NCBI GenBank assembly: GCA_028691435.1
Contig: JAQUZG010000005.1
Span: 1-51,581 of the forward strand
Source: Candidatus Iainarchaeum sp.
Lineage (GTDB): Archaea > Iainarchaeota > Iainarchaeia > Iainarchaeales > JAAZKV01
Direction of reading: 5' to 3'
DNA: 51,581 nt
Shown: one piece after another, positions 1 through 51,581 of the stretch
Position numbering within the stretch: the stretch's first letter is position 1
How the letters are laid out: every line of letters starts with the position of its first letter
The notes under the pieces: generated by a model
The model's database searches: none
What the model was told of the DNA's origin: nothing
Seen by the model: the letters and a program-made list of their open reading frames with translations, nothing else
Position numbers and translations under genes: made by a program

Positions 1-2
1 AT

Positions 3-191
3 GTTTACACTAATTTAAGAAAATTATCTGAAATTGGCGTAATTTATTGTGAAGATATGCTACCTGAAACTGCTTTAATGAAATTATCTTGGCTTCTTGG
101 AAATTATTCAAAAGAAGAAAGTAAAAAATTACTAAATACTAACATTTGTGGAGAAATTAGTGAATTTTCACGAATTGATGTTTTTGAGTAA
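3..191 (+). CDS. gatD: Glutamyl-tRNA(Gln) amidotransferase subunit D, C-terminal fragment (truncated by window edge)
   Basis: Frame ending TAA 189-191 reads VYTNLRKLSEIGVIYCEDMLPETALMKLSWLLGNYSKEESKKLLNTNICGEISEFSRIDVFE*, matching the GatD C-terminus (EDMLPE.AL.KL.W.LG...NI.GEI..R); gatE lies nearby. Confidence 0.85.
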   Translation, partial: VYTNLRKLSEIGVIYCEDMLPETALMKLSWLLGNYSKEESKKLLNTNICGEISEFSRIDVFE

Positions 192-210
192 TTATTTAAA
201 ATAAAGAAAA

Positions 211-220
211 CTATATAAAG
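211..220 (+). promoter_or_regulatory. TATA-box candidate (ctatataaag) about 26 nt upstream of the ATG at 241
   Basis: Archaeal TATA-like sequence at a spacing that predicts a TSS at or next to the start codon. Confidence 0.5.
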
Positions 221-240
221 ATTAAAAACTAGTTCTTTTT

Positions 241-522
241 ATGAGTAGTGTGAGAAGAAAACAAGTAACTAAAATACTTAAGAAAAAATACCCAGTTGCA
301 CGATTAGGCGCTGGAAAATCTGAACCAAAACAATCAAATGTGTATAGATATAATTCACAAAATGAATTATATGGTCGAAGAATAGATACTATGACAAATA
401 AACCTTTTTCAGTACAACCAATTGAAATAAATGTTACAAAAAATGGAAAGCAACAATATATCTATCCACAAAAACAGCCCACAGTAAATGTAAGATTAAA
501 AAGAATAGGCCCAGTAAAGTAA
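241..522 (+). CDS. Hypothetical basic protein, 93 aa
   Basis: Intact ORF with TATA box at leaderless spacing. Confidence 0.65.
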   Translation: MSSVRRKQVTKILKKKYPVARLGAGKSEPKQSNVYRYNSQNELYGRRIDTMTNKPFSVQPIEINVTKNGKQQYIYPQKQPTVNVRLKRIGPVK

Positions 523-599
523 ATTTTTAATAAACTAATAAAAGTTCACTTATTAACCGGAACAAAAGCTTTATATACTTTTTTTAGCATAATATTAGT

Positions 600-1025
600 A
601 TGAATTACAGAAATTTAGCAATAGTTTTATTCATAATGATAGTTTCATTAAATGCTTTTGCATTTACTGGCTTTAATAGATATTATTACACAGACAATTA
701 TAGTCAATCAAATTATTACCCAAATTCATCTTACGCAAATGCTTACAATTACACACAAAGTTACACAACATATAACACAGTTTATTCTAATCCTTATTCA
801 TATTACACTTACTCATCTTCTCCATACTACCCAACAACATACCAAACAACATATTATAATTATCCAGTAACTTCATATACAACATATATTTCAAATCCAT
901 ATCAAACAGTATACTATCCAACACCAGTTTCAAGTTATAGAAGTTTAAATATATATTCAGATGGTGACTCTTGGGGAATTGGAATTAGTACAGGTTCAAT
1001 CTGCGGATATTATGGTTATTGTTAA
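600..1025 (+). CDS. Secreted Tyr/Ser/Thr/Asn-rich low-complexity protein
   Basis: Signal-peptide-like N-terminus MNYRNLAIVLFIMIVSLNAFAF followed by YYY/YSYY/TYxYPT-rich sequence; TATA ttatata about 26 nt upstream. Confidence 0.75.
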   Translation: MNYRNLAIVLFIMIVSLNAFAFTGFNRYYYTDNYSQSNYYPNSSYANAYNYTQSYTTYNTVYSNPYSYYTYSSSPYYPTTYQTTYYNYPVTSYTTYISNPYQTVYYPTPVSSYRSLNIYSDGDSWGIGISTGSICGYYGYC

Positions 1026-1026
1026 A

Positions 1027-1773
1027 TCATTTTTCAGCAATTAAATACCAATCCCACGGATTTTCTTCTTTTGGAAAAAAATATTGCCCAGCATCTTTCC
1101 AAGATTTCCAAGAATAATTTAGACGTGAAATTTTAATTTTTTTAAACCCTGCTTTTTTTAATCTATAAATAGCTTCAAATCGATAAAATGCTTTCTGTTT
1201 ATCCCCATCAAAATTTATTACCCCGTTCGATAAATCAAAATTTTTTTTAAAATCAGTTATTTTTTTTCGCGAAACTTTTTTATAATCTTTAGCAACCATT
1301 GATTGATAAATATAAGATTCTATAGAAGGTAGCACACATAAAAATTTTCCACCAGTTTTAGTTAAATTATAACAATTTTCAATAATTTTATTAATTGAAT
1401 TTGAATTTGGAGACAAAATTGAATTAATTGAAACAACTAAATCAAATTCTTCATTTAAATTGATTTTTTTTAAATCATCCACAAATAAATGAACATTATC
1501 CATTTGTATAACTTTTTTTTCAGATTGACTAATCATCTTTTTTGAAAAATCAACACCATAAACTAATTTAAAATTGGTTGAAAGAAAAGGCAATAACTCC
1601 CCAACCCCACAACCCAAATCAATAACAGATTTTTCTTTAGATGAAAATCGCCCCAAATCTTTAAAAATAATATTTTGAGTAGTATCTTTTATTGGACTAA
1701 TAACATCAGAATAATAATTAGTTGCAGATCTATCCCAATCAACAGAATTCATAGAATAGACAAGATCAAACAA
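1027..1773 (-). CDS. Class I SAM-dependent methyltransferase
   Basis: Motif I VIDLGCGVGELLPFL, motif II VYGVDFS, ENCYNLTKTGGKFLCVLP. Confidence 0.85.
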   Translation of the reverse strand: MFDLVYSMNSVDWDRSATNYYSDVISPIKDTTQNIIFKDLGRFSSKEKSVIDLGCGVGELLPFLSTNFKLVYGVDFSKKMISQSEKKVIQMDNVHLFVDDLKKINLNEEFDLVVSINSILSPNSNSINKIIENCYNLTKTGGKFLCVLPSIESYIYQSMVAKDYKKVSRKKITDFKKNFDLSNGVINFDGDKQKAFYRFEAIYRLKKAGFKKIKISRLNYSWKSWKDAGQYFFPKEENPWDWYLIAEK

Positions 1774-1867
1774 CTATAAAATAATTTCTAATCAAATAAA
1801 TATTAACTTATTAATCAAAATTTACAAAAAGAACTTCTTTTTAATAATTTTGATTTTCTAATTTAAT

Positions 1868-3751
1868 ATGAGAGACTATGCAAAATTAGGCCTTAAAGCT
1901 GGACTTGAAATTCACCAACAGCTTGATACAAAAAAACTTTTTATTAGAACACAAAGTAATCTTTGTGAAGAAAGTGATTTTAATATAAATAGAAAATTAA
2001 GACCTGTTGCTTCTGAACTTGGAGAATATGATAAAACTGCACTTGATGCATTTAAACGAAATGAAACTTTTATATATTCTGGAAAAAAAGAAAATATTTC
2101 ACTTGTTGAACTTGATGAAGAACCACCACAACCATTAGAAAAAGAAGCACTTAAAACAGTTATTGAAGTAGCAAGTTTATGCAATTCAACAATTATTAGT
2201 GAATTACAGCCTATGAGAAAAACTGTTATTGATGGAAGTAATACAAGTGCATTTCAGAGAACTATGATGGTTGCTCTTGGCGGAGAACTTGAAATAAAAA
2301 CTGAAAATGAAACAAAAAAAATTGGAATTGAAACAATTGTTCTTGAAGAAGACGCATGTAGACCAATAAAAAAAGAAAATAATAAAATTTATTATAATTT
2401 AGATAGACTTGGAATTCCTTTAATTGAATTAGCAACTGCTCCAGATATTAAAACTCCAAAAGAAGCAGTTTTAACTGCAAAAAAAATTGGAGAAATTATG
2501 CGATTAACTGGAAGAACAAAAAGAGGAAAAGGAACAATTAGACAAGATGTAAATGTTTCAATTGCAAAAGGAAATCGTGTTGAAATTAAGGGTTGTCAAG
2601 ACCTAGAATTAATTGAAACTGTTGTTGAAAAAGAAATAGAACGACAAATAGATTTACTTGAGTATAAAGATGAATTAAATAAATTGTTTAAAACAGAAAA
2701 AGAACGAGAACAATTAATGTGTGAAATAAAAGAGATTAGTGAAATTTTTGAAAAAACAGAATGTAAATTTATAAAAGGAAAAAAAGTTTTTGGTTTTAAA
2801 TTAAATAATATGAAAGGAATGCTTGGAAGAAAAATTGGAGAAAAACGATTTGCTTCAGAATTAAGTGATTATATAAAATCAATTGGAGTTACTGGATTAT
2901 TACATTTAGATGAATTACCAAATTATGGTATAACTGAAGAAGAAGTAAATAAAATAAAAAAAGATTTAATTTGTAAAGAAAAAGATAATTTTATAATTAT
3001 TGTAACTGAAGAAAAAAAAGCTAAAGAAGCGTATGAAGTAATAAAAAATAGATTTTTTGTAGCATTTGAAAGTGTGCCAAAAGAAACAAGAGGAGCAACT
3101 GAAACTGGAGGGTCAACATATCAAAGACCTTTATCAAGTGCAGCAAGAATGTACCCAGAAACTGATATTTTAACTTGTGAAGTAGATGAAAAATATATTG
3201 ATGAAATTAAAAATAATTTACCAAAATCAATTATAGAACGAGAAAAATATTATGAAAAATTAGGTTTATCAAAAAACCATATTGACGAAATGAAACTAAA
3301 TAACTTTGCAAGATTTTTTGAAGAATTAGTTGACAAAAAATGTAATCCCATAGTTTCTGCTACTTTATTACTTCAAACTTTAACAGAATTAAAAAGAAAC
3401 AATGTTAATGCAGATTTGATAAAAAAAGAAGAAATAGAAGAATTACTTGTGCTTGAAAGTAAAGATAAGATTAATAAAAATAATTTAAAAGATGCTTTAG
3501 TAGAATTAGTTAAAGGAAAAACTATTGATGAAATAATTAAAGAAGAAGAAAAGAAAAATAATGTTGATTTAAAAGAAATAAAACCAATAATTGACAAATT
3601 TATCCAAAAAAATAAATCAGTCATTGAATTAAAAAAATTAAATGCAATTGGATCATTAATGAACTTTGCAATGCAAGACGAAAAACTAAAACAAATTGAT
3701 AAAAAAATACTAAGTGATATTTTAAGAAAAGAAATTGAAAAAGTGATTTAA
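1868..3751 (+). CDS. gatE: Glutamyl-tRNA(Gln) amidotransferase subunit E
   Basis: GLKAGLEIHQQLDTKKLF, VLEEDACR, TKRGKGTIRQDVNVSI, ETRGATETGGSTYQRPLSSAARMYPETD and a YqeY-like tail. Confidence 0.97.
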   Translation: MRDYAKLGLKAGLEIHQQLDTKKLFIRTQSNLCEESDFNINRKLRPVASELGEYDKTALDAFKRNETFIYSGKKENISLVELDEEPPQPLEKEALKTVIEVASLCNSTIISELQPMRKTVIDGSNTSAFQRTMMVALGGELEIKTENETKKIGIETIVLEEDACRPIKKENNKIYYNLDRLGIPLIELATAPDIKTPKEAVLTAKKIGEIMRLTGRTKRGKGTIRQDVNVSIAKGNRVEIKGCQDLELIETVVEKEIERQIDLLEYKDELNKLFKTEKEREQLMCEIKEISEIFEKTECKFIKGKKVFGFKLNNMKGMLGRKIGEKRFASELSDYIKSIGVTGLLHLDELPNYGITEEEVNKIKKDLICKEKDNFIIIVTEEKKAKEAYEVIKNRFFVAFESVPKETRGATETGGSTYQRPLSSAARMYPETDILTCEVDEKYIDEIKNNLPKSIIEREKYYEKLGLSKNHIDEMKLNNFARFFEELVDKKCNPIVSATLLLQTLTELKRNNVNADLIKKEEIEELLVLESKDKINKNNLKDALVELVKGKTIDEIIKEEEKKNNVDLKEIKPIIDKFIQKNKSVIELKKLNAIGSLMNFAMQDEKLKQIDKKILSDILRKEIEKVI

Positions 3752-3810
3752 TTAACTTATTATATCAAATAACCTTGTTTCAATAATTAATTTCTATTAT
3801 AATAAAAAAC

Positions 3811-4017
3811 TTATAGCATCCCTTTTGCCATTTTTTTCATTTTTCTAAAACATTTTTTATGAAAATATTGCCCGCCCCAAAATTTATCACAAGGTGCTTT
3901 TCCACAAACAGAACATTGTTCAGTATATTTGCCTTCAGGTTTAGTATCTTCATCATTTGATTCATCAACTGTTTCTTCTTTTTTTCCAAATAAATTAAGC
4001 ACCATTTTTACCACCAA
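3811..4017 (-). CDS. Small zinc-ribbon-like protein
   Basis: CSVCGKAPCDKFWGGQYFHKKC cysteine pattern; start may be internal (MVLNLFGKK). Confidence 0.65.
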   Translation of the reverse strand: MVVKMVLNLFGKKEETVDESNDEDTKPEGKYTEQCSVCGKAPCDKFWGGQYFHKKCFRKMKKMAKGML

Positions 4018-4699
4018 TTTTTACACATAATCCCAAATAATCAATAGCTTTTTTCATAGTTTCTTTTGCATTTTTATGTCTTAATTTTGCAACAACTTCT
4101 TCAGGAAAAAACCATTTAAAGTCATCATGTTCAAATACAACTTTGTCATCTAAAACATGAGCATTATTTAAATTAACTTTTGAATTACTTGATACCCTCA
4201 CTAAATAATTTGAAATTAGTGAATTTTTCTTTTTTGCACCATCATAAAAATTAAATTCATCAAGTTTTGTAATAATTTCAAAATTTTTTATACTTGTTTC
4301 TTCATACAGTTCTCTTTTTACTGCTTCTTCTTGTGTTTCCCCTTGTTCTATCCCACCTTTTGGAAATTCAAATCCTGACCAATTTAAAACTCGATGTAGT
4401 AAAAGAAATCTTTCACCATCAAAAACAACAATCCCAACATAATGTTTTCTTTCAATTTGAGATTGATTTAATTTTGAAACAGAATTAGTTTTTTCAACAA
4501 TAGATTTTGTAGAATTAATCAATTCATTTTTTTGAATAGTTTTTAATTTTGATTCAGATTTAATTGAATTAGAATTAATTGAATCATGCGCAATTGAAGA
4601 TACGTTATTGCCATGAATATATTTTGAAACATATTTGTTGAATTTTGAACTATCCATATATCTATTTTTATTAAATTTTTTATTATTAGAAGAACCCAT
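3995..4699 (-). CDS. NUDIX hydrolase (Ap4A-hydrolase-like) with Ser/Asn-rich N-terminal extension
   Basis: Nudix box GGIEQGETQEEAVKRELYEETS preceded by LLLHRVLNWSGFEFPKG. Confidence 0.88.
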   Translation of the reverse strand: MGSSNNKKFNKNRYMDSSKFNKYVSKYIHGNNVSSIAHDSINSNSIKSESKLKTIQKNELINSTKSIVEKTNSVSKLNQSQIERKHYVGIVVFDGERFLLLHRVLNWSGFEFPKGGIEQGETQEEAVKRELYEETSIKNFEIITKLDEFNFYDGAKKKNSLISNYLVRVSSNSKVNLNNAHVLDDKVVFEHDDFKWFFPEEVVAKLRHKNAKETMKKAIDYLGLCVKIGGKNGA

Positions 4700-4794
4700 A
4701 AAACCACAATTTAATTCTTAAATAAGTAGAAAGAAAATACATATAAACAAAACTATTTATGTATAAGTCACTTGTATTTAACTGTATGTTTAAA

Positions 4795-5253
4795 CTAATA
4801 CAATTTTTTAGACTTTAATTTACTCCAATCACCAAATAAAACTTTATTTTCAATATAGTCAATTTGTTTCATTAAGAAAGCGGGTTTTCGTTTTTTTTCA
4901 AGAATATCATAAAGTAATTTATCATCAAACCCTATCAACATAGCATCTTTTTTTGTTGTCCCATAAAAAACAGTTGAAATTCTAGCCCAGTGAATTGCAG
5001 AAAAGCACATTGGACAAGGTTCACAAGTAGAATAAATAACACAGCCATGTAAATCAAAGGTTTTTAGTTTTTTACAAGCTTTTCTAATTGCGCAAATTTC
5101 TGCATGCGCAGTAGGATCATTAGACAAAGTTACAGCATTATGAGCTTTTGCAATTAGTTTATTATTTTTTACAATAACTGCTCCAAAAGGCCCACCACCC
5201 TTTTTAATTCCTTTTTTTGCTTCATCAATTGCAATTCGCATAAATTTATCCAT
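4795..5253 (-). CDS. Nucleoside/guanine deaminase, CMP/dCMP deaminase family
   Basis: HAEICAIRKA and CEPCPMCFSAIHWARI zinc-binding deaminase signature. Confidence 0.92.
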   Translation of the reverse strand: MDKFMRIAIDEAKKGIKKGGGPFGAVIVKNNKLIAKAHNAVTLSNDPTAHAEICAIRKACKKLKTFDLHGCVIYSTCEPCPMCFSAIHWARISTVFYGTTKKDAMLIGFDDKLLYDILEKKRKPAFLMKQIDYIENKVLFGDWSKLKSKKLY

Positions 5254-5384
5254 AATAAAAATAGTATTTTAGTGTTTAAAATTATTTGGTTATAAAAAAA
5301 GTAAAATTATTTTTAAATTAAAATTTTAAAAACAAATTAAATTATTAAAAAATATTTTTAAATTAATTATAAAATTAATCTAAT

Positions 5385-6599
5385 TTATTTAGTTAATTTT
5401 ATTTTATTAATTTTATTTTTTTTAGCAGAAATTATTTCAATTTTTACATTATCAAATGTAAATTTTTCTCCGGTTTTTGGAAATCGGTCTAATTTTTCAA
5501 GTAAAAATCCAGCAATTGTATTATATTCTTTACTTTTTAAATTAATTCCAAATTCTTCATTAATTAAATCAATTTCAGTTCCGCCTTCAACAGCTATTGT
5601 TTTTTCATTAATAATTTTTAATTCATATTCATCATCTTTTTTTTCAGTTATTTCTCCAACTAGTTCTTCAAGAATATCTTCAAGAGTAATAACCCCTCTA
5701 ACACCACCATACTCTCCAATAACAATAGCAATATGAACTTTTTTTTCTTGAAATTCTTTAAGAAGAGAACCAATTTTTTTTGAAGAAGGAACAAAAAATG
5801 GCTCTTCCATTAATTTTGATATTTTAATATCTAAATTTCTGCCAATAAAATTTAATGAGTTTCTAATATTAAAAATCCCAACAATATCATCTTCATCTTT
5901 ATCATACACTGGAATTTTCGAATAAGGAGTAGATTTTAAAAATCCTTTTAATTGCCCAAGAGTTTTATTTTTTTGAATCAACACCATGTCTGTCCTAGGA
6001 GTCATTACATCTTCAACAATAACATCATCTAATCTAAAAACATTATGAATTAATTCTTTTTCATTTTTATCAATTGCTCCCTCAATGTGCCCAATTGAAA
6101 CCATTGTCCGTATTTCATCTTCAGTCAAATTTTCTTTTTTTGTACTTCCAGAAATTAAAAAAGTCATCTTTTCAAGCACAAAAGTTATTGGTGAAAAAAT
6201 AAATACTAAAAATGAAACTATTGGAGCAATAGCTAATGCATAATTAACTGCATTCTTTGAAGCAAAAGATTTTGGAGTAATTTCACCAAAAATTAAAATT
6301 AATAAAGTCATAACAAATGTTGAAATTGCCACAGAAAAATTTCCTGGAAAAATAGACATTACTAAAATAGTTGCAATTGAAGCTGAAGCAATATTTACAA
6401 TGTTATTTAAAAGCAAAATTGTAATTAAAAACTTGTCTGGAGTTGACTTTAATTTTTTAATTAAAAAAGCATTTGGATAATTTTTTTTAATTAATTTTTC
6501 AAGTTTTATTCTATCTATTGAATAAAGGGCAGTTTCAGCTGAAGAAAAAAAAGCTGAAAAAATCAACAAAATAATTAAAACAATAATTTCAAAAATCAT
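5385..6599 (-). CDS. CNNM/CorC family protein (DUF21 + CBS pair + CorC C-terminal domain)
   Basis: SAFFSSAETALYSIDR, VEDVMTPRTDMV, EYGGVRGVITLEDILEELVGEI. Confidence 0.93.
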   Translation of the reverse strand: MIFEIIVLIILLIFSAFFSSAETALYSIDRIKLEKLIKKNYPNAFLIKKLKSTPDKFLITILLLNNIVNIASASIATILVMSIFPGNFSVAISTFVMTLLILIFGEITPKSFASKNAVNYALAIAPIVSFLVFIFSPITFVLEKMTFLISGSTKKENLTEDEIRTMVSIGHIEGAIDKNEKELIHNVFRLDDVIVEDVMTPRTDMVLIQKNKTLGQLKGFLKSTPYSKIPVYDKDEDDIVGIFNIRNSLNFIGRNLDIKISKLMEEPFFVPSSKKIGSLLKEFQEKKVHIAIVIGEYGGVRGVITLEDILEELVGEITEKKDDEYELKIINEKTIAVEGGTEIDLINEEFGINLKSKEYNTIAGFLLEKLDRFPKTGEKFTFDNVKIEIISAKKNKINKIKLTK

Positions 6600-6719
6600 A
6601 AAATCACAATAATTTTGTTAAATAAAATAGAAACTTTTTATCACACTTTGTAAAACTCTTAGTAAATATGTAATATTTAAGAAGATTTATAAAACATATT
6701 ATTAAAATTAAAAAATAAA

Positions 6720-6792
6720 TAGCCTTGCCCAGATTTGAACTGGGGTCACAAGATCCAGAATCTCGCATCCTTGACCACTAGACGACAAGGCT
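6720..6792 (-). tRNA. tRNA-Gln (anticodon CUG)
   Basis: Reverse complement AGCCTTG..GTCTAGTGGTCAAGGAT.G.CGAGA-TTCTGGA-TCTTG..CCCAG-TTCAAAT-CTGGG-CAAGGCT-A; 7-bp acceptor, 5-bp anticodon stem, canonical T-arm; CCA not encoded. Confidence 0.93.
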
Positions 6793-6940
6793 AATATGAA
6801 TATATCTAATAAAAATAATTAAAAACAATACATTAACTAAATTTTTAAGTCATTAAAAAAGTCAAAATTAAACAAAACTTTAATTATTTAAAGGTTTGCT
6901 ATTTAGAAATTAATGAGCAGATAATTAATTTATTTGTTTT

Positions 6941-7012
6941 GGGCGAGTAGCTTAGTGGTGGAGCACACGACTGATAATCGTGCGGTCGGGAGTTCAAGTC
7001 TCCCCTTGCCCA
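6941..7012 (+). tRNA. tRNA-Ile (anticodon GAU)
   Basis: GGGCGAG acceptor pairs with CTTGCCC, CACGA-CTGATAA-TCGTG anticodon arm, GGGAG-TTCAAGT-CTCCC T-arm; followed by a T-run. Confidence 0.94.
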
Positions 7013-7134
7013 CTTTTTTTATTTTTAAATAATAAACTAATTTTAAATAAAGCACTATTTTTATAAATCAATAAATAATTTAATTAAAAAAAAGTAAATA
7101 AATTAAAAATAAAAAAAAAAAAGAAATTATAAAG

Positions 7135-7512
7135 TTATTTTATAATTTCAATTGTAAATGGATATTTGTAAACTTCTCCTTGATATGCTTTTATTGTTGC
7201 AATTAAACAAAGCACCAAAACTGCAACACTTAAAATAATTGCTGCAATCACCACAAAGAAAAATAAAAATATTCCAATTATTATGAACATCAAAGGAATA
7301 GAAATTACTGCCAAAACGCATAAAATAATAGTTGCAATTAAAACAGTTAATTGAAAATTTAATGCATTTCTTGAATTTTCTTTTGCAAATTTATCATTTA
7401 CTGCAAAATAAAATACTAATGGCCCAATAAACATTAAAAAAAGTCCAGATAAGTGTGCCAAAGCTGCTAAAATAATATCGTTTTTTCCTTCATTTTTAAC
7501 CAAATATATCAC
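7135..7512 (-). CDS. DUF4870/Tic20-like small membrane protein
   Basis: AALAHLSGLFLMFIGPLVFYF...NSRNALNFQLT...IKAYQGEVYKYPF. Confidence 0.8.
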   Translation of the reverse strand: MIYLVKNEGKNDIILAALAHLSGLFLMFIGPLVFYFAVNDKFAKENSRNALNFQLTVLIATIILCVLAVISIPLMFIIIGIFLFFFVVIAAIILSVAVLVLCLIATIKAYQGEVYKYPFTIEIIK

Positions 7513-7612
7513 CTCAAATTAAATTAATTTTAGTAAATTGTATTTAAAAATATAATCAAAACATAAACAACAACTTTTTATTAATTTTTACACATAGTTT
7601 ATTTGAAATGAG

Positions 7613-8677
7613 GTGTATTTAATGACAAATTCAGAAAAAGAAATCGAACCATTTATGGAATATATTGCTAAACACAAACAACAAATTTATCAAGGAATAA
7701 TTAGTAATGTACCAAGTCAATTACCTGAAAAATTTGGAGAAATGGTAAAAGAATATGTCAATAGACAAGGAAAATATGCTAGACCAGCTTTAATTTTACT
7801 TTGGTGTGAACTTTTTGGCGGAAAAATTACAAAAGATGTTGAAATGGCTGCAAGTGCAATGCAATGTTCTGAAGATTGGGTATTAATGCATGATGATCTT
7901 CAAGATGGAAATGAAGTTAGACGAGGAAAACCTGCAGCACACATACTATACGGTGGACCACATTCAATTAATGCTGGAGATTATTTACACATGGTTAATT
8001 GGAAAATAGTTTTTGATACTTATCAAGAAATCAAAAAAACAAAAGGCGAAGAAATAGCAAAAAGATATTATGATAAATTTTATAATATGCTTCTTACTAC
8101 TTCTGAAGGTCAATATTATGATATGACTTTAACACATAGTAAAGATATTATGAATTTTACAATTGATGATTATTTTAAATCAATTTATGCAAAAACTGCT
8201 TATTATTCAGTTTATGGACCTATGCAAATGGGAGCAATTTTAGCAGGCGCTGATGAAAAAACAGTTGAAGGAATTAAAAAATATGGTATTCCAATAGGAA
8301 ATGCTTTTCAAATTAAAGATGATTTACTAGACTGTTTGTCAACTGTAGAAGTGCTTGGAAAATCAGTTGGAAATGATATTAGAGAAGGAGTAAAAACTCC
8401 AATGCTTTTTAGTTTTGTAAAAGAGGCTAGTAAAGAAGACCTTGAAAAAGTAAAAGCAATTTATGCAAAAGAAAGAGAAAACAAAACTGAAGAAGATGTG
8501 AAATTTGTACTTGATATGTTTAAAAAATACAATAGTTACAAATATGCTGAAGATTTAGTTGACAAACTTGGTCAAGAAGCAAAAGAAGCATTTGAAACAG
8601 AAACAAAAAATATCAATAATGAATTCAAAACTATTGGTGAAAATGCAATAGAAAAAATGATTAAAAGAAAAAAATAA
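7613..8677 (+). CDS. Polyprenyl (geranylgeranyl) diphosphate synthase
   Basis: First Asp-rich motif DDLQDGNEVRRGKPAAH and second QIKDDLLD. Confidence 0.92.
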   Translation: MYLMTNSEKEIEPFMEYIAKHKQQIYQGIISNVPSQLPEKFGEMVKEYVNRQGKYARPALILLWCELFGGKITKDVEMAASAMQCSEDWVLMHDDLQDGNEVRRGKPAAHILYGGPHSINAGDYLHMVNWKIVFDTYQEIKKTKGEEIAKRYYDKFYNMLLTTSEGQYYDMTLTHSKDIMNFTIDDYFKSIYAKTAYYSVYGPMQMGAILAGADEKTVEGIKKYGIPIGNAFQIKDDLLDCLSTVEVLGKSVGNDIREGVKTPMLFSFVKEASKEDLEKVKAIYAKERENKTEEDVKFVLDMFKKYNSYKYAEDLVDKLGQEAKEAFETETKNINNEFKTIGENAIEKMIKRKK

Positions 8678-8689
8678 GGAGATGATAAA

Positions 8690-9493
8690 ATGATTGAAGC
8701 AATAATAGGAATGATGTTCTTTATATTCATTTTTGGGTTAGTAATAATCTTACCACTGTTCTTGTCAACAGTTAAAATAATTAAAGAATATGAAAGAGGG
8801 ATAAAGTTTACACTTGGAAGATACAGTGGTGACGCTGGACCAGGATTAAATATAATTATTCCAATACTTCAAAAAATAGATATTGTAGATATTAGAATAA
8901 AAACTGTAGATATTCCAAAACAAGAAGTAATGACAAAAGACAATGTGCCAGTTAGAGTAAATGCAGTTGTTTATTTTTCAGTAGCTTCACCAAAAAAAGC
9001 AATTTTAAATATCCAAGATTATACTTATGCGGTAGCACAATATGCTCAAACTGCATTAAGAGATATTATTGGAAATAAAAGTCTTGATGAAGTATTATCT
9101 AATAGAGATGAAATTGCTAATGAAATTGAAGCAATTGTTGATAAAGAAACTGACCCTTGGGGAATTGATGTTACTGGAATAAAAATGCAAGATGTAGAAT
9201 TGCCAGACAATCTAAAAAGAACAATGGCAAAACAAGCTGAAGCAGAAAGAGAAAAAAGAGCTGTAATAATTAATGCTGAAGGAGAAGTTGCTGCTGCAAA
9301 GAATATTGCATTAGCTGCAAGAACATTATCAGAATCACCTGGTGCACTTCATTTAAGAACATTAAATACAATAAACGATGTTTCTTCAGATCAAAGTAAT
9401 ACAATAATTTTTGCTTTACCTGTTGAAGTATTAAGAGCTTTTGAATCAGTTGGAAGTATGACTAATCCAATTGGAAAAAAGACAAAAAAATAG
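8690..9493 (+). CDS. Slipin/stomatin-like SPFH (band 7) protein
   Basis: VKIIKEYERGIKFTLGR...GPGLNIIIPILQKIDIVDIRI...AEREKRAVIINAEGE; SD-like ggagatga upstream. Confidence 0.94.
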   Translation: MIEAIIGMMFFIFIFGLVIILPLFLSTVKIIKEYERGIKFTLGRYSGDAGPGLNIIIPILQKIDIVDIRIKTVDIPKQEVMTKDNVPVRVNAVVYFSVASPKKAILNIQDYTYAVAQYAQTALRDIIGNKSLDEVLSNRDEIANEIEAIVDKETDPWGIDVTGIKMQDVELPDNLKRTMAKQAEAEREKRAVIINAEGEVAAAKNIALAARTLSESPGALHLRTLNTINDVSSDQSNTIIFALPVEVLRAFESVGSMTNPIGKKTKK

Positions 9494-9584
9494 TTAATTT
9501 ATAAATTTAGTTTGGAAATTCTCCAAACTAAAAACTTTTTTTAAAAATAGTAAAATTTAAATATTATAAAAACAATAGTTAAAC

Positions 9585-9938
9585 ATGCCAACATTAAATA
9601 GTACTAGTCAAATCGTTAAACAAAGGAAAGTAAATAATAGACTTCATCAAGTAAGAAAAGTTACTGCCCCTAGTGCAAGACGATACCCATTATATCCAAA
9701 ACCACTTGGAACTAAACAAGCTAATTTAGAATGGCAAAAAACTATTGGAAATTTAAAAAAAATTGAGAAATTAGGCGGAAAAATATCTAAGGAGCAACTT
9801 CGTGCAATTTTTGCTTTTGCAATAGACAATGAAATCGCATTTAATAAAATTAATTTTGACTTACTGTCCAAAATATCAAAGTGGAAAAGAACTCCTGAAC
9901 AGTTACGACAGGGATTTGGAGCAATGAGCTTTGGATAA
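9585..9938 (+). CDS. Hypothetical protein, 117 aa
   Basis: Intact ORF with AT-rich promoter-like upstream region. Confidence 0.6.
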   Translation: MPTLNSTSQIVKQRKVNNRLHQVRKVTAPSARRYPLYPKPLGTKQANLEWQKTIGNLKKIEKLGGKISKEQLRAIFAFAIDNEIAFNKINFDLLSKISKWKRTPEQLRQGFGAMSFG

Positions 9939-9939
9939 A

Positions 9940-10515
9940 TTAACCTAAATTAAGTTTATACTTTTTGTATTCAATTGGGGAATTTTCTAATTTAAAAATA
10001 TTTGATTGATTAACATCTTCAAAAAAAGCTTGAATAATTCTCATTGAATTAGTGTGTGCACAAATTAAAATATTTGATTCTTTATTTGATTGTAAAAAAA
10101 CAAGTAATTCGTTTAAAAAAGGATAAATTCTTTTTTCAAGATCACTAAAATTTTCACCATGGGGAATAGTAGAAAAATGGTGTCTATGAATATTATGAAA
10201 TTTGTCTTCAAAATAATGTTTAATTAAGTCTTTTTCAAGACCTGTAAAAACCCCATAATTTCTTTCTCTTAATCTATGGTCAATAATTACTTTTGTTTTT
10301 TTATTATTTTTTAAAACTTCAACTAGTGCTTGTTTTCCCCTAATTTGATCTGAACAAAAAGCATAATCAAAATTAACAGATTTTAATTTTTTTGAAATTA
10401 TATTTGCTTTTTTAATTCCATCTTTAGATAATGGAAAATTAAGCCAACCAAGAAAAATATTTTTAGTTGAAAAATGTTTTATTGAACCAGTTCTAAAAAC
10501 ATAAACATTAGCCAT
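9940..10515 (-). CDS. Phosphoglycerate-mutase-like histidine phosphatase superfamily protein with altered catalytic motif
   Basis: NIFLGWLNFPLSKDGIKKA, LRERNYGVFTGL and AHTNSMRI resemble dPGM; canonical RHG is replaced by RTG. Confidence 0.8.
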   Translation of the reverse strand: MANVYVFRTGSIKHFSTKNIFLGWLNFPLSKDGIKKANIISKKLKSVNFDYAFCSDQIRGKQALVEVLKNNKKTKVIIDHRLRERNYGVFTGLEKDLIKHYFEDKFHNIHRHHFSTIPHGENFSDLEKRIYPFLNELLVFLQSNKESNILICAHTNSMRIIQAFFEDVNQSNIFKLENSPIEYKKYKLNLG

Positions 10516-10552
10516 TATAAAAAATAGTACTTTATACTTTAAAATTGTTTCT

Positions 10553-11407
10553 TTGACTAATCTTTTAGATAAGATGGATTATTTAATTGCTATAATTTCT
10601 GGAATTATTCAAGGAATATTTGAATGGCTTCCAATAAGTAGTCAAGGAAATTTACTTGGTTTTTTTACACTTGCCAGTATTAATTTAGATAGTGCCATAG
10701 AATTATCAATTTTTTTACATATTGGAACAATGTTTGCAGCAATCATTTATTTTAGAAAAGAGATTATTGATTTAATTAAATCAAGTTTAATGAAAATAAA
10801 ATCATTAGATAAAAAAAATAAAATTAATTTAAGAAAAAAAGATTTAGAAAATTATAATTTTGCAAGATTTTTATTTATTGCAACTGCGAGTACGGCAATA
10901 ACTGCTATTCCATCATACTTTTTTCTAAGAAAGATAGTTGGAACAAATGTTACTACAAGTATACTAATTTTAATTGCCTTAATGTTAATAGTTACTGGAA
11001 TAATACAAATTAAACAAACTAAAAAACAAAATAAAATAGATAATACAAATGAGTTATCTATAAGAAATGCGATAGCTGTTGGTTTAATGCAAGGATTTTC
11101 AATAATCCCTGGAATTTCAAGAAGCGGAATGACTACGGCAACTTTGTTGTTTTTAAATTTTAAACCAGAAAATGTGTTTAAAATTTCTTTTTTAATGTCT
11201 ATTCCAGCAGTAATTATTGCAGAAATTGGTTTTGGAATAATTGAAGGATTTACAATCACACAATATTCAATAGTTGCAGTAACTATTTCATTTATTGTTG
11301 GATTAATTAGTATTGATTTATTGATAAAATTTGCAAAGAAAATAAATTTTTCATTATTTTGTTTTATACTTGCTTTAATTTATATTGTTGCGTCAATAAT
11401 AATCTAA
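10553..11407 (+). CDS. uppP: Undecaprenyl-diphosphatase (UppP/BacA) family
   Basis: GIIQGIFEWLPISSQGNL and PGISRSGMTTATL; alternative start ATG at 10574. Confidence 0.9.
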   Translation: MTNLLDKMDYLIAIISGIIQGIFEWLPISSQGNLLGFFTLASINLDSAIELSIFLHIGTMFAAIIYFRKEIIDLIKSSLMKIKSLDKKNKINLRKKDLENYNFARFLFIATASTAITAIPSYFFLRKIVGTNVTTSILILIALMLIVTGIIQIKQTKKQNKIDNTNELSIRNAIAVGLMQGFSIIPGISRSGMTTATLLFLNFKPENVFKISFLMSIPAVIIAEIGFGIIEGFTITQYSIVAVTISFIVGLISIDLLIKFAKKINFSLFCFILALIYIVASIII

Positions 11408-11439
11408 TTATATTAAAAATAACAAACAAAAGATAATAA

Positions 11440-11970
11440 TTAATCATCTTCAACTAAACTTAATTCATTTTCCCAAATATCCACAAAACTGTCTACTAGT
11501 GAATCTAAGAATGATTTTTTATGAATTATAAAAAGAGAAATTATTTTTTCTTTTTCATTTATTGAATAAAAAGTTAACGATTTTTCAGTTGTTTTACTAA
11601 CAATTTTTGATTCTATTAATTTTGATAAATAATTTTTTGTTATATTTAATGGAAAATCAGTAGATTGAGAAATTACTTTTGCAGTTGCTCTTCTTTTATT
11701 TAATAAAAATAAAACGATTGTTCGCAATTGTTTTTGTCTTAGAAGATTCATTAAATTTGTATCAACATTTTCTCCATTAGCATAAAATCTAAGAAATTTT
11801 CCTTCTTTTTTTGATTTAATATAATTTTTTCTTTCAAGATAAGAAATATGATATTGTATTGCACCTGTTGCTAAATTTGTTCGTCTTTGAATTTCACGAA
11901 AATGAAGTCCTGGATTTTGCACAACCACAGCATAAACTTTATCCCGTGGTGAATAACAATCTTCTTCCAT
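11440..11970 (-). CDS. Winged helix-turn-helix transcriptional regulator (two wHTH units)
   Basis: NPGLHFREIQRRTNLATGAIQYHISYLERKNYIKSKKEGKFLRFY and a second HTH near RRATAKVISQSTDFPLNITKNYLSKL. Confidence 0.83.
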   Translation of the reverse strand: MEEDCYSPRDKVYAVVVQNPGLHFREIQRRTNLATGAIQYHISYLERKNYIKSKKEGKFLRFYANGENVDTNLMNLLRQKQLRTIVLFLLNKRRATAKVISQSTDFPLNITKNYLSKLIESKIVSKTTEKSLTFYSINEKEKIISLFIIHKKSFLDSLVDSFVDIWENELSLVEDD

Positions 11971-12020
11971 AATAATATCACATAATTTAACTTTTTTAGA
12001 TAAATTTTTTTAATTAAAAG

Positions 12021-12383
12021 TTATTTTTTGAATAATGCAATAAATAAAATCCCAATTATTAATAAATCAAAAAATCCTTGAACTGCAAAATTCATGAAAA
12101 TTCCTGGTGAAAAGTAAAAATCCAAAACCATCAGAATTGATTTTATAAAGAATAATGAAAATGCTCCAAATACAATTAATAGTCTTTTTGATTTAGATTT
12201 GTTCCATGCTAAAAATGAAATACCAACTAAAACTAGCGAAATAATTAAGGAAACAAAAAGAATAATTGGATTAAATATTGTGGCTAATTCTATTCCGGGT
12301 CTTAAAACATCCCAAGGCGCACTTGCAAAAACTCCTTCAATTAGGAATAATAATGTTGAAACTAATAAAATCTTTTTTATCAT
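12021..12383 (-). CDS. Small multi-TM membrane protein, function unknown
   Basis: Hydrophobic ORF with signal/TM segments, downstream of the wHTH gene on the same strand. Confidence 0.6.
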   Translation of the reverse strand: MIKKILLVSTLLFLIEGVFASAPWDVLRPGIELATIFNPIILFVSLIISLVLVGISFLAWNKSKSKRLLIVFGAFSLFFIKSILMVLDFYFSPGIFMNFAVQGFFDLLIIGILFIALFKK

Positions 12384-12554
12384 ATCTTTCCACCCAATAT
12401 AATTATCATCAAAAAATTTAAAAAAAGAATTAAAACAAATTAAAAAGATAAAATAATGTGAAATTTTTATTTAAAAACTGTTTTAGCACAATCACACCCG
12501 ATCAAATCCATTTAAACCAAGTGATTTAATAAATATTCATTAGAAACATTATTT

Positions 12555-13718
12555 ATGACATTAGAAAAAAATATGCCCATCACATATATTTACAGCATAT
12601 TAATGAAACGAGTTACTATGCCAATAATTATTATTTATTTTTTATTTAACAATTTAAATTATTCTGAAATTGCTTTATTAGCATCTATTTCTGCAATTAT
12701 TGGATTAATTTTTGAAATTCCAGCAGGAGCAATAACTGATAAGTATGGAAAAAAAACAATGATGATTCTTATAGGGATTTGTAGCTTTTTTATGATGTTT
12801 TTTTATTTTATTGGAACTGGATTATTTGAATTTATAATTGCAAGCATATTTTTAGGGTTATGGATTGCTTTTGAAAGTGGTACTAGAGATGCATTATTAT
12901 ATGACACTTTAATAGAATTAAAAAGAAAAGATGAATATAAAAAAATTTATGGAAAAATGATTCTTTATTCACACATTGGAAATGCATTAATATTATTACC
13001 AATCCCACTACTTTATTCAATTGATATTAAATTACCTTTTTTAATTGGGATAGTGTTTTCAATATTAACAATAGTTTTTGGATTTTTAATTCAAGAACCT
13101 AAAATTGAAACAGAGAAAGATCATAAATATATTTCATCATCGATAAAAGAAATTCTTACAAATAAAACAATCATTTTTATGCTTATTTTAATGATGATTT
13201 CTTTTGCTTCAATCTTTGCATATTCTGAATTTAAACAACCATTATTAGTTATTTCTGGAATAGAAATTATTTATTTTGGAGTAATTTATGCAATTATTAG
13301 AAGTCTTTCTGGAATAGGGGGAATTTTACCCCATAAATTACACAATTCAACACTAAAAAAATATACATTTTGTTTTGGAATAATTTTACTTATCATTAGT
13401 TTTATATTTTCTTCTTCAAATATTGGTCACATTATAATTTTTGGAATTTTAATAATTAGTTTAACAGAAGGAATACTTAGAGTATCATTTTATGATAAAT
13501 TAAATTCTAAGATATCTTCACAAAATAGAACAACAATTTTATCAATTACAAGTGTTTTACAACAACTATATAAAGCAGTTTTTGTTTTAATAATGGGATT
13601 TTTAGCTGATTTTATTGGATTAACTCAAATGTTTTTCCCAGCAACAATCATACTAATAATTGCAATTGGATTAACATTTATTATTTTTAAAAATCAAGTA
13701 TCCACAATTTTTACATAA
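12555..13718 (+). CDS. MFS transporter
   Basis: About 12 hydrophobic segments; GAITDKYGKKTMMILI motif A. Confidence 0.88.
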   Translation: MTLEKNMPITYIYSILMKRVTMPIIIIYFLFNNLNYSEIALLASISAIIGLIFEIPAGAITDKYGKKTMMILIGICSFFMMFFYFIGTGLFEFIIASIFLGLWIAFESGTRDALLYDTLIELKRKDEYKKIYGKMILYSHIGNALILLPIPLLYSIDIKLPFLIGIVFSILTIVFGFLIQEPKIETEKDHKYISSSIKEILTNKTIIFMLILMMISFASIFAYSEFKQPLLVISGIEIIYFGVIYAIIRSLSGIGGILPHKLHNSTLKKYTFCFGIILLIISFIFSSSNIGHIIIFGILIISLTEGILRVSFYDKLNSKISSQNRTTILSITSVLQQLYKAVFVLIMGFLADFIGLTQMFFPATIILIIAIGLTFIIFKNQVSTIFT

Positions 13719-13822
13719 ATCTTTAATTATTAAAAAAATTAATTTCTTTTATATATTCAAGCTTTACTTGTCATAAATAGAATCTATGTTAGAAATTAAG
13801 TCAATTCGTTTGCTGTGTCATT

Positions 13823-14398
13823 TTAATCATTTAATTTTTCTTTTAGTTCTTTTTTAAGTTGTTTTGGATTGTTATATAAAATTGTGCTAATTCCTTTCTT
13901 TTTTGCTAAATTAATTATTTCCATCGAATCATCAATAAAAAGAATTTCTTCTGGCAATAAATCAATTTTATTTATTAAAATATCATAACTTTCTAAATCT
14001 TTTTTTCTATATCCAATTTTAGAAGACATAAATATATTTTCTGATTTTTTAAATATTTCTGGATATTTTAATTTAATAAATTCTAAATGAATTGGATTAG
14101 TGTCTGAAAACAAGTAATTCTTTCCTTCAAAAGATAAAAAAATTTTGAAAACTTCATTAATTTTTTTTATTGGAAAATAAGCTTTTCCATATTCTTCAAT
14201 AAAATTTTTTTTAGGAATTCCTAACATTTTTGATGCTTGATTAATAAATTCAGTTTTAGTAATTTTTCCTGAGCCAAACTTATGCCTTAGTTCTTCGCTC
14301 CCTTCTTTATTTTTCCAAAATTCACCAATAAAAGGATTTTCAAGGAGAACTCCACCAATATCCCAAACAATTGCTTTTATTTGATTCATTTTAATCAA
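13823..14398 (-). CDS. HAD-superfamily hydrolase
   Basis: IKAIVWDIGGVLLENP, LFSDTNP, EILFIDDSMEIINLAKKKGI; ATG start at 14389 likely. Confidence 0.87.
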   Translation of the reverse strand: MIKMNQIKAIVWDIGGVLLENPFIGEFWKNKEGSEELRHKFGSGKITKTEFINQASKMLGIPKKNFIEEYGKAYFPIKKINEVFKIFLSFEGKNYLFSDTNPIHLEFIKLKYPEIFKKSENIFMSSKIGYRKKDLESYDILINKIDLLPEEILFIDDSMEIINLAKKKGISTILYNNPKQLKKELKEKLND

Positions 14399-15819
14399 TT
14401 AATTTTTTCTTTTAATTTTTCAAGAACTTTATCAATTTGTGCAGAACCTTTTGTTTGACGCATGATTTGTCCAGCTAAAAAGTTAAGTGTTTTTTCATTT
14501 CCATTTTTGTAATCTTCTTTTGCTTTAGGATTAGCATCAATAACACTTATAACTATTGAATCTAAATCAATTGTAGTATCAACTAAAAGATTATTTTTTT
14601 CTAGATATGATTTTGGAGAAGTTTTGTCTCCAGAAATATAATTAATCATTGATTCTTTTACGTTTTTATCTGACACCTTTTCCGATTCAATTAATTTTAC
14701 TAAATCAAAAATATCCGTTTCATTAATTTTCACTTGATTAAAATTTAAAGAATCATGATTTAAAATTGATAAAAATTCTCTTGTCAATATTTGATTAGTT
14801 ATTTTTGGTGATGCACCTTTTTTTACAATTGTTTCAAATAAATTTGATAATTCAAAATCAGAACAAAGAACTTTTGCATCATATTCTGACAAATTATATT
14901 CCTTAATGAATCTAACGATCTTTTCTTTTGGAAGTTCTGGCATACTTGATTTTATTTTATTCAAGTATTCATCAGTTAAATTTACTTTTACTAAATCTGG
15001 ATCAAAAATATATCCATAATCTTCTTCTGTTTCTTTTTTTCTTAATGGAATTGTTGTATTTGTCTCTTGATTATAGGCTCTTGTGTGTTGTTCAATTGTT
15101 TTACCAAGTTTAGTTTCATTTATTTGTCGTTTTATTTCATAAGTTAGTGCTTTTTTGGCATTTGCAAAACCTGAAATATTTTTTATTTCTACACGATTTC
15201 CACCATTTATTGAAATGTTACAATCGGCTTTAAGAGTAGTTTCTGGTTTTAAAACTAATAAATAAGATAAAATATTTTCAAGAGTGATTAAAAATTCCCT
15301 TGCCTCATCTGGTGTTGTTAAATCAGGTTCTGTTACAATTTCAATTAAAGGTAACCCACTTCGATTATAATCAATTAAAACGTAATTACTTTGCCCCATA
15401 CCACTAGGGTGAATTAATGCAGCTGGATCAATTTCTAAATGCGCTCTTCTAATAGTTATTTTTTTGTCACCCAATTCAACAAATCCTTTTCCTGCAAGAG
15501 GAATTTCATACTGAGTGATTTGATAATTTGCACTCATATCTGGATAAAAATAAGTTTTTCTTGAAAAGAAAAAATCTTGGTTGATTTTACAATTCAAGGC
15601 TAGTCCAACTTTTGTTCCAAGTTCTACCGCTTTTTCATTTAAAACTGGTTTACTTCCTGGGTGACCTAGACAAACTGGACAACAAAGTGAGTTAGGTTTT
15701 GATTCGTTCACATTTGTTGGACAAGAACAAAATAATTTTGATTTAGTGTCTAAGTATGCATGAATTTCTAGACCAATCATTACTTTTGTTTCTTCGTTTT
15801 CCATAATCATCAAAACCAT
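14395..15819 (-). CDS. gatB: Asp/Glu-tRNA(Asn/Gln) amidotransferase subunit B
   Basis: VMIGLEIHAYLDTKSKLFCSC, CPVCLGHPGSKPVLN, LKADCNISI. Confidence 0.96.
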   Translation of the reverse strand: MVLMIMENEETKVMIGLEIHAYLDTKSKLFCSCPTNVNESKPNSLCCPVCLGHPGSKPVLNEKAVELGTKVGLALNCKINQDFFFSRKTYFYPDMSANYQITQYEIPLAGKGFVELGDKKITIRRAHLEIDPAALIHPSGMGQSNYVLIDYNRSGLPLIEIVTEPDLTTPDEAREFLITLENILSYLLVLKPETTLKADCNISINGGNRVEIKNISGFANAKKALTYEIKRQINETKLGKTIEQHTRAYNQETNTTIPLRKKETEEDYGYIFDPDLVKVNLTDEYLNKIKSSMPELPKEKIVRFIKEYNLSEYDAKVLCSDFELSNLFETIVKKGASPKITNQILTREFLSILNHDSLNFNQVKINETDIFDLVKLIESEKVSDKNVKESMINYISGDKTSPKSYLEKNNLLVDTTIDLDSIVISVIDANPKAKEDYKNGNEKTLNFLAGQIMRQTKGSAQIDKVLEKLKEKIN

Positions 15820-15823
15820 TTAT

Positions 15824-17266
15824 TTAATTAATCATTTCAATTAATTTTCCAAACGCAGTTAATTTTTTTTCTTCTAAATGATTTGCAACAGTCATTAAGC
15901 CAACAGGCATATCTTGACTAAATCCAATTGGTGAAGATAAATGTGGTAACCCAGCTAAGTTTGCAGGAACTGTGCATAAATCCATTGCATAATTTTGAAT
16001 CGGCGTTAATTTTTCAATTTCATCAAATCTAGGAGCAACCGTTGACATTGTTGGATTTAATAATAAATCATAATTTTTAAAAGCACTTTTAAATTCATTA
16101 ATTAATTTTGTTCTAACTTTAAGTGACTTTAAATAATATGCATCTCTAAATCCTGACATTCTTGCAAAAGTTCCAAGAATTATTCTTCTTTTTGCTTCAT
16201 CACTAAAATTTGCACTACGAACTAGCGAAAAATAATCATCAAAATGTAAACCGTCTACGTCTTCTTGTATCCCATATCTTAATCCAGAAAGTTTTGCTAA
16301 ATTTGTTGATGCTTCACTTGTTGCAATTATATAATATGCACTTAATGCGTATTTTACATTTAAAGGTAAAGATACTTCTTCAACTTCAACAAATTCTCTT
16401 AATTTTTCAATTTGTTTATCAAAAACTTTTTTTACGTCTTGATCACAAAATTCATAAAAATCTTTTATAACTGCAATTTTATTTACATCTTTATTAAGTT
16501 CATTTAAATCTAAAGCATCTAAATCATAATCATCCACAGCATAATTAATTCCAAGATTTGTTGAATCCATTTCATCTTTTCCACTAATTACATTTAGTAA
16601 TAATTCACTATCAAAAGTATTTCTTCCAATTGCTCCAATTTTATCTAAGGAATTTGCATAATCAATTAAACCATTTCTTGAAACTAATCCATAAGTTGGA
16701 GTTAAACCATTTACACCACAATAAGATGCTGGACAAGCTATGCTCCCACCAGTACTTTCTCCAATAGATAAATGATATGCACTTGTGTAAGCAGTGAAAC
16801 CACCACTTCCACCACTTGATCCCCCACAAGATCTATTTTGATCAAATGGATTTTTTGGAACTTTTATAGTGTTTGTTGAAAATGTTCCAAACCCAAATTC
16901 ATCTTGAGTAGTTTTTGCTAAAATAATTGCTCCTTCTTCTCTTGCTTTTTTAATTACCGTTGCATCAAATTGTGGTTTATACCCAGCAAGTATTCTTGAA
17001 CCAGCTTTACTTTCTAAATCTTTTACAACAATTGCATCTTTTACAGTTATTGGCACTCCAAATAATTTTCCTTTTTTATTTGAATTTCTTAAATTTTCTA
17101 ATTGTTTTAAAACTAATTGTTCATCAAATGATTCAATATAATTTAGACCTTTATTTTGAGAATGTTGTAATTCAAAAATTATTTTTGACAAGTTTTCTTC
17201 AACTTGTGAAAAATCACTTTTTGCTAAATTAACGAAATGTTTTATTGTTTCATCTTGTTTAATCAT
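15824..17266 (-). CDS. gatA: Asp/Glu-tRNA(Asn/Gln) amidotransferase subunit A
   Basis: Amidase signature GVPITVKDAIVVKD...NRSCGGSSGGSGG...SIGESTGGSIACPASYCGVNGLTPTYGLVSR. Confidence 0.96.
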   Translation of the reverse strand: MIKQDETIKHFVNLAKSDFSQVEENLSKIIFELQHSQNKGLNYIESFDEQLVLKQLENLRNSNKKGKLFGVPITVKDAIVVKDLESKAGSRILAGYKPQFDATVIKKAREEGAIILAKTTQDEFGFGTFSTNTIKVPKNPFDQNRSCGGSSGGSGGFTAYTSAYHLSIGESTGGSIACPASYCGVNGLTPTYGLVSRNGLIDYANSLDKIGAIGRNTFDSELLLNVISGKDEMDSTNLGINYAVDDYDLDALDLNELNKDVNKIAVIKDFYEFCDQDVKKVFDKQIEKLREFVEVEEVSLPLNVKYALSAYYIIATSEASTNLAKLSGLRYGIQEDVDGLHFDDYFSLVRSANFSDEAKRRIILGTFARMSGFRDAYYLKSLKVRTKLINEFKSAFKNYDLLLNPTMSTVAPRFDEIEKLTPIQNYAMDLCTVPANLAGLPHLSSPIGFSQDMPVGLMTVANHLEEKKLTAFGKLIEMIN

Positions 17267-17391
17267 TTTATCACAATTTTTATTTTTTAATTTATCATAT
17301 TTTTTTTAATTTTATAATATTTTTTATTTTTCTAAATTTTATTTTCTTATATTTCTTAAATTTTATTTTTCTAAATTATTTATTCTAAAAA

Positions 17392-17694
17392 TTACATTGC
17401 CTTTGGCCCTTTAATATAACCATTTTCTTTTAATTTTTCAATCACATTTTTTAGTGCTTCATCTTGAGAGAAGTTTTGATTTGGCTCATCTTTTCTAAAC
17501 TTGTTTTTTTGTTCAATTGGTTGAAAAGATGCTTCTAAATCACTTACATCAATTTCATCTAATTTGTTAAAAGAATCAAGAATAACGTCTTTGATTTGAC
17601 TAGTGAATCTTTCAAGTTCTTCTTCAGTTAGTTCAAGTCTAGCATTTTTTGCAACTTTTTTAACCAAATCTTTAGTTATTTCTATATTAACCAT
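17392..17694 (-). CDS. gatC: Asp/Glu-tRNA(Asn/Gln) amidotransferase subunit C (start trimmed from the ORF call at 17856)
   Basis: MVNIEITKDLVKKVAKNARLELTEEELERFTSQIKDVILDSFNKLDEIDVSDLEAS...FRKDEP; the N-terminal ORF extension is low-complexity and overlaps the divergent gene. Confidence 0.93.
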   Translation of the reverse strand: MVNIEITKDLVKKVAKNARLELTEEELERFTSQIKDVILDSFNKLDEIDVSDLEASFQPIEQKNKFRKDEPNQNFSQDEALKNVIEKLKENGYIKGPKAM

Positions 17695-17779
17695 AGTAAA
17701 TTTATAGTAGAAAAAGTTTATAAAATTAATAAAATTAAAAAAAGATAACAATTTAAAATAAAAGTAACTTAAGTATAAT

Positions 17780-18721
17780 ATGAAATCTTCAGTTAATAGA
17801 ATCAAATCACAAATTGATGAATTAAGAAAACAAAAAGAAAGATTAAGTCGAGCCACAGTAAAACAACATCTTGAAGTAATTTCAGATAAAAAAATAAGTG
17901 AATTAATATCAAGTAGGAATATATCAAATAGAAAAAAAGGTATTTTTGAACTTGGAATGTATGGTACTAAAAGAGCAATAGATCTTATTGAATTTCATTT
18001 AAATGATCCTTCCCCAACAATAAGAGTTTTTTCAGCACAAATACTTGGATTTATTTCTTCAAAAAGGAGTATTGATAAAATAAAGGAATTATTACATGAT
18101 TCAAATCATGATGTCCAAGTAAGAGCAGCAGAAGTTCTTTATAATTTAGTTGAAGCTAATGAAAAAACAAAATACAGACGATTATATTTAGAACAATCAG
18201 AAAATAAAAGATTTTTTGACGAATCAACTATTTTAGCTAGAGCACAATTAAGAAAGACTGGTTCAAAATTAGTTTTACTTGGTGGCCCACAATTAAATAA
18301 ATCAATAGTTAGAATTGTTTCAAAAAAAAGTTATTTAGCTTGGAAAAGAGCTTTTGAAGCAAGAGATTTTTGGAAAAGTAAGGGATTTGATTATGTTCCT
18401 ATTGAACCAATATTAAATAGACCAAATGGAAAATATAGAATTTATTCAACAAAAACAAAAAGACAATATAGAGTTTTTGCAAAAGTTCTTGGCCCATCAC
18501 TTGAAAGATATGAAAATAAGGTTGTGAATAAAAATTTAATTAAATATGTTGAAAGTCAAAGACTAAAAATAATCCAAGGATTAAGAGAACTTGGAATTGA
18601 ACATAAACATCCACATAGAGAAAATTTTTGTATTGAAATAGTTGGTGGAATGCCAAGAGTATATATTATCGATATGGATCGTGCACAAATAATGCCTGAA
18701 TGGTATAATCCGCTAGCATAA
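17780..18721 (+). CDS. HEAT-repeat protein with C-terminal kinase-like module
   Basis: HEAT-like helices (FELGMYGTKRAIDLIEFHLNDPSPTIRVFSAQILGFI; IKELLHDSNHDVQVRAAEVLYNL) then HKHPHRENFCIEIVGGMPRVYIIDMDRAQ, resembling a kinase catalytic loop plus DFG. Confidence 0.72.
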   Translation: MKSSVNRIKSQIDELRKQKERLSRATVKQHLEVISDKKISELISSRNISNRKKGIFELGMYGTKRAIDLIEFHLNDPSPTIRVFSAQILGFISSKRSIDKIKELLHDSNHDVQVRAAEVLYNLVEANEKTKYRRLYLEQSENKRFFDESTILARAQLRKTGSKLVLLGGPQLNKSIVRIVSKKSYLAWKRAFEARDFWKSKGFDYVPIEPILNRPNGKYRIYSTKTKRQYRVFAKVLGPSLERYENKVVNKNLIKYVESQRLKIIQGLRELGIEHKHPHRENFCIEIVGGMPRVYIIDMDRAQIMPEWYNPLA

Positions 18722-18778
18722 TATAAATAACAATTTTTTAAAAATTAAAAAAAAATTTGATTAAACTTTTTAAAAAGT

Positions 18779-20548
18779 TTAATCTTCTTTAATAACAGTT
18801 GATGCTAATCCTAAATCATCAAGTTGTTTTGGAGTTACACCATTTGGAGAGCCATCCATTAACGACGCTGCCGCTTTGTTTTTTGGAAATGCAATTATTT
18901 CTCTTAGACTTTTTGATTTAGTCATAAGCATTACAATTCGATCAAGACCAAATGCTAAACCACCGTGTGGAGGGGCACCATATTCAAAAGCTTCTAAGAA
19001 GAAATCAAATTTATCTTTTGCTTGTTTTTCATCTAAACCTATTGCCTTGAATATTCTTGCTTGAACTTTTGGATCATGTATTCTTACACTTCCACCACCA
19101 AGTTCAATTCCATTTAACACTAAATCATAAGCATCACTAATCATTTTTAGTGGTTCTGTTTCTAGTAAATCAAGATGTTCTTTTTTTGGAGAAGTAAATG
19201 GATGATGTGTTGCTTTGATTCTTTTATCTTCTTCACTCCATTCAAACATTGGAAAATCTACAACCCAAAGGAAATTCCATTTATCAGCCGGAATTAAATT
19301 AAATGTTTCCCCAAGATATACTCTTAGATTTGCTAATGCATCATTCACAATTTTTATTTTGTCTGCAACAATTAAAATTAAATCGCCATCTTTTGCATTT
19401 GTTCTTTCTTTTAATTGATTTAAAATTTCATCAGAGAAGAATTTTGTGATATTACTTTCAAATTTACCATCAACTAATTTTAATGTAGCTAAGCCTTTTG
19501 CTTTGTAAATTTTTACTACATCTTCTAATTTAGCAATTTCACTTCGTGATAAATCTGATTTTCCAGTAAAATTAATTCCTTTAATAATTCCACCATTTTG
19601 TACTGCTGAATTAAAAACATTAAATTCACCTTTTGATAAAATGTCAGTTAACTCTATTAATTCTAAACCAAATCTTGTATCTGGTCTATCAATACCAAAT
19701 CTTTCAATAGCTTCAGAATATTTCATCACAGGAAATTTTTCTTTAAAATCTATCCCAAGCACATCTTTCCAAAGTCGTTTAATTAATAATTCATTTGTAT
19801 CTATAATATCTTCTTGTTCAATAAAAGACATTTCTACATCAATTTGAGTGAATTCAGGTTGACGATCTGCTCTTAAGTCTTCATCACGAAAACATCTTGC
19901 AATTTGAAAATATCTGTCAAATCCAGCAATCATACTTAATTGTTTAAACAATTGTGGACTTTGAGGAAGAGCATAAAAGTTTCCTTTATGAACACGACTT
20001 GGAACTAAATATTCTCTTGCTCCTTCAGGAGTACTTCTTGCTAAAATAGGAGTTTCAATTTCAATGAAACCATTTTCATCATAAAAGTCTCTAATTATTT
20101 TTACAATTTTATGTCTTAAAATAATTTTATCTTGCAAATCTTTTTTTCTTAATTCTAAGTATCGATATTTCATTAATAAATCTTCATTAGTCACTGTTCT
20201 TTCAGTCATATCTATTGGGAGAGGTTTTGAAATAGTAATTATTTTTGCATTAGTTACATCAATTTCAATTTCCCCAGTAAGCATATCTTTTTTTTCTGTA
20301 CCAGTTGGTCTTTTTTTTACAATCCCTTTAATTTGAATAACAAATTCTTTTCTAATTGATTTTCCAATAGTTGCAATTTCTTCACTTTTATTGTGATCTA
20401 AAACTAGTTGAGTTAAACCATATCTATCTCTAAGGTCAACAAAAGTAATATTACCATGATCTCTTACAGTATCACACCAACCAACAAGTGTTACTTCTTG
20501 ATTCTCATTTTTATTGTTTAATTCTCCACATGTATTTGTTCTTAACAT
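18779..20548 (-). CDS. aspS: Aspartyl-tRNA synthetase, bacterial type with GAD-like insertion
   Basis: 589 aa; STPEGAREYLVPSRVHKGNFYALPQSPQLFKQLSMIAGFDRYFQIARCFRDEDLRADRQPEFTQIDVEMSFI, FEYGAPPHGGLAFGLDRIVMLM; length and motifs follow bacterial AspRS. Confidence 0.96.
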   Translation of the reverse strand: MLRTNTCGELNNKNENQEVTLVGWCDTVRDHGNITFVDLRDRYGLTQLVLDHNKSEEIATIGKSIRKEFVIQIKGIVKKRPTGTEKKDMLTGEIEIDVTNAKIITISKPLPIDMTERTVTNEDLLMKYRYLELRKKDLQDKIILRHKIVKIIRDFYDENGFIEIETPILARSTPEGAREYLVPSRVHKGNFYALPQSPQLFKQLSMIAGFDRYFQIARCFRDEDLRADRQPEFTQIDVEMSFIEQEDIIDTNELLIKRLWKDVLGIDFKEKFPVMKYSEAIERFGIDRPDTRFGLELIELTDILSKGEFNVFNSAVQNGGIIKGINFTGKSDLSRSEIAKLEDVVKIYKAKGLATLKLVDGKFESNITKFFSDEILNQLKERTNAKDGDLILIVADKIKIVNDALANLRVYLGETFNLIPADKWNFLWVVDFPMFEWSEEDKRIKATHHPFTSPKKEHLDLLETEPLKMISDAYDLVLNGIELGGGSVRIHDPKVQARIFKAIGLDEKQAKDKFDFFLEAFEYGAPPHGGLAFGLDRIVMLMTKSKSLREIIAFPKNKAAASLMDGSPNGVTPKQLDDLGLASTVIKED

Positions 20549-20661
20549 AGTTTATCACAAGAAATTTTCATTCAAAAAGGCTTTTAAATTAAATCTTGGT
20601 GAGTAAATAAGACCCAATTTAATTAAAATAAAAGCTAGAAAAAATCCAACTATTAAATAAA

Positions 20662-21660
20662 TTAAAATTCAAATAATTGTTTTTGACTACTTTGTTTTAA
20701 TGGTCTAGAGTTATAACCTAATTTATTTAAAGTTCTAGCAAATTCTTGAGAATAACCATGGTCAGTTAAAACTAATTTAGGATTAGATTCTTTTACAAAT
20801 TCAATTAATTCATTATAATCACAATGATTACTTAATGGAAAACATTTGTCAAACCCTTGTGCATTCCACCCAGTCGCAATTGCACAAAGAATATCCCTTT
20901 TGTCAAATTCTTTTATTGTAGAAAATAAAAATTTATCAATTAGATTTTGGGGCATAATTAACACATTATGGTCTTTTAAATTATGATTTAATAGTTCATA
21001 TTTTCCAATATCCACTCCATGATTTGAATAAATTTTATTCATTTCAAAAATTGATTCATGAACTAAAGGAACAAATCCAGCCATATTTGAAATCTTAGTT
21101 AACTCTTGTGCTTTACCAAGGGAATACCCTGAAAGAATAATTAATTTATTTTTTGCATTTTTTTCTATCCAACTAACCATTTCATTCACTACATCAAAAT
21201 GATTTGGAAAATTAAATTCAGGTGAAGCAAAAGTTGTTTCAAGAACAAGCACCTCTGATTCAATAGGTTTTAATCCTTTAAATAAAATTGAATCACTAGT
21301 TCTAAAATCAGAAGTAATAATATAATTTTTATTATAAAAATCTAAATTTATTCCAGTTGAACCAAGAATGTGACCGTTTGAAAATAATTCTATTTCAAAA
21401 TTATCAAATTTTATTTTTTTATTTATTTCTAATGGAGAAAAATTTAATCCAAAACTTTTTTCATATCTTTTTTTTATTAAATCAATAGTCTCTTTTGTTG
21501 CAAAATGTGTTGAAGAAGAATTTTTAGCTAATTTTACATGGTCTGAATGAGCGTGAGAAAAGAAAATGTTTTTGTATTTTGAAGATTTTGAGGGATCAAT
21601 ACACAAATCACCAATAATTAAACCATTTTCTTCTTTAATCATAAATAAATTAGGGTGCAA
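20662..21660 (-). CDS. MBL-fold (beta-CASP/SNM1-like) exonuclease-like protein with C-terminal PIP-box-like peptide
   Basis: FFSHAHSDHVKL (HxHxDH), SNGHILGS, SDFRTSD; C-terminus QKQLFEF. Confidence 0.88.
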   Translation of the reverse strand: MHPNLFMIKEENGLIIGDLCIDPSKSSKYKNIFFSHAHSDHVKLAKNSSSTHFATKETIDLIKKRYEKSFGLNFSPLEINKKIKFDNFEIELFSNGHILGSTGINLDFYNKNYIITSDFRTSDSILFKGLKPIESEVLVLETTFASPEFNFPNHFDVVNEMVSWIEKNAKNKLIILSGYSLGKAQELTKISNMAGFVPLVHESIFEMNKIYSNHGVDIGKYELLNHNLKDHNVLIMPQNLIDKFLFSTIKEFDKRDILCAIATGWNAQGFDKCFPLSNHCDYNELIEFVKESNPKLVLTDHGYSQEFARTLNKLGYNSRPLKQSSQKQLFEF

Positions 21661-21775
21661 TAAAATTTAAAGGAATTTATATCCAAATAAATACGAACAG
21701 TAAATAAAGTTAATAAATAAATTTGATTTAAATTTAAAGGCTAAAATATAAATACAACAAACATTTAATTATAAT

Positions 21776-22822
21776 ATGCAATTGATTCAAAAAAGTGTTG
21801 AAGAAACAACAAAAGAAATAAACGATTTGCACGAAATGATAAATAGAATAAGTTGGACTAAATTAACAAAAGAAACTTTTGTTTTTGAACTTGAAACTTG
21901 TATAAAAAAATTAAAAATAATTAAAGATTTGCTTAAAAATTTAAATAAAGAATTAACATTTATTTTAGAACCATCCGTTCCAAAATTAGATGATTTAATA
22001 GTTGAATTAAATAGAGAACTTATTGTTCTTGAATCAAACATTAGTCTTGAAAAACATAAAAAATTTAGAAACTCATTATTAAATGAACTTGAAAAACCTG
22101 AAGTACCTGAACTTTATTTAACAATTCAACAAAAAATAATTAGTTTGATATTAAAATGTAGATATTCAATTGAAAGAATTAATAGTTTTGAAAATGCAAG
22201 AAATATGCCCTTTGTTAAAAAAGGTGCAACTGCAAGAGATTTAATTGAAATATTGCAAAAAAAAGAAGATGAAGTAGAAAGTTTAAAACAAAAAAATATT
22301 AGTTTAAGAAAAAAATCGTTTTTTGGAGAAAAAGAAAATCTAACTATTGATTTAGAAGAAGAACTGAATAGTACTGATAAACAACTTGAAATTAATTTAT
22401 CAAAAATTAATGATGCATTAAAAACACATTATGCACAAATAGAATATGTTGTTGGAAGTTATAATAATTTACAAAAAAGTGTTCAAAAAATAGAAATATT
22501 ACATGAAAATTATACAAAAAAAAGTATTGAATTAATTAAACAATTAAAAAAAGAAAAAGATTATGCTAATCAAGTTGCTCTTGAAATAGAACAAGAAACT
22601 ATTATGATTAGAAGTGAGTATAATAAGAGATTATTAAATATTGAAGATGAAAAAAATAAAATTAAAGAAGATTTAAACAAAAAAAATTTTGAAGAAAATA
22701 AAAGCAGATTAAAAATTATTGAAGAAAATAAAATAACAATAGATAATTTGTCAAAATTGATTAAAAGTCAAGAAGAAACAATAAGTAAATTAAAAGAAAA
22801 ATTACCTATTCAAAATCAATAA
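21776..22822 (+). CDS. Long coiled-coil protein, 348 aa
   Basis: Extended E/K/L heptad-rich sequence; TATA aaatataaat about 26 nt upstream. Confidence 0.72.
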   Translation: MQLIQKSVEETTKEINDLHEMINRISWTKLTKETFVFELETCIKKLKIIKDLLKNLNKELTFILEPSVPKLDDLIVELNRELIVLESNISLEKHKKFRNSLLNELEKPEVPELYLTIQQKIISLILKCRYSIERINSFENARNMPFVKKGATARDLIEILQKKEDEVESLKQKNISLRKKSFFGEKENLTIDLEEELNSTDKQLEINLSKINDALKTHYAQIEYVVGSYNNLQKSVQKIEILHENYTKKSIELIKQLKKEKDYANQVALEIEQETIMIRSEYNKRLLNIEDEKNKIKEDLNKKNFEENKSRLKIIEENKITIDNLSKLIKSQEETISKLKEKLPIQNQ

Positions 22823-22879
22823 ACTAATTTTAGATAAATCAAATTATTTAAATTCAAAATTATTAGTTTAGGTTAATAG

Positions 22880-23302
22880 TTATATTCCAAATTCAACATC
22901 TTTTGGTTCAAAATCAATTTCATTAAATAAAATTGAAATTATTTTAGAAGAAAAATCTTCAACTAATTTGTCTTTTAATTCATAAAATTCTCCCTCTACC
23001 GCAGATGAAAATTCGTCTTCAACAAAATTTTTTATTATTCTAACTTTTGTTTTTAATTCAACATCAATTAATTTTGATTTAACTAAATTAACTACTTCAA
23101 CATTTTCTTGATCAAAAGTTGAAAAAACAATAATAAAATCCGAATCTTCGCTTGATTCTAAAGCGACAAAAGGAATATCAAAAATATCATTTACAAATCG
23201 CTCTTCTAAAATCAAACCTGAAATCTTGGAAGAAAGTTTTTTTGATAAATCTTTAAATATGCTAACTTGAGTATCTTTTACACCTATAAATGAAATTTTC
23301 AT
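22880..23302 (-). CDS. Hypothetical protein, 140 aa
   Basis: Intact ORF without recognised motif. Confidence 0.6.
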   Translation of the reverse strand: MKISFIGVKDTQVSIFKDLSKKLSSKISGLILEERFVNDIFDIPFVALESSEDSDFIIVFSTFDQENVEVVNLVKSKLIDVELKTKVRIIKNFVEDEFSSAVEGEFYELKDKLVEDFSSKIISILFNEIDFEPKDVEFGI

Positions 23303-23485
23303 AAAGATAATAAATTATTCAAATATATAAATGTCCCTAAATTAATAAAAACAATTTAAATAAATACAAAGACATATATAAAATAAAAAATTAAAATTAA
23401 TGAAAAATAAAAAGTTATTTTAATGAGTAAGTTCTAAATATGTTATTAAAATAATATAATAAATAAAATAACAAGTAGTGATAAT

Positions 23486-24976
23486 ATGTTTGATGATGAA
23501 GACAAATCTTATCTTGGAACAAGTCCAACTGATTACTCAATGTATGATGATTATGGAAAAGCCCCAGGCAATAAAATTGATTTAACAAATATAAAAAAAA
23601 TATTACCAAAATTGATTATTGGATTAATTTTTTTAATAGTTATTTTTTTGATATGGAATTGGTTTAGTTCTCATCAAACACTTGAGTTTAATATAACTAA
23701 TAAAGAAGGAAAAAGTATAAATGATGCAAGAATTAGTGTAATAAATAATTCAAATAATTCTAGATTAACTGAACAAAATGGAAAATACACTCTTGCTCCA
23801 GGGTTATACACTATAAGAATTAGTGCAGACGGATATGAAGAATATCTTGAAAAAGAATTAGTTTTTCCAGATGATGGATTTGATCAAGACATAATATTAA
23901 TGAGAGACTATAGTGAATTGTCAAGTGAACTAATTTTAGATAAAACTGAATACTATAGTTTAGAGGAAGTTAAAGGAACAATAAAATTAAGAAATAATAG
24001 TTCAGAGGATTATACTAATTTAAAAATTAAAATTAGCGCTAGCGACATTAATTTTGAAAACAGTGAAAGGACAATAACTGAATTAAAATCACAAACTTCT
24101 ACCGATATTTCAATACTTGGTTCAACAAAAAAAACAGACAAGGATATAACTAGCAATATAAAAATTGAATTTATTAATTCTGAAAAAATAGAAAAACAAA
24201 CAGTTCTAATTCACCCAAAAATTGAATTATCAAAAATTGTTACAACCCCTACAACAGAATTAACTAATAGTAAATTGGAAGCTGGAAAAGACACCACTAT
24301 TGATTTAATAATTGCAAATAAACACAAAACATTTGCATTAGAAGATATAAAAGTAGATTTAGTTATTGAAGATAAAGATAAATTAAATAGTTGGATAACC
24401 TTTAAAGACACTACAAGTTATGAAAAAGAAATTGAATTTATTGATAAGGAACAAAATCAAACAATTACATTTAATATTACTCCTGATTTAAGCGCAAAAA
24501 AAGGAGATGAGTTTACTGCAAAAATCATAATTAGTGCAAAAAATTTAGATGGAATAAAAGAATTACCAGTTAAATTAACTATCGGGACAGAAAAAAATGT
24601 TGACATTTATGCACCAAGTGGGAAAGTAAATCAAAAATGCTCAACTACTGAATGTGGATTAGTTGAAAAATATGAATATCTAATTTCAAATAAAGGAAAT
24701 GTAGATATTAAAAACATCACATTAAGACTTAGTGAAGAAACAGTAGCTGATTGTCAAAGTTTTTTTAATATAATTAATGAAATGCCAATAAGTGAAATAA
24801 AAGCTGGAGACTCAAAGTTAATTTTAATGAATATTGGAAGTAATGCATATTCCTCAAGTCTAATTGATAAAACAATTAAATGTTACTTTGTTGCAGAATA
24901 TACTGACCCACTAACTAATTCAAAAGAAGTTAGTAATTTAAATAATTCAAAAATTGAATTAACAATTAGTGACTAA
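23486..24976 (+). CDS. Single-TM surface-exposed protein with carboxypeptidase-regulatory-like and Ig-like domains
   Basis: TM IIGLIFLIVIFLIWNWF then NITNKEGKSINDARISVINNS...LAPGLYTIRISADGYEEYLEKEL (CarboxypepD_reg-like) and beta-rich C-terminus. Confidence 0.8.
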   Translation: MFDDEDKSYLGTSPTDYSMYDDYGKAPGNKIDLTNIKKILPKLIIGLIFLIVIFLIWNWFSSHQTLEFNITNKEGKSINDARISVINNSNNSRLTEQNGKYTLAPGLYTIRISADGYEEYLEKELVFPDDGFDQDIILMRDYSELSSELILDKTEYYSLEEVKGTIKLRNNSSEDYTNLKIKISASDINFENSERTITELKSQTSTDISILGSTKKTDKDITSNIKIEFINSEKIEKQTVLIHPKIELSKIVTTPTTELTNSKLEAGKDTTIDLIIANKHKTFALEDIKVDLVIEDKDKLNSWITFKDTTSYEKEIEFIDKEQNQTITFNITPDLSAKKGDEFTAKIIISAKNLDGIKELPVKLTIGTEKNVDIYAPSGKVNQKCSTTECGLVEKYEYLISNKGNVDIKNITLRLSEETVADCQSFFNIINEMPISEIKAGDSKLILMNIGSNAYSSSLIDKTIKCYFVAEYTDPLTNSKEVSNLNNSKIELTISD

Positions 24977-25019
24977 TAAAATAAAAAGTCTTAAAAATTT
25001 AAAAGAATGATAAATTAGT

Positions 25020-25649
25020 ATGGATAGATTAGTTCTTGATAATAAAAGTTTTAAAGCACTTTCTTCAGATAGTCGAGTAAATATATTAAAACAATTAACT
25101 AATCGAAGAATGACATTAAGTGAATTAAGTAACAAACTTGACTTAAAAAGTTCAACAATTAAGGAACATTGTGAAATTTTAAATAATGCAAATTTAATTA
25201 AACAAATTGATGAAGGAAGAAAATGGAAATATTATGAATTAACAAACAAAGGAAAACAAATAATTACCCCTAACCCATTTGAAGAAACAAAAATTCTTTT
25301 ACTACTTTGTATAGGTGCAATTTTAATTGGAATTATCGGTTTTTTTATATTGAATATATCAATAGAAAATACTAATTTTACAAATAGTACAATTGGTGGC
25401 GGTGCCCAAGATTTAGTAACTCCAAGAATAACTCAAGATATACAAAATTACCCCATTTTACCAAAATCTAATGAAATGCTTAATGAAACAGAAATATCTA
25501 ACTTGTCAATTTCAAGTGAAAATGAAACAAGTATAATTTCAAATAATGGATACTTTATAGATTATTTAACTTTTATTACAAGTATAATTTCAGCAATTTT
25601 AATCGGGATTTTAGTTGGTTGGTTTGTAAGAAAAAAAACAATTGCATAA
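25020..25649 (+). CDS. Membrane-anchored ArsR-like wHTH regulator
   Basis: LSSDSRVNILKQLTNRRMTLSELSNKLDLKSSTIKEHCEILNNANLIKQ wHTH; two TM helices separated by a sequon-rich loop. Confidence 0.82.
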   Translation: MDRLVLDNKSFKALSSDSRVNILKQLTNRRMTLSELSNKLDLKSSTIKEHCEILNNANLIKQIDEGRKWKYYELTNKGKQIITPNPFEETKILLLLCIGAILIGIIGFFILNISIENTNFTNSTIGGGAQDLVTPRITQDIQNYPILPKSNEMLNETEISNLSISSENETSIISNNGYFIDYLTFITSIISAILIGILVGWFVRKKTIA

Positions 25650-25692
25650 ATACTAATTTAAAAGTTACTTTAATTCTTTTAAATAAAAGGAG

Positions 25693-26376
25693 ATGAAAAA
25701 AATGAGTTTAAATTTAATATTTTTAGGCCCTCCTGGAGCAGGAAAAGGAACTGTTGCCCAAGCAGTTATTGAGAAGTATAATTTATTTCAAATATCAACT
25801 GGAGATTTAGTTAGAGAAGAAGTTAAAAAAGAAACAACACTTGGAAAAGAAATTGAAAACATAATAAATAGCGGAAAATTAGTTAATGATGATTTGATAT
25901 CTTTAATGCTTGAAACAAAATTAAAACAGATTATTGAAAGTAAAAAATATAATGGAATCATATTAGATGGATTTCCAAGAACAATTCCACAAGCAGACAA
26001 ATTAGATGAAATTTTAAAAAAAATAAACCAAAAATTAGATGGAGTAATTTATATTGAAAGTAGTGAAGAAAATATTGTTAAAAGATTAAATGGAAGATGG
26101 ACTTGTCAAAAATGTAAAAAAGTATACAATTCTTTAACTATTCCTGAAAAAAATAAAGGATTTTGTGATGATGATAATGAAAAATTGATTCAAAGAGATG
26201 ATGATAAAGAAGAAACTATTAGAAAAAGATATCAAACGTTTATTGAAAAAACAATGCCTTTAATTGAGTATTATTCTAAAAAAGGATTATTAAAAAAATA
26301 TGATGGAAATGTTGCTCCAAAACAATCAATAGAAAAAGCAATTGAAAAAATTGAAGAAATAAAAAATAAGAAGTAA
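25693..26376 (+). CDS. adk: Adenylate kinase
   Basis: FLGPPGAGKGTVAQ, ILDGFPRT, LID region with CQKC; SD ggagatga upstream. Confidence 0.95.
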   Translation: MKKMSLNLIFLGPPGAGKGTVAQAVIEKYNLFQISTGDLVREEVKKETTLGKEIENIINSGKLVNDDLISLMLETKLKQIIESKKYNGIILDGFPRTIPQADKLDEILKKINQKLDGVIYIESSEENIVKRLNGRWTCQKCKKVYNSLTIPEKNKGFCDDDNEKLIQRDDDKEETIRKRYQTFIEKTMPLIEYYSKKGLLKKYDGNVAPKQSIEKAIEKIEEIKNKK

Positions 26377-26430
26377 TTGTAATTTAAGAAGAATTTTCTT
26401 CTTAAATCAAATTTTAAAAAAATTCAAAAA

Positions 26431-27153
26431 TTATTTAATAGATTCCCAAAGCATAGAATCTTTTGAATTAACAGAGATTCCTTTTGAATTTATTATTAAT
26501 GGATGAGGACTCTTATCATGGTCTGTCCCACGCATCTTTCTAATAAATATACTTCTATTTGGAGGGGTAAATTGTAAATTGATTATTCCATCTACAACAA
26601 ATTCTTCAACACCATATGCTGACAACACGTTTTTTGTTGGAGCAGTTTCAGAAGTTAAAAATGTTGTACATCCAAGAGTCTTTAATTTATCAGTAAATTG
26701 AAATAATGTTGTTCTTAAAATACTTGGATTAAAATATGCTCCAAAAACAGTTGTTGAATCAATAACAAGTCTTTTTGCATTAATTTCTTCAATTTCTTTT
26801 GCAATTTCATCAAGTTGTTCGTCAATTCTTTTTTGAACAGTTTCAAGATCATCAATAGCTGACAAATTAAGTCTATAAATTGTTAACATATTTTGATCTT
26901 GTAATTTTTTAATATCCCATTGAAAATTTTCCATATTCCAAGAAATATCTTTTACATTTCCTTCAAGAGTAACAAATAATCCAGGTTCACCATATTCTAT
27001 TGCCCCATTATATAAATATTGAGTACAAAATATTGTCTTACCAGTCCCTGTTCCACCAGAAACTAAAATATTACTTCCTTTTGGAATACCTCCAAAAGTT
27101 AATTCATCTAAACCAGGAATTCCACTTTTTATTCTTTCAACCACATCAATCAC
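26431..27153 (-). CDS. KaiC-like/RecA-superfamily ATPase, single domain
   Basis: RIKSGIPGLDELTFGGIPKGSNILVSGGTGTGKTIFCTQYLYNG, KRLVIDSTTVF. Confidence 0.92.
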   Translation of the reverse strand: MIDVVERIKSGIPGLDELTFGGIPKGSNILVSGGTGTGKTIFCTQYLYNGAIEYGEPGLFVTLEGNVKDISWNMENFQWDIKKLQDQNMLTIYRLNLSAIDDLETVQKRIDEQLDEIAKEIEEINAKRLVIDSTTVFGAYFNPSILRTTLFQFTDKLKTLGCTTFLTSETAPTKNVLSAYGVEEFVVDGIINLQFTPPNRSIFIRKMRGTDHDKSPHPLIINSKGISVNSKDSMLWESIK

Positions 27154-27242
27154 CTATTATTAGATATAAAACAATTAACTTATATAAATACATTTGTGAA
27201 TTGTTTAGAAAAGAATAAAAATTACTTCGCTCTTATTATATT

Positions 27243-28025
27243 ATGAAGAATAAAATTGATTCAATTGAAATAATTGATAAAAGTTTAAATATTGAAGAAA
27301 ATATGCCAACAGAAAATGCTTATGAACGAGATTATTCTCAAATGGATTTAGTAGACTTAATTGATCAACCAGCATGGAAAACTATTTTAATTGATTTAGT
27401 AAGTAAAGAAAAAATGGATCCCTGGAATATTGATGTTTGTTTATTAACTCAAAAATATTTAGAAAAAATTAATCAACTTGAAAGTAAATGTCTTAGAGTT
27501 CCAGCTAATGCAATACTTGCATGTGCAATATTAGTTAAAACTAAAAGTAAATATTTAAAATTATCTTCAATTGAAGAAGATGAAAAAGAAGAAGAGATCA
27601 ATCCTGAAAAATTACAACTTGAACTTGAAGAATTACCTGATTTGGTTGCAAATAGGCAATTTAGAGAAGGTAAAATAACACTTGATGAACTTGTTGCAAG
27701 TATAGAGGATATAATCCATAAAACAAATCCTAAAAAATCAAACACTAGAAATATTCCAAGAATGGAATTAAATTTTGATACAGTAAATATAGAGGATAAA
27801 ATGGATGAAGTATATACATTAATAAAAAATAAAGTAGATAGCCAAGGAATAGTTTTGTTTGATAATTTGATAGAAAATAATGAATCTGATACTTTAGTAA
27901 ATACTTTTTTACCAGTTCTTTTTTTAATGAATAATCAAAAATTAATTGCTTATCAAGAAGAATTTTTTGGGACAATTTTTATAAAATTGAATGAAGAATT
28001 AGCAAAATTGCAAGAAACTATCTAA
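27243..28025 (+). CDS. scpA: Segregation and condensation protein A (ScpA kleisin)
   Basis: LVSKEKMDPWNIDVCLLTQKYLEKI...VPANAILACAILVKTKSKYLKL and C-terminal wHTH-like region. Confidence 0.9.
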   Translation: MKNKIDSIEIIDKSLNIEENMPTENAYERDYSQMDLVDLIDQPAWKTILIDLVSKEKMDPWNIDVCLLTQKYLEKINQLESKCLRVPANAILACAILVKTKSKYLKLSSIEEDEKEEEINPEKLQLELEELPDLVANRQFREGKITLDELVASIEDIIHKTNPKKSNTRNIPRMELNFDTVNIEDKMDEVYTLIKNKVDSQGIVLFDNLIENNESDTLVNTFLPVLFLMNNQKLIAYQEEFFGTIFIKLNEELAKLQETI

Positions 28026-28062
28026 ACCTAAAATTTAAATACTTCTTTAAAAGTATTAAATT

Positions 28063-28812
28063 ATGAGCAATAAGAAAAAAGTGGAAAAAAAAGTAAAAAC
28101 TAATTCTAAATCTAATAAAAATTTAAAGAATCAAGAAAGAGTTAGAGTAAAAACATTTATTGTTGAAAAACCAGTTTATGTACCTTACAAAGGAAATATG
28201 TCAAGAAATATGAATGAAAATTTTAGAGAAGAAAATGAAGATTATGATTTAAATGATGAAGATAAAGAATATAATGAAAATGATGAATATTCAGTAGTAG
28301 ATTATGATTCTAGTGAAAGTAGATATAGTAAATGGAAAAAAAAGAAATCAATGGAACAATTAAAGAAAAGAAAAGAAGAAATTGAATCTTCAACAAAACA
28401 AATTTTAAATGGAAAAAATAATCAAATGAAAAAAAATGCCGAAATGATTTATGGAAATCCTGACAATGAAGAAGAAATAGATGATCGAGAATTAGATGAA
28501 GAAAATTATGCTGAATCAAATGATTTAGACCCCCCTATTGAAGATGAAGAAAATTATCAAGAAGTTATTCCAAGACAAACCCAACGAATTAGAAGTAATG
28601 GATTATTTAATAATAAGTGGTGGGTTAAAGGAATCATAAAAGGATTTTTAATTTGGGCAGCAATTTATTTAGTTATTTTGTTTCTTCAAGTTTTAAAATT
28701 AGTTTCTATTGAAAATCCAAATTTTTGGATATTATGGTTAATTATGTTAACTTTAACTATGGCATCAATAGAAAAGATAACTGAAAATATAAAAAATAAA
28801 AAGTTGTTTTAA
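28063..28812 (+). CDS. Highly charged protein with C-terminal TM helices
   Basis: Acidic/basic low-complexity N-terminus, then two hydrophobic segments at the C-terminus. Confidence 0.65.
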   Translation: MSNKKKVEKKVKTNSKSNKNLKNQERVRVKTFIVEKPVYVPYKGNMSRNMNENFREENEDYDLNDEDKEYNENDEYSVVDYDSSESRYSKWKKKKSMEQLKKRKEEIESSTKQILNGKNNQMKKNAEMIYGNPDNEEEIDDRELDEENYAESNDLDPPIEDEENYQEVIPRQTQRIRSNGLFNNKWWVKGIIKGFLIWAAIYLVILFLQVLKLVSIENPNFWILWLIMLTLTMASIEKITENIKNKKLF

Positions 28813-29054
28813 ATTAATTTTTTTGATTTTAAAACTTCTTCTATTTTTGCTCTATCAAAACCAATAATTATTTCATCATCAATTTCAATAACTGGAACAC
28901 CAGATTGCCCACTTTTTTCAATCATTTTTTTTGCTTTATCATGATCAATTCCAACATTGATATCTTCATAAGAAACTTTTTTTGATTTTAGCCAATCTTT
29001 AACCATAACACAGTACGGACACATTGTTGTAGAATAAACAATAATTTTAGACAT
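28809..29054 (-). CDS. Glutaredoxin-like protein
   Basis: VYSTTMCPYCVMVKDWLKSKKVSYEDINV...SGQSGVPVIEIDDEIIIGFD. Confidence 0.93.
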   Translation of the reverse strand: MSKIIVYSTTMCPYCVMVKDWLKSKKVSYEDINVGIDHDKAKKMIEKSGQSGVPVIEIDDEIIIGFDRAKIEEVLKSKKLI

Positions 29055-29126
29055 ATAACATCACCTAAATAATAGGGAATAAAAGAAATATAAAAGTAAT
29101 TGATAAAATGAAAAAAAGTTTGTTTT

Positions 29127-29235
29127 TGGGAGCAGAGGGGGTGTCACAAATAACATGTGTTGGTACTCTAACCGAGTTAAGTTACACCCCGTAACTCTTT
29201 TCACATAGTTTTTCTATGCATAATTATAGTTATGA
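29127..29235. ncRNA. Candidate structured RNA or tRNA-like element (strand unresolved)
   Basis: GC-enriched island in a very AT-rich intergenic region; GGGGTGT (29138-29144) pairs with ACACCCC (29184-29190); minus strand between them contains a tRNA D-arm-like CTTAACTCGGTTAGAGTA; adjacent CATAG-TTTTT-CTATG hairpin (29204-29218). Confidence 0.35.
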
Positions 29236-29327
29236 TGCCCTAGTTAATAAAAATTATTGTTTTAAAAGCAAACTAAAAAATCAAAAAAAGTTAGTAAAAT
29301 ATATCATTAAAATTAGATAAAAATAGA

Positions 29328-30032
29328 CTATTTTTTAAAAATTTTTAGACAAATATTTGAATTATTATCAAATTTTTTATTTAGAAAACAATTATCACAT
29401 TTTGGATTTATTGCTGTGCATAAATTTCTTCCATGTGTAATAAATAGTTTATTTATATTTGGCCAATCAATTTTCTTATAAATTTTTTTTAAGTCTTTTT
29501 CAACATCATTTGCATTTTTAGATTTTGATAAACCAAATCTTCTTGACAATCTAAATACATGAGTATCAACAGCAATGCCCTCAACAATCCCTTTATTTAA
29601 TAAAATTAAATTCGCTGTTTTTCTTCCAACCCCTGGTAAAGAAATTAAATCAGACATATTAAGTGGAATCTTTGAATTAAATTTCGATTTAATTATTAAA
29701 AAGCAAGAAATAATGTTTTTTGCTTTTTGTTTATAAAACCCAGTGGAATAAATTTCTTTTTCAAAAACTTGCTTTTTTGCATTAGCAAAATCATTTACGG
29801 TTTTATATTTTTTAAATAATTTTTTTGTAACTTTATTTATCTGGTTATCTGTGCTTTGTGCTGAAAGAATAATCGCCACTAGCATTTGTGCATCAGTAGA
29901 ATAATTTAAAAATAAATTTGGAACAAATCCATAATTTTTTTTAAGTAAAAAAAGAATTTTTTTAGCTCTTAATTTTTTGTGTTCAACTAATTCCATAAAA
30001 AAAACCCAAATAATATAATAAATATTCAACAA
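29328..30032 (-). CDS. nth: Endonuclease III
   Basis: LILSAQSTD-like (VAIILSAQSTDNQINKVT), LPGVGRKTANLIL, VDTHVFRLSRR, Cys cluster CTAINPKCDNC...C; likely start at MELVEHKK. Confidence 0.92.
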   Translation of the reverse strand: MLNIYYIIWVFFMELVEHKKLRAKKILFLLKKNYGFVPNLFLNYSTDAQMLVAIILSAQSTDNQINKVTKKLFKKYKTVNDFANAKKQVFEKEIYSTGFYKQKAKNIISCFLIIKSKFNSKIPLNMSDLISLPGVGRKTANLILLNKGIVEGIAVDTHVFRLSRRFGLSKSKNANDVEKDLKKIYKKIDWPNINKLFITHGRNLCTAINPKCDNCFLNKKFDNNSNICLKIFKK

Positions 30033-30066
30033 TTTTTTAATTTCATATTATATAAAATTAATTTAA

Positions 30067-31140
30067 TTAAAATTCAAATAATTTTTTTTGAGCTCCAAAA
30101 TCAATATTGAAGTTTGATACTTTTACCCCAATTCTACGTATCGCGAACTTATATTCATCAAGATATTCTTTTAACAATAAATATTCAATTTCTTTAAGTT
30201 TTGAGACAGAAATAAAATCATTAATTGTTTTAGATTTTGTAATTGTTTCAAATTTTGAATTAATAATAATTAACGAACAAGTTCTAAAAGATTTTTTTGA
30301 TTTGTTAACTTCAACAGATATTAAATCACACATAAGATAAAGAGTTGGTAAAATTTCTTCTAAAATAAGCGAATCTTTTTTTAAAGTCATTAATTTTGAG
30401 ATTTGTTGTTTTTCTCTATTTGAAATAACTAATCTATCATCAACTCCATTTACAAAAGAAAAAAAAGTTTTTGCTTTTGCTTGACCAAGAATAACAATTA
30501 ATTCGTCTAAAGATTTATTATTTAAATCAAGAATTTGCTTTACTCCAATTTTGTTTAAATTATCTTTTATTTTTTCACCAACCCCTGGAAGTAAGTCAAT
30601 AGGTTTATTTTTTAAATAATTTAAATAATCTGGCTTTTTTATAACATATAATCCATCAGGTTTTTTTTCATTAGATGCCATTTTTGCTAAAAATTTATTA
30701 AATGAAATCCCAACTGAACAAGTTAACCCAGTTTCTGATTTTATTCTTTCTTTAATTTTTTTTACAATTTCAACTGATTTATCAAAACCTTCATTATTAG
30801 TCAAATCGATATATGCTTCATCTATAGAAACTTGTTCAACATTTTCTAAAAAATAATCAATTATTTCAAAAACTTTTTTTGAAATTTCTTCATAATAATC
30901 TTTATCTGATTTTATAAACACAGTATTTTTATCAGCTAATCTTTTTGCAAGACTAAAAGGCATACCTGAAGAAATTTTTAGTTTTCTTGCTAAATAATTA
31001 GAAGTTGCAACTACTCCACTCCCCTCTCTAATTGTTTCCACAAAAATAACAACAGGCTTGTTTTTTAATTCAGGATTTTTTATAATTTCACACTGAGCAT
31101 AAAAATAATCAATGTCAATTAACCCAATTATCTTATCCAT
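30067..31140 (-). CDS. dinB: DNA polymerase IV (Y family)
   Basis: GLIDIDYFYAQCE, SIDEAYIDLT, CSVGISFNKFLAKMASNEKKPDG, LPGVGEKIKDNL; C-terminal PIP-like QKKLFEF. Confidence 0.95.
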   Translation of the reverse strand: MDKIIGLIDIDYFYAQCEIIKNPELKNKPVVIFVETIREGSGVVATSNYLARKLKISSGMPFSLAKRLADKNTVFIKSDKDYYEEISKKVFEIIDYFLENVEQVSIDEAYIDLTNNEGFDKSVEIVKKIKERIKSETGLTCSVGISFNKFLAKMASNEKKPDGLYVIKKPDYLNYLKNKPIDLLPGVGEKIKDNLNKIGVKQILDLNNKSLDELIVILGQAKAKTFFSFVNGVDDRLVISNREKQQISKLMTLKKDSLILEEILPTLYLMCDLISVEVNKSKKSFRTCSLIIINSKFETITKSKTINDFISVSKLKEIEYLLLKEYLDEYKFAIRRIGVKVSNFNIDFGAQKKLFEF

Positions 31141-31205
31141 AATAAAATTATATAAAGAAAATTTAATTAAGTAATCTTTAAATTAGATAAAACATATAAT
31201 TTATT

Positions 31206-31682
31206 ATGGGAAAAATAAATATAGAAGACGAATTAATGTCAAAAATACCAAATTCAACAGAAACAAAAAGAGTTAACTCCAAATTTGATATAGAAAAATA
31301 CACTAATCAAAAAAAACCAAATAATTCAGATTTTATAAAACCAAAAATACCTTATTCGGTAGTTAAACGATATGAAGAGCAATTTGGGAAAAAAAAATTA
31401 AAAAAAGCAATAAAATTTTTTATAATTTCATTTATATTTATTTTTTTAATATTGAATTTAAGATTTGGATTAATGCAAGAAATTGATAATAATAATCAAA
31501 TTAAAATAACAAACATGACTACTGAAAAGATTACAAATTTAAGTATAATTAGATTATCTGACTTAAATCAAGTTTTTTATAAAGATATACTTAATAAAAA
31601 AGAGTCAATAATATTTGATCAAAATAAAGGACTATATCTTGTTTTTTCAAATAAATTTATTCCAATAATTATTTCAAAATAG
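31206..31682 (+). CDS. Hypothetical single-TM protein
   Basis: Intact ORF with hydrophobic FFIISFIFIFLILNL. Confidence 0.6.
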   Translation: MGKINIEDELMSKIPNSTETKRVNSKFDIEKYTNQKKPNNSDFIKPKIPYSVVKRYEEQFGKKKLKKAIKFFIISFIFIFLILNLRFGLMQEIDNNNQIKITNMTTEKITNLSIIRLSDLNQVFYKDILNKKESIIFDQNKGLYLVFSNKFIPIIISK

Positions 31683-31716
31683 AAAGTTATAATAATATTA
31701 ATAAAGTGATATAGAT

Positions 31717-32424
31717 ATGATTGAAAATTTATTAAAAAGAAATAATTCATCACAAGATAATTATCAAGCCCCGTCACAGGGTGAAACTAGTATAATAAAA
31801 GTTATTCAGAAAATGGTTAGAGAAAACGAACCTGAAGAAAAAATCATTTCAACTTTAAAATCTTTAAATGTTAATGAAGATCAAGCAAAAAGATTACTTT
31901 TGATTGCACAAGCCGATACTTTTACATTACTTAGTTCAGAAATTAATAAAATGATGAAAGAAGAATTAGATATAAAAAAAGTTGAATTAAAAAATGAAAT
32001 TACAAAATATAATATTGAAGAATTTAATAAAGAAAAAGACAATTATAAGAAAGAGCTAAAAGAAAATATGAATTTGTTTAGAAAAGATTTGGAACAAAAT
32101 GTAAAAGAAATTGAAGATAGAAATAAAGAAACTATTCAAAAAATTGCTCAGATCAATGACAAATTAGAAATAAAAACTCAAGAAAATGAAAAAGAAATTT
32201 TAGAATTAAAAACTAATTTTGATGAAGCTAAATTAAAAGGAATAAAATTAAAAAATACTTTAAGTAGAACAATTCTCACTATTTTTGCGATTATTTGTTT
32301 TATTAGCGCAGTAGCATTTATTGGATTAAATTTTACTATTGAATTTAATTTTGATTTTATTACTAGTGCAATAGTTTTGGCTTTTGTTGGATCAATAATA
32401 ATTTATTTCATGACAAATATCTAA
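31717..32424 (+). CDS. Coiled-coil protein with C-terminal TM hairpin
   Basis: E/K-rich heptads then two hydrophobic helices at the C-terminus. Confidence 0.65.
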   Translation: MIENLLKRNNSSQDNYQAPSQGETSIIKVIQKMVRENEPEEKIISTLKSLNVNEDQAKRLLLIAQADTFTLLSSEINKMMKEELDIKKVELKNEITKYNIEEFNKEKDNYKKELKENMNLFRKDLEQNVKEIEDRNKETIQKIAQINDKLEIKTQENEKEILELKTNFDEAKLKGIKLKNTLSRTILTIFAIICFISAVAFIGLNFTIEFNFDFITSAIVLAFVGSIIIYFMTNI

Positions 32425-32484
32425 TTAGAAAAATATTAAACTTAAATATTAACATTTTTATTCATTTTTAATTAAATAATTTTT

Positions 32485-33270
32485 ATGAAATATACTAATA
32501 GCCAAATAGAAAATGAAAAAAGTGTTAAAAGTCTTTATGAAAAATATCCTTATCCAAATAAAGGAATTAATTCTAAAAAAGATGCATTAAGATACATTAA
32601 GTGGATATCTCAAATTTTTAACAAAGACTTAAATTTTTGGAAAAATAAAAATGTGCTTGAACTTGGTTGTGGAACTGGAGAATTAGCAAATAGTTTAGCA
32701 CTTTTTGGTGCAAATGTAAAAGCAATTGACTTATCAAAATCTTCAATTAATAAGGCAAAAGAAACATCAAAAAAATTAAATACCAAAATTAATTTTTTAA
32801 ATGAAAATATATTAAAATTTAAAGATAATAAAAAATATGATGTGGTTATTGCTCTTGGATCTTTGCATCACACAGTTGATGCAAAAAAAGGATTTGTAAT
32901 TGCAACGAATCATTTAGATAAAAATGGAATAATAATTGTTGGAATTTATAACAAATATTCCAGATTTAGACATCGATTAAAAAGAATAGTCCTTAGAATA
33001 TTTGCTGGGAAAGATATTGACAAAAGAATTAATCTTGGAAAAAAATTATTTAAAACAAATAATAGCCCGTCTTGGCTGGCTGATAAATATGGACAAACAC
33101 ACGAATCATACCATTCAATAAATGAGATTCTAAAATGGTTTAATCAGAACAATATTGAATTTATTGCTTCAAAACCTAAATTTAATACACCAATTATTGA
33201 TGAAATAAGATGGTTAATTAAAAAAGAAAATGCTTTTTTTGTAATGATCGGACAAAAGAAAAGTATTTAA
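32485..33270 (+). CDS. Class I SAM-dependent methyltransferase
   Basis: VLELGCGTGELANSL, VKAIDLSKSSI, YDVVIALGSLHHTVDAKKG. Confidence 0.88.
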   Translation: MKYTNSQIENEKSVKSLYEKYPYPNKGINSKKDALRYIKWISQIFNKDLNFWKNKNVLELGCGTGELANSLALFGANVKAIDLSKSSINKAKETSKKLNTKINFLNENILKFKDNKKYDVVIALGSLHHTVDAKKGFVIATNHLDKNGIIIVGIYNKYSRFRHRLKRIVLRIFAGKDIDKRINLGKKLFKTNNSPSWLADKYGQTHESYHSINEILKWFNQNNIEFIASKPKFNTPIIDEIRWLIKKENAFFVMIGQKKSI

Positions 33271-33293
33271 TTGAATGTGTCAATGAAATCCAT

Positions 33294-33767
33294 ATGGTTT
33301 CAAAAAAAATTAATTTAATGGAATTGATTGATAAACATCCTGAAACTGGATATGTTTTGTCAAGTGAAGGTCTTGGTTGTGCAGGCTGCCATGCTTCAGC
33401 AAATGAAACTGTTGAAGAAGGTGCAAAGGCACATGGAAAAACAAATGAAGAAATAAAAGATTTAATGAACAAAATAAACCAACGAATAAAATTATTTAAT
33501 ACGCTTGAAAAAATTCAATTTAGTGAAAAAGCAATTAGTGAATTAAAAGAAAGATTAAATAAAAGTAAGATGAAATATGTTCGAATTTTTCCTTCATATG
33601 GTGGGTTTGATTTTGATACTACAATGAAAATATTAGAAAAAGATATTATGGTCAATAAAGAACCAAAAATAATTGTTAATAAAAAACTTGAAAGATTCTT
33701 AAGAGGGATAACAATTGATTTTAATGAAAATGATTTTATTGCTAAAAGAAAAGAAATTAAAGAATAA
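33294..33767 (+). CDS. DUF1858 domain fused to a degenerate HesB/IscA-like domain
   Basis: INLMELIDKHPETGYVLSSEGLGCAGCHASANETVEEGAKAHG (DUF1858), then IQFSEKAISELKERL...YVRIFPSYGGFDFD...NKKLERFLRGITIDF (IscA-like without Cys). Confidence 0.75.
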   Translation: MVSKKINLMELIDKHPETGYVLSSEGLGCAGCHASANETVEEGAKAHGKTNEEIKDLMNKINQRIKLFNTLEKIQFSEKAISELKERLNKSKMKYVRIFPSYGGFDFDTTMKILEKDIMVNKEPKIIVNKKLERFLRGITIDFNENDFIAKRKEIKE

Positions 33768-33800
33768 ACAAATTGATAACTAATTTTAAAAATTATAAAA

Positions 33801-34697
33801 TTATTTTTTTGAATTTATATAAAACATTGCAGAATGTGCAGCTTTTGCACCTTCACTTGCAGAAGTGATTATTTGCATTAACTCTTTTTTTATACAATCT
33901 CCGGCAGCATAAATTCCAGATTGGTTTGTTTGCATTTTTTCATCAACAATAATTCTTCCAGTTTCATCTTTTTTTACATTTACAATTTCAGTATTTGGAA
34001 CACTTCCAATAAAAATAAATGCTCCATCACAATCTATTTGATAATTTTTTCCAGAATTTTCTTTTAGATTAATTTTTTCAAGTTTATCTTTTCCTTCAAA
34101 AGATAAAACTGAAGTGTTTGTTAATATTTCAATACCTTCTAAATTAGAAGTAATTGCTTTATCAGCCATAATTTCTTTTGATGAAATTAAATAAGTTTTT
34201 TTTGCCACAGTTGACAAATATTTTGCTTCTTCTACTGCTCTATTATCACTGCCAATAACAGCAACAATTTTTTCATTATACATCGGCCCATCACATGTTG
34301 CACAAAAATGAATTCCTTTATTTAATAATTCTTTTTCGCCTGGAACTTTAAGCCATTTTGATTTTGAACCAACTGCAATAATTATTGTTTTTGATTCAAT
34401 TTGGTTACCTTGCAAAATAAGATTAAAATTTGAATTTTCCACTTGTTTAATTTCAATAACTTGATTTAATTCTATTTCAGTTCCAGAATTTACTGCATGA
34501 TCTTTAAATTTCATCATTAGTTCCATACCATTAATGTTTTCTATACCTGGCCAATTTTCTACATGTGATGCTAATGAAGCTGTTCCACCATAAAGTCCTT
34601 TTTCAATAATTATTGTTTTTAGACCATATCGTGATGCATAAATCCCAGCGGTTAAACCAGCTGGACCAGCACCAATAATTGCAACATCATAAATCAT
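33801..34697 (-). CDS. trxB: Thioredoxin reductase
   Basis: IIGAGPAGLTAGIYASR, CATCDGP redox motif, GIYAAGDC. Confidence 0.95.
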   Translation of the reverse strand: MIYDVAIIGAGPAGLTAGIYASRYGLKTIIIEKGLYGGTASLASHVENWPGIENINGMELMMKFKDHAVNSGTEIELNQVIEIKQVENSNFNLILQGNQIESKTIIIAVGSKSKWLKVPGEKELLNKGIHFCATCDGPMYNEKIVAVIGSDNRAVEEAKYLSTVAKKTYLISSKEIMADKAITSNLEGIEILTNTSVLSFEGKDKLEKINLKENSGKNYQIDCDGAFIFIGSVPNTEIVNVKKDETGRIIVDEKMQTNQSGIYAAGDCIKKELMQIITSASEGAKAAHSAMFYINSKK

Positions 34698-34804
34698 AAT
34701 TTATAATTAGTGGAGGTTATTAAATAAATTTCGGTTGAAAAGAAAAAAATGTCCTAAAATAAGTGAGAAATTAATTTATTAAATTAACTTAATATATAAT
34801 AATT

Positions 34805-35704
34805 ATGGAATGGTTAATCCTTACATTAATTGCAACAATACTTTTTGCAATTACAAATTATATTGATAAATATCTAGTGAAAAAACATTTTAATAATAAT
34901 ATTATAGGATTGATAATAATTTCTTGTTTTATAAGTATTTTAATAATTCCAATTTTTTATATTTTAAAGCCACAAGTAATTTTTATTAATCCATTAACTG
35001 CAATCATATTAATATTAAATGGAGCAATGTTTTTGCTATATCTTTTCCCATACTTTAAATCACTTGATTTAGCAGACACTAACACAGTAATATGTTTGTT
35101 TCAAATGATCCCAATAATTGGATTAATTTTAGGCTGGATATTTTTAAAAGAAACAATAACTTATAATCAACTAATTGCTTGCATATTAATAATTTTTGGA
35201 ACAATATTAATATCAATAGACTTTAAAGAAATAAAGCTAAATAAAAAAGTTTTAATATATATGTTTTTAGCATCAGGAATAATTTGTCTAAATGACCTAA
35301 TATTTAAAATTTTTGCAATCAGTATTGATTTTACAACAGCTAGTTTTTGGCAATATACAGGATATGTCTTTCTTGGAATAATATTATTGATTTTATTTAA
35401 AGACTCAAGAAAAAGTTTAATAAAAAAGTTAACTAAACAAAGCGCATTAATTAAAATAAATATTTTAAATGAAATTATAAATATTGTTGGAATAGTACTA
35501 AGAAGTCTTGCTCTTTTATCAGTTCCAATTGGAATTGTTCAGTTAGTTGGCGGGATACAATCAGCAAATGTTTTTATTTTAGGAATACTTTTTGCATATT
35601 TAATACCGAACTTTTTTAATGAAAATTATTCAAAACAAATAATTATACAAAAAACAATATCATTAGTAATAATTTTTATTGGATTAATATTTTTATCAAT
35701 TTAA
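34805..35704 (+). CDS. EamA/DMT-family transporter
   Basis: About 10 TM segments; GLILGWIFLKETITYNQLIACILIIFGTILI. Confidence 0.85.
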   Translation: MEWLILTLIATILFAITNYIDKYLVKKHFNNNIIGLIIISCFISILIIPIFYILKPQVIFINPLTAIILILNGAMFLLYLFPYFKSLDLADTNTVICLFQMIPIIGLILGWIFLKETITYNQLIACILIIFGTILISIDFKEIKLNKKVLIYMFLASGIICLNDLIFKIFAISIDFTTASFWQYTGYVFLGIILLILFKDSRKSLIKKLTKQSALIKINILNEIINIVGIVLRSLALLSVPIGIVQLVGGIQSANVFILGILFAYLIPNFFNENYSKQIIIQKTISLVIIFIGLIFLSI

Positions 35705-36552
35705 TTAGTAACCAATATATCAAAGACAACTTGTTCTTTTGTTGGAGAAAATTGTCTTACTCTATTCATTCGTAAAATTTTAACTTCTTTACCTGATTCT
35801 TTAGCACAATCAAAAATTTGTTTTTTTACTAAATCAAAATCTCCTTTTTGAACAATTTCATAAAAATAAATTATTCCATTTGGTTTGATACAAAAAAATG
35901 CTTCTTTTAGAAATTGATATCCAGTATGAGGTAAGGGCATAGCAATTCTATCAAAATAAGCTGGAAATTTTTTATACTGTCTTTTAACATCACCTTTAAT
36001 TAAATCAACTCTATCAACACATTTATTTAATTTTACATTTTCAATTGCAAATTTATGAGCAGATGGGTTTAATTCAATTGCAACTGCTTTTTTCATTTTT
36101 GAATTTTTAGCAAAAACTACTGGATAAGGTGCAACCCCTGAAAAAAAACACCCAACAATTTCATTATCTTTAATTTCTTTAGCAATTCTTAATCTTTCAT
36201 TAGAAAGTCTTGGAGAAAAAAATACTTCACCAAGAGGAACCTTTAATGTAACACCAGATTCTTTATAAGTTGCAATTAAGTTTTTTTTACCAGCTATAAC
36301 TTTAACTTTTTGAACTCTAAATTTACCTTCATGATCACTTTCAATTGAACAAACAGTTTCAAATCTCTTATTTAATTTAAGTAAAGTTTCACCAATTAAT
36401 TTCTTTTTTTTATCTAATTCTTTTGGTATTTCAATAACTGCAATATTCCCAAAAGAATCAAAAGCCTTTGGAGCAAAAGCAAATTCAGTTTTTGTTAAAC
36501 TACTTTTTAACGCACTTTTCAAATTATTAGATTCCACAAAATTCACAACCAC
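35701..36552 (-). CDS. Trm5/Tyw2-like class I tRNA methyltransferase
   Basis: FFSPRLSNERLRIA, AVAIELNPSAHKFAIENVKLN, RIAMPLPHTGYQFLKEAF. Confidence 0.87.
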   Translation of the reverse strand: MVVNFVESNNLKSALKSSLTKTEFAFAPKAFDSFGNIAVIEIPKELDKKKKLIGETLLKLNKRFETVCSIESDHEGKFRVQKVKVIAGKKNLIATYKESGVTLKVPLGEVFFSPRLSNERLRIAKEIKDNEIVGCFFSGVAPYPVVFAKNSKMKKAVAIELNPSAHKFAIENVKLNKCVDRVDLIKGDVKRQYKKFPAYFDRIAMPLPHTGYQFLKEAFFCIKPNGIIYFYEIVQKGDFDLVKKQIFDCAKESGKEVKILRMNRVRQFSPTKEQVVFDILVTN

Positions 36553-36609
36553 AAGTATAAAGAAAATAACAATAAAAGTATTTAAAAGATTAACAATCTA
36601 AGTTTCTTT

Positions 36610-37452
36610 ATGGATTTTATTAAAGACTTTTTTATAGACCCAATCATTAATCCAGCAAATTCAGGATACAATTTAGTAAACACGGTAATTTATTTAATTT
36701 TAATGATTTTCGCGTGTGTAGCAATTTATTTTTTATTAAATAAAAAAATTAAATTTAATAATAATTTTTTAACTGCACTTTTACCCTATATTTTATTTGG
36801 AATTTCAATGAGAGTGATTATGCACCAAGTTGAAGCAGGATTACTTGTGTCAGATTTAATTAGAAAAACAGCTAATCCCCTTGAAATTGGATTTTATTTT
36901 TTTACACCCGGAATTTGGATACTAACATTTAGTTTAGTAATAATTGGACTTTTAATAAGTGAAATTTGGAAAGAAATTAAATTAAAACGATTATTTTACT
37001 TTGGATTAATTATAATGGCTTTTCCATTAATATACAACTTATTACATTTTAATCAATGGCCAGTTTTTTTAGGAGTTACAATTTTAATTTTTGGAGTTGC
37101 TTCACTAGTTTGTTATTTAATAAATAAATTTACAAAATATAAAATCCTTAATGACAAATTAAATTATTTTATTGTTATTGGGCAAGGTTTTGATGGAATT
37201 GCTTCTGCAATCGCAATAGCATTTTTTAATTTTTCAGAGCAACATGTATTATCAAATGTAATTATACAAATTCATCCAGGATTATTTGTAATAATAAAAT
37301 TAATAATTGCAATTTTAATTTGTTATTCACTTGATGATTATTTAAAAGAAAATGAGAATAAAGAACAATTAGTAAATTTTGTTAAATTAATAATTGCAAT
37401 ACTTGGACTTGCAACTGGATTAGCAAGTTTATTTAAACTTGGAATAATTTAA
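36610..37452 (+). CDS. DUF63 family membrane protein
   Basis: MDFIKDFFIDPI...GYNLVNTVIYLI; FTPGIWI; QGFDGIASAIAI. Confidence 0.82.
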   Translation: MDFIKDFFIDPIINPANSGYNLVNTVIYLILMIFACVAIYFLLNKKIKFNNNFLTALLPYILFGISMRVIMHQVEAGLLVSDLIRKTANPLEIGFYFFTPGIWILTFSLVIIGLLISEIWKEIKLKRLFYFGLIIMAFPLIYNLLHFNQWPVFLGVTILIFGVASLVCYLINKFTKYKILNDKLNYFIVIGQGFDGIASAIAIAFFNFSEQHVLSNVIIQIHPGLFVIIKLIIAILICYSLDDYLKENENKEQLVNFVKLIIAILGLATGLASLFKLGII

Positions 37453-37832
37453 TTAATTTTAGCTAGTGGTCCAACGTGAATTATTTTTAAAGTAATTAAT
37501 TTTCTATATAATGTCACAACACTTGATTGGGTTGTGCCTTGGTTATTTAATTTAAAATTTATTTGTTTAGCTTTTTTTGAAAGATTAAGCGATAATTCTT
37601 CAACACCAAGCAAATTATTTTTTTGTAATTCTAAAATTATTTCAGTTGCAAGTGCTTGTTCTCTTGGACTTAATTTAGAATGTAAAATCAAATCAATTGC
37701 ATTTGGTTTAGGAACTTTGATTTTAACTTTTGGAGTAGGCAATCTTTTTTTTCGAAAATTTGGTTTTTCACCAAACATTTTTCGTCTTGAACTAAAAGGA
37801 TCCATTCCAACTGCACGATATATTTTACCCAT
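37449..37832 (-). CDS. Hypothetical archaeal basic protein, possible wHTH at C-terminus
   Basis: Intact ORF; pattern QALATEIILELQKNNLLGVEELSLNLSKKAKQ...VVTLYRKLITLKII. Confidence 0.6.
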   Translation of the reverse strand: MGKIYRAVGMDPFSSRRKMFGEKPNFRKKRLPTPKVKIKVPKPNAIDLILHSKLSPREQALATEIILELQKNNLLGVEELSLNLSKKAKQINFKLNNQGTTQSSVVTLYRKLITLKIIHVGPLAKIN

Positions 37833-37882
37833 AACAAGATAAACAATTCAACAATTATTAAACTTTTCTAATTCTAAACTAT

Positions 37883-38650
37883 TTGATAAACATGTTATAT
37901 TTAATTGGAATTGGACTTAAACCTAGTCACTTGACAATAGAAGCAAAAGAAGCTTTACAAAAGTGTGATGAAATATATCTTGAAGAATACACTAGTCAAT
38001 ATTCACAAGGTCATTTAGATGAACTTAAACAAATCATTGAAAAAGAATTTAAAGTAATAAATCGAATAGAAACTGAAGAATCATTACCTGAAAAATTAAT
38101 GATTGCAAAAGATAAAAATATCGCATTAATGATTTTTGGAAATGCATTAACTGCAACAACACACATTCAATTTTTACTTGATGCAAAAGAAAAAGGAATC
38201 AAAATAAAAATTATCCCTGGCATTTCAATTACAAATTACATTGCTGAATCTGGACTTGATGAGTATAAATTTGGCAGAACTGTAACAATTTGCTACCAAT
38301 TAGATAATTTTAAACCAGAATCATTTTATCATCAAATAAAAGAAAATCAAAAAAATGGATTACATACACTTTGTTTACTTGATATTAAAAAAGATCAAAG
38401 TCCAACAAGATTAATGAATTGTAAAGAAGCAATTGAAATTATCAATGAAATTGAAAAAAGACACAATGAAGAAAATAATTTTAATTATATTGGATTAGTT
38501 TGCATGGGATCAGACAATCAAAAAATAATTATTGGAAAAGAAAAAATAATCAATAGTTGTGAAGTAGAAAAATTATATCCACAAACTTTAATTATTAGTG
38601 GAAAAATAAATGAAAAAGAAAAAGAATGTCTTGAAAATTTATATAATTAA
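37883..38650 (+). CDS. dphB: Diphthine synthase
   Basis: LYLIGIGLKPSHLTIEAKEALQKCDEIYLEEYTS; GNALTATTH; KIIPGISITNYI. Confidence 0.95.
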   Translation: MINMLYLIGIGLKPSHLTIEAKEALQKCDEIYLEEYTSQYSQGHLDELKQIIEKEFKVINRIETEESLPEKLMIAKDKNIALMIFGNALTATTHIQFLLDAKEKGIKIKIIPGISITNYIAESGLDEYKFGRTVTICYQLDNFKPESFYHQIKENQKNGLHTLCLLDIKKDQSPTRLMNCKEAIEIINEIEKRHNEENNFNYIGLVCMGSDNQKIIIGKEKIINSCEVEKLYPQTLIISGKINEKEKECLENLYN

Positions 38651-38674
38651 ATTAATCATGAATATTAAATAAAA

Positions 38675-38971
38675 GTGAATTTTATGGATGATAAAATAAT
38701 TATTGAAAAAGTTGAAAAATATGCAAAAATAACTAAAAAGGGAATAGATGAAATTAAAGTTAAACCCAATTTAAATGAAAAAGAAAAAAAAATTGCATTA
38801 GATTTTTTATCAATGGCTAAAAATTATTATTCAGATGGCTTATTTTTTAAAGAAAAAAAAGATTATTTAACTGCACTTGCTTCTTTTTCTTATGCCCATG
38901 CTTGGCTAGATAGTGGTGTTAGAGCACATCTTTTTGATGCAACAGACGATCAATTGTTCACTTTACCCTAA
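38675..38971 (+). CDS. DUF357 family protein
   Basis: AKNYYSDGLFFKEKKDYLTALASFSYAHAWLDSGVR. Confidence 0.85.
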   Translation: MNFMDDKIIIEKVEKYAKITKKGIDEIKVKPNLNEKEKKIALDFLSMAKNYYSDGLFFKEKKDYLTALASFSYAHAWLDSGVRAHLFDATDDQLFTLP

Positions 38972-39022
38972 ATTTACTCGACCAAAAAAGTTTTTAACTT
39001 AGTTGTATTATAATTAGATTAT

Positions 39023-39526
39023 ATGTCTATATATAGTCCACGACCAAATATTGGCAATATTATTCCAAAAATTAAAAAACCATCTTTAAACAATGGTGGA
39101 ATAAGCGATTTAATAACAAGTTCTCTAGGAATAGTAGTAATATTAATTTTAATTTTTGCTATTGCCATTGTTGCAATAAATTATTTTGTTAATTTAACAG
39201 AAAGTAATGCAATAGGTGTTAGATGGAAAAATAATCCACTTGATTTAACAAAAGATCCAAAAAACAATGCTGAACTAATTTTAACTTTAATTAATAATAG
39301 TAAAGATACTAAAAATCTTGAATTAATTGTTGATACTAAATCAAATGAATTAATTATTTATTGCCCTACAAAAAGTTTTGAAAATGTAGAAGCTGGAAAT
39401 TATAGAGAAGTAAGTTGTATTGTGAGAAGAGATCCAAATAGAAATATTTATTCTGGAGAATATAGCATTCAAATAAAAACAAATTTAAGCGATACAAAAA
39501 CTATATTAAAAGTAATTGCTAATTAA
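39023..39526 (+). CDS. Single-TM protein with beta-rich extracytoplasmic domain
   Basis: TM LGIVVILILIFAIAIVAINYFV followed by an Ig-like region. Confidence 0.62.
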   Translation: MSIYSPRPNIGNIIPKIKKPSLNNGGISDLITSSLGIVVILILIFAIAIVAINYFVNLTESNAIGVRWKNNPLDLTKDPKNNAELILTLINNSKDTKNLELIVDTKSNELIIYCPTKSFENVEAGNYREVSCIVRRDPNRNIYSGEYSIQIKTNLSDTKTILKVIAN

Positions 39527-39634
39527 AATTAATTTTTATTAAATTAAATATTAATTAAACTTATTTTATATAATCAAATTTTGTTCTAAAAATAGTTTAA
39601 GTTAATTTAAAAATATTTAATATGATTATAAAAT

Positions 39635-40132
39635 ATGCAAAACATAAATGATTATAATAATTATTTAAGTAAAAAAACTGCAGAGCTTATTCGTGAAAAT
39701 TTTTCAACTAAAGAAATTACTAATTTACTTGTTGTTAAAACTGGTCAAAGATGGAAAAGAACATTAGGTCACATAAAAACTTTAAACCACAAAGATTATG
39801 GGTCTTTAATTGAAATTAATCCCCTTCTTTTTGATTTAGATGTGCCAGAATATGTTTTAGATTATGTAATAATGCATGAATTAACACACTATTTTCAAGG
39901 CTTTGCAAGTAATCAAGAGCGAAAACATAAACACCCCCATAAGGGAGGAGTAGTTGAGAAAGAACTTGCTCGCCTAGGTTGGAAAGAAATACAAGAAAAA
40001 TCAGACAAATGGATAAAAGAAAACTGGTCAAAAATACTTGTTAAAAATAATCTTAATCCATACAAGAAAAAAATTAGACGAAAAAGAATAATTAGAAAAT
40101 CAATTTTATCTTTTATTAGATTATTTAGTTAA
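39635..40132 (+). CDS. Putative zinc metallopeptidase (SprT/YgjP/WLM-like)
   Basis: YVIMHELTHYFQGF (HExxH). Confidence 0.75.
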   Translation: MQNINDYNNYLSKKTAELIRENFSTKEITNLLVVKTGQRWKRTLGHIKTLNHKDYGSLIEINPLLFDLDVPEYVLDYVIMHELTHYFQGFASNQERKHKHPHKGGVVEKELARLGWKEIQEKSDKWIKENWSKILVKNNLNPYKKKIRRKRIIRKSILSFIRLFS

Positions 40133-40188
40133 TAATTATTAAAATTTAAAAAAATTGATTAAAATTAATAATTAACTAATTACTAAAA

Positions 40189-41283
40189 TTAGTTTTTGTA
40201 ATAATTTTCTTTTAAATAATGTATTACATTTTGTTTAAAATTATTAAAATGTTCTTTTGGTAAACCAAATCCACCAGCAGGAACGTGTCCCCCCCCTTGT
40301 GCACCATCAATATTTTTTAATGATTCATTGATCACCTTTCCAACATTTACCTTAAAATCACTTCGTCTAAATGACCCTTTTGCTAAATTTCCATCAAATG
40401 AATAAATTACAACTGTCTTATCTTTTAATTCACTAGATAAAATATTAGATAATTTTGAAGCAGTATGCGGTTTAGCTTCAAAAAAAATTAATTCTAAATC
40501 ATCAAATTTTTCTGCTTCTTGAAAAAATCTATCTTTTTCACTTTCAATTAATTTAATGTATTCATCTTTTAATTTAAAAAAGTTTGATTCTTTAATATCT
40601 GCTAAGTGAGATTCATAAAGTACATTAAATAACATTATTTTTTGATCAGTATATACTGAACAAATTGTTTTAATTGTATCTGCAACTTCAACAAAATAAG
40701 ATTTTTCAAATTGACTTTTTGCTAAATATTTTTCTTCAACATTTTTAATAAAATCTAGCCATTCACTTCCAGCAGTATCTCCAATTAAACCAACTACTGT
40801 AAAAAAATCACTTTTATCAAAATCTTTACCAAAAAAATCATAAACTACTTTACAAGTAGGATATTGGGAAGGGGCATTAATTGAAAATAATTGAGGTTTA
40901 ATGATTAAAGAAACAACATTTGAATTAAACACAAAATTAGTTGGAGAAGGGTGATGATCAAAAATTAAAACTTTAATTTTATTATCTGTTTGATTTGAAA
41001 TACTAGTTAAATTTTGATTTACAATGTCTTCACTTAAATCAAGAAACACAAAAAAATCAGGTTTAAATTGATCTAATTTTCTATTAAAATAAATCTTTTT
41101 TTTATCATTTTTATCATTAAAAAAAACATCAACTTTTTGTTTATTTATTTCTAAAAATCTCTTCATTTGTAAGGCGCTAGTAAACCCATCTTCGTCATCA
41201 TCAGTAACAATAAGAATTTTTTTTATATTTTCTAATTCTAAAAAATTAACTGCTTGTGATTTTAAATCTTCTAAATTTTGCAT
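40189..41283 (-). CDS. DHH-family phosphoesterase (RecJ-like)
   Basis: IVTDDDEDGFTSALQM, LIFDHHPSP, GLIGDTAGSEW, GGGHVPAGGFG. Confidence 0.88.
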   Translation of the reverse strand: MQNLEDLKSQAVNFLELENIKKILIVTDDDEDGFTSALQMKRFLEINKQKVDVFFNDKNDKKKIYFNRKLDQFKPDFFVFLDLSEDIVNQNLTSISNQTDNKIKVLIFDHHPSPTNFVFNSNVVSLIIKPQLFSINAPSQYPTCKVVYDFFGKDFDKSDFFTVVGLIGDTAGSEWLDFIKNVEEKYLAKSQFEKSYFVEVADTIKTICSVYTDQKIMLFNVLYESHLADIKESNFFKLKDEYIKLIESEKDRFFQEAEKFDDLELIFFEAKPHTASKLSNILSSELKDKTVVIYSFDGNLAKGSFRRSDFKVNVGKVINESLKNIDGAQGGGHVPAGGFGLPKEHFNNFKQNVIHYLKENYYKN

Positions 41284-41358
41284 ATTTACACAAAAAATTA
41301 CATAGAATAACCTTTTTATTACTTTATATAAGAGAAATATTTAAACAAAAATTCAAAA

Positions 41359-42885
41359 GTGATTTATATGGCTGAAAATAAAGAAAGTTTAAATGAAAAA
41401 AAAGAATTTCAATTAGAGCTAGCTAAATACTTGGCTGAAAAAGACTTTATTTATGGACCAGAACCTGAACTATATTCTCCAATGGCTGGATTTTACTCTT
41501 ATGGCTTACTTGGAAAAGCAATGAAAAATAATCTTGAAAACACAATTAGAAAAGTATTTATTAAAAATGGTTTTTTTGAAATGGAATTTCCACTAATAAG
41601 TCCTGAAATAATTTGGAAAGCATCGGGACACCTTGATGGATTTAATGATCCCGTAATTAGTTGTTCAAAATGTAATAGTTCTTTTAGAGCAGATAAATTA
41701 ATTGAAGAACAAACTGGAATTGCTGCTGATTCTTTTAAAGATGAACAATTGATTGAAACTATTAAAGAAAAAGAAGTTACTTGCCCATCTTGTAAAGGTA
41801 GATTTAATCTTGAAATTAAAAGACATAGTCTAATGATGAAAACCACAATTGGTAGAGATATTGTTGCTTACAACAGACCAGAAACTGCAACAACAACTTA
41901 CCTCCCATTTAAAAGATACGCACAATTTTTTAGACAAAAATTACCTTTTACAGTTTTTCAAATTGGTAAAGCATTTAGAAACGAAATTTCTCCTCGTCAA
42001 CATTTACTAAGACAAAGAGAATTTACACAAGCCGAATCCCAAATGTTTTTAAGTAAAGAAATGAAACAAAATTTTGAATTATTTGAAGATATAAAAAAAA
42101 TAAAACTTCCACTTTGGACTGAAGAAATGCAAAAAACAGAAAAAAAGTGGATTGAAATAACAGTTGAAGATGCAATAAAAAATAAAGTTTTAAAGAATAA
42201 AGCTTATGCTTGGAATTTATGGTTAAGTTATGAAATATTAACTAGTGCAGGAATTCCAAAAGACAAAATTAGATTTAGACAACATTGGTCTGATGAAAAA
42301 GCATTTTATAGTGATGATACATGGGATCTTGAAATTTTATTAAATTCATTTGGTTGGGTAGAAATGGTTGGAATAAGTGATAGAACAAATTATGATTTAA
42401 ATCAACATGCAAAATTTTCAAAACAAGAATTAAATGTTCGACTTGAAAATGGAGAAAAAATTGTCCCTGATGTAATTGAAATTGCATTTGGTGTGGATAG
42501 ACCATTTTATGCATTACTTGACTTAGCATTTTTTAGAAGAGAAGATGCACAAAGAACAGTTCTTTCTTTACCATATAACATAGTTCCAATACAAATTGGA
42601 TTATTACCTTTATTAAAAAAAGATAATCTACCAGAAAAAGCAAAAGAAATAATGAAAGAATTAGATGATTATAGAGTTTATTACGATGAAACTGCAAGTA
42701 TTGGAAAAAGATATTCTAGACTTGATGCAATTGGTGTTCCATTTTGTATTACAGTTGATCATCAAACATTAGAAGATAACACAGTAACAATTAGAGAAAG
42801 AGATTCATTAAAACAAATAAGAATAAAGATTAGTGAATTAAATGAAAAATTAAAATCATTTTTTAAAGATGGGTTTAAGGAATAA
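41359..42885 (+). CDS. glyS: Glycyl-tRNA synthetase (archaeal/eukaryal alpha2 type)
   Basis: YSPMAGFYSYGLLGKAMKNNLE, IGKAFRNEISPRQHLLRQREFTQAE, EIAFGVDRPFYALL. Confidence 0.96.
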   Translation: MIYMAENKESLNEKKEFQLELAKYLAEKDFIYGPEPELYSPMAGFYSYGLLGKAMKNNLENTIRKVFIKNGFFEMEFPLISPEIIWKASGHLDGFNDPVISCSKCNSSFRADKLIEEQTGIAADSFKDEQLIETIKEKEVTCPSCKGRFNLEIKRHSLMMKTTIGRDIVAYNRPETATTTYLPFKRYAQFFRQKLPFTVFQIGKAFRNEISPRQHLLRQREFTQAESQMFLSKEMKQNFELFEDIKKIKLPLWTEEMQKTEKKWIEITVEDAIKNKVLKNKAYAWNLWLSYEILTSAGIPKDKIRFRQHWSDEKAFYSDDTWDLEILLNSFGWVEMVGISDRTNYDLNQHAKFSKQELNVRLENGEKIVPDVIEIAFGVDRPFYALLDLAFFRREDAQRTVLSLPYNIVPIQIGLLPLLKKDNLPEKAKEIMKELDDYRVYYDETASIGKRYSRLDAIGVPFCITVDHQTLEDNTVTIRERDSLKQIRIKISELNEKLKSFFKDGFKE

Positions 42886-42899
42886 TTGAATTTAAATAG

Positions 42900-43556
42900 A
42901 TGAAAAACAATAAATTAATGGACACGAATATTATGGATAGAAGAGACTTAAGAAAAAAATTAATTAGAAAAACTCAAAGAGAGATTGAAGAAAATCTTGC
43001 ACTTAACGAAGTTCACATTATAAAAGCTGTAAATATTATTAGTGATCTTGAAACTATTAGTAACTTAATGGCTGAAAATATTAGTGACTGGAAAAAAAGA
43101 AATCCAACTGGCGAATCTAGTATTATGTTTGAAGAATTAATTAAAAATCAAAAATCTATTGAAGAAGAAAAAGATAGATTAACTGAATTTATTGAAAGTG
43201 AAATGAAAAAAGAATTACCTAATTTTTCAGAAATTGCTGGATCAATTCTTGGAGCTAAGATTTTATCAGAAGCAGGAAGTAAGAAAAAATTAATGTTAAT
43301 TCCATCTTCAACAATGCAATTACTTGGAGCAAGTAAAGCTTTATTTAACCACTTAAAAAGACGAGGAAAATGTCCAAAACATGGACTTATTTTTAATCAT
43401 CCATATTTACAAAAATTACCTAAAAATAAAAGAGGAAAAGCTGCAAGAATTTTAGCTGGAAAATTATCTATTGCTGTAAAAATTGATTATTTTGGAACAG
43501 GAAACAAAGCAAAAGAACTAAAAAAAGAAATCGAAGAAAAAATTAGCAAACTTTAA
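42900..43556 (+). CDS. Nop5/Nop56-58-like C/D box RNP protein, N-terminally short
   Basis: NFSEIAGSILGAKILSEAG...STMQLLGASKALFNHLKRRGKCPKHGLIFNHPYL...KRGKAARILAGKLSIAVKIDYFG; N-terminal domain absent. Confidence 0.92.
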   Translation: MKNNKLMDTNIMDRRDLRKKLIRKTQREIEENLALNEVHIIKAVNIISDLETISNLMAENISDWKKRNPTGESSIMFEELIKNQKSIEEEKDRLTEFIESEMKKELPNFSEIAGSILGAKILSEAGSKKKLMLIPSSTMQLLGASKALFNHLKRRGKCPKHGLIFNHPYLQKLPKNKRGKAARILAGKLSIAVKIDYFGTGNKAKELKKEIEEKISKL

Positions 43557-44020
43557 ATTTCTTTTTTTTTCAAATAATCATTTAATTTAATATTTTTATT
43601 TAATTTAATATAAGACATTGGGGGCAAAAATCCTACATTTGCACTTTTTAATTCTTCTAAACTTATTTCTTTATTAAATTTTATAATTTTTAATACCGGC
43701 AAAGCAAATGCTTTATTTACACCTAAAAAATAGTTATTTAATTTATCTTTAGTATCATATTTATTTTTTTCTAATAAATTTATCAAATTTTCAGGATTAT
43801 CTATTATAGGTTTATCAAAAATAATATAACCAGTAATTTTACCAATTGGTATGGTTTCATACAAATATACTTTTATTGGATTAAAATAATTTTCAAATCG
43901 TTTTCTAAATTCATGAGGCTTTATTCCTTTATACAAAGCATCAGCCGAACCATGATGTATGGATAAAATATAAACATCTAAATTATGATCTTGCATATAA
44001 ATATCATTCATTAAAAACAC
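43553..44020 (-). CDS. ASCH/PUA-like domain protein
   Basis: ALYKGIKPHEFRKRFENYFNPIKVYLYETIPIGKITGYIIFDKPI. Confidence 0.8.
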   Translation of the reverse strand: MFLMNDIYMQDHNLDVYILSIHHGSADALYKGIKPHEFRKRFENYFNPIKVYLYETIPIGKITGYIIFDKPIIDNPENLINLLEKNKYDTKDKLNNYFLGVNKAFALPVLKIIKFNKEISLEELKSANVGFLPPMSYIKLNKNIKLNDYLKKKEI

Positions 44021-44081
44021 TTTTAAAATAATTAATCAAAGTATACAAAGCTTATTATAATTAATTTTATATAAATTAATT

Positions 44082-44735
44082 ATGGAAAAAAAATTTAATG
44101 AGATATATTCTAAAGGTCGAAATTTATACACTCATGCTTTTATTGATGGAAGAGTTTATGGCGAAAAACTAATTACTGAAAATGGAATCAATTATAGAGA
44201 ATGGAATCCATTTAAATCAAAATATTGTGCAGGATTAACTAATGGTTTAAAAGAAAATATTTTTTTTAAAGGAGCAACTGTGCTTTATTTAGGAAGTGCA
44301 GAAGGAACTACAGTAAGTCATGTTTCTGACATTGTTGGCGAAGAAGGAAATATATTTTGTGTGGATTTAAGTGAGATAGCAATGCAAAAACTTGTAAAAT
44401 TAAGTGAAAAAAGAGAAAACATTTTACCAATTTTAAGTGATGCAGGAATAGTTGATAATTATAAAGAATATTTAGAAGATGGAGTTGATGCATTATTTCA
44501 AGATGTTTCACAAAAAGATCAAACTGAAATATTTTTAAAAAACGCAGTTTTTTTAAAGAAAAATTGTTTAGGTGCACTTAGTTTAAAGACACTTAGTATT
44601 TCTCAAAGTGAAAAAAAAGAAAAAATTCTTGAAAATGAAAAGAAAAAACTTGAAAGTGTTTTTGAAATTTTACAAATTGTTAATCTTGAACCATTTGAAA
44701 CAGGACATTATTTGATTTTAGTAAAAAAAAGGTGA
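44082..44735 (+). CDS. flpA: Fibrillarin-like rRNA/tRNA 2'-O-methyltransferase
   Basis: YREWNPFKSKYCAGLTNGL, VLYLGSAEGTTVSHVSDIVG, DALFQDVSQKDQTEIFL. Confidence 0.96.
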   Translation: MEKKFNEIYSKGRNLYTHAFIDGRVYGEKLITENGINYREWNPFKSKYCAGLTNGLKENIFFKGATVLYLGSAEGTTVSHVSDIVGEEGNIFCVDLSEIAMQKLVKLSEKRENILPILSDAGIVDNYKEYLEDGVDALFQDVSQKDQTEIFLKNAVFLKKNCLGALSLKTLSISQSEKKEKILENEKKKLESVFEILQIVNLEPFETGHYLILVKKR

Positions 44736-45142
44736 GAAAAATGTTAGATGAAAATTGTATATTCTGTAAAATAATCAAAAATGAAATTCCTTCTTTTAAA
44801 TTTTATGAAGATAAAAATTTTATTGCAATTTTAGATATTAATCCAATTAAAGAAGGTCACACAATGATTATTCCAAAAGAACATTGTCCTGACATTTTAG
44901 ATTTAGAAGAACCCATTCATTCAGAATTATTTAAAACTGCAAAAAAGATTGGAAAAATTTTAAAAAAAACTTTTAATTCAAAACGAATTGGTTATGCGAT
45001 TGAAGGTTTTGGAGTTGATCATGTTCATTTACATCTTGTTCCAATAGATAAAGGTTATGAATTAAATCCCTGTGATTCAAAAAATGCATCAAAAGAAGAA
45101 CTAAAAGAAACTCTAGAAAAGATAAAGAAAAATATAAATTAA
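44732..45142 (+). CDS. HIT-family hydrolase
   Basis: CIFCKIIKNEIPSFKFYED...INPIKEGHTMIIPKEH...VDHVHLHLVP; overlaps flpA by 4 nt. Confidence 0.94.
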   Translation: MRKMLDENCIFCKIIKNEIPSFKFYEDKNFIAILDINPIKEGHTMIIPKEHCPDILDLEEPIHSELFKTAKKIGKILKKTFNSKRIGYAIEGFGVDHVHLHLVPIDKGYELNPCDSKNASKEELKETLEKIKKNIN

Positions 45143-45191
45143 TTATTTTGTAATTATCAAAAATTTACAATTCAATAAAAAACTTTATCAG

Positions 45192-45773
45192 GTGAAAAAA
45201 ATGATTAGAGAACTTAGAAGAAAATTTTTTCATATTCTTTTTGGAATAATTTTAATTATACTAATTTACATTCTTGGAAGCTTTCTAAGTTTAATTATAA
45301 TTGGAAGCATGTTGTTAATTGGATTATTTATATCCCTCCTAATCATGAATAAAATACACATCCCTTTGATTAGTAAAATTGTTGAAAAAGTAGAAAGACA
45401 ATATGAAAAGAAATTACCTGGGTATGCTGCCATTATGTTTTTTGTTGCTGCAATTATTTTATTAATTTTATTTTATAATAATCCAATTCTTGCAATTGCT
45501 TCTTTAATGACTACAATCTTTGGTGATGGAATTGCTGCAATAATTGGAAAAAAATATGGAAAACATTTTATAATAAATCAAGAACATTATAAGAAAACCA
45601 TTGAAGGATCTTTAACTTTATTTTTAATTTCAACAATTTGCATGAGTTTTTTTATACCATTAAATATCGCAATAATTGCAGGATTAACAGCTACTTTAAT
45701 TGAACTATTACCCCTGAATGATAATTTGACTGTTCCAATAAGTGCTGGAATTATAATAAAAGTATTATTATAA
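45192..45773 (+). CDS. Dolichol kinase/phytol kinase-like (CTP-transferase superfamily) membrane protein
   Basis: ELRRKFFHILFGIILI...FGDGIAAIIGKKYGKH; SD-like ggtga upstream. Confidence 0.82.
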   Translation: MKKMIRELRRKFFHILFGIILIILIYILGSFLSLIIIGSMLLIGLFISLLIMNKIHIPLISKIVEKVERQYEKKLPGYAAIMFFVAAIILLILFYNNPILAIASLMTTIFGDGIAAIIGKKYGKHFIINQEHYKKTIEGSLTLFLISTICMSFFIPLNIAIIAGLTATLIELLPLNDNLTVPISAGIIIKVLL

Positions 45774-45800
45774 AACTTTTTTTACAGCAAGTTTGTATCT

Positions 45801-45872
45801 AGGCCTGTAGTATAGTGGATAGTATAGCTCACTCCTAATGAGTAGACCCGGGTCCAATTCCCGGCGGGCCTG
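45801..45872 (+). tRNA. tRNA-Arg (anticodon CCU)
   Basis: AGGCCTG/CGGGCCT acceptor, GCTCA-CTCCTAA-TGAGT anticodon arm, CCGGG-TCCAATT-CCCGG T-arm, discriminator G. Confidence 0.9.
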
Positions 45873-45882
45873 TAAAAAATTT
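45866..45882 (+). repeat. att-like imperfect direct repeat, left copy (gggcctgtaaaaaattt), overlapping the tRNA-Arg 3' end
   Basis: 15/17 identity with 46977-46993. Confidence 0.45.
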
Positions 45883-46063
45883 GGGAATCCAAACACTTTG
45901 CTAAATGGTTTGCAGGTTAACATTCCACTCAGAGATGATTTTTTCTAAAACTTTTTTTAAATTAAATCTAATCATTAATCGCTATCGGCAAGATGATTAT
46001 GAAAAGTTTAAATTATGAATCTTAAATGAGTATAATAGAATTATTTGATTAAAGTGATTATTA

Positions 46064-46897
46064 ATGGACGAAAATACAGCACTGGTAGTTTTTCAAGATA
46101 AAAAAATAAGAAGAACATGGCATAATGAAGAATGGTGGTTTGTTCTTGAAGATATTGTTTTTGCATTAACTGACTCAAATGACACTAAACAATATATTAA
46201 TCGGATGCGACAAAGAGATGAAGAATTATCCAAAGGGTGGATACAAATTGTACATACCCTTTCAATCCAAACTTCTGGGGGAAAGCAACAAATGAATTGT
46301 ACCAATACAGAAGGCGCTTTTAGAATCATTCAATCAATTCCATCACCAAAGGCAGAACCATTTAAATTATGGTTGGCAAAAACAGGTTATGAAAGAGTGC
46401 AAGAAATACAAGATCCTGAATTAGCCCAAAAAAGAATGAGAGAAATTTACAAGGCAAAAGGATATTCAGAAGACTGGATAGAGAAAAGAGTTAGAGGGAT
46501 AATTATAAGACAAGAACTAACTGATGAATGGGAAAAAAGAGGAGTGAAAGAGGAAAAAGAATATGGCATTTTAACAAACGAAATAAGTAGAGCAACTTTT
46601 GGAAAAACAGTGCAAGAATACAAAGAATTTAAACAATTAAAAAAAGAAAATCTTAGAGATCACATGAATGATTTAGAATTAATTTTTTCTATGCTTGGAG
46701 AAAGATCAACAACCGAAATTGCACGAGTAAAAGACGCACAAGGTTTTGATGAAAATAAAATTGCTGCAAATAAAGGCGGAAAAATAGCGGGTGACGCAAG
46801 AAAGAATCTTGAAATAGAAACTGGAAGAAAAGTAACCACTGGCGAAAACTACTTAACAGAACTAGAAAAAGAGAAAAGAAAAAAAATGATTAAATGA
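46064..46897 (+). CDS. BRO-N domain (phage antirepressor-like) protein
   Basis: ALVVFQDKKIRRTWHNEEWWFVLEDIVFALTDSNDTKQYINRM...CTNTEGAFRIIQSIPSPKAEPFKLWLAKTGYERVQEIQDPELA. Confidence 0.92.
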   Translation: MDENTALVVFQDKKIRRTWHNEEWWFVLEDIVFALTDSNDTKQYINRMRQRDEELSKGWIQIVHTLSIQTSGGKQQMNCTNTEGAFRIIQSIPSPKAEPFKLWLAKTGYERVQEIQDPELAQKRMREIYKAKGYSEDWIEKRVRGIIIRQELTDEWEKRGVKEEKEYGILTNEISRATFGKTVQEYKEFKQLKKENLRDHMNDLELIFSMLGERSTTEIARVKDAQGFDENKIAANKGGKIAGDARKNLEIETGRKVTTGENYLTELEKEKRKKMIK

Positions 46898-46976
46898 AAT
46901 CAATTTAAACATATTAATATACACTCACGTAAAAACAATAAGACTAGAATAATGTCTGAAATTAAGAAAATTCATA

Positions 46977-46993
46977 GGGGCTGTAAATAATTT
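46977..46993 (+). repeat. att-like imperfect direct repeat, right copy (ggggctgtaaataattt)
   Basis: 15/17 identity with 45866-45882. Confidence 0.4.
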
Positions 46994-47025
46994 TTTAATT
47001 TTAAAAACTAATTTATAAATAGTAA

Positions 47026-47592
47026 TTGACTAAATCTTTTATGCCTTTAAATAATAAAGTTAAAATTCTGCTTCTTGGTGGAAACATTTGGTTTTTTGGA
47101 GAAGGATTACTTGGCCCACTTTTTGCTATTTTTGCACAAAGAATTGGTGGAGATATTCTTGATATTTCTTATGCTTGGGCAATTTATTTAATTTTTGCTG
47201 GAATTTTATTTATTTTAGTTGGAAAAATAATTGATAAATATGGACATAAAGAAAAGATAATGATTGGAGGTTATGCACTTAACACAATTTGTACTTTTGG
47301 ATATTTGTTTGTATCTAACCCACTACAATTATTTATTATTCAAGCATTACTTGGAATTGCTGATGCAATGGCTACACCAACTTGGGATTCATTATACTCA
47401 AAATATGATAATACTGTATCATCTGGTCTTCAATGGGGTTTGTCTGGAGGACTTGAAAAAATAGTTACTGGTGCGGCAGTGCTTGTTGGCGGGTATATTA
47501 TTGTTTTTGGATCATTTACAACTTTATTTATTATTATGGGTTCAATACAACTTATTGCAACAATTGTTCAAGCACGAATATTAGTAAAATAA
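47026..47592 (+). CDS. Half-length MFS-like transporter (about 6 TM); start probably ATG 47041
   Basis: Six hydrophobic segments with VGKIIDKYGHKEKIMIGG motif A; no second half follows. Confidence 0.78.
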   Translation: MTKSFMPLNNKVKILLLGGNIWFFGEGLLGPLFAIFAQRIGGDILDISYAWAIYLIFAGILFILVGKIIDKYGHKEKIMIGGYALNTICTFGYLFVSNPLQLFIIQALLGIADAMATPTWDSLYSKYDNTVSSGLQWGLSGGLEKIVTGAAVLVGGYIIVFGSFTTLFIIMGSIQLIATIVQARILVK

Positions 47593-47609
47593 TTAGAAAA
47601 AAATAAAAT

Positions 47610-49064
47610 TTAAGATTTTGATTCTTTAATTTTATTTTCTTTTTTTGAAAAAAACTTTATTGCATCAGCTAATTCTTTGTGAGTTTTAGCATATTTATTA
47701 ATATCAATTTTTTTTGTATAAGCATCACAAGCTTGAATTAGTGCTTTTGCACCAGCCTGTGTTCCTTTTGGGTGAGCATGAACTCCAGCCCCCATTGTTG
47801 TAATAAAATCCACAGAATTCATTACATCAATAAAAGGTTTAAGTAAAACTGGGTTTAATCCGCCTGAAACTATTGGTGCACACTTTTTCATCCCTCTCCA
47901 ACTATCATCATCAAGGATTATATGGTGAGTCAAGTCACGATGAACTAAATTTATTGCATCAGCGTCATTTTCTGGTATTTTTGACCAAGATTGTTCAAAA
48001 AAGTGACCTTTATCACTAAAATTTACAATATTATGGGCTGCAACCACATCTTCTTTTGGTGAGCCTTGCATTTTACCAACACCAGCTGTCCCAGTATGAA
48101 TTCCTGAAGCCCCCGCAATTCTAGCAAATTTTGATAATACTAAAACACTAAACCCAAATGGATTTTCTGGTCTAGTAAATGCCCCATGTGCTGCTCGATG
48201 AAAATGAATAAAAGTATTAGGATATCTTCTTCTTAAAGTTTGAACAGCCATCCAACCAGCAGTTATTCCATCAATTAAAAATGCATAACTTCCTTCTTCA
48301 AATCCCGCCCCCCTAATTAATTCACACCGTTTTATCATTGTGTCAAAATCGGATGCAGAAACATTAAATGAATGCACTTTTTTGTGGCCTGTTTTTTTTA
48401 CAGCTTTATCCATTGCTTCTTTTACATGTTTTACCATTTTTTCATATGGACAAAAATCTTGATCAGCTTGAGGTTCATCATTTTTTACAAAGTCTCCCCC
48501 ACCAACCCAAAAATCGTAAGCTACTTCAGCATATTCTGCAGAAGTTAATCCCATTTTTGGTTTTACAATTGTACCAAGAATTGGTCTATTATAAACTCCT
48601 AAATATTTTCGCATATCATCTAATGTATAAGATGGCCCATCAAATTGTTCAAGCATTGCTGGTGGGAACCACACATCCAAAAGTTTTAATGCACTAACTT
48701 CTTTCATACCAAGCACATTTCCTACGATATAAGTTAAAATATTTTGAACATTTCCTATTCGATCAAATAGTCTCCAAGGATAAGCTATCCAAACTAAATT
48801 TTGTTTTAAATCAACTTGATAAATTAAAGCATTCATTTCTCTTGAAAATGGTGTTTCAGTATTTACTTTAAAATTTGTTCCAGTAGATGATTCTGCAGCA
48901 ACTTCAGCAGCCGCTTGAAGAATATTTAATTTTTCACCAGGTAACAAATGAAAAACACATAATAAATATTCTCCATTTTTCACATCTGGAATTTTAAAAT
49001 CTGTATAAGCCTTTTGTTTAGGATTAAGAGTTTTAATTAAACTATTTAATTTTGCAGACACCAT
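47610..49064 (-). CDS. rbcL: RuBisCO large subunit, form II/III-like
   Basis: GTIVKPKMGL, GGGDFVKNDEPQADQDFCPYEKMV, HFHRAAHGAFTR, SGIHTGTAGVGKMQG, SGGLNPVL. Confidence 0.95.
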   Translation of the reverse strand: MVSAKLNSLIKTLNPKQKAYTDFKIPDVKNGEYLLCVFHLLPGEKLNILQAAAEVAAESSTGTNFKVNTETPFSREMNALIYQVDLKQNLVWIAYPWRLFDRIGNVQNILTYIVGNVLGMKEVSALKLLDVWFPPAMLEQFDGPSYTLDDMRKYLGVYNRPILGTIVKPKMGLTSAEYAEVAYDFWVGGGDFVKNDEPQADQDFCPYEKMVKHVKEAMDKAVKKTGHKKVHSFNVSASDFDTMIKRCELIRGAGFEEGSYAFLIDGITAGWMAVQTLRRRYPNTFIHFHRAAHGAFTRPENPFGFSVLVLSKFARIAGASGIHTGTAGVGKMQGSPKEDVVAAHNIVNFSDKGHFFEQSWSKIPENDADAINLVHRDLTHHIILDDDSWRGMKKCAPIVSGGLNPVLLKPFIDVMNSVDFITTMGAGVHAHPKGTQAGAKALIQACDAYTKKIDINKYAKTHKELADAIKFFSKKENKIKESKS

Positions 49065-49217
49065 TTTATCACCATTTAATCTAAGTATAAACTGATTTTG
49101 ATATTTATAAAGATTGCTTTAAATAAAAAATCTAAATCAATTAAATTAATTTATAAAAAAAAGCTAATTAAATTAATTTAAAATAAAAAAATTAGTGGTT
49201 TAATTAAACCACTAAAA

Positions 49218-49967
49218 CTAGTTTGGTAAAGCTGGCGGTGCAGTCACAGTCGCATTGTCAGAGTTCAAAATACAATCATTTGAAACTTTGACAACAATTG
49301 GTGTTCCAATTCCAGCTTCATTTATTGAATAACCCCAAGATTGAGTTGCAAAAGATATTCCTTGAGTAGAATTTGTAAAACTCCAGTTTTGCTTTTGAGA
49401 ATCCCAAACATTAGCATTTAACACACTACAATTTTTTAAAATATCTTTTAATTCTTTTCCAATCATCCAAGGAGAAAGTTGAATAAAATTCCAACCAGCT
49501 TTTAACTGTTTTTTATCTAATATTTCTTGAATATTCATTGAAGAATCAATCCAATTAGAACCATATTTCGCTTTTGATTGACAATTTCCTGTTGAATATA
49601 TCCACATAGCTCCTAACTCAATGACTCCATAATAAGGATTATCTTTATTACCCCAATTGAATTCTTCATTAATTATTTTTGTAAAAATTGATTCATTTGG
49701 AAAAAATGTGCCTAAATTTGAATTTGATGAAGACAATCCATATTTACCAACATATTGTTTATTTATTGTAGAATAATAAAACATTGATTGAATTAAATCA
49801 TAACAACCTGATTGATCACCATAACTATTAATCATTGGAACCAAATTCCAACCTTTTACAATTGGAATTGTTATCTCCTGAGTTGTTGAACTATAATCTC
49901 CTGCAAATACCATCGAACTAATCATTAAAATTATTAAAACTAAAATCATTTTTCTCATATTTTTCAC
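49218..49967 (-). CDS. Secreted protein with two GWN-type repeats and C-terminal PPALPN
   Basis: Signal peptide MKNMRKMILVLIILMISSMVFAG; KGWNLVPMI... and KAGWNFIQLSPW... repeats. Confidence 0.75.
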   Translation of the reverse strand: MKNMRKMILVLIILMISSMVFAGDYSSTTQEITIPIVKGWNLVPMINSYGDQSGCYDLIQSMFYYSTINKQYVGKYGLSSSNSNLGTFFPNESIFTKIINEEFNWGNKDNPYYGVIELGAMWIYSTGNCQSKAKYGSNWIDSSMNIQEILDKKQLKAGWNFIQLSPWMIGKELKDILKNCSVLNANVWDSQKQNWSFTNSTQGISFATQSWGYSINEAGIGTPIVVKVSNDCILNSDNATVTAPPALPN

Positions 49968-49969
49968 CC

Positions 49970-50167
49970 CTACTCCGGCAATGCTGGAGGCATAGGAATT
50001 TGCTCACTAACATTTCCACTTTGATTATTATTACTAGAATTATCTACTACTGGATTAACCGCAGAATTATTATTTAAATTATTATTTTCATTTGTTTTTT
50101 CAGTACAACCAAAAAATAAACCAGTCAAAACCAAACAAAAAAACAAAACAACTAAAAACTTATTCAA
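49970..50167 (-). CDS. Small lipoprotein, Asn-rich, C-terminal PPALPE
   Basis: Lipobox-like LTGLFFGC followed by a Cys-anchored Asn-rich linker. Confidence 0.68.
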   Translation of the reverse strand: MNKFLVVLFFCLVLTGLFFGCTEKTNENNNLNNNSAVNPVVDNSSNNNQSGNVSEQIPMPPALPE

Positions 50168-50203
50168 CTAAAACCACCCCTTAATTAAAAAAAGAATAAT
50201 CAA

Positions 50204-50227
50204 ATATATATATATATATATATATAT
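50204..50227. repeat. (AT)12 dinucleotide tract
   Basis: Uninterrupted AT repeat read directly. Confidence 0.95.
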
Positions 50228-50322
50228 CCAAAAAACTATTTTCAAAAAAAATAACAAAACAAATTAAATCTTGTGCATTTTTCAAAAAAAATATTTTTCA
50301 AATACACAAAATTATGAAAAGC

Positions 50323-50352
50323 TACTGACGAAATTAAATAATTTGTTTTGTA
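50323..50352 (+). repeat. 30-nt perfect direct repeat, copy 1: tactgacgaaattaaataatttgttttgta
   Basis: Identical to 51222-51251. Confidence 0.95.
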
Positions 50353-50385
50353 GAAATACTATTGGATTTCTATCTAGTCTGATTT

Positions 50386-51159
50386 TTATCTTTTTCTACT
50401 ACAAACAAAAACAATCATGGTTGGATATTTTACTCTTTTTGTATATATATCTAGATTTTCTTCCTTGTATTTCTCAGCAGGAATTGGTTCTTTTATATCT
50501 TCGATTACCAAACCTGCTTTTTTGATACATTCAACATAATCTTCTATCATCCAATGAAAATCAGTAAACGCAAGGTAACCTTTAGTTTTGCTTTTATAAT
50601 TTATTTTTAACCCCTTTTTTGAATATAAATATTCTTCATCAAAAGACCTTTTCATTGTTTCAGCATTATCTGACTCTTCAAATGTGGGGTGAGGAATTAC
50701 AATTACTAATTTTCCTGTTTTGTTTAATCTTTGACCCATGCTTTTTATAGCATCCTCAATTTTTTTCTTATTATCAAAACTTAATAAAACGAATAACGAT
50801 AAAACCCAATCAAATTCTTCTTCTAAAATAATATTTTTAGTGTCCATTATCAAATATTTTCCCAATGGATCTGAATTTTTACATCCCTCAATTGCTTTAT
50901 CCGAAATATCTATTCCCATTGTAATGGCATCCTTCTCTTTACACCTTCGAATAAAAGCACCATCTCCACAACCAGAATCAAGAATCTCTTTCCCAGAAAT
51001 ATCTCCCATTATAGAATCCAATGTAGGGAATAAAATCTGCACTTTACTACTAGTAGTTTTCCAGTTATTTCCTATCTTTATCCACTCTTCTTCTGTCATA
51101 AAGAAACAACTCTGGATTGTTTTTTTAAATCTTTGGAGTTTATTCTTGATAAATTTCAA
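50386..51159 (-). CDS. Class I SAM-dependent methyltransferase
   Basis: ILDSGCGDGAFIRRCKEKDAITMGIDISDKAI...FDWVLSLFVLLSFDNKKKIEDAIKSMGQRLNKTGKLVIVIPHP. Confidence 0.88.
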   Translation of the reverse strand: MKFIKNKLQRFKKTIQSCFFMTEEEWIKIGNNWKTTSSKVQILFPTLDSIMGDISGKEILDSGCGDGAFIRRCKEKDAITMGIDISDKAIEGCKNSDPLGKYLIMDTKNIILEEEFDWVLSLFVLLSFDNKKKIEDAIKSMGQRLNKTGKLVIVIPHPTFEESDNAETMKRSFDEEYLYSKKGLKINYKSKTKGYLAFTDFHWMIEDYVECIKKAGLVIEDIKEPIPAEKYKEENLDIYTKRVKYPTMIVFVCSRKR

Positions 51160-51221
51160 AAAATAAAAAAAAGCCTAATCAGTTAACAAACACGGTTTAG
51201 ATAAAATTTAAATTCAATAGA

Positions 51222-51251
51222 TACTGACGAAATTAAATAATTTGTTTTGTA
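51222..51251 (+). repeat. 30-nt perfect direct repeat, copy 2
   Basis: Identical to 50323-50352; 43 nt upstream of the XRE start codon. Confidence 0.95.
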
Positions 51252-51294
51252 CAATCAACGAAAGTCTTTTATTAAGTTATGATATAACATTAAT

Positions 51295-51581
51295 ATGAAT
51301 AAACTTGAAATGGCAATAGCTGGAGAAATTACTTTATCTGGTGATCCTGGAAAAAGTATGAAAAAATGGAGAGAAATATTTTCTGTTCATCAAACAGAAC
51401 TTGCCAAGCAATTAAAAATTTCTTCATCAACTATTTCTGATTATGAAGGCGGACGAAGAAAAAACCCTGGAATAAATGTTGTATCACGTTTAGTTCATAC
51501 TTTAATTGAACTAGATAAAGAAAAGGGCGGAAAAGTTGTTAAACAACTTGAAAAAGATTTTGAAGAAAAAAAAGAAAGTGC
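51295..51581 (+). CDS. XRE-family HTH transcriptional regulator (truncated by window end)
   Basis: MNKLEMAIAGEITLSGDPGKSMKKWREIFSVHQTELAKQLKISSSTISDYEGGRRKNPGINVVSRLVHTLIELDKEKGG; open to window edge. Confidence 0.88.
   Translation, partial: MNKLEMAIAGEITLSGDPGKSMKKWREIFSVHQTELAKQLKISSSTISDYEGGRRKNPGINVVSRLVHTLIELDKEKGGKVVKQLEKDFEEKKES

Follow-up and report, generated by a model that had tools for sequence, protein, structure and literature searches.

Exact 30-nt repeats around a probably inserted methyltransferase gene in Candidatus Iainarchaeum are one of several gene-edge duplications in the genome

The dif/pdif modules of Acinetobacter plasmids are single-gene units that lie between repeats of roughly 30 bp and have one recombination site in common (PMC12907356). 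There are reports of homology-facilitated illegitimate recombination from naturally competent bacteria and from conjugation in E. coli (PMC3240628), and the process has been proposed for the effector-immunity arrays of the Vibrio T6SS (PMC5361080). In integrative elements at gene or tRNA ends (att-flanked islands), the edge of a conserved gene is restored and a direct copy of it stands at the far end of the insert. Transposons, casposons included, are flanked by a direct copy of their target. Layouts of this type could also result when the template is switched in the course of repair or when staggered breaks are filled in.

Here we describe a locus of Candidatus Iainarchaeum sp. that has something of each of these systems. 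The window analysed is a whole contig (C19; 51,581 nucleotides) of a draft genome of 907,846 bp, which consists of 47 contigs with 127-bp overlaps and N gaps. Close to the end of the window, a methyltransferase gene lies between exact direct repeats, with a lipoprotein-like gene on one side and an XRE-type regulator gene on the other. The single-gene unit between repeats of about 30 bp recalls the pdif modules, and the direct copy at the other end of the inserted gene recalls both the islands and the target site duplication of transposons. The insert, in contrast to the islands, is about 1 kb, here as at the related loci described below, and contains one or two genes and no integrase. We consider it probable that the space between the lipoprotein-like gene and the XRE gene recently received the methyltransferase gene from a foreign source, and that 30 bp of the recipient edge were duplicated in the process.

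The repeat, TACTGACGAAATTAAATAATTTGTTTTGTA, is present as two exact copies on the plus strand, 899 bp apart from start to start. The initial annotation had described these copies, had judged them to be far beyond chance, and had read the one minus-strand gene between them as a SAM methyltransferase with no transposase in the segment; all of this was borne out. Dinucleotide shuffles of the window contained no match to the 30-mer at up to three mismatches, and no transposase was found among the ORFs listed for the segment. A count over the genome, which the same annotation had proposed, gave only the two copies at the methyltransferase locus at up to three mismatches, and a search of 52 relatives at the same tolerance gave none. 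In a comparison of the flanks of 756 genomic ORFs of at least 100 aa, no gene-spanning exact direct repeat was longer than the 30-mer; those next in length have 24 and 19 nt. The sequence between the copies contains no N and no contig break. The added 899 bp listed in Table 1 are described equivalently as positions 50323-51221. The left copy lies 33 bp past the stop codon of the methyltransferase gene and 155 bp upstream of the start of the lipoprotein-like gene, whose product has no Pfam match.

Table 1. Features of the methyltransferase locus, in positions of the window
Feature	Positions	Strand	Basis or remark
Lipoprotein-like small gene, left flank	49970-50167	-	ORF list; not common to relatives at this place
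Left repeat copy	50323-50352	+	Displaced duplicate of the XRE upstream element; exact match to 51222-51251
Added 899 bp (methyltransferase gene, flanks and one repeat copy)	50353-51251		Repeat spacing
Inserted class I SAM-dependent methyltransferase gene	50386-51099	-	Pfam domains; from the likely ATG
Right repeat copy	51222-51251	+	Native XRE upstream element; contains second site CTGACGAAA
Promoter-proximal element ATCAACGAAA, then TATA-like TTTTATTAA	51254-51275	+	Conserved in 30 of 30 aligned genomes
Resident XRE-type regulator gene, 5' part	51295-51581	+	PF12844 and PF01381 over cut-off

The Pfam match of the enclosed gene is to Methyltransf_11/25, with 37.9 bits for PF08241 (cut-off 21.2) and 36.7 bits for PF13649 (cut-off 27), and PF13489, PF08242, and PF13847 are likewise above their curated cut-offs. 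None of the NCBIfam equivalogs reaches its cut-off. By these domains the enzyme is classed as a class I SAM methyltransferase, and its role is probably ordinary SAM-dependent methylation, with no substrate assigned. Translation likely starts at the ATG at 51099, which is preferred because a relative of 53% identity begins there (its match runs from residue 21); a TTG at 51159 is a possible start. This relative, encoded by Candidatus Pacearchaeota archaeon Meg19_1012_Bin_253, is the sole one found in a scan of 84,980 species genomes that detects close relatives only. Within the phylum (87 genomes) the next best match is 32% identical, and in a Pacearchaeota sample of 371 genomes, Meg19_1012_Bin_253 counted, only one other genome passed the threshold, at 30% identity. 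The methyltransferases at 25-32% identity have no long flanking repeats. At 0.22-0.23, the gene's GC3 is in the 98-99th percentile (genome median, 0.11); in overall codon-usage distance the gene is not an outlier. Because of this distribution and composition, with the 53% relative found elsewhere and the raised GC3, the gene is taken to be foreign, and horizontal acquisition is the simplest reading. Viral contigs contained neither the exact 30-mer nor a relative of the methyltransferase, and a donor locus with a methyltransferase gene beside an XRE gene was not found.

In the Pacearchaeota relative, direct copies of TNTTTAAAAAGTCGYG likewise stand on both sides of the methyltransferase gene; this pattern has only three matches in that genome, all of them flanking it. 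The direct repeats unique to this locus (L133) are at 2725-2761 and 3588-3606, with a 17-nt inverted copy close to them at 3619-3635, and a proteasome beta gene adjoins.

The XRE gene runs off the window, and contig C24 (minus strand) completes a protein of 237 aa. Read in this orientation, its first 127 bp repeat the end of the window exactly (51455-51581), so that the two contigs part at a branch of the assembly graph. Close to these positions there may be a strain variant. The gene is conserved in 48 of the 53 genomes searched, nearly all of one order, and downstream of it the same genes are found in relatives. Alignment of the upstream regions of 30 genomes gave a proximal element with the consensus RATTGACGAAA, followed by the TATA-like TTTTTAA. 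A second TTGACGAAA-like site is situated 31-32 nt upstream of the proximal one in eight of the 30 genomes, including the genome studied here; scored at 8 or more of 9 matches, a second site is present in 11 of 30, compared with 1.2 expected from shuffles. In this genome the second site is at 51224-51232, which is inside the right repeat copy. Because the right copy holds the conserved second site at the conserved spacing, it is native to the regulator, and the left copy, with neither the proximal element nor the XRE gene body, is the duplicate. The conservation of the TTGACGAAA-type sites suggests that the XRE protein binds them.

Near position 5588 on the minus strand of contig C16 (L083), the XRE upstream site occurs in palindromic form, TTGACGAAACCTAATTCGTCA, 64 bp before a hydroxymethylglutaryl-CoA synthase gene. 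This placement hints at a possible role of the conserved XRE regulator in controlling the mevalonate pathway. A conserved regulatory site within the repeat, together with a similar site before the synthase gene, would also fit an account with no insertion at all, in which two XRE binding or promoter elements have been kept by selection and, for example, place the lipoprotein and methyltransferase genes under common control with the regulator. Selection on a binding site does not, however, hold 30 contiguous bases identical, and the other sites in the genome match the XRE element over only about 8-15 nt. The same structure is moreover found at serS, argS, uvrA, and leuA, where the copied edge is coding sequence, and we regard selection on two elements as very unlikely. 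The idea that the repeat is a widespread regulatory motif, raised in the initial annotation, is half right: a conserved regulatory site makes up the first part of the repeat, but no other locus has the exact 30-nt duplication.

Comparison of neighborhoods showed that the methyltransferase gene is absent upstream of XRE in relatives. An exact empty site with one copy of the repeat was not found among the relatives, because the neighboring 5.4-kb block is not common to them. This block (45874-51290) lies between tRNA-Arg(CCT), at 45800-45873, and XRE, and it is missing here in the relatives examined. It contains a BRO-like gene, a transporter, a form III-type RuBisCO, and two small secreted-type proteins. 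A tRNA gene is also found close before XRE in G003, G004, and G026. An alternative is that deletions have reduced a larger integrated element, or a tandem duplication, until one gene and two edge copies were left. Such an origin would fit the longer block next to the locus that relatives do not have in common (45.9-51.3 kb), and tandem duplication followed by deletion would give an identical layout. Against this, identity between the copies is still 100% at this locus, at uvrA, and over a stretch of 99 nt in another genome of the order (G012), so that there would have been little time for such a reduction, and a spacing of 0.5-2.3 kb, with one or two genes enclosed, is found at locus after locus. 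A remnant of this kind is therefore quite unlikely.

The recent addition of a single gene is placed in a wider setting by a self-comparison of the genome (904,684 bases), in which we collected repeat pairs scoring 50 bits or more whose copies were separated by 300-3000 bp and did not both lie in coding sequence. The survey returned 11 direct repeats and no inverted repeats, and none in a genome simulated with an order-2 Markov model; the thresholds were chosen after the first matches, there was one simulation, and the ORFs are uncurated. Pilin-like tandem paralogues on C8, a duplicated small ORF on C3, and a tRNA-like pair at C6:8951 were set aside. Without the tandem paralogues and the tRNA-like pair, eight direct repeats are left, in addition to one at argS with 46.7 bits. 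A resident gene can be identified at seven loci, including the methyltransferase locus, so that at least six other genes in the genome have the same footprint. At each of the seven the resident gene is intact, one or two genes are inserted, and a copy of the resident edge lies beyond them.

The duplicated edges are of several kinds. The promoter and 5' end of an NYN-domain gene (152 nt, 95% identity) are repeated around GNAT and NUDIX genes, and the promoter of rpl16/L10e (45 nt, 91%) is repeated around an aminotransferase gene. Codons near the start of serS (106 nt, 92%) flank a PP-loop/QueC-like gene, and the start region of argS (48 nt, 83%) flanks a gene for a 175-aa protein, the displaced copy being without the start codon. 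At leuA (49 nt, 86%) and uvrA (28 nt, exact), the 3' end has been copied, and the inserts encode a membrane-type protein and a DUF6498 protein, respectively. Thus the displaced copy has diverged at all loci but the two exact ones, XRE and uvrA. As a group, the inserted genes have a weak GC3 signal (p = 0.02, n = 10).

Relatives were compared at two of these loci. At rpl16 there are empty sites: three relatives, G003 (same genus), G005, and G006, have upstream of rpl16 the gene that is separated from it in this genome by the aminotransferase, and in none of the three does an aminotransferase intervene. The native copy of the rpl16 promoter is also more similar to the relatives than the displaced copy is. 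At argS, the inserted gene is absent from this place in every relative with enough upstream sequence.

The initial annotation had suggested an att-type duplication of a one-gene cassette. The recent one-gene insertion with duplication of its flank is well supported, but an att-type recombination site is not, since the repeat is part of the upstream control region of XRE and the repeats at the other loci are unrelated to it. In such a cassette the repeats would be attL and attR, and a tyrosine recombinase, Xer-like or other, would act in trans. The genome does contain two tyrosine recombinase genes elsewhere, edges of genes and tRNAs are typical targets of integrases, and an 11-8-11 layout with weakly inverted arms (7/11) can be read into the 30-mer. 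The insert itself has no recombinase gene, however, and the 30-mer is native regulatory DNA that is confined to this one locus. No att core shared by the repeat-flanked loci was found, and the copies, 28-156 bp long, are each taken from the local resident gene. Each locus has a duplicated sequence of its own, which speaks against a site-specific recombinase, and we consider the att-cassette reading unlikely. A dif/pdif reading of the 11-8-11 layout was dropped, the site not being common to the loci; pdif modules have one recombination site, whereas here each locus has a repeat of its own. The copies also differ from the target duplications of transposons and casposons in being long and variable rather than fixed and short. 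No transposase ORF is present, which is compatible with a transposase acting in trans, and the inverted-repeat listing, in which short ends could be missed, has no pair at the ends of the insert. The locus is not filed in any cassette or transposon family.

Three loci appeared to be linked by CTTAWTTTAGGACA, a motif that occurs about 25 times and is mostly intergenic. Given its dispersal, a Fic locus on C2 and weaker pairs on C10 and at C5:61.6 kb were not counted as clean. A dispersed motif of about the form CTYRCTTAWTTTAGGACA, mostly intergenic, is present at 34750 of the window (minus strand) and at about 25 other places.

An excess of direct over inverted repeats was also observed in other genomes. 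In 400 kb of G012, a single-contig genome of the order, there are eight direct repeats and no inverted repeats at 44 bits or above; the direct ones include a 99-nt exact copy of the 3' end of one gene around a gene for a 421-aa protein, and duplicated tRNA-like edges. Duplications of gene edges or tRNA-like edges around one to three small genes, one of them 99 nt long and exact, are situated on its contig C1 at 28589-30236, 37612-38170, and 188134-189983. In 249 kb of the Pacearchaeota genome (G087) there are 16 direct repeats versus one inverted, part of which belong to a dispersed promoter-like motif, and in 400 kb of G021, which has a GC content of 43%, there are four versus none. AT-richness alone is thus not a sufficient explanation. 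The excess is absent from the one bacterial control, E. coli K-12, where 350 kb contain no direct repeat and two inverted repeats, both of one REP-like sequence. In the literature within reach, mostly short of subscription papers, we did not find this pattern described in archaea.

The probable course of events at the methyltransferase locus would be that a single foreign gene was inserted in front of the XRE regulator and that the 30 bp of the recipient edge were duplicated during this insertion. The regulator would have kept its full upstream control region, in the right copy, with the displaced left copy staying beyond the new gene. For the genome as a whole, the best reading is that single genes acquired horizontally were added to what was there and that 28-156 bp of the recipient edge were duplicated each time, by a process that would recognize no fixed sequence, and the displaced copies would decay afterwards. 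The enzymology may be illegitimate or repair-type recombination; sequence alone is compatible with several mechanisms. Homologous recombination on one side could be combined with illegitimate joining on the other, or the duplication could arise by replicative template switching or by fill-in of staggered ends. Homology-facilitated illegitimate recombination can leave similar layouts, in which a new gene stands beside an intact anchor, the older sequence is displaced to the far side, and no integrase is needed. The seven loci have this arrangement, with the anchor gene intact and a displaced piece of the anchor region past the added gene. The reports of that process differ from the present case, where many single genes have been added at the edges of housekeeping genes in a small archaeal genome and the one-sided homology of the donor is putative.

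The repeat and the one-gene insertion are real, but it is the wider pattern that is of interest. How archaea with tiny genomes and no obvious mobile elements gain genes is an open question. If the footprint holds, recent acquisitions would carry a readable scar, consisting of an intact resident, a new gene, and a displaced edge copy; the divergence of the copies would give the time order of events, and the pattern could be counted in thousands of genomes against inverted-repeat controls. It also cautions against taking single genes flanked by repeats as integrase cassettes by default. It is a tentative, at present rather doubtful, extension that in small-genome archaea of this and related groups a common route, possibly with dedicated machinery, places single genes at the edges of housekeeping and tRNA genes, duplicating about 25-150 bp and leaving scars that may be dated.
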